Assembly: GCA_003223425.1 (NCBI GenBank)
Contig: QHVA01000113.1
Span: 1 to 33,592 of the forward strand
Origin: Gemmatimonadota bacterium
GTDB taxonomy: Bacteria > Gemmatimonadota > Gemmatimonadetes > Gemmatimonadales > Gemmatimonadaceae
DNA: 33,592 nucleotides
Direction: 5' to 3'
Under the pieces are notes generated by a model. The model made no database searches. It saw only the letters and a list, made by a program, of their open reading frames with translations, and had not been told where the DNA came from. The translations under genes and the position numbers were made by a program. Position 1 is the stretch's first letter; each line of letters begins with the position of its first letter. Positions 1-33,592 of this stretch are shown here, piece by piece.

Positions 1-45
1 CGCTCGCATTACAGGTAGGCAAAGGTCATCGCGAGACCGCGAGGA

Positions 46-134
46 GGAAAGCTCCCCGCTAAACAGCTGCAAAGCTCTCCGCTCCCCGCTTCGGTTTTGT
101 GGATGGGAGCTCCCGCAACGATCCAAACCCCGCC
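46..134. repeat. Dispersed intergenic repeat, copy A
   Basis: First of five copies of a GC-rich element. The shared core is AGCTCTCCGCTCCCCGCTTC, preceded by a GGAAAGCTCC...GCTAA..CAGCTGCAA stretch. It is followed by a conserved tail, TGTGGATG, then about 20 looser bases and GATCCAAACCCCG. This copy has one arm only and lies just upstream of the DUF5916 gene, so that gene's promoter or leader runs through or beside it. No coding function is seen. Confidence 0.8.
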
Positions 135-186
135 GTGACGCTCAAAGCTTATTGCTGTCACCTTCGACCCGACCCATCATTCCGCC

Positions 187-2490
187 ATGAACCTGCTCCT
201 AGTGGCAACTACGCTGGTCTACATCGGCCGCGAGAACCAAGTCAACGTTCGCATCCCCCGCATCGAAACCGACGTAACCGTCGACGGCAACCTCAACGAG
301 CCGGTGTGGCAGCAAGCGGCCGTGCTCACTGGATTTTCTGAATTCTCACCGCACGATGGAATTCCGGCCGCCGACTCGACGCAGGTCCTCGTCTGGTACT
401 CGCCGAACGCGGTGTACTTCGGCATCCGCGCCTTCGAGCTGCACGGCGCTCCGCACGCCACGCTCGCCGATCGCGACAAGATCTCCGCCGACGACAACGT
501 CCAGATCCTGCTCGGCACCTTTCACGATCATCGCCAAGCCTACGTCTTCGCTGTGAATCCGCTCGGCGTCCAGATGGACGGCACCATCGTCGAGCAGGGA
601 CAAACTCTTACCGGAACCTGGACGCCCGCACTGTCGGGGCGCGTTGCACCGGATCTGAGTCAGGATTTCGTGTTCAGCTCGAAAGGTCGTTTGACCAACT
701 ACGGCTACGAGGTCGAGATCCGTATCCCGCTCAAGAGCCTCAAGTACCAATCGGGTGACGAGCAGAGCTGGGATCTCAACATCGTGCGCCAGGTTCAGCA
801 CTCCGGACACGAAGATTCATGGGCGCCGGCCAAACGCGCCAATACGTCGTTCCTCGCTCAGTCCGGCTCACTCGACGGATTGACTGGGCTTAGTCGCGGA
901 CTGGTGCTCGATGTGAATCCATCGCTCACACACAAAGTCACTGGCGGGCCGAGTCCAAGTGGATGGAAATACGATCGCGGCTCGCCGCAGCTGGGAGGGC
1001 GAGTGCAGTGGGGAATCACCAACACCCTCACCCTCAACGGCGCTGTGAATCCCGATTTCGCCGAAGTCGAGTCGGATGCTGGACAATTCGTGATTGATCC
1101 TCGACAGGCGCTGTTCTTTCCGGAGAAGCGGCCGTTCTTCCTCGAGGGACTGGACGCGTTCAACACGCCGCACAATCTCATTTACACTCGGCGCATCGCG
1201 AAGCCGGACGGCGCGCTCAAACTCACTGGTAAAGTCGCCGGCACCAGTATCGGAGTTCTCTCGGCAGCGGATGACCGCAGCCTGTCGCCATCCGGGCACG
1301 ATCGGGCTATCTACAACGTTCTCCGCGCACAGCGCGACATTGGCGGACAGTCGCGACTCGGCATCGCGTACACCGATCGCGTGCTCGGCGGAGACTACAA
1401 TCGCGTCGCTGACGTCGACGGGCGGATTGTTTTCGGACAGGTCTACAGCGCGTCGTTCCAGGCTGCCGGCAGCTTTGATAAAGCAAACGGAGTAGTGCGC
1501 AACGCGCCGTTGTGGGAAGGAATCTTTGCGCGCAACGGCAAGCAATTCGGTTTGCGTTACCTCTTCACCGGAATCAGTGACGACTTCCGTACCCGGAGCG
1601 GATTCATCTCGCGGCCCGGAATTGTGCGCGCGGATGTGGATCACCGCGCGACCTGGTTCGGCGAGCGCGGCGCAAAGTTGGAGACGCTAACCGGCGAGGT
1701 CATCCTGGACGACCAGTGGCAGTACTCGCATTTCATGCGTCGCGGCGACGCGCAGGACAAGAAGTTTCACCTGAGTGGGAGCGCGGGATTGCGAGGTGGT
1801 TGGAACGTTGGACTCGGCGTGTACTTCGAGACGTTCGGCTTCGACCAGGGGCTGTATTCCAACTATCGAATTCTGGCGCCGACAGGCGACACGTTGCCGT
1901 TCGTCGGCAGACCTCGCATCACCAATCACGACTACGTGCTCACGCTGGTGACTCCACAGTGGTCGATCTTCAGTGGGAATCTTCTGTATGTCGGTGGCCA
2001 GGACGAGAATTTCTTCGAGTGGGCGCAGGCCAACATCGATCTCATACAGCTCGGCGTTAATGTGAGGCCGAGTGATCGTGTTCGCGTAGACGGAACGTTT
2101 GCGTACCAGGACTATTGGCGGCGCAGCGATCACACGCTCGCCGGACGCAACATGATTCCGCGCGTGAAGCTCGAGTACCAGTTGACGCGCGCCATCTTCA
2201 TGCGACTCGTCGGAGAGTACGATCTCAGCGAGCACGACGATCTCCGCGACGAGACGCGGACGAACTATCCGCTCATCATCGACGGCCAGCTGGCGACTGC
2301 CGTGCGCGCGCGATCGATGCACGGCGACTACTTGTTTTCCTACCAGCCGACGCCGGGCACGGTGGTGTTCCTCGGCTACGGCAGCACGGCGAGCGGGGAG
2401 CCGGATCCGGCGCAGCGGTTCAATTGGCAGCCGCTGCGGCGGGCGTCGGATTATTTCTTTGCGAAGGTGAGCTACCTGCTTCGGCTGTAG
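187..2490 (+). CDS. DUF5916/CBM9-like outer-membrane protein
   Basis: A 767-residue protein. The N-terminal part (about residues 20-200) looks like the family 9 carbohydrate-binding-like domain: IDGxLxEPVW-type opening (VTVDGNLNEPVWQQA), a charged YxGIRAFE strand and a late RIPLKSLKY motif. The rest matches the DUF5916 pattern, with the hallmark FFPEKRPFFLEG near residue 315 followed by YTRRIA, then alternating aromatic strands ending in SYLLRL, as expected of an outer-membrane beta-barrel. The hydrophobic start MNLLLVATTLVYIG is short for a signal peptide, so the start could be imperfect, but no better in-frame start was seen. Family members are usually 700-900 residues, so it is full length. 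The substrate is unknown; binding or transport of a glycan or metabolite at the outer membrane is inference. It stands alone between two repeat copies. Confidence 0.85.
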   Translation: MNLLLVATTLVYIGRENQVNVRIPRIETDVTVDGNLNEPVWQQAAVLTGFSEFSPHDGIPAADSTQVLVWYSPNAVYFGIRAFELHGAPHATLADRDKISADDNVQILLGTFHDHRQAYVFAVNPLGVQMDGTIVEQGQTLTGTWTPALSGRVAPDLSQDFVFSSKGRLTNYGYEVEIRIPLKSLKYQSGDEQSWDLNIVRQVQHSGHEDSWAPAKRANTSFLAQSGSLDGLTGLSRGLVLDVNPSLTHKVTGGPSPSGWKYDRGSPQLGGRVQWGITNTLTLNGAVNPDFAEVESDAGQFVIDPRQALFFPEKRPFFLEGLDAFNTPHNLIYTRRIAKPDGALKLTGKVAGTSIGVLSAADDRSLSPSGHDRAIYNVLRAQRDIGGQSRLGIAYTDRVLGGDYNRVADVDGRIVFGQVYSASFQAAGSFDKANGVVRNAPLWEGIFARNGKQFGLRYLFTGISDDFRTRSGFISRPGIVRADVDHRATWFGERGAKLETLTGEVILDDQWQYSHFMRRGDAQDKKFHLSGSAGLRGGWNVGLGVYFETFGFDQGLYSNYRILAPTGDTLPFVGRPRITNHDYVLTLVTPQWSIFSGNLLYVGGQDENFFEWAQANIDLIQLGVNVRPSDRVRVDGTFAYQDYWRRSDHTLAGRNMIPRVKLEYQLTRAIFMRLVGEYDLSEHDDLRDETRTNYPLIIDGQLATAVRARSMHGDYLFSYQPTPGTVVFLGYGSTASGEPDPAQRFNWQPLRRASDYFFAKVSYLLRL

Positions 2491-2491
2491 G

Positions 2492-2655
2492 GCGGGCTTG
2501 AGATCGTTTCGCTAGTCGGCATCCACAGAACAGAAGCGGGGAGCGGAGAGCTAAGCAGCCTCGTAGCTGGCAGCTTTCAAAGCGCGCTGGAAGAAAGCTC
2601 CTGGCTTAGTAGCTGCGAAGCTCTCCGCTCCCCGCTTCAGTATTCGATGTCTCTA
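2492..2655. repeat. Dispersed intergenic repeat, copy B (two inverted arms)
   Basis: Here the element is a large inverted repeat. The left arm GAAGCGGGGAGCGGAGAGCT (2533-2552) is matched perfectly by its reverse complement at 2619-2638. Outside the left arm lies the conserved tail in reverse (CGATCT/CTAGC/GGCATCCACAGAAC on the plus strand from 2499). The right arm is followed by a different end, CAGTATTCGATGT, shared only with copy C. The right arm overlaps the last 15 or so codons of the histidine kinase gene, so the repeat codes for that protein's tail. It lies immediately after the stop of the DUF5916 gene and could also fold as a transcription-stopping hairpin for both genes. Confidence 0.85.
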
Positions 2656-3895
2656 CGCGCCGCCGCTCCGCCGGACTCGTCGCCTTTCGCCGTAAAGGGA
2701 GCGCGATAGCAAAGATGGATCCTCCGTCATCCGGGTATTCCGCCCACGCGCGCCCGCCCAGCGACTCGGCCGCCTCGCGAACGATGTTGAGGCCGAGGCC
2801 AGTGCCTTCGATCGAGCTCATACCCTCGTGCGCGCGGAAGAAACGCTCGAACAGCTTATCGCGCTTGTCAGGCGGGACGCCGATGCCGTTGTCGCGAACG
2901 CGAACCACGACTCTCCTCTCTCCGTCGTCCGTCTGCTCCTCCGCGCCCGAGATCTCGACGAATCGCTGAGGCTTTGCCGGATCGGCATACTTGATCGCGT
3001 TGGAGAGATAATTCTTCACGCAGAGCTCGATGACGGCAGCACTGACTTCGATGTCCGGCATTCCAGATACGATGCGCACATCGATCTTCGCGCTCTGCGC
3101 AGCTTCGCGTACCTGCCGAACCGCTTCACCCACCGCCTCGGCGAGCTTCACGTTTCGGTGCTGGCGTGGGTCGTCACCATCTGCCCTCGAGAGAATCAGA
3201 ACGTTCTCCACTGTGTTTCGCATCTCTCTCGCGTTCCTGAGAACAATTTCCTCGAGGTCGGCGCGCTTGGAGGAGGGCATTTCGGAAAGCTCGTTCAGAA
3301 CGGTGCTGGCGCCGAGTATTGCGCCGACCCGGTTTTTGATCTCGTGTGAGATCACCCTGTTGAATACGCGGAGCCGCTCCTCTCGCTCGGCAACGTGCCT
3401 GTCGGCGAGCAGCAGAAAGTGAGTCATCGTCGTTTGCTGGATGATCGTCACCGCCCGATAGAGACGGGCGCCGCACGCCATCAACTCACTCTTCTCGCAC
3501 GGCTCCTTGACTTGCTCGACGGTTGTCGTGAAGAACTCGAACAGAATTCCGCCGAGGAATTCGTACTCCTTGAGGATCTCGTAGGCGTCGAAGCCCTGCT
3601 TGTGGCGGAGCTCGCCGAGCTCCATCGCTTTGGCGACGACCGGCATGTCGACGCCGATCTCGGCGGCCGGATTCTTCACGTAATCGGCGACCCCGTCGAT
3701 GAGCAGCGGGACGTGGTCGAGCAAGTCATTGGTGGGGAACACACGATTCCGGTCGAGCGAGACGCGACTGGCGATCCGGTCCAGCCACTGCACCGTCAGA
3801 TCGTGCCTGGCCCGCCTGAGTCTCTCGGCGAGTACCCCCGCGAGCGGACAATCAATCTCGACTCTCGACACCCCTGACTGCTGTTCTGGCCTCAT
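2606..3895 (-). CDS. Soluble sensor histidine kinase, orphan
   Basis: A 429-residue kinase. Residues about 20-165 resemble the RsbRD-type N-terminal helical domain (LLDHVPLLIDGVADYV near 58). Then come a short coiled coil, an H-box with the phospho-accepting His184 (VISHEIKNRVG), an N-box (NYLSNAIKYA, Asn299), a G1 box (DNGIGVPP, 335) and a G2 box (GTGLGLNIV, 364). No membrane segment is visible, so it should sense a cytoplasmic signal. The start at 3895 is chosen because AAAGGAG lies a few bases upstream; the longer track ORF would translate repeat copy C. No response regulator is adjacent. The tail after residue 414 (ETSNTEAGSGELRSY) is encoded by repeat copy B and is unlikely to be part of the kinase fold. 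Kinase identity is firm; its partner is unknown. Confidence 0.9.
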   Translation of the reverse strand: MRPEQQSGVSRVEIDCPLAGVLAERLRRARHDLTVQWLDRIASRVSLDRNRVFPTNDLLDHVPLLIDGVADYVKNPAAEIGVDMPVVAKAMELGELRHKQGFDAYEILKEYEFLGGILFEFFTTTVEQVKEPCEKSELMACGARLYRAVTIIQQTTMTHFLLLADRHVAEREERLRVFNRVISHEIKNRVGAILGASTVLNELSEMPSSKRADLEEIVLRNAREMRNTVENVLILSRADGDDPRQHRNVKLAEAVGEAVRQVREAAQSAKIDVRIVSGMPDIEVSAAVIELCVKNYLSNAIKYADPAKPQRFVEISGAEEQTDDGERRVVVRVRDNGIGVPPDKRDKLFERFFRAHEGMSSIEGTGLGLNIVREAAESLGGRAWAEYPDDGGSIFAIALPLRRKATSPAERRRVETSNTEAGSGELRSY

Positions 3896-3940
3896 CCCAG
3901 CTCCTTTGCAGCCGATGGAAATGCAGGTGCCGGGCCAGGG

Positions 3941-4100
3941 CGCGGGGTCGAAATTCGGGGGCGCTACCGGGCGTCCACAGAACTGAAGCGGGGAGCGGAG
4001 AGCTTGACAGCGTTCAAGCTGGGAGCAGCCCCAAAGAAGCTTCCGCGCTAAGCGGCTGCAAAGCTCTCCGCTCCACGCTTCAGTATTCGATGTGCGTAGA
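3941..4100. repeat. Dispersed intergenic repeat, copy C (two inverted arms)
   Basis: Second two-armed copy. The left arm GAAGCGGGGAGCGGAGAGCTT (3985-4005) pairs with the right arm at 4061-4081, with one mismatch (CTCCACGC instead of CTCCCCGC). The outer left tail GGGGCGCTACCGGGCGTCCACAG is the reverse of the conserved tail. The right end is CAGTATTCGATGT, as in copy B. It fills the space between the divergently read kinase and DUF2214 genes, so both promoters must lie in or next to it. Confidence 0.85.
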
Positions 4101-4151
4101 TGGCGGCGTTCCGCTTGCGACCCAGTCCCTGTCGGAGTACAGTTCGCGCCA

Positions 4152-4619
4152 ATGCTCCGCGTCACCCTCGCCGCGCTCCACCTATTCGCACTCGCCTTCG
4201 GGCTTGGCGCCGTTTATGTGCGGGGGCGTTCACTCACCGAGCGCCCTTTGACTCTGGGTGCGGTGCGACGAGCATTCGTTGCCGACTCGTGGTGGGGTAT
4301 TGCTGCGGGACTGTGGATCGCAACCGGACTCTGGCGACTCTTCGCCGGCACCGAAAAGGCGACGAGTTACTATCTGCACAACGATGCGTTCTTCGCCAAG
4401 ATGGCCCTGCTCATCATCATCCTCGCGCTGGAGATATGGCCGATGATGACGCTCATCCGCTGGCGTAAGGCAGTGGCGAAATCGAGCGACGCGTGGCAAC
4501 CCGACGAGATCGTCGCCGGCCGGATCACGAAAATCAGCTACATCCAGGCAGCACTCGGCTTGGCGATGGTCGTGGCAGCGGTGTTGATGGCCCGCGGATA
4601 TGGTTACCGCGGTCCGTAG
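4152..4619 (+). CDS. DUF2214 family inner-membrane protein
   Basis: A 155-residue integral membrane protein with four predicted helices: about residues 3-22 (LAALHLFALAFGLGAVYVRG), 42-64 (WWGIAAGLWIATGLWRLFAG), 82-102 (AKMALLIIILALEIWPMM) and 130-150 (IQAALGLAMVVAAVLMARG). Early His, the FVADSWWGIAAGLWIATGLWR stretch and FFxKMxLL fit the DUF2214 family (predicted membrane proteins of unknown role). The start at 4152 is preferred over the track start at 4092. The first 20 residues of the longer version are basic, non-conserved in look and start at the edge of repeat copy C, whereas MLRVTLAALHLF begins directly before the first helix. It is monocistronic between repeat copies C and D. Confidence 0.8.
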   Translation: MLRVTLAALHLFALAFGLGAVYVRGRSLTERPLTLGAVRRAFVADSWWGIAAGLWIATGLWRLFAGTEKATSYYLHNDAFFAKMALLIIILALEIWPMMTLIRWRKAVAKSSDAWQPDEIVAGRITKISYIQAALGLAMVVAAVLMARGYGYRGP

Positions 4620-4645
4620 GAAGCGCGAGCCGAGGAGCGCGAGTA

Positions 4646-4735
4646 TGAAAGCTTACGGCTAATAAGCTGCAAAGCTCTCCGCTCCCCGCTTCAGTCCTGT
4701 GGATGTCAGCCAGCGCAGCGGTCTAAACCCCGACG
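4646..4735. repeat. Dispersed intergenic repeat, copy D
   Basis: Single-armed copy: GAAAGCTTACGGCTAATAAGCTGCAA, then AGCTCTCCGCTCCCCGCTTC, then CCTGTGGATG and the tail ending GTCTAAACCCCG. The tail supplies the TAG stop codon of the downstream minus-strand monooxygenase gene (4723-4725). The element separates two convergent genes and may act as a bidirectional terminator or REP-like site. Confidence 0.8.
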
Positions 4736-5919
4736 ATATGCTCGCGCCTGAACCCCAGCCCAATCAATCTCGCCGGGATGCGCTGCAAAACGGGAATCGC
4801 CCCGAGCGCCCGGACAACGAGCGGCGGCTTCATTCGTCCCGCGCTGCCGAGCACCCGCTTGATGATATTGTTCTGAATCAGGAGCTGCACGCGCTGCGTA
4901 ATGCGCGTTGGCAGCTCGCGTCGCTGCTGCACTCGCCGCAGCGCCTCGATCGGAATGCTCGAGTCCCGCCGAAACTCGGGAATCAGGATGTTCGCCGCCG
5001 CGACTGCATCCTGCACCGCAAGGTTGATCCCCACTCCGGCGATCGGCGACATCGCGTGCGCTGCGTCTCCAATGCAGAGGAGCCCGGGCCGGTACCACTC
5101 GCGCAGCCGATTGACCTGAACCGTCAGCAGCTTGACGTCGTCCCAATCGCGGAGCTCGCTGACACGATCTTTTAAGAACGGATTCATCTGCACGATGTCG
5201 GCGCGAAGAGCGTCGATGCCACCACGCCGAATCTCGTCGAATCCTCCTTTCGGAATGACGAGCGCGCACTGCCAATAATCCCCGCGATCGAGCATCACGA
5301 AAACACGTCCAAAATCGATGCGGCCGAATAGCTGCTCGGGATCCCCGGCTCGTTTCGACAATCGCATCCAGAGCGCATCCATGGGCGAGCCGAAGTCAAT
5401 CGGCTGAAGTCCGGCCTCCTCGCGCACGTGAGAATCCCGCCCATCGGCCGCAACCACCAGATCGGCGCGCATTTCACGCTCGCCCTTCGACGTCTTAACG
5501 CGCACGCCGATGACGCGCTGGCCATCGAAGACGAGCCCGGTCACTTCCGCTTCCATCTCCAATTGGAACAACGGGTACTTCCGGCCCTGATCGGCCAGGA
5601 AGTTCAGAAAATCCCACTGCGGCATGAACGCCAGGAACTTGCAGTGCACCGGCAGGTGACTGAAGTCGCCGAGCACGAGCGTGGTGTCGCCGATCTGACC
5701 AGTGAGCTTGCGCACCCTTGAGTGCGGAAGCTTGAGGAACTCGTTAATGAGGCCGAGCTCGTAGAGGATCTCCAGAGTCGACGGGTGCACAGTGTCGCCG
5801 CGGAAATCCCTGAAGAAATCGGCGTGCTTCTCGAGCACTGTAACGCTGATACCCGCGCGCCCGAGGAGATAGCCGAGCATCATTCCGGCGGGCCCGCCAC
5901 CAACGATGCAGCAGTTCAC
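4723..5919 (-). CDS. FAD-dependent aromatic-ring-type monooxygenase/oxidoreductase
   Basis: A 398-residue flavoprotein of the p-hydroxybenzoate hydroxylase/UbiH group. The N-terminal dinucleotide-binding fold is explicit: IVGGGPAGMMLGYLLGRAG (GxGxxG, residues 7-12) followed by an acidic strand end VTVLEKH. The middle DG motif is DLVVAADGRDSHVRE. The late GD motif, which contacts the FAD ribose, is LLCIGDAAHAMSPIAGVGIN. Length is normal for single-component hydroxylases. The start is directly at the FAD fold, and an alternative longer start is not needed. The substrate cannot be told from sequence; quinone, aromatic and antibiotic hydroxylation are all known in the superfamily. It is divergent from the glycosyltransferase at 6.0 kb and ends inside repeat copy D. 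Confidence 0.88.
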   Translation of the reverse strand: MNCCIVGGGPAGMMLGYLLGRAGISVTVLEKHADFFRDFRGDTVHPSTLEILYELGLINEFLKLPHSRVRKLTGQIGDTTLVLGDFSHLPVHCKFLAFMPQWDFLNFLADQGRKYPLFQLEMEAEVTGLVFDGQRVIGVRVKTSKGEREMRADLVVAADGRDSHVREEAGLQPIDFGSPMDALWMRLSKRAGDPEQLFGRIDFGRVFVMLDRGDYWQCALVIPKGGFDEIRRGGIDALRADIVQMNPFLKDRVSELRDWDDVKLLTVQVNRLREWYRPGLLCIGDAAHAMSPIAGVGINLAVQDAVAAANILIPEFRRDSSIPIEALRRVQQRRELPTRITQRVQLLIQNNIIKRVLGSAGRMKPPLVVRALGAIPVLQRIPARLIGLGFRREHIVGV

Positions 5920-6074
5920 GAATTAGTATAGGTCATTCAGGGTGACGGCGATATTCTGTTCGCAATAATTACTCCGGATTTTCTCTGTCTTTCAAGGATC
6001 TGAAGACAAAACTCACGAGATTAATCGTCGATCAGCGGCTGCTCCTCCTGATCTACGTCTCCGCGGCACTCATC

Positions 6075-7166
6075 GTGACTATCCAGCGCGGGGTCTTCGG
6101 ATTCCCGAACGACTTTGCAATCTTCCGCGCCTCTTTCTGGAATTTGCTCGCGAACAGAGACCTGTACGTGCTGCGCCTGGATCAGGCGCGCGACTACTTC
6201 AAGTATTCCCCATCATTCGCGCTGCTGTTTGCTCCCTTCGCCGTCCTTCCATTCGTTGCAGGTCTCTTTCTCTGGAATGTTGTCAATGCGCTCGCGATTT
6301 TTTTCGCGCTGAGACTGCTCCTGCCTCGGGATCAGTGGGCCCTCGCGCAAGCGCTAGTGGCACTACCGACGCTTCGCTCCATTCAGTCGTCTCAAAGCAA
6401 TGCTCTCGTCGCGGCACTCATCATCTTTGCCTTCGTTAGCTACGAACGCGCCTGGCTCTGGCGCGGTGGAATCTCAACCGCACTCGGCGCCGTCACCAAA
6501 ATATTCCCACTTGCAGCTTTAACCTTCGCTCTGCCTCGCCCTGATCGAGTGCGGGCGATACTGATAACGATTGGCAGCACGGCAATTCTGGTCGCGCTTC
6601 CACTCCTTGTAATCTCGCCGGCCGCGCTTGTCGCTCAGTATGAGTCGTGGGGGGCGCTCCAGGGACGCGAAACCGCCCTCGTCGGGTCGAGTGCGATGGA
6701 GCTTTTCCGCGACGCCGGTATTACGTGGCCAGCTTGGCCGGTGCAGCTGATCGCAAGCGCAGTCGTTCTCGCGGTGCTGGTCCTGCGAATGCGCGATTGG
6801 AATGACAGAAAGTTGCGGCTGCACTTCCTCGGCTTCGTGATGGTGTTCTGCGTAGTTTTCAACCACCGCGCCGAACGTCAGTCCGCGGTAATCGCGCTGT
6901 GCGGAATGGTCGTCTGGTACCTCGTGTCCCCGCGGTCCACCTGGCGAACCGCGCTATTCGCCATTGTGTATTTCCTGGTTGCGTTGACCAGTTCGAGCTT
7001 GATGCCTGATGCGATCAAGCAAATCCTATCGGCGCAATTGCGATTCTCTATTCCGCTCACGATCGTCTGGCTGGTAATGCTGGGCGAGCTGGCTCTCGTG
7101 CGAAACAATCGACGGCCGATCGCCGCCGGCGAAGCTGGTCAGCCTCACCCCGCAGCGATCGAGTAG
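6075..7166 (+). CDS. GT87-like polyprenol-dependent membrane glycosyltransferase (DUF2029)
   Basis: A 363-residue multi-helix protein. The pattern DFAIFRASFWNLLANRDLYVL, followed by YFKYSPSFALLFAPFAVLP, is the signature of glycosyltransferase family 87 (mannosyl- or arabinosyltransferases that use polyprenyl-phosphate sugars and act on the outer face of the inner membrane). About eight further hydrophobic helices follow. The GTG at 6075 is the track start. However, the open frame extends back to 5946 and encodes QRLLLLIYVSAALIVTIQRG just upstream, which looks like the first transmembrane helix. The true start is therefore probably further upstream, perhaps a rare CTG at 6000 behind AAGGAT. 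The 3' end overlaps the convergent deacetylase gene by 141 bp. It probably works with the GT2 and ChbG-type genes next door. Confidence 0.78.
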   Translation: MTIQRGVFGFPNDFAIFRASFWNLLANRDLYVLRLDQARDYFKYSPSFALLFAPFAVLPFVAGLFLWNVVNALAIFFALRLLLPRDQWALAQALVALPTLRSIQSSQSNALVAALIIFAFVSYERAWLWRGGISTALGAVTKIFPLAALTFALPRPDRVRAILITIGSTAILVALPLLVISPAALVAQYESWGALQGRETALVGSSAMELFRDAGITWPAWPVQLIASAVVLAVLVLRMRDWNDRKLRLHFLGFVMVFCVVFNHRAERQSAVIALCGMVVWYLVSPRSTWRTALFAIVYFLVALTSSSLMPDAIKQILSAQLRFSIPLTIVWLVMLGELALVRNNRRPIAAGEAGQPHPAAIE

Positions 7167-7979
7167 GTCACGAAATTCGCGGGAACACAGAACCCTCAGC
7201 TCTGTTTCTCGCTCGGCTATATAACTGTCTTGCTCGGCGAGTGACGCATCAGCGTAACCCGGATGGACCATCAGCTCCGTCGTTCCCGCCGGCAATCGAG
7301 GAATCAAAGCGAACAGTCGCGATGCGAATGATTTGCCGCCGTGCAGTGAGATGCCGACAAAGCGATCTGCACCGCCGTAGGCACTAGTTACACCTGAGAG
7401 CCGAGCGCAAAAGAGAAGTCCGGCTTTCTTGAGCGCAGCTCGCCATTCGCGCGCATCAAAACCGAGCGGCTCGCAAAGAACGCGCACGCGAGAAATTCCT
7501 CTCGATGCCGCGGCTGTCGAGACCGCCGGGAAGATTGCTGGGTGAATGTGGATGTGGCGATGGCTGTCCAGATGCGTCGGCGGAAATCCAGCTTCGATCA
7601 TTCGGTCGATCTGTGCCTGGCACTCGCGCAAAAGCTCGGCTCCGTCCAGACGTCCAAGCGAAGCGCGCGCGACCAATGCTGGCAAAGCGTAGAAATCGTC
7701 AGTTTTACTTCGTGTCAGTGATGGCGCGTCGGTGAGGGGGCGGCCGAGAGTGAGATTGAGGTGAATGCCAAGTGAGAGTGACGGGAGAGGAGAGGCGCGC
7801 GACACCACACGGTCGAGAGCGTCCGCAAAGCTCGGCAGATTGACGATCATCGAAGCGGATGTGACGACGCCAGCTTCTGCCGCCTCGATTATTCCGATGT
7901 TGACGCCGCGCGAGATTCCGAAATCGTCGGCGTTGATGATGAGTTTCTTCGGACTACGCGTAGATCCCACGCGCACCAT
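7026..7979 (-). CDS. ChbG/HpnK (YdjC-like) carbohydrate deacetylase
   Basis: A 317-residue member of the YdjC-like family, metal-dependent deacetylases such as ChbG (chito-oligosaccharides) and HpnK (hopanoid-associated). Visible family motifs are LIINADDFGIS (metal-binding Asp pair at residues 18-19), LGIHLNLTLGRPL (71-82) and THLDSHRHIHIHP (about 136-147, metal-ligand histidines). The family core seems to end near SFAGG. The last 35 or so residues (RPSIVSHESQLAQ...) are read antisense to the end of the GT87 gene and look like read-through extension. The start overlaps the end of the GT2 gene by 26 bp, so translation is probably coupled; GTG codons at residues 2 and 4 are alternatives. Sugar deacetylation in a lipid-linked glycan or hopanoid pathway is the likely role. 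Confidence 0.85.
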   Translation of the reverse strand: MVRVGSTRSPKKLIINADDFGISRGVNIGIIEAAEAGVVTSASMIVNLPSFADALDRVVSRASPLPSLSLGIHLNLTLGRPLTDAPSLTRSKTDDFYALPALVARASLGRLDGAELLRECQAQIDRMIEAGFPPTHLDSHRHIHIHPAIFPAVSTAAASRGISRVRVLCEPLGFDAREWRAALKKAGLLFCARLSGVTSAYGGADRFVGISLHGGKSFASRLFALIPRLPAGTTELMVHPGYADASLAEQDSYIAERETELRVLCSREFRDLLDRCGVRLTSFAGGDRPSIVSHESQLAQHYQPDDRERNRESQLRR

Positions 7980-8760
7980 TTAGCCGAACACGAAGCAGAT
8001 CCATCAGCATCCCGGCTCCGTGCCTGGCAAACGAGATCGTACTCGGCTCGTCGCTGTAGTAGAAATCGACCGGCACCTGCTCGATCTTCAAGCCGTGCAG
8101 ACGCGCGATGAAGAGACATTCGAGATCGAAGCCGAAACCGCAGAGAGTCTGACGCGAGAAGACTATCTCGGCAGCACGGGCAGTGAAACCTTTGAGTCCA
8201 GCCTGGGTGTCGAGAATGCCGGGAAGGAGAATTTGTTGCGACAATAGGTTGAAGAGGCGGCTCATCAAGTGCCGGGTGTAGAGATAGTGAAAAAAAGTCG
8301 GGCTCATCACGTATCGTGACTCCGGCAGCACGCGGCACGCAATCGCCAGATCGCTCCCCGCTTCCAACGCGAGCAAAAGCTTGTTGATCTGGCAGCTGGG
8401 GTACGCCAAATCGGAGTCGACGAAGATTCGATAGTCTCCACTCGCGTGGAGCATCCCGCGCGCGACCGCGTGCCCCTTGCCCCGATTTGTTTCGTTCCTC
8501 AGGACGACCGTCGAGTCATTGTTTTCCGCGAAGGCGATGGCGATTCTCTGCGTCGAGCGCTCGCTGCAATCGTCCACAACGACTATCTCGCTTGAGAAGT
8601 CCAGTCGGGCGCGAAAGTCCCGCAGGTGGGTGAGAGTCGCCGACAGCTTGTGTCCACCGTTCCAGGTCGGGATGACAATCGACAAGCGCGGCCTCGCCGG
8701 TTCTGGCACCGGAGGGCGGGGACGGTAGCGCTGCTGAGCCTGAGCTTCAACAAAAGCCAT
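7954..8760 (-). CDS. Family 2 glycosyltransferase, dolichyl/polyprenyl-phosphate glucosyltransferase type
   Basis: A 268-residue GT-A enzyme. After a proline-rich 20-residue lead come LSIVIPTWNGG, EIVVVDDCSERS (nucleotide-sugar-binding Asp), NRGKGHAVARGM and the DxD-type metal site FVDSDLAYP. The later DTQAGLKGFTARAAE and GFGFDLECLFIARLHGL are typical of ALG5/DPM-like polyprenyl-phosphate sugar synthases. No C-terminal membrane helices are present, so it acts on the cytoplasmic side of the membrane. A GT2 that loads sugar onto a polyprenyl phosphate and a GT87 that uses such donors are natural partners, which supports a shared pathway (inference). It is second in the minus-strand operon, 87 bp after the methyltransferase and overlapping the deacetylase. 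Confidence 0.88.
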   Translation of the reverse strand: MAFVEAQAQQRYRPRPPVPEPARPRLSIVIPTWNGGHKLSATLTHLRDFRARLDFSSEIVVVDDCSERSTQRIAIAFAENNDSTVVLRNETNRGKGHAVARGMLHASGDYRIFVDSDLAYPSCQINKLLLALEAGSDLAIACRVLPESRYVMSPTFFHYLYTRHLMSRLFNLLSQQILLPGILDTQAGLKGFTARAAEIVFSRQTLCGFGFDLECLFIARLHGLKIEQVPVDFYYSDEPSTISFARHGAGMLMDLLRVRLNGARGIYA

Positions 8761-8847
8761 GGGTTGTGCGTATTTAACCCCTTTTTCTTTTAGCGCAAGG
8801 CTGAGGCCCAGAGGCCTCGAGGATATGCCGAGCGGCTTACAGCAGCA

Positions 8848-9513
8848 TTACAACCTCTTTTGGGCGGCGAACAAAACGTCCGCGAAGAAGGCTGCGCCGC
8901 CGGGTAGGGAGCGCACTATGAATCCGGCGCTTTCCATCAGGCTTGTCCACTCACGTGCTCCCCTAAAGCTCAGTGTAGCGCCGGTCGATCGAGTGAACCC
9001 GATGCCTGTGGCGAGGCGTTCGTAGAGTCGATTCGCGGCGGCTTTCAAGCCAGCGTCCGAGTCGATCTCGCGTACGACCAGAACACCACTGGGAGCGACG
9101 ACACGCGCCGCTTCGCTGATCAGGAGTTGTTGGTCCCTTGGATCGAAATAGTGGAGGATGTCGATCATGGCGATGCCGTCGAGCGACGCCGATGCGAACG
9201 AGCCGAGGCTCTCCTTGAGGTCGCCCACCTCGAACCTTGGCCGGGAAGAAGTCGGCAGTCTAAGCGCTGCCGCTTCTGCAAGTCGAACGCGCTCAGCATC
9301 GTGGTCGATGCCGATGATCTCGCGCTTATCGGATCCGACGGCTAGCGCCAGCGCGAGGAGACCATGCCCCGACCCAAGATCCAGAATCCGTCCGCGCCCG
9401 GGGAGCGCGGATGCAATGCGGTCGTACGGAGTCAGGATCGAGCGCAGCCACAGAAAGCAACGCGTCGAGAGCGGCGCTTCGGCGAAGAATCGAATTTGCA
9501 TCAAGAAAGACAC
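8848..9513 (-). CDS. Class I SAM-dependent methyltransferase
   Basis: A 221-residue Rossmann-fold methyltransferase. Motif I is [18 protein letters not shown] (residues 41-58) and the acidic end of strand 2 is [19 protein letters not shown] motif II/III-like stretch [19 protein letters not shown] is followed by [21 protein letters not shown]. These match the Methyltransf_11/25-type small-molecule or lipid methyltransferases rather than RNA enzymes. The N-terminal 35 residues ([32 protein letters not shown]) are amphipathic and may touch the membrane. It is first gene of the operon with GT2 and ChbG-type deacetylase, divergent from pgm with only 17 bp between the coding starts. Substrate not identifiable; a lipid or glycan intermediate is likely from context. 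Confidence 0.85.
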
Positions 9514-9530
9514 CCCGTTCTGATACCAAA

Positions 9531-11177
9531 GTGAAAATCAGTCCGTTGGCCGGCAAGCCCGCGCCCGAATCGATACTCGCCAACATTCCTCGGCTCGTGA
9601 CGGATTACTACGCGCTCGAGCCGGATCCAGCGGCGATCGCGCAGAGAGTCGCGTTCGGCACTTCGGGTCACCGCGGGACATCGCTGGAATGCTCGTTCAA
9701 CGAGGAGCACATCCTCGCCATCACCCAGGCGATCTGCTCTCAGCGCCGGCAGCACGGTATCGACGGTCCGCTTTTCATCGGGATCGACACCCACGCGCTT
9801 TCTGAGCCGGCGTTCGCCTCCGCGCTCGAGGTTCTGGCTGCCAACGAAGTGGACGTGATGATGGACGATCGCGAGGGGTTCACGCCGACGCCGGTTGTCT
9901 CGCACGCGATCCTCACCCACAACCGCGGCAGAACCAGCGGACTGGCGGACGGTATCGTGGTGACACCGTCGCATAATCCACCAGAAGACGGCGGCTTCAA
10001 GTACGACCCTCCGAGTGGCGGCCCCGCTGATTCCGCGACGACCAAATGGATTCAGGATAAGGCAAATGAGCTGATCGCCAGCGGCCTGAAAGACGTCCGT
10101 CGCATCCCGTTCGCGAGAGCGAATTCGGCCGCGACGACGCACCGCCACGATTACATGAACGCGTACATCGACGAGCTTGGCGCGGTCATCGATTTCGATG
10201 CAATTCGCGCCGGTGGGCTGAAACTCGGCGTCGATCCACTCGGTGGCGCCGGCGTTTTCTATTGGGCCATGATCGCCGATCGCTACAGGATTCCTTTGAC
10301 GGTAGTGAGCGAAGTCGTCGACGCGACGTTTCGATTCATGACCGTCGATTGGGATGGAAAAATCAGGATGGATTGCTCGTCGCCTTACGCGATGCAGCGG
10401 CTGATCGGGCTCAAGGACCGCTTCGACGTCGCGTGGGCGTGCGACACGGATCACGATCGGCACGGCATCGTCGCGAAAAGCACGGGACTGCTGAATCCCA
10501 ATCACTATCTCGCCGTCGCGATCTCTTATCTCTTCACGCATCGCCCCGATTGGCCAAAAGGCGCGGCAGTAGGGAAGACCGTCGTCAGCAGCAGCATGAT
10601 CGATCGCGTTACGGCGGGCATCGGCCGCGCGCTCAAGGAAGTTCCCGTTGGCTTCAAGTGGTTTGTCGATGGATTGTTGAACGGCTCCCTAGGGTTTGGT
10701 GGTGAAGAGAGCGCGGGCGCGTCTTTTCTGCGCCGCGACGGAAACGCGTGGACGACCGACAAAGATGGCATCGTCATGGGCCTCCTCGCGGCCGAGATGA
10801 CGGCGGTCACGGGCAAGGATCCGGGCGAGCTTTATCGCGATCTCACGCGGCAGTACGGCGATCCTGTTTACGAGCGCATCGACGCGCCTGCAACGCCCGA
10901 ACAGAAGAAAATACTGGCCGAGCTCACCGCGAAGGACATCGGCGAGTCAGAGCTTGCTGGCGAAAAGATCACGAGCATTCTGACGACAGCGCCCCGCACC
11001 AACGATCCGATTGGCGGAATCAAAGTCGTTAGCGAGGGCGGCTGGTTCGCCGCTCGGCCGTCGGGAACGGAGGATGTCTACAAGCTGTACGCCGAGAGCT
11101 TCAAAGGAGCCGAGCATCTGAGGCGGATACAGGCAGAGGCGCAGGCGATGATACAAAGGGCGTTCGACAAACGATGA
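9531..11177 (+). CDS. pgm: Phosphoglucomutase, alpha-D-glucose phosphate-specific
   Basis: A 548-residue enzyme interconverting glucose 1-phosphate and glucose 6-phosphate in the cytoplasm, feeding nucleotide-sugar synthesis. It follows the E. coli Pgm pattern closely along its length: FGTSGHRG (43-50), the phosphoserine loop [12 protein letters not shown] (Ser147), the metal loop [10 protein letters not shown] (Asp305, 307, 309), the sugar-binding [12 protein letters not shown] and the phosphate-binding [15 protein letters not shown]. The start is the GTG at 9531 ([14 protein letters not shown] aligns with the usual N-terminus), not the track start at 9411, which lies in the divergent methyltransferase gene. 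Length equals the family norm. The metal loop differs slightly from the E. coli DPDYDRHG but keeps all ligands. It stops 1 bp before the convergent DUF3108 gene. Its product would supply the adjacent glycosyltransferases. Confidence 0.96.
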
Positions 11178-11178
11178 C

Positions 11179-11988
11179 CTAGCGTGAGCGGTTTCCGGGC
11201 GAATAGCTGGTGAGATAGAGATTCAGAGAACCGAAGGAAAGGCGCGACTTCAGCTGGAGCATCATGTGCGTGCTGTCGTCGGTGAGCCACACTTCGGCGT
11301 GGCCTTTTCGCGAGAAGATCCCGGTCGTGACGATCTGCGGCTCCAGGACGATCGCGTTGAATTTTCCTGCTGGAACTGTTACCCGTTCCCGCCGCAGTAC
11401 GTGAATTATGATGGGGTTTCCCTCGGGCTGGAAATACCGATCGAATTGGTAGCTGCGACCAATCTCCAGCGGAACGGTCCGCAGGAAATAGAGAAACGAA
11501 TTGTCGTCGAGCGGCGCGCTTACCGACGGGACTTCGGGTTTGTCTAGCCGCGCGTACGTAGCGCGCTCTGGGTAGATCTGGTAGTCCCTGTCCGCGTGGT
11601 AGTGTCCTTCGCGTATATGTTGCACAAAGCGGAGGGAGGACAGAGTCGCGGTATCGAACCAGCTCACCGTGCTGTCGCGGACTTTGAAGAAGAGCGTTCC
11701 GCCCGAAATCGTGAACAGGGCGCGCCAGGCAATGTGGCCACGCACAGTGTCGATCCCTGCAAGCAGCATCGTGCCGTGCCCTACATGCAACGGCCCGAAC
11801 CTGACGTCGTACGTGAGACGTTCGCCGACCAAGAATGCCCCATTCTTGATTGCCATCCCACTCACGCTGCGCGCTTCGGGAAGGGACGACCGCGCAGGCA
11901 ATGCGCCCGTGGCGATAATTGCCAGAAGGAATGACGAAAGGAGTCGGGGTGCGAATATCAACCGGGGACGCAACATCTTTAATAACAC
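11179..11988 (-). CDS. DUF3108 exported protein
   Basis: A 269-residue protein with an N-terminal basic and hydrophobic signal (RPRLIFAPRLLSSFLLAIIATGALPARS), so probably periplasmic. The body matches DUF3108: FLVGERLTYDVRFGPLHVGHGTM, then a strand-rich domain ending in TVPAGKFNAIVLEPQ and GHAEVWLTDDSTHMMLQLKSRLSFGSL. DUF3108 proteins are beta-rich envelope proteins with no settled function. Met5 or a slightly later start is possible. The stop is 1 bp from the pgm stop. Nothing in the sequence ties it to a pathway. Confidence 0.82.
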   Translation of the reverse strand: MLLKMLRPRLIFAPRLLSSFLLAIIATGALPARSSLPEARSVSGMAIKNGAFLVGERLTYDVRFGPLHVGHGTMLLAGIDTVRGHIAWRALFTISGGTLFFKVRDSTVSWFDTATLSSLRFVQHIREGHYHADRDYQIYPERATYARLDKPEVPSVSAPLDDNSFLYFLRTVPLEIGRSYQFDRYFQPEGNPIIIHVLRRERVTVPAGKFNAIVLEPQIVTTGIFSRKGHAEVWLTDDSTHMMLQLKSRLSFGSLNLYLTSYSPGNRSR

Positions 11989-12052
11989 TATCGGTTTGCC
12001 GCCCCGCGCACGATCCCTCCATTAGAAGCCGGAGGACTTGTTGAGCGCCGAA

Positions 12053-12193
12053 ATGCCGATTAGCCTCAAGCCGATGGGCGTTATCACGTCGGACATGCGC
12101 GCCATAATACAGGCGGCGCACCTTTGCTTTGCGGCCACGGTGACGCTCGATGGACGACCGAATCTCTCACCGAATCGAGGTGGAGCGCGCTGA
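12053..12193 (+). pseudogene. Broken pyridoxamine 5'-phosphate oxidase-like fragment
   Basis: A short ORF (46 codons, below the track cut-off) reads MPISLKPMGVITSDMRAIIQ, then HLCFAATVTLDGRPNLSPN. This is the usual N-terminus of FMN-binding pyridoxamine-oxidase-like split-barrel proteins (LCFVATVxxDGRPNxSPKG). It then leaves the family pattern right after NLSP and stops at 12191. The expected remaining 80-100 residues are not recognisable in any frame of the following 200 bp; an ORF at 12150-12350 overlaps it in another frame but shows no family motif. I read it as a remnant after a deletion or frameshift. The rest of 11989-12394 shows no other convincing gene. Confidence 0.6.
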
Positions 12194-12394
12194 GGAGTTG
12201 GTATCACCCGGCTATCTCCACATTCGAAGCGAGCCGGAAATGCGCTCGACGTGGCGAGTGCGCCGAGCAGCGCTGGACGCGGAGTTCGAGGTTCACGTCG
12301 AGCGTGATCCATTCCAGCCTAAAGAGAAAACGGTCGGCGCGACTTCCTGACTGGGGTTCACAAATCCGGTCGACCCGCATCTGGAACACGATTT

Positions 12395-14518
12395 CTACTG
12401 TGAGATGCCTACCGCATCGAGCATGAACGCGTACCGAAATGCTCGCTCGCGCAGCACGTCGTAACGTCCCGAAGAACCACCGTGCCCGCCTGCCATGTTG
12501 ACCTTGATGTAGAGTGGATTGTTGTCGGTCTTCATCGCGCGCAGCTTCGCCACCCACTTCGCCGGTTCCCAGTACCCAACCTGTGAGTCGTTCAACGAAG
12601 TCGTGACGAGCATCCATGGGTACGCCTTCCGCGCGACGTTGTCGTAGGGCGAGTACGTCCTCATGTAGGCATACTGTGTCGAATCGTGCGGATCGCCCCA
12701 CTGCTGCCACTCCTGCGCGGTGAGCGGGATCGACGCATCCATCATCGTGTTGATGACGTCGACGAACGGAACATCGGCGACGACGGCTCGAAATAGATCG
12801 GGGCGCATGTTGACGACCGCGCCCATCAACAATCCGCCGGCGCTGCCTCCGTTGGCGATCAACTTGTCTTTGCTCGTGTATTTGTTGTCGACGAGGTACC
12901 GCGCGACGTCGACATAATCGTTAAAAGTATTTTTCTTGTTCATCATCTTTCCCTGATCGTACCACGCTCGGCCCATCTCCTGCCCGCCACGGATGTGCGC
13001 GATGGCGTAGCCGAAGCCGCGGTCGACGAGACTCAGCACTCCCGAATTGAATCCTGCCTCGGTCGTCGCCCCGTAGGAGCCGTACGCGTAAAGAAGCAGC
13101 GGATGCGAACCGTCCTGCGTCCATCCCTTCTGCACGATCATCGACACCGGCACATGCGCACCATCGCGCGCCGTCACCATAAAGCGCTTGACCTCGTACT
13201 TCGTCGGATCAAATCCCGGAACTTCTAATTTCTTCTTGATGACTCGCTGCCTCGTCGACATGGCATAGTCGTAAGTAGTCGGCTGCGTCACCAGCGACTG
13301 ATAGACGAATCTGAGCGTATCCGAATCGAACTCGGCGTTTCCCGTCGGATTGACGGCGTATGCCGGCTCCGGGAACGTGATGTAGAAAGGCGCGCGTCGC
13401 GTCTTCAGATCCATGACGCGGAGACGTCGCAAACCGCCCGAGCGCTGGACCACGACGAGATCGTTCTTGAACGGCTCGAGGTACTCGATGAACACAGAGT
13501 CGCTGGTTGGAATGAACTCCGTCCACTGTCCGGTGCCGACCTGATCATCGGCGATGCGCATCACCTTAAAGTTCTGTGCGCCTTCGTTGGTGGTCAGGAG
13601 AAAGGCGCCGTCGATGTGATCGAGCTGGTACTCGACGTTCGCTTTGCGCGGCGCGACGATGATAGATGCAGCGAAAGGATTCGCTGTTGGAATGACGCGT
13701 GCTTCCGATGACGTGAAGCCATCATCGGTGATGATGATGAACTTGTCGCTCTTCGAGCGTTGCACGCCGACGTTGTCGAGAACGTCTTTCTCATGAAATA
13801 CTTCGATGTCGCTCGATTGAGGCGTGCCGAGTATGTGGCGCCAGACTGCATCGGGTCGGCGGGCAGAATCTGCTTTCTGGTAGAAGAAAACGGTGTCGTT
13901 GGCCCAAGCGACCGATGGTACTACGCGCGAAATGGAATCACCGAGCAGTTTTCCGGTGGCGAGGTCTTTGACATAAAGCGTATAGACGCGCAACGCGGTG
14001 GTGTCGTGCAGATAAGCAGCGTGTGTTCCGCCAGGATTCACCTCGATCGTCGCGACCTGACTGAACTTTTTGCCGGCCGCCAGCGCATTGGCGTCGATGA
14101 CTACTTCATCCGGAGCGCCGGCCGTCGCTCTGCGTCTCATGAAAGTCGGATACGATTTCCCTTTCTCGGTTGCGCTCCAGTACAGGTAGCCATGCTCGCG
14201 GAAGGGGACGGTGACGTCGGTCTCCTTGATGCGCGACAGCATCTCGTCGTAAAGCTTCTGTTGCAACGCCTCGGTGTGCTTCATCTTCGCCGCGGTGTAG
14301 GCATTCTCGGCCTCGAGGTACGAGATCACCTGTGCGTCCGACTTGTTTCGGATCCAAAAGTAGTTGTCGGTGCGAACTTCGCCGTGCAGTGTGTCGACCT
14401 TCGGCTTGATCGTCGCGACTGGGGGCTTGAGGTCCTGCGCACCCACACCCGGTGCGAAAAGGCCCACTACTATAGATAGGGCGACGAGGGAGCTGGCGAG
14501 AACGCGGAGACTGCGCAT
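12395..14518 (-). CDS. Prolyl oligopeptidase family S9 peptidase, oligopeptidase B-like
   Basis: A 707-residue serine peptidase with an N-terminal signal peptide (LASSLVALSIVVGLFAPGVGAQ, cut about residue 28), so it acts in the periplasm or outside. Residues 35-450 form the seven-bladed propeller that limits access to small peptides. Residues 455-707 form the alpha/beta-hydrolase domain. The triad is visible: Ser559 in NGGSAGGLLMG, Asp644 in SLNDSQVGYWEPAKW and His679 in MAGGHGGSSGR. DNYFWIR near 51 and AYGSYG near 478 are typical oligopeptidase B (PtrB)/prolyl oligopeptidase markers, and the YWEP..W segment favours the oligopeptidase B side. An AGAGG ribosome-binding site precedes the start. 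Classic PtrB is cytoplasmic, so the export signal is a difference shared with many environmental homologues. Confidence 0.93.
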   Translation of the reverse strand: MRSLRVLASSLVALSIVVGLFAPGVGAQDLKPPVATIKPKVDTLHGEVRTDNYFWIRNKSDAQVISYLEAENAYTAAKMKHTEALQQKLYDEMLSRIKETDVTVPFREHGYLYWSATEKGKSYPTFMRRRATAGAPDEVVIDANALAAGKKFSQVATIEVNPGGTHAAYLHDTTALRVYTLYVKDLATGKLLGDSISRVVPSVAWANDTVFFYQKADSARRPDAVWRHILGTPQSSDIEVFHEKDVLDNVGVQRSKSDKFIIITDDGFTSSEARVIPTANPFAASIIVAPRKANVEYQLDHIDGAFLLTTNEGAQNFKVMRIADDQVGTGQWTEFIPTSDSVFIEYLEPFKNDLVVVQRSGGLRRLRVMDLKTRRAPFYITFPEPAYAVNPTGNAEFDSDTLRFVYQSLVTQPTTYDYAMSTRQRVIKKKLEVPGFDPTKYEVKRFMVTARDGAHVPVSMIVQKGWTQDGSHPLLLYAYGSYGATTEAGFNSGVLSLVDRGFGYAIAHIRGGQEMGRAWYDQGKMMNKKNTFNDYVDVARYLVDNKYTSKDKLIANGGSAGGLLMGAVVNMRPDLFRAVVADVPFVDVINTMMDASIPLTAQEWQQWGDPHDSTQYAYMRTYSPYDNVARKAYPWMLVTTSLNDSQVGYWEPAKWVAKLRAMKTDNNPLYIKVNMAGGHGGSSGRYDVLRERAFRYAFMLDAVGISQ

Positions 14519-14568
14519 GGGGGCCTCTGGCGGGAAGTCGAGGGAGGCGGGTGGGCTGACTTTGTTTA

Positions 14569-15054
14569 TTACCGCGCCTTCTTGCGGAGCGCAAGCAGCG
14601 CCTCGAGCTCACGGAGGTGCTCGAAATCGCGGGGTCGGCCCGCTGCCCGCTTGGCCTTGATGAGAGAGGGAAGGTCGAGAACGCGAAAACTTACACCGAG
14701 CGCCGCAATCCTTTCAGAGTGCTTCCGGACCTCGGCGTAGGCACCAATTCCGGCGATCCGATCCATGACGTCGATGTCTCCCTCGCTTGTCGTCAGAGTT
14801 AGGATGGGCGCGCCACGAAGGGTACGGTGGTCCATTATGAACGGAAGACCTTCCTCTACCCCTCGCGGATACGCATGCCAGTCAGCGAGCACTGTCGCCA
14901 GAGCTTCGACGTTCTTGCTGTCGAGCGCATCGTAGCAGACGTCGAGATCGTTGGTGACCCGAGAGGATCCGTGCGCCGCGGCGGCAAGCCCGCCCACGAC
15001 GACAAAACGCACCTTGTTTTCGGTGAGTCCGCCGAGCATCGAGGCGAAGCTCAC
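14569..15054 (-). CDS. Nucleotidyltransferase-fold protein, probable toxin-like partner (DUF6036/AbiEii-like)
   Basis: A 161-residue protein with a minimal nucleotidyltransferase core: FVVVGGLAAAAHGSSRVTNDLDVCY gives the GG...S/T and DLD (D-x-D-like) signature of polymerase-beta-type transferases, near residues 17-41. A second acidic strand is GDIDVMDRI (about 92-100). The C-terminal helix pair ends in LIKAKRAAGRPRDFEHLRELEALLALR, typical of DUF6036/AbiEii-like proteins. Such proteins occur as toxins in two-gene modules, where they add nucleotides to RNA. Its start overlaps the upstream gene by 4 bp (ATGA), which indicates co-translation. Toxin role is inference from fold and context; it could also be an orphan nucleotidyltransferase. 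Confidence 0.72.
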   Translation of the reverse strand: MSFASMLGGLTENKVRFVVVGGLAAAAHGSSRVTNDLDVCYDALDSKNVEALATVLADWHAYPRGVEEGLPFIMDHRTLRGAPILTLTTSEGDIDVMDRIAGIGAYAEVRKHSERIAALGVSFRVLDLPSLIKAKRAAGRPRDFEHLRELEALLALRKKAR

Positions 15055-15551
15055 TTGCCCTTCGTTCGCATCTCTCGCACGAAGCGCGCATTTGCCTCGA
15101 GCATTGCCAGTCGCTCGGCTGGGGTTCGTTCGAGCGCCGACCGGACGAGTCCGAGATCGACGCCATACTTCCGCGCCGCGGTTATTGCGTTGTGGCCCTT
15201 TTCGGGGCGTGATGGACGCCCTCTGCGCTTTGGCGTCTCGTGCACGAGTGCTCGGGATAGATTCGCCAGGAAGATGGATTCATAGCGGTCCAGATCGATC
15301 CGGAGAGCGGCCGATTGCGTCGGATCGGCGGCTACGGTGACGCGTCGGACTGAACGAGCCTCGAGGGATGCAGTGGCGGCGGCGCCGGCAGCCTTGAGCG
15401 GCACACTCAGGGCCTCCGTGAGGAGCCGGACCAGCCCCCACCACTTGGCTTCCGTGGGGTTGTAGCGGAGTCTCCTGCGGAGAATAGCAGCGGAGTTGAT
15501 CAGCCATTTTCTGTCCGCACCCGCGGCGACGGCGAGCTGATGCGCATTCAT
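15051..15551 (-). CDS. Probable antitoxin/DNA-binding partner of the nucleotidyltransferase
   Basis: A 166-residue protein of no firmly recognised family. The start MNAHQLAVAAGADRKW at 15551 is chosen over the track start at 15620. The upstream 23 codons are AT-rich and run through a palindrome that looks like the promoter/operator. The N-terminal 55 residues are helical and basic (AAGADRKWLINSAAILRRR), compatible with a helix-turn-helix. The region 120-165 has a second helix-turn-helix-like stretch (NAITAARKYGVDLGLVRSALER). ATGA coupling to the nucleotidyltransferase, and position as first gene, resemble antitoxin-first type II/IV modules. Autoregulation through the palindrome is inferred. 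Alternative: a transcription factor for a housekeeping nucleotidyltransferase. Confidence 0.62.
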   Translation of the reverse strand: MNAHQLAVAAGADRKWLINSAAILRRRLRYNPTEAKWWGLVRLLTEALSVPLKAAGAAATASLEARSVRRVTVAADPTQSAALRIDLDRYESIFLANLSRALVHETPKRRGRPSRPEKGHNAITAARKYGVDLGLVRSALERTPAERLAMLEANARFVREMRTKGK

Positions 15552-15556
15552 GGCAT

Positions 15557-15583
15557 AAATATATCTAATTATTAGACATATTT
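15557..15583 (-). promoter_or_regulatory. AT-rich palindromic operator/promoter of the nucleotidyltransferase module
   Basis: Directly upstream of the start at 15551 lies a 27-bp near-perfect palindrome centred on TCTAAT-T-ATTAGA (15564-15576). Its arms extend outward by seven more paired positions, with one mismatch pair. It is strongly AT-rich in an otherwise GC-rich region. Its place at the start of a two-gene module fits an operator bound by the first gene's product, and it contains TATA-like hexamers usable as a -10 element. Regulation is inferred, the palindrome is seen. Confidence 0.6.
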
Positions 15584-15814
15584 CAATCGAATGGGAATCT
15601 TTTACGATCGGAGTGTTCACTTCCTCGAAAAGCGTAACGGTCGCTGGCAGGTGTGGGCGACGCAGGGGACGACGATTCGGTAGCCCGGGATTAACCGCTG
15701 AATTGTAGCCGTTCTACACCGCGGCTATCCGCGGACAGAATTGCGTGCTATAGATGGACCGTTGCTGCGGGCCCGCGTCGCGGGGCGATCGTTACCCAAC
15801 CATCGGAGGTTTTC

Positions 15815-16273
15815 ATGAAAACCATTCACACATCACTCGCCGCATGTCTCGTAATCGCCGCAGCATCGGGCATCACGGAGACCGCCGGCGCGCAAGCATC
15901 GACGCGCGCTTACCGCGAAGGCTCGGTGATTCAGGTGAGTTACATCCGCACCAAGCCGGGGATGTTCGACAGGTACATGCAGTACCTGGACGGGCCCTAT
16001 AAGACCAATCTCGAAGCGCAGAAGGCAGCCGGGATCGTTCTGGACTACGGCATTTATGCTTCAGACCCCCGCACACCAACGGACCACGATATCTTGCTGA
16101 CGGTCGTTTACAAGAACTGGGGGGCGCTCGACAATCTTGCCGACCGGTCGGACGCGATTGTGAACCGGGCTCTCCAGAGCACACCAGAGCAGCGTGCACA
16201 GCAGTTCATCGATCGCGGGGCGATGCGCGAATCACTCGGCTCGAGAACCTATCAACAGCTGCTGCTCAAATAA
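15815..16273 (+). CDS. Small secreted protein with probable alpha+beta-barrel (NIPSNAP/ABM-like) fold
   Basis: A 152-residue protein with a clear signal peptide (SLAACLVIAAASGITETAGAQ, cut about residue 28) and a good ribosome-binding site (GGAGG, 5-6 bases before ATG). The mature part reads VIQVSYIRTKPGMFDRYMQYL, then LDYGIYASDPRTPTDHDILLTVVYKNWGALDN. This strand-helix-strand rhythm recalls dimeric alpha+beta-barrel proteins such as NIPSNAP or antibiotic-biosynthesis-monooxygenase folds. No catalytic residues can be named. It is monocistronic, with a GC-rich hairpin after the stop. The function is unknown; the fold statement is a pattern judgement. Confidence 0.75.
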   Translation: MKTIHTSLAACLVIAAASGITETAGAQASTRAYREGSVIQVSYIRTKPGMFDRYMQYLDGPYKTNLEAQKAAGIVLDYGIYASDPRTPTDHDILLTVVYKNWGALDNLADRSDAIVNRALQSTPEQRAQQFIDRGAMRESLGSRTYQQLLLK

Positions 16274-16290
16274 ATTCTTTTCCGTCCCCC

Positions 16291-16314
16291 CCCCGAGCGG
16301 AATAACGCTCGGGG
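16291..16314. terminator. Bidirectional hairpin between convergent genes
   Basis: Perfect 9-bp stem CCCCGAGCG / CGCTCGGGG with loop GAATAA, between the 3' ends of the secreted-protein gene and the M24 peptidase gene. No clear T-run follows on either strand, so it may be a weak or factor-assisted terminator. A run of nine C overlaps its left side. Confidence 0.55.
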
Positions 16315-16345
16315 CTGGTGGCGTCGGATCGTCACTCGATGGCGC

Positions 16346-17626
16346 TCATATGTTCGGCGACAGTGACGTCTCGGTTGGAGTCATCATCTCGGCGCCGGTT
16401 TCCGTGATCGCCAGGATGTCCTCGAGACGAATCCCGAATTTCCCGTACTGGTAGATTCCGGGCTCGTCACTGAACGTCATTCCAGGCTGCATCACGATCT
16501 GGCTGCCGCGCACGAGGTACGGCCACTCATGACCTTCGAGCCCGATGCCGTGGCCGAGTCGGTGAGTGAACGTCCGGTAATCGGGACCATAGCCCGCGTC
16601 GGTGATGACTTTGCGCGCGACTGCATCGACGTCGCCGCATTTTTTTCCTGGCGCGGCGAATTCAATTGCGCGACGCTGTGCCTCGTGCACGATGTCGAAC
16701 ACCTTTCGTGCTTCCGGTGACGGGGTGCCGAAGACGACGGTGCGACTCATATCCGACTGGTAGCCATGGACGCTCAGGCCGCCATCGACCAGCACGACCT
16801 GATTCTCCTCGAGCGTGCGCGGCTTCGGCAATCCGTGCGGGTACGCAGATGACTCGCCGAACAGCGCGAACACGCCGCCCTGAAACCCAAGCTTCGTCAT
16901 TTCAGTCGCGAAGTTGCGTACGAGCTCAGCCTGGGTCATTCCGACTCTCAACGTCTTGAACCCGGCGCGGTACGCCTGGAGCGTGATCTGATTCGCGAAG
17001 CGCATGATCTCGATCTCGTGCGCGGACTTCACACCTCGACATGCATTGGTGATTGCCTCGGCCGTCGCCATCTGCAACGCAGGAAGAGCGAGTGCGAGCT
17101 CGTTGAACACGAAGGTGCGTGCGCTGCCATCGACGCCAAGCTTGCCGGTGGTGACGCCCCAATCCCTGAGCACACCGGCGACGAGTGCCTCCGGACTTTG
17201 ATCTTCCTGCCACACGCGAATCTCGAATCGCCCATTCACCTGATCCTCGGCGCGCTGCCGCTCGAACGCGGGCGAGATCACGATCGGTTTTCCGGTTTGC
17301 GGCAGAATGAAGGCAAACAGGCGCTCGCTGCGTCCCCAGTCGATGCCTGCGAAGTACGTCATGTTCGCTCCCGGTTCGATCAGCATGGCCGAGTAGCCGA
17401 GCTCTTTCATGAGGCGCTGCGCTTTATCGCGGCGTTGGGTGCGCTCGTTTTCGCTTATCGGTAGTGGCGCGTCAGCTAGCAGCGTTCGAGCCGGCTCGCG
17501 CGCGGGAGCGGCGGCGCGGTTGGTGTCGAGCTGATTCGCCAGAGCGGCAGCGGGATTGAGTCTCCCTCCAAGTGCGGCCGCACCGGCAACCAGCGACGCA
17601 CGTTGAACGAACTCTCGGCGTTGCAT
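16346..17626 (-). CDS. Tat-exported M24 family aminopeptidase (Xaa-Pro peptidase-like)
   Basis: A 426-residue metallopeptidase. The N-terminus MQRREFVQRASLVAGAAALGG is a twin-arginine signal (RREF plus hydrophobic stretch), so the folded enzyme is exported to the periplasm. Residues 60-190 form the creatinase/prolidase N-terminal domain. Residues 200-426 form the pita-bread catalytic domain with all five metal ligands visible: Asp281 (VLVDGG), Asp292 (QSDMSRT), His359 (LGHGIGLEGHE), Glu388 (SDEPGIY) and Glu402 (RLEDIL). Length fits Xaa-Pro aminopeptidase/dipeptidase relatives. It removes N-terminal residues next to proline, or a related substrate. It is divergent from the plug-only protein gene with a 65-bp gap that must hold both promoters. 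Confidence 0.92.
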   Translation of the reverse strand: MQRREFVQRASLVAGAAALGGRLNPAAALANQLDTNRAAAPAREPARTLLADAPLPISENERTQRRDKAQRLMKELGYSAMLIEPGANMTYFAGIDWGRSERLFAFILPQTGKPIVISPAFERQRAEDQVNGRFEIRVWQEDQSPEALVAGVLRDWGVTTGKLGVDGSARTFVFNELALALPALQMATAEAITNACRGVKSAHEIEIMRFANQITLQAYRAGFKTLRVGMTQAELVRNFATEMTKLGFQGGVFALFGESSAYPHGLPKPRTLEENQVVLVDGGLSVHGYQSDMSRTVVFGTPSPEARKVFDIVHEAQRRAIEFAAPGKKCGDVDAVARKVITDAGYGPDYRTFTHRLGHGIGLEGHEWPYLVRGSQIVMQPGMTFSDEPGIYQYGKFGIRLEDILAITETGAEMMTPTETSLSPNI

Positions 17627-17691
17627 ACGAACCCCCCGAAGCGATGGATGGTCGAGAAGTATACATTAGAGAATCCGCGAGGTTGATCCTG

Positions 17692-19095
17692 ATGATCAAA
17701 CTGCTTTGCCTATGCTTAGCGGTCCCTCTGATCGCGTTGGCGACACCCCTCGGCGCGCAGAACACAACGCCGCCGACCCCACCGGTCATTTCGAGAACCG
17801 GCAAGGGGCAAATCGTGGGTGCGGTCATCGACAGTCTCAATGGCAGATATCTCTCGGGTGCGGATGTCGTAATCGAGGGGGGAAGGGCGGCGCTCGAGAC
17901 TGATTCCCTGGGGAGATTCAAAGTCGACAGCCTCGCCCCCGGCACATACAAGGTTCGCGTATTCCACGCCCTTCTCGACACGCTCGGCATCAACCTGCTC
18001 ACGCAGCCGTTTCACGTCGGCCCGGACAGCTCGAGCGTCGTGATACTTGCCGTGCCATCAGCGATGACGCTCGTCCATCTCTCGTGTCGACAGTCGGGCC
18101 CGTATGGAGAATCCGCAGTGATCGGCCACGTCAGCGATCCCGAAACTCTCCAGCCCGTCGCCCGAGCCGAAGTATCAATTGCATGGACTGAGATCGATAT
18201 CACGAAGGAGTTAGGTCTGCGCCGAACTCCCCATCTGATGTTCGACAGTACCGACGCTTCGGGAGCCTTCAAAATCTGCGGACTGCCGAACGCGATGGAG
18301 GCGACACTGCAGGCGCGACGCGGATCCGCAATCACCGCCGAGATTCCGATCTCGCTCGGAGAGAGGCCCGTCGAGTTGCTCGCGCGAACAGTATTGCTTT
18401 CCCCAGCCAACTCGGGGTCGAAGAGCGGAAATGCAACGGTGTCGGGCACGGTGACGCTCGAAGGCGCACGAACAAATGCGGGCACCAGAGTAGAGCTGGT
18501 GGGAACCGATATCGCCGCGATGACGAATGAGAAGGGAGAGTTCACCATGCGGAACCTCCCGTCGGGCACCAAGCTCCTGCTTGCTCGGCACCTCGGCTTT
18601 GTTGTGCAGTCTGTCGCGGTCGATCTGTCGTCGCGCGAAACGCAGCGCGTCACGATCAGGCTCACGAAATTCCTGGAGATGATGGATCCCGTCCTCGTGA
18701 CCGCGCGGAGAACGGCGGCGCTCGACAAAGTCGGCTTCAATCAGCGGAGAAAAACGGGGCTGGGTTTCTATATCGGTCCGGAGCGATTGGAGGATACGCA
18801 CCCCATTTTCCTCACCGATATTCTCAGACAGGTGCCCGGTCTTCGCGTGAGCTACGGCATCCACGGCGACGTGGTCACGAGCTCGCGCGGAGTGACGAAT
18901 GGATGCGTGGAGTACTATCTTGACGACGCGCCGTACACGGAAATGAATCCGGGCGATGTCAACCGTTTTGTGACCGCGCGAGAGGTCGTTGCCGTCGAGG
19001 TCTATGAGGGCCCCACGACGCCGGCGCAATACGTGCGCGCCGGAGCAATCTGCACTACGGTCGTACTCTGGACACGACTTAGGATTCGAGGTTAA
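17692..19095 (+). CDS. Carboxypeptidase-regulatory repeats plus TonB plug, without barrel
   Basis: A 467-residue exported protein. The start at 17692 gives a signal peptide (LLCLCLAVPLIALATPLGAQ); the track's longer start lies in the divergent peptidase gene. Three CarboxypepD_reg-like beta-sandwich units follow: about residues 38-115 (VGAVIDSLNGRYLSGADVVIEG), 135-235 (VIGHVSDPETLQPVARAEVSI) and 250-330 (VSGTVTLEGARTNAGTRVELVG). Then comes a TonB-receptor plug-like domain (DPVLVTARR, FLTDILRQVPGLRV, GVTNGCVEYYLDDAPY, EVVAVEVYEGP). It stops at CTTVVLWTR without the 22-strand barrel. A Cys in NGCVEYYLD and one in AGAICTTVVLW form a pair also seen in the gene at 25.9 kb. Likely an envelope assembly or binding protein; function unknown. 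Confidence 0.82.
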   Translation: MIKLLCLCLAVPLIALATPLGAQNTTPPTPPVISRTGKGQIVGAVIDSLNGRYLSGADVVIEGGRAALETDSLGRFKVDSLAPGTYKVRVFHALLDTLGINLLTQPFHVGPDSSSVVILAVPSAMTLVHLSCRQSGPYGESAVIGHVSDPETLQPVARAEVSIAWTEIDITKELGLRRTPHLMFDSTDASGAFKICGLPNAMEATLQARRGSAITAEIPISLGERPVELLARTVLLSPANSGSKSGNATVSGTVTLEGARTNAGTRVELVGTDIAAMTNEKGEFTMRNLPSGTKLLLARHLGFVVQSVAVDLSSRETQRVTIRLTKFLEMMDPVLVTARRTAALDKVGFNQRRKTGLGFYIGPERLEDTHPIFLTDILRQVPGLRVSYGIHGDVVTSSRGVTNGCVEYYLDDAPYTEMNPGDVNRFVTAREVVAVEVYEGPTTPAQYVRAGAICTTVVLWTRLRIRG

Positions 19096-19104
19096 GACCG
19101 TAAC

Positions 19105-19200
19105 ACCCGTATGGAAGCTCCCAGCTAACCAGCTTGAGTCAGCTAACAGCTCCCCGCTTCCGTTCTGTGGATGCCGGCTAGCGCCCCGATCTAACCCCCG
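19105..19200. repeat. Dispersed intergenic repeat, copy E
   Basis: Most distant copy, 14.4 kb from copy D. GGAAGCTCCCAGCTAACCAGCTTGAG is followed by a shortened core AGCTCCCCGCTTC, then GTTCTGTGGATGCCGGCTAGCGCC and GATCTAACCCCCG. As with copy D, the tail carries the stop codon of a minus-strand gene (the lipoprotein, TAG within GGCTAGCG). It lies between two convergent genes. Confidence 0.78.
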
Positions 19201-19603
19201 GGGTTCTGCAGATGGGGCAGGGCCCCATCTTCGGCTCCTTCCCGTAAATCAGAGTCACGGGACCCAACACCCGCGCCGTATCGGTGAGGGAGACCGTCAG
19301 CGTCATCGTCTGCCCGATGATGCGTCCGCTGAACGTGGCTGGATGCGTGATCCCGCGATCGACTGGATACGCGTCTACGTTGTAAGTCCCGCTGGCTTCG
19401 AACCGGCCATTGGCGTCGGGGCGGATTGGACCGACTGCATCGCCGAGTGTGCAGCCGATGTGGACGTGTACGTCGGTGCCGCTAACAATCATTCCGGCAT
19501 TGTCGCCGCCCCAGGTCCCGACGACGTCAGTGATCGGCGTCGATGTAGCGGCCGAGCACGCGAGCAGTGCGAAGATCGACGGCAGTACCGAAATCCGCGT
19601 CAT
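19178..19603 (-). CDS. Small lipoprotein of unknown function
   Basis: A 141-residue protein with a lipoprotein signal (SIFALLACSAATS, lipidated Cys16). The mature part (VVGTWGGDNAGMIVSGTDVHVHIGCTLGD..., FSGRIIGQTMTLTV) is a strand-rich domain of the sort that measures or binds small ligands, with a WGG start common in small beta-barrel lipoproteins. A late CPIC pair (GPCPICRTPG) could bind metal or form a disulfide. The last residues GVRSGR and the stop come from repeat copy E. No family name can be given. Its 5' neighbour is the divergent ZIP transporter with a 89-bp gap. Confidence 0.75.
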   Translation of the reverse strand: MTRISVLPSIFALLACSAATSTPITDVVGTWGGDNAGMIVSGTDVHVHIGCTLGDAVGPIRPDANGRFEASGTYNVDAYPVDRGITHPATFSGRIIGQTMTLTVSLTDTARVLGPVTLIYGKEPKMGPCPICRTPGVRSGR

Positions 19604-19692
19604 GCCCGAACGCTACGGAGCCGCACCACTGAGATCAAGCCTGAATCTGCATCCGCTTGCCCCAGAGCCCAAGCGGTCCTTAGTTAACGAAT

Positions 19693-20457
19693 ATGACCCT
19701 CGCCCTGATCGCTTTCGCCGCATTCTGCGCCACCATTGCCGGCGGGCTCGTCGCGCTGCGCTTCAAGGACAAGCTCCATCTCATCCTCGGCTTCAGTGCT
19801 GGCGCCGTCGTTGGCGTGGCGTTCTTCGATCTTCTGCCCGAGGCGATCGAGCTCGGACAGAAATTTCATTCCAACACCTTTTTGCTGTCCTGCGTCGCGC
19901 TGGGGTTTCTGATCTATCTCGTGCTTGACAGGCTCGCCCTCTTGCACGGCGCGCATCATGACGAGACTGCGGAATCCCCAGGCGCGCATCATGACAAGGG
20001 GGCCGCCGCGCCATCGCCGACGGGATGGCGCGGCACGCTGGGCGCCGGAAGCCTCTCGTTCCACAGCTTCCTCGATGGCGCCGCGATCGGCCTCGCATTT
20101 CACGTTTCCACTGCGGTCGGCGCCGTCGTCGCGATAGCCGTGCTGACTCACGACTTCTCCGATGGCATCAACACCATGAATCTCGTGCTCAGGAATGGAG
20201 GCAACCGGCGCGTAGCCTTGCGCTGGCTCGTGCTCGACGCCGTCGCACCGGCGGCAGGAATCGGTTCCACCTTTCTTTTTGTGGTTCCCGACCGCGCGTT
20301 TGGTGTCGTGCTCGCGTTCTTCGGCGGGTTCTTCCTTTATATCGGCGCCAGTGATCTCGTGCCGGAAAGCCACCATGCGCATCCGAAATTTCTGACCACC
20401 TTGATGACACTCCTCGGGGCTGCGGTGATTTACCTGGCGGTCACTTTCATTGGTTAA
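19693..20457 (+). CDS. ZIP family divalent metal transporter
   Basis: A 254-residue inner-membrane protein with about eight helices. The first segment LRFKDKLHLILGFSAGAVVGVAFFDLLPEA and the core motifs FHSFLDGAAIG (helix IV) and LTHDFSDGINT (helix V) carry the metal-site His, Asp and Asn of the ZIP family. The cytoplasmic loop between helices III and IV is histidine rich (LLHGAHHDETAESPGAHHDKG), a common metal-sensing loop. It would import zinc, iron or manganese into the cytoplasm; which metal cannot be told. No good ribosome-binding site precedes the ATG, so leaderless translation or a slightly different start is possible. The cupin gene begins 20 bp after its stop, suggesting an operon. 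Confidence 0.9.
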   Translation: MTLALIAFAAFCATIAGGLVALRFKDKLHLILGFSAGAVVGVAFFDLLPEAIELGQKFHSNTFLLSCVALGFLIYLVLDRLALLHGAHHDETAESPGAHHDKGAAAPSPTGWRGTLGAGSLSFHSFLDGAAIGLAFHVSTAVGAVVAIAVLTHDFSDGINTMNLVLRNGGNRRVALRWLVLDAVAPAAGIGSTFLFVVPDRAFGVVLAFFGGFFLYIGASDLVPESHHAHPKFLTTLMTLLGAAVIYLAVTFIG

Positions 20458-20477
20458 CACCTGACCCGGACGCCGAC

Positions 20478-20834
20478 ATGCTCGAGGTGATTCTCAAGCG
20501 ATTCGAAGAGCCTGACGAAGTTAGAGAAATGGTCAAAGGTCGCTTCGAGATCGTGCGCATTGGCGGACTCACCATTGGGCGAGCGACTTACGAGCCGGGC
20601 TGGAAGTGGTCGGAGCACGTTGGTCCTGCCCTCGGCGAAGCTCGCTGCAAAGTCGCGCACGTCGGCATGGTTGTCTCGGGGACTGCAACCGCTGCCTTCG
20701 AGGACGGACGCGTCATTCCTCTGCGCGCGGGCGAGCTATTCTACATTCCGCCGGAACCCCACGACAGCTGGGTGATCGGAGACGAGCCCTACGTCTCGCT
20801 CCACTTCATGGGCGCCGAGCACTACGCTCGGTAG
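20478..20834 (+). CDS. Single-domain cupin protein
   Basis: A 118-residue cupin. The two conserved motifs are recognisable: WKWSEHVGPALGEARCKVAHVGMVVSGTATAAFEDG (motif 1 region, with His47 as a candidate metal ligand) and LRAGELFYIPPEPHDSWVIGDEP (motif 2, PxxPHDxW). It probably binds a metal in the barrel. Cupins of this size act as small-molecule-binding enzymes or sensors; no substrate is evident. It follows the ZIP gene by 20 bp and may be co-expressed with it, so a metal-linked role is possible but unproven. Confidence 0.85.
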   Translation: MLEVILKRFEEPDEVREMVKGRFEIVRIGGLTIGRATYEPGWKWSEHVGPALGEARCKVAHVGMVVSGTATAAFEDGRVIPLRAGELFYIPPEPHDSWVIGDEPYVSLHFMGAEHYAR

Positions 20835-20857
20835 TGTCGGCGCCGAATCTTCGACCT

Positions 20858-20886
20858 CTAGCGCCGAGCCAAGCGCCCGGCGCTAG
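20858..20886. terminator. Bidirectional hairpin between cupin and TPR genes
   Basis: Perfect 9-bp stem CTAGCGCCG / CGGCGCTAG with an 11-base loop between two convergent stops (20834 and 20896). There is no T-run, so it is a stem-only terminator candidate or mRNA-stabilising structure. Confidence 0.55.
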
Positions 20887-20895
20887 GAGTCGCCG

Positions 20896-22356
20896 TTACG
20901 ACTTTTTCGCCGCCGTAGCGAGTCGCGTTCTCCTTCTGGCATTCACGCTCGGGAAATCCGACAGCGCCAACGCGTAGTTGTTGTTGATCTTCGCGTACCA
21001 CGCATTGGCCTCGGCGGTGTGACCGAGCGCCGCGTGTGCCTCGGCGATCCTATTCATTACTACAACGTTGTTCGTGTCCGCTGCCATCAGAATTGTTAGC
21101 GCATCTGCCGGCCGTCCCTGTTGCGTGGCGAGGTTGGCCTCGGCCGCCGCGACCAACGTTCTCGTAACGTTGACGTTGCCGGTCGTCTTCTGCTTCACCG
21201 TTGCCAGCTCCTGGTTGGCAGGCGCCCAGTGCTTCATCAGTGCGTGCGCCATTGTCGCGAAGTAATTCACCTGCCATGGCTCGGGAGATGTAATCGCCTT
21301 TGCATCAGCGATTGCTTTGTGCGCGGCGGCGATGTTGCCGGCGTTGGCATATACCGTAGCCTTCTGCGCGGTTGCGATCGCCGCAGTCTCCAGATCATTT
21401 TGCGCCTTTGCTTCGGCGGCGATGGCGTCGAGCTGCTTTGTCAGCGCGTCAACCTGATTGCCTTGTAACGCATACGTTCCGGCAATCTCCGTCATGAAGA
21501 ACAGCTTCTCTTGCGGAGTCCAGGCCTGTGTAATCGCCTGGTTCAGATACGCGCGCGCCTGATCGTAGTGTCCCTGCAAAGCTTCGACTTCAGCCATTCC
21601 AGAGAATGAGCCGGGAAAGCGTGGAGGTGTGGTCGTGGCGACGCGATACTCAACGATTGCCTCGGGAAATTTTCCGCTCCACTGGAGGATTTCCGCGTAA
21701 GTGTCGTGTGGATTCGGGGCATTGGGATTGAGCTCGACTTGCCTCTTCGCAGCAGCGATTGCGGCCGCGCGATCACCCTGGGTCCAGAGGTTGTATGCGA
21801 GAGCGTTGTACGCCGGCGCGTAATTCGGATATTTCGTTGTTATTTCACGTAGTGCCGTGATCGGGTTGTTTGGATCGCCACTGAATCCAATTGCGTTCAC
21901 AGCGACCATCTGGTCTGCCGGCATCAAATGCGCTGCGGCACCGAAGAGCTCGCCGGCAACCCGCGGATTGTTCTGGAACGCTTCGCGGTAGGCGGCAGCA
22001 AGGAGAAGCTCGTTGGTGTTGCCTCGCGCGGCAGCATCGGCAACGCCGCGATTGAACTCGGCCAAAGCCTGCGCTCTCGTCAGCTCACCCGCAGCGGCGG
22101 CCGCATTCGCGTACATGACTCGAGCGAGGCCGAAGTTCGGATCAGCCTTGATTGCCGCCGCGAAGTGAGACGCCGACGCCTCGGGTGAAAAATTCTGCCA
22201 ATCAGTGATGCCGGCCCTGAACTCGGCCGCCGCCTGCGGGACGGTGGTGGTGAGCTTGAGCGCGGTGTCAGTCTGCGAATTCGCCGCGAGCGGGATCAGA
22301 CACGCGAGCAGAGCGGCGGCGGTAAGGAGGGGGAGGGAAGTCAAACGCATCCGCAT
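20896..22356 (-). CDS. Exported tetratricopeptide (TPR) repeat protein
   Basis: A 486-residue protein. The start at 22356 is supported by AAGGAG eight bases upstream and gives a signal peptide (LTSLPLLTAAALLACLIPLAANSQ); the track's extra 41 residues are not credible. Alanine-rich helix pairs run through the whole mature protein in TPR rhythm, for example ASHFAAAIKADPNFGLARVM, ALAYNLWTQGDRAAAIAAAK, VEALQGHYDQARAYLNQAI and AEAHAALGHTAEANAWYAKI. TPR solenoids serve as protein-binding scaffolds. This one lies in the periplasm and has no catalytic motif. The next gene on the same strand upstream is the pilin, but a terminator separates the two, so co-transcription is unlikely. Confidence 0.85.
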   Translation of the reverse strand: MRMRLTSLPLLTAAALLACLIPLAANSQTDTALKLTTTVPQAAAEFRAGITDWQNFSPEASASHFAAAIKADPNFGLARVMYANAAAAAGELTRAQALAEFNRGVADAAARGNTNELLLAAAYREAFQNNPRVAGELFGAAAHLMPADQMVAVNAIGFSGDPNNPITALREITTKYPNYAPAYNALAYNLWTQGDRAAAIAAAKRQVELNPNAPNPHDTYAEILQWSGKFPEAIVEYRVATTTPPRFPGSFSGMAEVEALQGHYDQARAYLNQAITQAWTPQEKLFFMTEIAGTYALQGNQVDALTKQLDAIAAEAKAQNDLETAAIATAQKATVYANAGNIAAAHKAIADAKAITSPEPWQVNYFATMAHALMKHWAPANQELATVKQKTTGNVNVTRTLVAAAEANLATQQGRPADALTILMAADTNNVVVMNRIAEAHAALGHTAEANAWYAKINNNYALALSDFPSVNARRRTRLATAAKKS

Positions 22357-22530
22357 AAAAGTGCTCCTTGGGTGGGGAGGGAACGCTCTATCGATCAACC
22401 GCCGCGAGTGGCGCGAACGGGATGATTGCGGAAGGGAGGCCAGCACCACGGACATAGCCGTATTCGGAAGCCTCGTCAAGGCCCGCGAAGCTCGCTCCGC
22501 AGTAGCGTACGGTACCGGACGCGGAGACCC

Positions 22531-22563
22531 AAAAACGAAAAGCCCGGGATAATCTCCCGGGCT
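22531..22563 (-). terminator. Strong intrinsic terminator of the pilin gene
   Basis: Stem AGCCCGGG / CCCGGGCT with loop ATAATCT. Read on the minus strand, it is followed by TTTTCGTTTTT, a good U-tract. It lies 33 bp after the pilin stop and upstream of the TPR gene on the same strand. Confidence 0.88.
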
Positions 22564-22595
22564 CGTCGTTCCAACTTCTGCAGTTAGTCAGGTCT

Positions 22596-22961
22596 TTAAG
22601 CGCAGGTAATTACGCCGTTGACCATCTGACACGTCTTCGCAGACTGCGTATGAGTTGCGGTCGCGCTCCACGACGGGGGCGGGCCAGGAACCGCAGTTAC
22701 AACGACGGTCACGTTCTGCGATGGGCTAAAGCCCTGAAGAGGAGCCGCGGTGGTCGCGGTTCCAGAGAAGTAAGCACCACCGTTGTCGGCAGCGTACTGC
22801 TCTTCGTAGGTCGCCATGTTGCGAAGGTCAGACTTCATCGCGGCGACGTACGCCTTGTCCTTTGTATTAGCGAACTTCGGAATCGCGATCGCGGCAAGAA
22901 TGCCGATGATGACGACCACGATCAGAAGCTCAATAAGGGTAAAACCCTTTTTGTTGCTCAT
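22596..22961 (-). CDS. Type IV pilin major-subunit-like prepilin
   Basis: A 121-residue prepilin. The short basic leader MSNKKG is cut by the prepilin peptidase before FTLIELLIVVVIIGILAAIA, with the required Glu at position 5 of the mature protein. The hydrophobic helix continues into PKFANTKDKAYVAAMKSDLRNMATYEEQYAAD, the usual alpha-1 spine. The globular part is short and ends with two cysteines in TCQMVNGVITC that can form the D-region disulfide. A GGGAG ribosome-binding site precedes the ATG at 22961, so the track's 31-residue extension is rejected. It encodes a pilus or pseudopilus subunit for motility, adhesion or DNA uptake. No other pilus genes are in the window, so it is an isolated subunit gene with its own terminator and probably high expression. 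Confidence 0.93.
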   Translation of the reverse strand: MSNKKGFTLIELLIVVVIIGILAAIAIPKFANTKDKAYVAAMKSDLRNMATYEEQYAADNGGAYFSGTATTAAPLQGFSPSQNVTVVVTAVPGPPPSWSATATHTQSAKTCQMVNGVITCA

Positions 22962-22986
22962 TTTGTCTCCCTGAAGCGATTGGATA

Positions 22987-23010
22987 AGTGCCAATTGAAG
23001 CTTTGGCACT
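22987..23010 (-). promoter_or_regulatory. Inverted repeat in the pilin leader
   Basis: Perfect 8-bp arms AGTGCCAA / TTGGCACT separated by 8 bases, about 26 bases upstream of the pilin start codon. It could be an operator for a dimeric regulator, or a 5' hairpin that protects the mRNA. TGGCAC recalls the -24 element of sigma-54 promoters, but I see no matching -12 element. Confidence 0.5.
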
Positions 23011-23283
23011 CTGTGAGATTGACTCGCGTCGCCGCGGCAGGGCAACTCTGTCAACCATGGTTAATGGCATATATTAGGCGATAAACCTAACCTGCTGTGG
23101 GAGAACGAGTTACGCAATTAAGGGGGTTATCGACTATTCAGAAACTGCCGCGTCTTGCAAGTACTCGTGCAAATCGCCACAAAGCAGACGGAGCATGTAC
23201 CCCGCGTTCCGTTGTCACAATCACAGGGCTCTGCGTAACGCGAGAGTAGCGGACGCCTACTCGCACGTCCACTTTGCTTTCCA
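23011..23283. other. Intergenic region upstream of pilin and phospholipase D-like gene
   Basis: No gene is seen here. It is less GC-rich than its surroundings and should hold the pilin promoter on the minus strand (TTGACA near 23051 is a -35 candidate, without a clear -10 at the usual distance). Small palindromes are present: AACCATGGTT at about 23053 and TTAGG/CCTAA around 23075-23091. The 63-residue minus-strand ORF at 23127-23318 has no family features. Confidence 0.4.
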
Positions 23284-24517
23284 ATGATACTGACGATTGT
23301 CGCGACACTCTTCGTCATCGCTGCCGGCGCGTTCGTCTATACGACGATAGCGGTCAATGCCGAAGCCGATCGTGAGGACTCGATCGTATCAGTGCCGCGC
23401 ATCGGCGAAGACGCCTATTCGTTCATGCGCGCTCTGGCGGGGAGTGTGAGCCAGCAGGTGGTCGAGGAAAATGAGATCACTCTCTACCAGAATGGAGCGA
23501 AGGAGCGTTCACTTCTCGACCTTCATCTATGGAGCGGGAGAGATTCCGACTCGCTTTGCCGAAGCGTTCGCCGCGACCGCAAAGCGTGGCGTCGAAGTTC
23601 GTGTCGTTCTCGACCGGCGCGGCTGCAAGAAAATTCCGCGCAATCTGCTTGCGTCGATGCGCGAGGCCGGCTGCAAGGTCGCCTGGTTCCGCGGCATCCG
23701 CTGGTACAACTGGGCGAGGTACAATCATCGAACCCATCGAAAGCTTCTCGTGGTCGATGGCGAGGTCGCCTTCACCGGCGGCGTGGGGATCGCTGACCAA
23801 TGGGACGGAAATGCCGATGCTCCCAATCATTGGCGCGACAGTCACGTGCGCATCCGTGGGCCGGCAGTGTTGGCGGTGCAGGCAGCGTTTGTAGATAACT
23901 GGAACGAAGCGACGGGCGAGCTGCCGGTCGGCGGATCGTACTTTCCACTCACAAACTCCGCAGGCGAGAGCGTTGTATGCGCGGTCCAGAGCAATCCGGT
24001 GAACGCGACGAGCGCGGCGCAGCGATCGATGGCCGTTCTGATTGCAGGTGCGACGCGACGGCTGTGGATTACGAATGCTTACTTCGTTCCGAGTCCACCA
24101 TTCGTGCAGGCGCTATGTGCGGCGAAAGCGCGCGGTGTCGACGTAAAGGTTCTTCTCCCCGGTCGCTATCAGAACCAGCCAGCGGTTGGGCGAGCCAGTC
24201 GTCGCACCTGGCAGAAACTGCTGGCAGGCGGAGTGGAGATCTACGCATACGAGGCCACGATGATTCACGCCAAGACGGTGGTAGTCGACAGCGTCGTCAG
24301 CTCGATTGGGTCGATCAACTTCGATCCGCGCTCGTTTGCGCTGAACGCCGAATTCGGAATCGTGACGCTCGACGCTCTTCTCGCCGGGCGGTTCGAGGAC
24401 GCGTTCAGCAATGATCTTCGCTCGGCGCGGCGGGTAGTCGCGAGCGACCTCGGTTGTCTGTCGATCGGCGATAAGATCCTCGACGTCCTCTGTTACTGGA
24501 TTCGCGCGCAGCTCTAG
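23284..24517 (+). pseudogene. Phospholipase D/cardiolipin synthase-like gene with internal frame break
   Basis: Two overlapping frames make one gene. Frame one (from 23284) gives a membrane anchor (ILTIVATLFVIAAGAFVYTTIA) and the domain start EENEITLYQNG. Frame two (from about 23487) continues with ERRSVHFSTFIYGAGEIPTRFAEAF and both HKD motifs: HRKLLVVDG and HAKTVVVDSVVSSIGSINFD. The end DKILDVLCYWIRAQL is normal. Between LYQNG and RRSVHF, homologues carry roughly 15 more residues (the xxFFPAMLxAIxxA helix). These are missing and the frame shifts by one, so a short out-of-frame deletion near 23493 is the simplest reading. An intact enzyme would make cardiolipin or another phospholipid at the membrane (ClsB type). 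Real inactivation versus assembly error cannot be decided here. Confidence 0.85.
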
Positions 24518-24580
24518 CGATTCGCCCTGGGCCCGACATATCGGACTTGGCCCAAAGAGGGCGGGGCGTCATCGTGCCAC

Positions 24581-25165
24581 TCACCGGCGGAACATGGGAA
24601 ACGCGAGCAGGATTGCCGCAATGACGCCCAGCGCTACCGATCCATACCAGACCAGTCTGTATCGCGTAAGCGCGCCGATAGCACCGAGCGCGATGGCGAT
24701 CTGAAGGAGCGCGACCGCGGCTGCGTAGATCTCGTGCTGGGAGAGAAGCGCCTCGGCCTCACGCGACTTCTCGTCCCTTTGATGCTCCAGCTCTCTGGCT
24801 TGTCGGGTGATCGAATCCTGCTGGGCGATGTACCGCGCGGATTCCTGTGACAGTTGCGGGGGAGCGGTTTTCCCCGCCGCCTGCCAGGCGTTGATCGCGC
24901 CCAAAGCGACGGCGCTCTTTATCCCTTTGGCCTGGTAGTACGCCCACTGATCCGACGCCTGTGCCTGGAATCTGGTGGCGTCGGTTTTGAGGACCAGCGC
25001 TTCATTTACGGTTGAACCGGCCTTGAGAGCTGCAATCGCCGCGAGCGCTGCCAGGATGGCCGTGGTAAGCGAGATCCAGCGCAGCAGTGAGCCCCTGCTC
25101 TTTTCCAGCTCCTTGTCTATTTCCTCTCGCAGCGAATCGGTATCGATTTCGATTTCTTCTGGCAT
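24581..25165 (-). CDS. DUF4337 membrane protein
   Basis: A 194-residue protein with an acidic N-terminus (MPEEIEIDTDSLREEIDKELE), a first transmembrane helix (SLTTAILAALAAIAALKAGS), a long soluble helical region (FQAQASDQWAYYQAKGIKSAV to SQHEIYAAA) and two C-terminal helices (ALLQIAIALGAIGALTRY and VWYGSVALGVIAAILLAFP). SDQWAYYQAKGIK is the mark of DUF4337 proteins, whose function is unknown. The charged central part can form a coiled coil. It is monocistronic and convergent to the phospholipase-like gene. Confidence 0.85.
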   Translation of the reverse strand: MPEEIEIDTDSLREEIDKELEKSRGSLLRWISLTTAILAALAAIAALKAGSTVNEALVLKTDATRFQAQASDQWAYYQAKGIKSAVALGAINAWQAAGKTAPPQLSQESARYIAQQDSITRQARELEHQRDEKSREAEALLSQHEIYAAAVALLQIAIALGAIGALTRYRLVWYGSVALGVIAAILLAFPMFRR

Positions 25166-25274
25166 TTATTTCTGACTGCCGGGGTGGGTGACGGCAACGC
25201 CGGCCGCCGTGGACAGGACCGCCCGCGGCGCGAGCCGGTGCACTAATATAGGATCCCACACATTCGAGAGTCCC

Positions 25275-25778
25275 ATGCAGCTGCGCGTCGTTTCGGTGAT
25301 CCTCTTCGTCGGCTATGCGTGTTCGTGCGAGCGACCAAACGCGCGGGACGTCCTCAGGGGCGAGAAAACCGAATCACCGCAAATCGCGTCGGATGGCTGC
25401 GATCGCTCCCTGTGGAATCATGTGTACGACCCGAGACGATTGCGCCAGCTCGCTCCGTGTTTGAGCGTTACGGGTGTGATCGACGAATCCGATGCCGATC
25501 CTGACGGCGACCAGCACTTTCTGCTCAGGCTCGACCCGGGTCAGGACACTCTGGTGAACAAGCGGAATGACAAGAAAAAGGGCGCCGACATGGTGGTCGA
25601 GATCGTGTGCGCCAATCCTACGACGAAGAAGAAAGCAAGATCAGCGTGCGCCGGCTACACCAATCGCATCGTCATACCAGCGGTGGGCGCGCACGTCAGA
25701 GTGACCGGCGCCTATGTCATTGACTCCCACAACGGATGGGCGGAGGTCCATCCCGTTTCGAGGATTCATAGCATGTGA
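25275..25778 (+). CDS. Small exported OB-fold-like protein of unknown function
   Basis: A 167-residue protein. The start at 25275 gives a hydrophobic leader MQLRVVSVILFVGYACSC, possibly a lipoprotein signal (Cys16), although the lipobox is not standard. The track start at 25188 is longer and unsupported. The mature part (YDPRRLRQLAPCLSVTGVIDE, then DQHFLLRLDPGQ, then VIPAVGAHVRVTGAYVID and the ending NGWAEVHPVSRI) has the strand order and closing GW-E-HPV motif of small OB-fold proteins such as the DUF3465 group. Several lysine-rich and cysteine-containing loops (KRNDKKKGAD, NPTTKKKARSACAG) are present. No enzyme motif is seen; ligand or nucleic-acid binding is only suggested by the fold. Confidence 0.68.
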   Translation: MQLRVVSVILFVGYACSCERPNARDVLRGEKTESPQIASDGCDRSLWNHVYDPRRLRQLAPCLSVTGVIDESDADPDGDQHFLLRLDPGQDTLVNKRNDKKKGADMVVEIVCANPTTKKKARSACAGYTNRIVIPAVGAHVRVTGAYVIDSHNGWAEVHPVSRIHSM

Positions 25779-25804
25779 CGGGAGCGGACATCCCGACTGT
25801 GCCG

Positions 25805-25824
25805 TGATAGCTAATTAGCTATCA
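25805..25824. promoter_or_regulatory. Perfect 20-bp palindrome, orphan operator
   Basis: TGATAGCTAATTAGCTATCA is identical on both strands. It is AT-rich in a GC-rich setting and stands 6 bp before an ATG (25831) whose ORF MAKSSAADRNLTSNVADDE soon loses any gene-like character. This is the usual place for a self-regulating repressor or antitoxin operator, but no intact regulator gene follows; a decayed one is possible. The rest of 25779-25948 shows nothing else. Confidence 0.6.
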
Positions 25825-25948
25825 TATGACATGGCAAAATCATCCGCCGCCGACCGGAATCTGACTTCCAATGTCGCCGACGATGAGTTCGAGGGCCGAA
25901 TTCGGCGAGACGGTTCGGGAGCCTGGTCGCTAACTTCGACGAGTATCT

Positions 25949-26635
25949 ATGCGCACCGCCATCGTCCTGGTCCTCCTCGAATCTCTAATCGTCTCTGCCC
26001 CTCATCTCCCGGCGCAGCAAAGCGCGGCGACGAAACTCGTGACGATCGATGGCATTGTGGTGGACGGTGCGAACGCTCCCGTTCCAAGCGCCGAGGTCGG
26101 TCTCACTCTCGAGGGCATGAAGAACACGTTTGCCAGATCGGATAACGCTGGCCACTTCACATGATACAGGGTCAGGACGATCACGCTCGACCTGTTCAAG
26201 CTGAGCGCCCACGAGCCGGTGAAGGTCGACCTCGAAAGTGTTGCCTCAGATCTGGACACGGTAACCATCGATGCAACGAGCGGCAGGATGGAGGAATTCT
26301 ATTATCACAAGAACACGAGCTCCTTCGGTTACTTCATTGATGAACCCGAGATCCGGAAACGCGCTCCCAGATTCGTTAGTGAGCTCTTCCGAACGATTCC
26401 TGGCGCGAGGATCCAGGTGTCGCGCCGCATCGGCAACACGGTCACTCTGCGCGGCTGCCAGCCGCGCATCTGGGTGGACGGCGTAAAGACGCAAGACACG
26501 GAATTGGACGAAGTCGCAAACGTGGACGAGGTGGCGGCAATCGAGGTCTATCCCTCATGGGCTGGAACGCCTCCGCAGTACATGGATCGGGAAACCAGAG
26601 CATGTGGAACCATCGTCGTCTGGAGCCGCCGCTAA
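25949..26635 (+). pseudogene. Plug-only TonB-type protein interrupted by an in-frame TGA
   Basis: One reading frame of 229 codons with a single internal stop, TGA at 26162-26164. Before it: signal peptide (AIVLVLLESLIVSAPHLPAQ) and the start of a CarboxypepD_reg-like unit (VTIDGIVVDGANAPVPSAEVGL, ending AGHFT). After it, in the same frame: LDTVTIDAT, then a plug-like domain (FVSELFRTIPGARIQV, VTLRGCQPRIWVDGVKT, EVAAIEVYPSW) and the ending ACGTIVVWSRR. The layout and cysteine pair match the protein at 17692. Readings are a nonsense mutation, a sequencing error or, much less likely, stop recoding. I saw no selenocysteine-insertion-like hairpin by eye, and the family has no known Sec. Confidence 0.78.
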
Positions 26636-26706
26636 TAGCGGAACCGATGATCGAGTAGCGATCAAAACGTCTCGAGAAGGTCGATCGGTGAGTGCCGGGA
26701 AAAAGA

Positions 26707-26732
26707 AAGCCCCTCGAGCAATCGAGGGGCTT
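26707..26732 (-). terminator. Intrinsic terminator of the SusC-SusD operon
   Basis: Stem AAGCCCCTCGA / TCGAGGGGCTT with loop GCAA. On the minus strand it is followed by TCTTTTTCCC, a good U-tract. It stands 28 bp after the SusD stop and also serves the convergent plug-only gene. Confidence 0.88.
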
Positions 26733-26759
26733 CTCAAAGACGCAATACAGCGGCCGGAT

Positions 26760-28331
26760 TTACGGCGCCGGTGCACTCCCACGTAGACCGCAGGTAAAAG
26801 TCGTCGGGTACGTCGGAGCCGCGGTAGGCGCGGTATCCCAATACATGCGCGTTTCGAACGTATCCGAACCCTGCTGTGCAATAGCGGCGTTCAGATTTGT
26901 ACCGTTTACCGAACGTTCCGTTGTCGAGTACTGGAAGCGGCGCGGGATGTTGGCTCTACTCGCTGCTGGTCCCGGGGAAACTGTATATGGCACGCAGGTG
27001 CGACGCCATTCGGCCCACGCCTGCCCACCATCGGAGAAGAGCGCGATCCATTTCTGCTGTGCGATTCGAATCAATCCCGGCGTGCCGGCTACATAGGCAA
27101 CGTTCGGCTGCGCAAGATAGGCTGCGGCTCCCGCTGCAGTTCCACCCCACTGCTCGATTGACGCGGTCACACCGGCGTCATAGAAACCGGCTGCCTGCGC
27201 CGGGTTCAAACCACCCAAGCTCCGATTGGCCGCCTCGGCCTGGGTCAGAGCAACTTCCGCGTAGGTCATGACGAACGATGGGAAGCTGTTTCCGGTGCCG
27301 CCGAAAAAGCCGTAGGCTGTGTTGCCGGGAAACATCTTGGCGGTTATGCGTGATGAGCAGCAGATGTAAGGAGCTGCGGCGTCAGGTGTGAGCGCATTGG
27401 GCGCGCCCTTGTATGTCCCGTCATCCGGGCTGGGCTGCGCATACAGCGAAATCCTGGGATCGTTAAGCGACTTAAGGAGATTCATGAGGACAATCGAGAC
27501 GCGGTTGTCATCGCGAGTCGAAAAGAAGTTCGCCCACGGGTTATTGTAGACCCCGTCTCCGGGCCAGGTAAACACGGCGTTGTCAGCGTTCGACTGAAAA
27601 ACTCCGCCGGGCGCCGCGAAAGCCGCTGCGAGCTGTGTGTTCGTAGTGGTCGGATCCTTGTTGACAAGACGTAGTGCGTACCTCGCACGCAGTGAATTGG
27701 CGAAGCGCTGCCAGTGCAGAAGATCTCCACCGTAGATCGGATCCGCGCTTCCAAGGCTGCCTGCATTGGCTCCAGCCGCCGCGATGTCCTTGCTGACCTT
27801 GTCCAACTGCGCGAAGAAGTCAGCGTAAATGTCCTTCTGGGCGTCGTACTTCGGCGAAAGGCTTCCGCCAGCGTCTCCCTTCAGTGCATCGAAATAAGGA
27901 ATGTCACCCCAGGTATCAGTTATGTATCCGAAGCTCAAAGTCCTCATTGTGAGCGCCGGACCATAGATCCCGGGCTGGTTGGCGGTCACGCCCTTTTCGA
28001 TGGCCTTCTCAAAGTCTACGAGGTGAAGAGTGTATGGATTATCGAAAAATCCGGCAGTCGAGCCGCCGGTAAGACGCGTGTACTGATCCTCGTTTGGATA
28101 TTGAACTTCGGCCAGATGCTGCGTCACGAACTCTGTGGCGCGGAGATCATATCCTCCGAACCACCGGCTGACGGCGTCCACGGTTGCCGCTGTGAACAGC
28201 GTCGAAGCCGGTACGTCCTCGGGGTTGTTCGGATTCTTGTTGAGATTGGTCAGGTTATCCGTGTTGCACGCAGCCACGCTGAGCGCTACCGCGAGTCCGG
28301 ATCCGACCGTGAGAAGTTTTTTATTGATCAT
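26760..28331 (-). CDS. SusD/RagB-type outer-membrane nutrient-binding lipoprotein
   Basis: A 523-residue lipoprotein (KKLLTVGSGLAVALSVAACNTD, lipidated Cys22). The next residues LTNLNKNPNNPEDVPASTLFTAA and the helix-rich TPR-like body match the SusD-like group 2 proteins (PF12771 type): the LNxNPNxP opening, YITDTWGDIPYFDAL, DFFAQLDKVSKDI, LHWQRFANSLRARYALRLVNKDP and WIALFSDGGQAWAEWRRTCVP. It sits on the cell surface as a lid over the SusC porin and helps capture oligosaccharides or peptides. It begins 26 bp after the SusC stop, a normal operon arrangement. The substrate cannot be told, because no glycoside hydrolase or peptidase gene is adjacent. A strong terminator follows. Confidence 0.92.
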   Translation of the reverse strand: MINKKLLTVGSGLAVALSVAACNTDNLTNLNKNPNNPEDVPASTLFTAATVDAVSRWFGGYDLRATEFVTQHLAEVQYPNEDQYTRLTGGSTAGFFDNPYTLHLVDFEKAIEKGVTANQPGIYGPALTMRTLSFGYITDTWGDIPYFDALKGDAGGSLSPKYDAQKDIYADFFAQLDKVSKDIAAAGANAGSLGSADPIYGGDLLHWQRFANSLRARYALRLVNKDPTTTNTQLAAAFAAPGGVFQSNADNAVFTWPGDGVYNNPWANFFSTRDDNRVSIVLMNLLKSLNDPRISLYAQPSPDDGTYKGAPNALTPDAAAPYICCSSRITAKMFPGNTAYGFFGGTGNSFPSFVMTYAEVALTQAEAANRSLGGLNPAQAAGFYDAGVTASIEQWGGTAAGAAAYLAQPNVAYVAGTPGLIRIAQQKWIALFSDGGQAWAEWRRTCVPYTVSPGPAASRANIPRRFQYSTTERSVNGTNLNAAIAQQGSDTFETRMYWDTAPTAAPTYPTTFTCGLRGSAPAP

Positions 28332-28357
28332 CTGTCTTTAGTCTCAGAAAGGGCCGG

Positions 28358-31300
28358 TTACGGCGTGATTCGGAAGCTCAGACCCCAGCTTCGCGTGTTA
28401 GGAAGCGCACCAAACTCAACGCCCTGGAAGTTCCCAACCGTATAGGAGAACTCAGGATCGATGTTCGGCACCTTGGTCCACGTGTGCAGATTGCGACCGG
28501 TAAGGGCGATGCTCACCCCGCGCGCGTTGAAACGGTTTGCCCAGGCTGCAGGCAGCTCGAGCCCGAAGCGAAGCTCACGCAGCTTCACGTAGCTCGCATC
28601 GTAGATGTAAGGTTCCGTTACCGGAAAAATGTTTTGGAAGTACTGCTCCGCCGTCACGTTTATGGTATTGGGCTGGCCCGTATTGATGTCGATTCCGTCG
28701 ACAACGATTCCTGGGTTATTCCAATCCACCTCGCGTCCCCGCAGAGACTCCTTCGTGACACCTGAATAATCGCCGAAGAAGTTCGTGATGCTGGCGATTT
28801 GACCACCGCGACGGATGTCGAGCAGGCCACTTACCGTCAGACTTCTATAGTTGATCGTGTTACTCCACCCGCCTGTCCAGTTGGGCTGGATGTTGCCGAG
28901 GATCTTCCGGCCTCCAATCACGGTGAGACCCCCATCGGTCAGGATCTTGCCAGTGGCGGAATCGCGAGCGAACCCGTAAGCGAAGATGGAACCATAGGGC
29001 TCACCCTGTCGCGCCTCGATGTTCGTATACCAGGAGCTTCCGATCACAAAGGTCTTGATGCCCGGCGCGAGCTCGTCGACCATGCTCTTGTTGTGGGAGT
29101 AGTTGAACATCGAGTTCCACGTCACGCCACTCGCGGTCTGCAGCGGCGTCAGGCCGAGCAGGAAGTCGAAGCCCTTGTTGCTGATTTGACCAGCGTTCAC
29201 AGCCTTCGACTGAAAACCGGAAGTACCCGACACTGGAATCGTGAAGATCTGGTTCTTGGTCTTCTTGTTGTAGGCGCTGCCGTCGAACGTGACCCTGCCA
29301 TCCAGGAATGCCAGCTCGAGTCCCACTTCGTCGGAGTTGGTGCTCTCAGGCTTCAGATCGGGATTGGCGATGAAGTTCTGGATCCTGAACTGTGGGAGGC
29401 CGGCGAATTTCCCGGCGAGCCCTGTATACGTCGGGCGCAGTTGATACGGATCCGCATCGTTTCCGACGCGAGCCGTCGAAGCGCGAAGCTTGGCGTACGT
29501 GAGCACATTGTTCTTGAGCGCCGGGATCGCATCAGACAGCACGATCGACGTGTTGACCGAGGGATAGAAATAGGAATTCTTTCCCTTCGGCAGTGTGGAT
29601 GACCAGTCATTCCTGGCCGTGCCTTCAACCGTCCACCAGTTGTTCAGTGTGAACGCGGCGGCGCCATAGACGCTGTTGACCTGCCGGCGCGAGGAATACT
29701 GACCGAGTGTTGGCGTTACAGCGGCGTTCGAGACGTTATAGATACCGGCTACTGAGAGACCCGGCGTTGCTGTGCTCGCATTCTCAAAGCGCTCCCGACG
29801 AACCGTTCCACCAAGGGTCGAGTTGAGGCTTAGGTGGGTGCCAACGGGCCGGCTGATCGTTAGCAGCAGGTCGCTGTTGTTCTGATTGCTATAGTCGCTG
29901 ATGTCCTGGAAGCCACCGAAATAGTTCGCGTCGATTCCGTGTCCTGCGACAACATCCTGGATGTTGCCCTGCGCGAAACGCTCGTCGATGCCGAGTCGGT
30001 AGATGTCAGATCCGGTGCGGGCAATCAGGTTTCCACCGTCGAACAGCCTGTAGTTGGCCGATACCGTTCCAATGAACCGATCCCGAATGTCGCCGACGGG
30101 ATTCTCGAACTGTCTCCAGAACGGATTGTTGTGGAAGTTGTAATTCCAGTTGAACTCGCGGCTTGCGGGACCATTGTTCATGGCGCCGCCCTGCGAGTAA
30201 TTGCGCAGCGCGTTCATGTCGATTTGCCGGCCGAACCAGACGAAGGTCTCGAGAATGCCGGTGTTGTAGCCGGTCCCGGGACGGTTCATCGCTGCGTTGT
30301 GTATGTATTGCAATGTTGCGTCGGTGCTCAGGTTCGGAGTAACCTGGAGCGAGCCGTTGAGCAGACCGGAAGTCTTCGAAAAGTTGTTGTTCGGGATGTA
30401 GCCCGTGATGTTGTCGCGACCGAGCGAGACGCGCGCACTGGCGCGGTCGTTGCCGCCACTGACGGCGAGAGTCGTCGACCGGGTGTGACCGGTGTTGAAG
30501 AAGCTCTCGACGTTGTCCGGGTGAGCGATCCACGGCGTTGCGACTGTAGGACTGGTGAACTGCAGGCATGGCGCCGACTGGTCATAGGTCGTCGTGTTCG
30601 CAATGAAAGTGCAACCGTGGGTGCGGCCATCCAGCTTCGGTCCGAAGCTCTGGTCGGCCCAGTCGTTCACGCCGTTGCCCGCGCCGTCGAAATACTGGAA
30701 CTCACCGCCAGCGCCCTGACCATACAGATTCTGGTAATTAGGGAGAATCGAAGGCTTGTCCCACGTATAAGTGGTGCTAATTTCGGTGCGAGCTCGATTT
30801 CCACTCGACGCGCCCTTCTTGGTCGTGATCACGATGACGCCGTTCGAGGCGCGCGAGCCGTATAGCGCGGCCGCGTTTGGACCCTTCAGCACGCTCATCG
30901 TCGCGATATCGTCCGGATTGAGATCCGAGATTCCGCTTCCGAAGTCGTAGCCGCCGTTCGGATCGCCGCTGTGGCGTGATCTCGAGTTTTCGTTATTCGA
31001 GATCGGCGTGCCGTCGACGACGAAAAGGGGCTGGTTGTTGCCGGTGATCGAGTTCGCCCCGCGAATCACGATGCGAGCCGATCCGCCCTGGGTGTCTGAT
31101 TGATCTCGGTGTTGCTAAGCTGCTGCTGCGCAGTTCCGAGCTGGCTCTTCTCTCTCGTCAGACCGAGCGCCGTTACGACGACGCCCTGCAGCTGTGTTGC
31201 CGCGGTCGAGAGACTGAAGCTCTGGGTTAACGGTGCACCCGTGAGCGAAACAGACGCCGAGCTTGGCTGAAAGCCGAGGCGCCGCGCGAGCAGAGTGACC

Positions 31301-31533
31301 GTCGTGCCGTTCGCCGATGCGGGGGCGGTGAAGCTGTAGTGGCCCGTCTCGTCGGTAAATCCACCAGCGCGCAAAGTCGGTATACTCACGCTCGCGCCGA
31401 CGACTGGTGCTCCACCCGTGCCAGTCACCTGGCCACTGATGGCCGTTCCCTGCGCCTGAGCGAGTGCCGGAGCGAGCCCGAGCACGACACCCGCTACCGC
31501 AAGGAAGCGAGAGATCCTACCTGTCATTCCCAT
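28358..31533 (-). pseudogene. SusC/RagA TonB-linked outer-membrane transporter, frame broken in the plug
   Basis: Frame one (31533 to about 31085) holds a signal peptide (FLAVAGVVLGLAPALAQAQG), a CarboxypepD_reg domain (ISGQVTGTGGAPVVGASVSI) and the plug start (LQGVVVTALGLTREKSQLG to NTEINQT). Frame two resumes as [42 protein letters not shown] and a full barrel ending [11 protein letters not shown]. Between EINQT and QGGSA, SusC proteins carry about 25-30 residues with the LxGKxxGVxV motif. They are absent here and the frame shifts, so an out-of-frame deletion near 31088 is inferred. The start at 31533 (or ATG 31527) has GCGAGGTG upstream. Intact, it would import a SusD-bound ligand across the outer membrane with TonB energy. 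Confidence 0.88.
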
Positions 31534-31774
31534 ACAACACCTCGCTGAAAGTGAAACTGTGATGTGGCGTATCGCGCATCGCGGGAGATGTCGTTCGAGC
31601 TTCTCCGCGATCGCGACTATTGTGGGCATGATAGAGTGGCGTGAATCCGAATGCTGGCCAGATACGGACTCCGAATCGGTGCGATCGAGCGCAGATGATT
31701 CGGTACCGGGTCTCCGCGATTCCACGTCCGGATTCGGCTAGCATGAAGCGCCGCGCGGATCCTAGATTCCCCAC

Positions 31775-33293
31775 GTGACCCACCCGATCGCCTGGGCGCC
31801 TCTTCCTCCTGCCGACATCTGCGAGCGTGCGCTCAATGCGCGCGACCCGCGATTCGACGGCATCTTCTTCGTCGGTATCACCTCGACGAGGGTGTACTGC
31901 CGGCCGACCTGCCCAGCGCGGGTGTCCTATACGCATCGCCGTCGGTTCTTTGACTCCGCGGCGTCCGCCGAGCGGGCGGGATTCCGGCCTTGTCTCCGGT
32001 GCCGCCCGGAGCTCGCGCCGGGACGCGCGCCGATGGATGCCGTGCCCCGCCTCGCGCGAGTGGCGGCGGATCGCATCGGCGCGGGCGCGCTCAACGGTCG
32101 CACCGTTGCGGATCTCGCCCGCGATCTTGGCGTCAGCGAGCGACACCTGCGCCGTGCGGTCGAACACGAGATCGGTGTCTCACCACTCGACCTGGCGCAG
32201 ACACATCGCCTGCTGCTCGCCAGGCGTCTCCTCGGCGACACGTTGCTGTCGGTGACCCGCGTTGCGTACGCCAGCGGTTTCCAGAGCCTGCGTCGCTTCA
32301 ACGCGGCATTCCGCGAGCAGTACCGGATGGCGCCGAGCGCAATCAGGCGCGCCGCGCGCGCACACGGCGGCGAGAAGGTCGCGTTGGAAGAGGACGCGCC
32401 GCTATGCCTCAGTCTCTCTTACCGGGCTCCACTCGCCTGGGACGCGCTTCTCGCCTTTCTCCGGCGTGACGCTATCGAGGGCGTGGAGATCGTGGATGGC
32501 CGTCTCTATGGCCGCACGATCCACGTCGCAGGCTCCAGCGGTTTTGTCGTCGTCGAGGATGCGGCCGTGCGGCCAGATGATTGGGGAGCGGACGTGCCTC
32601 TCCGCGCACCAGCGACGCTTGCGCGACGGCCGGCACACACGCACGCGAATCCGACAGCTCTTCGACCTGGACGCCGAGCCCACAGTAATCGACGCGCATC
32701 TGACGCAGGGTGGGCTCGGGGCACTTGTCGCTAAGCGACCCGGCGTGCGCATCCCGGGCACGATCGACGGATTCGACGTCGCGCTCCGAGCGATACTTCG
32801 TGGTCGCGCGCGCGCCGGTCGCGGCAAGGCATCAAGTGATCCGGCACGCCGCGTAGCATGGGCGCTCGGCGAGCCGCTCGAGACGGGCATCCCGGCGCTG
32901 TCTCGGCTCGCACCAAGCGCGACGCGGGTTGCCGACGCCGGCAGCGCCCGGCTCGAAGCGCTCGGGATTCCACGACGCCGGGCAGCCGCGGCGGTCGCGG
33001 TGGCCCGGCTGGTCGCCGACGGTACGCTACGCCTGGAGCGGGGGAGTGACGTGGCCGCGACGCGGCGCGCACTGACAGAAATCGCCGGTGTCACCGATCA
33101 GGGCGCGACGACGATCGTGATGCGCGCGCTATACTGGCCCGATGCTTTGTCAACCACGGATCGCGCGCTGCAACGCGCGGCGGGAGTCTCCACGGCGCGT
33201 GAGCTCCGCGCGCGCGCGGAGCGGTGGCGCCCCTGGCGCGCATACGCGGCGATGCATCTCTGGCTCGAGGAAGAGGCGCGCTCGCGACGCTGA
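31775..33293 (+). pseudogene. Ada-AlkA fusion: methylation-response regulator and 3-methyladenine glycosylase, frameshifted
   Basis: Frame one (31775 to about 32640): Ada zinc domain with four Cys (42, 46, 73, 76 in VYCRPTCPARVSYTHRR and FRPCLRCRPEL; Cys42 matches the methyl-accepting Cys38 of E. coli Ada), then an AraC-type helix-turn-helix (TVADLARDLGVSERHLRR; VAYASGFQSLRRFNAAFR), then the AlkA N-terminal domain (LSLSYRAPLAWDALLAFL). Around GGCACACACGCACGCG (32631-32646) the frame shifts by one. AlkA continues in the other frame: RIRQLFDLDAEPTVIDAHL, VAWALGEPL, TDRALQRAAG (catalytic Asp) and ERWRPWRAYAAMHLW. The combined length, about 500 residues, fits the known Ada-AlkA fusion. The helix-hairpin-helix reads IAGVTDQGATTIV instead of the usual LPGIGPWTA. 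A one-base indel in a CA/CG-rich run may be a read error. Confidence 0.88.
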
Positions 33294-33377
33294 GCCGTCG
33301 GTGAATGGAATCGTTTAATGGCTGTACGCCCAGGAGAGAGACGAACGCGGGCGGCAGTCATCGGCGTCGGTGGCCGA

Positions 33378-33592
33378 ATGATAGTAGAAGTCAGAAAGTA
33401 CACGATCAAGCCGGGGCTGCGCGCGAAGTTCATCGAATTCTTCGAGACACGCTCGGCGCCGGCGCAGCGCGAAGCGGGGATGGAAATCCTGGGGCCGCTG
33501 CTCGATGTTGAAAATCCTGATGTGTTCGTTTTTCTTCGTGGATTTCCATCACTCGAAGAGCGCGACCGAATGAAGAAGGAGTTCTACGAGGG
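33378..33592 (+). CDS. NIPSNAP family protein, cut by the window end
   Basis: An open frame from ATG 33378 to the window edge, not in the ORF track because it has no stop yet. The 71 visible residues read MIVEVRKYTIKPGLRAKFIEF, then EILGPLLDVENPDVFVFLRGFPSLEERDRMKKEFYE. This is the first ferredoxin-like unit of NIPSNAP proteins (YTIKPG, FVFLRGF), small dimeric alpha+beta-barrel proteins of unclear role. It follows the Ada-AlkA gene by 84 bp on the same strand. The shorter track ORF at 33305-33511 is in another frame and is a shadow. Confidence 0.85.
   Translation, partial: MIVEVRKYTIKPGLRAKFIEFFETRSAPAQREAGMEILGPLLDVENPDVFVFLRGFPSLEERDRMKKEFYE

Follow-up and report, generated by a model that had tools for sequence, protein, structure and literature searches.

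The window analysed here, a stretch of 33,592 nucleotides from a contig of a Gemmatimonadota bacterium (QHVA01000113.1), carries related repeats at five places, which raises the question of what these repeats are and how they came to lie there. We consider them to be, most probably, gene-less, MITE-like derivatives of a mobile element in which inverted arrays of short units flank a gene of the PF05635 (IVP/S23) family. An earlier note on this DNA had described five copies of a palindromic family of REP/MITE type with a common core and tail. The five places are borne out: at up to 3 mismatches, the core AGCTCTCCGCTCCCCGCTTC has seven matches at five places in the window and none in 100 dinucleotide shuffles of it (Table 1). 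The copies are situated between protein genes and outside rRNA genes, and no Rfam match was obtained in the window.

Table 1. Arms of the repeat family in the window, with scores for the sequence model R1
Feature	Position	Strand	R1 score (bits)	Remarks
Single arm	46..137	+	79	Right-arm orientation; nhmmer
Core	73..92	+		Exact match; last three GCT-anchored units AGCTCTC CGCTCCC CGCTTC
Element A, left arm	2490..2579	-	79	
Element A, right arm	2592..2660	+	53	Alternative tail AGTATTCGATG
Element B, left arm	3941..4028	-	71	
Element B, right arm	4035..4108	+	42	Alternative tail
Single arm	4643..4739	+	79	Inner border GTATGAAAGC shared with IVP-carrying copies
Single arm	19108..19205	+	69	Inner border CGTATGGAAGC

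Any partner of the first arm (46..137) would fall outside the contig start. A DUF5916-like gene starts at 187, 50 bp beyond this arm, and the left arm of element A begins at the stop codon of that gene (187-2490). Element B has its left arm in the divergent spacer between a histidine kinase gene (start 3895) and a DUF2214 gene. The next arm (4643..4739) lies between the DUF2214 gene and a gene for a FAD-binding monooxygenase, the 3´ end of whose frame (4723) it covers, and the last (19108..19205) is on the 3´ side of gene 17572-19095. Some copies are partly inside genes, as had been claimed: element A (2490-2660) contributes the final codons of the histidine kinase frame with its stop at 2606, and two further arms, 4643-4739 and 19108-19205, extend over the 3´ ends of frames on the minus strand. 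The product of 17572-19095 is a CarboxypepD_reg/Plug protein that stops just past its plug domain, immediately ahead of the 19108 element, and is possibly a truncated TonB-dependent receptor.

Each arm is made up of GAAAGCTCCCAGCTAAnnAGCTGCAAAGCTCTCCGCTCCCCGCTTCAGTTCTGTGGATG and a looser tail ending near GATCTCGACGCCGAG; along it, units of 7-8 nt, degenerate in sequence and anchored by GCT, follow one another. Among 60 copies, six GCT triplets spaced by 7, 8, 8, 7, and 7 nt are 93-100% conserved (core triplets 95-100%). Between the first five triplets the sequence is variable, with consensus frequencies of 36-84%. As the first copies were collected by means of the core, the unbiased triplets are the three upstream ones. 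The dominant lags in the arms are 7 (z 13), 15 (z 11), and 8 (z 5), values that are descriptive because the 60 copies are related to one another. In the window family, the heptad array appears to have drifted: its spacing is 7-8 nt and there is no strict lag-7 run. Adjacent arms no more than 250 bp apart are head-to-head in 19 of 19 pairs, and in most of these the centre measures about 12 or about 54 bp; in two related genomes, G010 and G011, it is usually close to 100 bp. Such paired elements span about 150-300 bp.

The claim that two of the copies are two-armed inverted repeats holds, as elements A and B have long complementary arms that fold well (z -5.3 as DNA and -6.7 as RNA for A; -6.5 and -7.1 for B). 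The single-armed copies fold like shuffles (z about +1 to -1.8), and the 20-40 nt imperfect palindrome of a REP/RAYT unit was rejected as a description of them. The supposedly common tail, TGTGGATG...GATCTAAACCCC, proved to be common only in part: it stands after the arm in single-armed copies and, diverged, after the left arm in two-armed ones, but both right arms have a different tail (Table 1). A subfamily in G010 (L114-L117) is sharply bounded on the outside by TCAAGGCGGGCCGTTGATC / GATCAACGGCCCGCCTTGA, in many cases with CA next to it, which gives TTGACA, and may permit exact definition of the borders.

The family is not confined to the window. With the model R1, built from 18 copies, 65 copies are detected at E<1e-4, spread over 30 contigs of the 2.5 Mb genome (a Gemmatimonadota MAG, 86% complete), and the core alone has 24 matches at up to 2 mismatches, so that neither a core restricted to this place nor a local duplication accounts for the copies. 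Among the other 18 genomes of the host genus, 12 contain the family, with up to 39 copies each, and outside the genus it is essentially absent, with single marginal matches or none. A wider search of genome contigs, from which the organism's own or near records were possibly left out, returned no exact core. One locus of the host genome (L030, G000:C175, 1500-2570) is a recent tandem duplication of ~891 bp bearing two near-identical elements. At another (L083, G000:C149, 989-2091), a SIMPL/DUF541 gene has an arm of the window family on either side; the two arms, separated by 914 bp, are head-to-head, and the gene is either cargo or lies between two neighbouring single arms.

In related genomes, the partner of the repeats is a PF05635 gene between the same arms, and not a transposase. 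PF05635 occurs in 51 of 61 genomes of the host order, usually in several copies. Arms of the window type, together with their inner borders, are found on both sides of such a gene at L102 (G011), L120 (G005), and L157 (G001), where the larger element is putatively autonomous, and on one side at two contig-limited loci, L154 (G010) and L194 (G016). The inner borders agree, GTATGAAAGCTCCC in L120 corresponding to GTATGAAAGC at window position 4643. The IVPs with window-type arms cluster together; the four compared have 67-86% mutual identity vs 62-68% for the best match outside. Arm similarity and IVP similarity are correlated (Mantel r 0.41, reached in 0 of 2000 permutations). By sequence, the closest solved structure to IVP is XCC0516 of Xanthomonas (2gsc). 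A related protein, Avd of the diversity-generating retroelements, forms a pentamer of the four-helix-bundle type and binds nucleic acid. The host genome itself speaks against the proposed origin: its one IVP gene (C29) is without window-type arms, and none bearing them was detected, in an assembly that is 86% complete. Other IVP elements of the genus (L153, L174, L181, L182, L186, and L201) have a quite different heptad, CGGGYAR, in up to 136 nt per arm.

The arrangement is far more general than the window family. Inverted repeats between the flanks (E<=1e-5) are present at 52 of the 56 IVP loci of the order that have sufficient flanks vs 1 of 251 placements elsewhere, and the arm sequences vary by locus yet keep a period of 7 (lag-7 z 18). 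A scan of public genomes with a three-row IVP alignment gave 80 IVP loci in about 20 phyla, including ANME-1 archaea. Here, 45 of 73 testable loci have inverted repeats vs 0 of 120 control placements, the remaining 28 being without a significant one at E<=1e-5. In all these comparisons the loci are phylogenetically non-independent, and the genomes are mostly MAGs. Lag-7 arrays were seen in 57 of 74 IVP flanks vs 2 of 53 controls, and the lag-7 z in the arms of this set is 29. Heptads 3´ of the IVP gene have a common, strand-consistent CT[AG][AG] anchor (2.98 bits vs a null maximum of 1.84), and the GCT anchors of the window family are on that strand too. The layout recurs in cultured bacteria, on several complete plasmids from Nostoc, Anabaena, Calothrix, and Azospirillum. 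In Anabaena sp. 90 and Picosynechococcus (L356 and L360), the IVP gene is amid same-strand CRISPR-cas genes (cas6/cas4; cas10/Cmr3), a layout that suggests an insertion leaving the operon intact.

Dispersal of IVP heptads without the gene can be followed in another genome. G022 has its own IVP heptad, CAACTCT, in at least 57 arrays across the genome, and the six other genomes that served as control have none; this heptad array is near-identical backwards, so the reversed pattern is uninformative. Five close head-to-head pairs in G022 have centres of 12-54 bp; the two members of the pair that flanks the IVP gene are separated by 507 bp. Eight arrays (on C3, C17, C26, C27, C31, C48, C49, and C55) are within 60 bp of a contig start, which implies that the repeats break assemblies and that copy numbers from MAGs are probably too low. 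In G037, the IVP heptad is found at three further, imperfect places only, and amplification is thus not universal.

The best surviving alternative is that the copies are classical MITEs of an unseen DDE insertion sequence that captured IVP genes as cargo. The long inverted arms, the look of internal deletion, and the element in which a SIMPL gene replaces IVP all speak for this. We nevertheless find it improbable, since chance capture does not explain an IVP-in-heptad layout in about 20 phyla with unrelated heptads, nor the co-variation of arm and IVP sequence, and no transposase was seen between the arms, where only PF05635 and the one SIMPL gene occur.

The anatomy, association, dispersal, and presence/absence of the elements were observed, whereas the role of IVP as a mobility or recognition factor that reads the heptads, and the chemistry of spread, we infer. 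A complete element consists of a left arm, a PF05635 gene for an IVP/S23 four-helix bundle, and a right arm, and both arms are arrays, inverted relative to each other, whose 7-8 nt units carry a CT anchor (GCT in the present family). The two-armed copies would be complete elements minus the gene, and the single-armed copies would have lost one arm too. The pentameric IVP may recognise the phased anchors in DNA or in a transcribed hairpin, and this recognition could let the element, including gene-less copies in trans, reach new intergenic sites, with copying perhaps aided by host or other enzymes. IVP has no known catalytic domain, which counts against the explanation, as do the SIMPL gene between two arms, the 28 IVP loci of other phyla without a significant inverted repeat, and the fact that neither a target-site duplication nor a base-exact boundary was found.

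In a further alternative, IVP would mobilise nothing, the heptad hairpins being RNA-level devices excised by RNase III, as rRNA intervening sequences are, with the excised RNA spread by retro-transposition through an unrelated reverse transcriptase. The very stable RNA hairpins of the two-armed copies, the excision of the Coxiella intervening sequence (IVS) by RNase III (PMC4990558), and the location of some IVP genes within operons, e.g. of cas genes, are in keeping with this. On the other hand, the GCT anchors are kept while the intervening letters change, often disrupting the pairing, a pattern better suited to recognition of the anchors than to pairing by itself, and we give little credence to a purely RNA-based origin.

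Close relatives differ in the presence of elements. Histidine kinase orthologues were too diverged for an empty-site comparison; instead, elements were removed from G011 and the joined flanks sought in relatives. G014, with flanks about 95% identical, is without the elements at L103, L105, and L108 and without the IVP element at L102. At L163, G014 has kept the left arm, and the gene and right arm are gone; this one-arm remnant offers a direct model for the window's single-armed copies. The element at L108 is absent from G002 and G005 and reduced to one arm in G016, and the insertion at L101/L118 is common to G011 and G014. These differences may be gains or losses. No target-site duplication was seen at the compared sites, where the spacers are too diverged for base-exact borders. 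Adjoining the insertion site in the L108/L337 spacer is a strongly conserved stretch, ATCTATGTTGGGCCCGCGGCAA...GGCGGCCCCTA, that has no Rfam match and may be an unlisted small RNA.

Presence and absence at orthologous spacers of close relatives also speaks against the proposal that the repeats are immobile structured regulatory or terminator sequences selected at gene ends. Their location near gene ends and the stable hairpin of the two-armed copies would suit such a role, but the one-armed copies do not fold and nothing matches Rfam, and we hold this to be very unlikely. Least credible of all are REP/BIME elements moved by a RAYT (Y1/HUH) transposase, which would be short, intergenic, numerous, and palindromic when paired, as the copies are, whereas the RAYT search proposed in the earlier note gave no PF01797 (Y1_Tnp) match at E<=1 in the 86% complete genome while control genomes gave matches, single arms are neither palindromic nor fold, and the arms are heptad arrays flanking IVP genes. 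What stands of the REP/MITE assignment is its second half: the copies are MITE-like in being dispersed, mostly intergenic, arranged as an inverted pair, and present or absent between sister genomes.

The IVP-heptad layout may bear on two old puzzles, the purpose of IVP and the origin of bacterial 7-letter repeats, both of which can be tested with one protein and one oligonucleotide. We see an even chance that IVP/S23 and inverted CT-anchored heptads form a distinct and widespread class of mobile elements that have no recognised transposase and occur in Bacteria and some Archaea, that their gene-less offspring make up much of the unexplained heptamer repeats in bacterial genomes, and that the array is the recognition code of IVP. 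For annotation, the rule would be that an IVP gene and its heptad predict the dispersed repeat family of the genome. Among open-licence papers, we found none linking IVP to dispersed heptads.

Several known systems invite comparison. The REP/BIME elements with RAYT have a similar extragenic palindromic layout, but here the anatomy is another and there is no Y1 transposase. MITEs are likewise short, gene-less, and dispersed, with inverted arms and presence/absence; the difference is that no parent transposase is found here, the arms are heptad arrays, and no target duplication was seen. The IVS of 23S rRNA in Leptospira and Coxiella has an inverted-repeat stem around a PF05635 gene, as does the window family in related genomes, whereas the elements of this family, mostly gene-less, number in the tens and occupy ordinary spacers between genes. 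The S23/IVP proteins have been described as being without known function; that of Xanthomonas campestris is a homopentamer of four-helix bundles, and tandem heptamers (GACAGAT) are found upstream of the S23 gene in the Coxiella IVS (PMC4990558). Finally, the heptamers GGGAATC of Xanthomonas and GGGGA(C/T)T of Nostoc were reported, as G-quadruplex repeats, to be over-represented without a cause being given, and a text search of that paper finds neither S23 nor intervening sequences (PMC4692102). These tandem repeats resemble the present family in being genome-wide heptads and, in Xanthomonas, often in close inverted pairs, of which there are 70-75 in each of two Xanthomonas genomes (PMC4692102).
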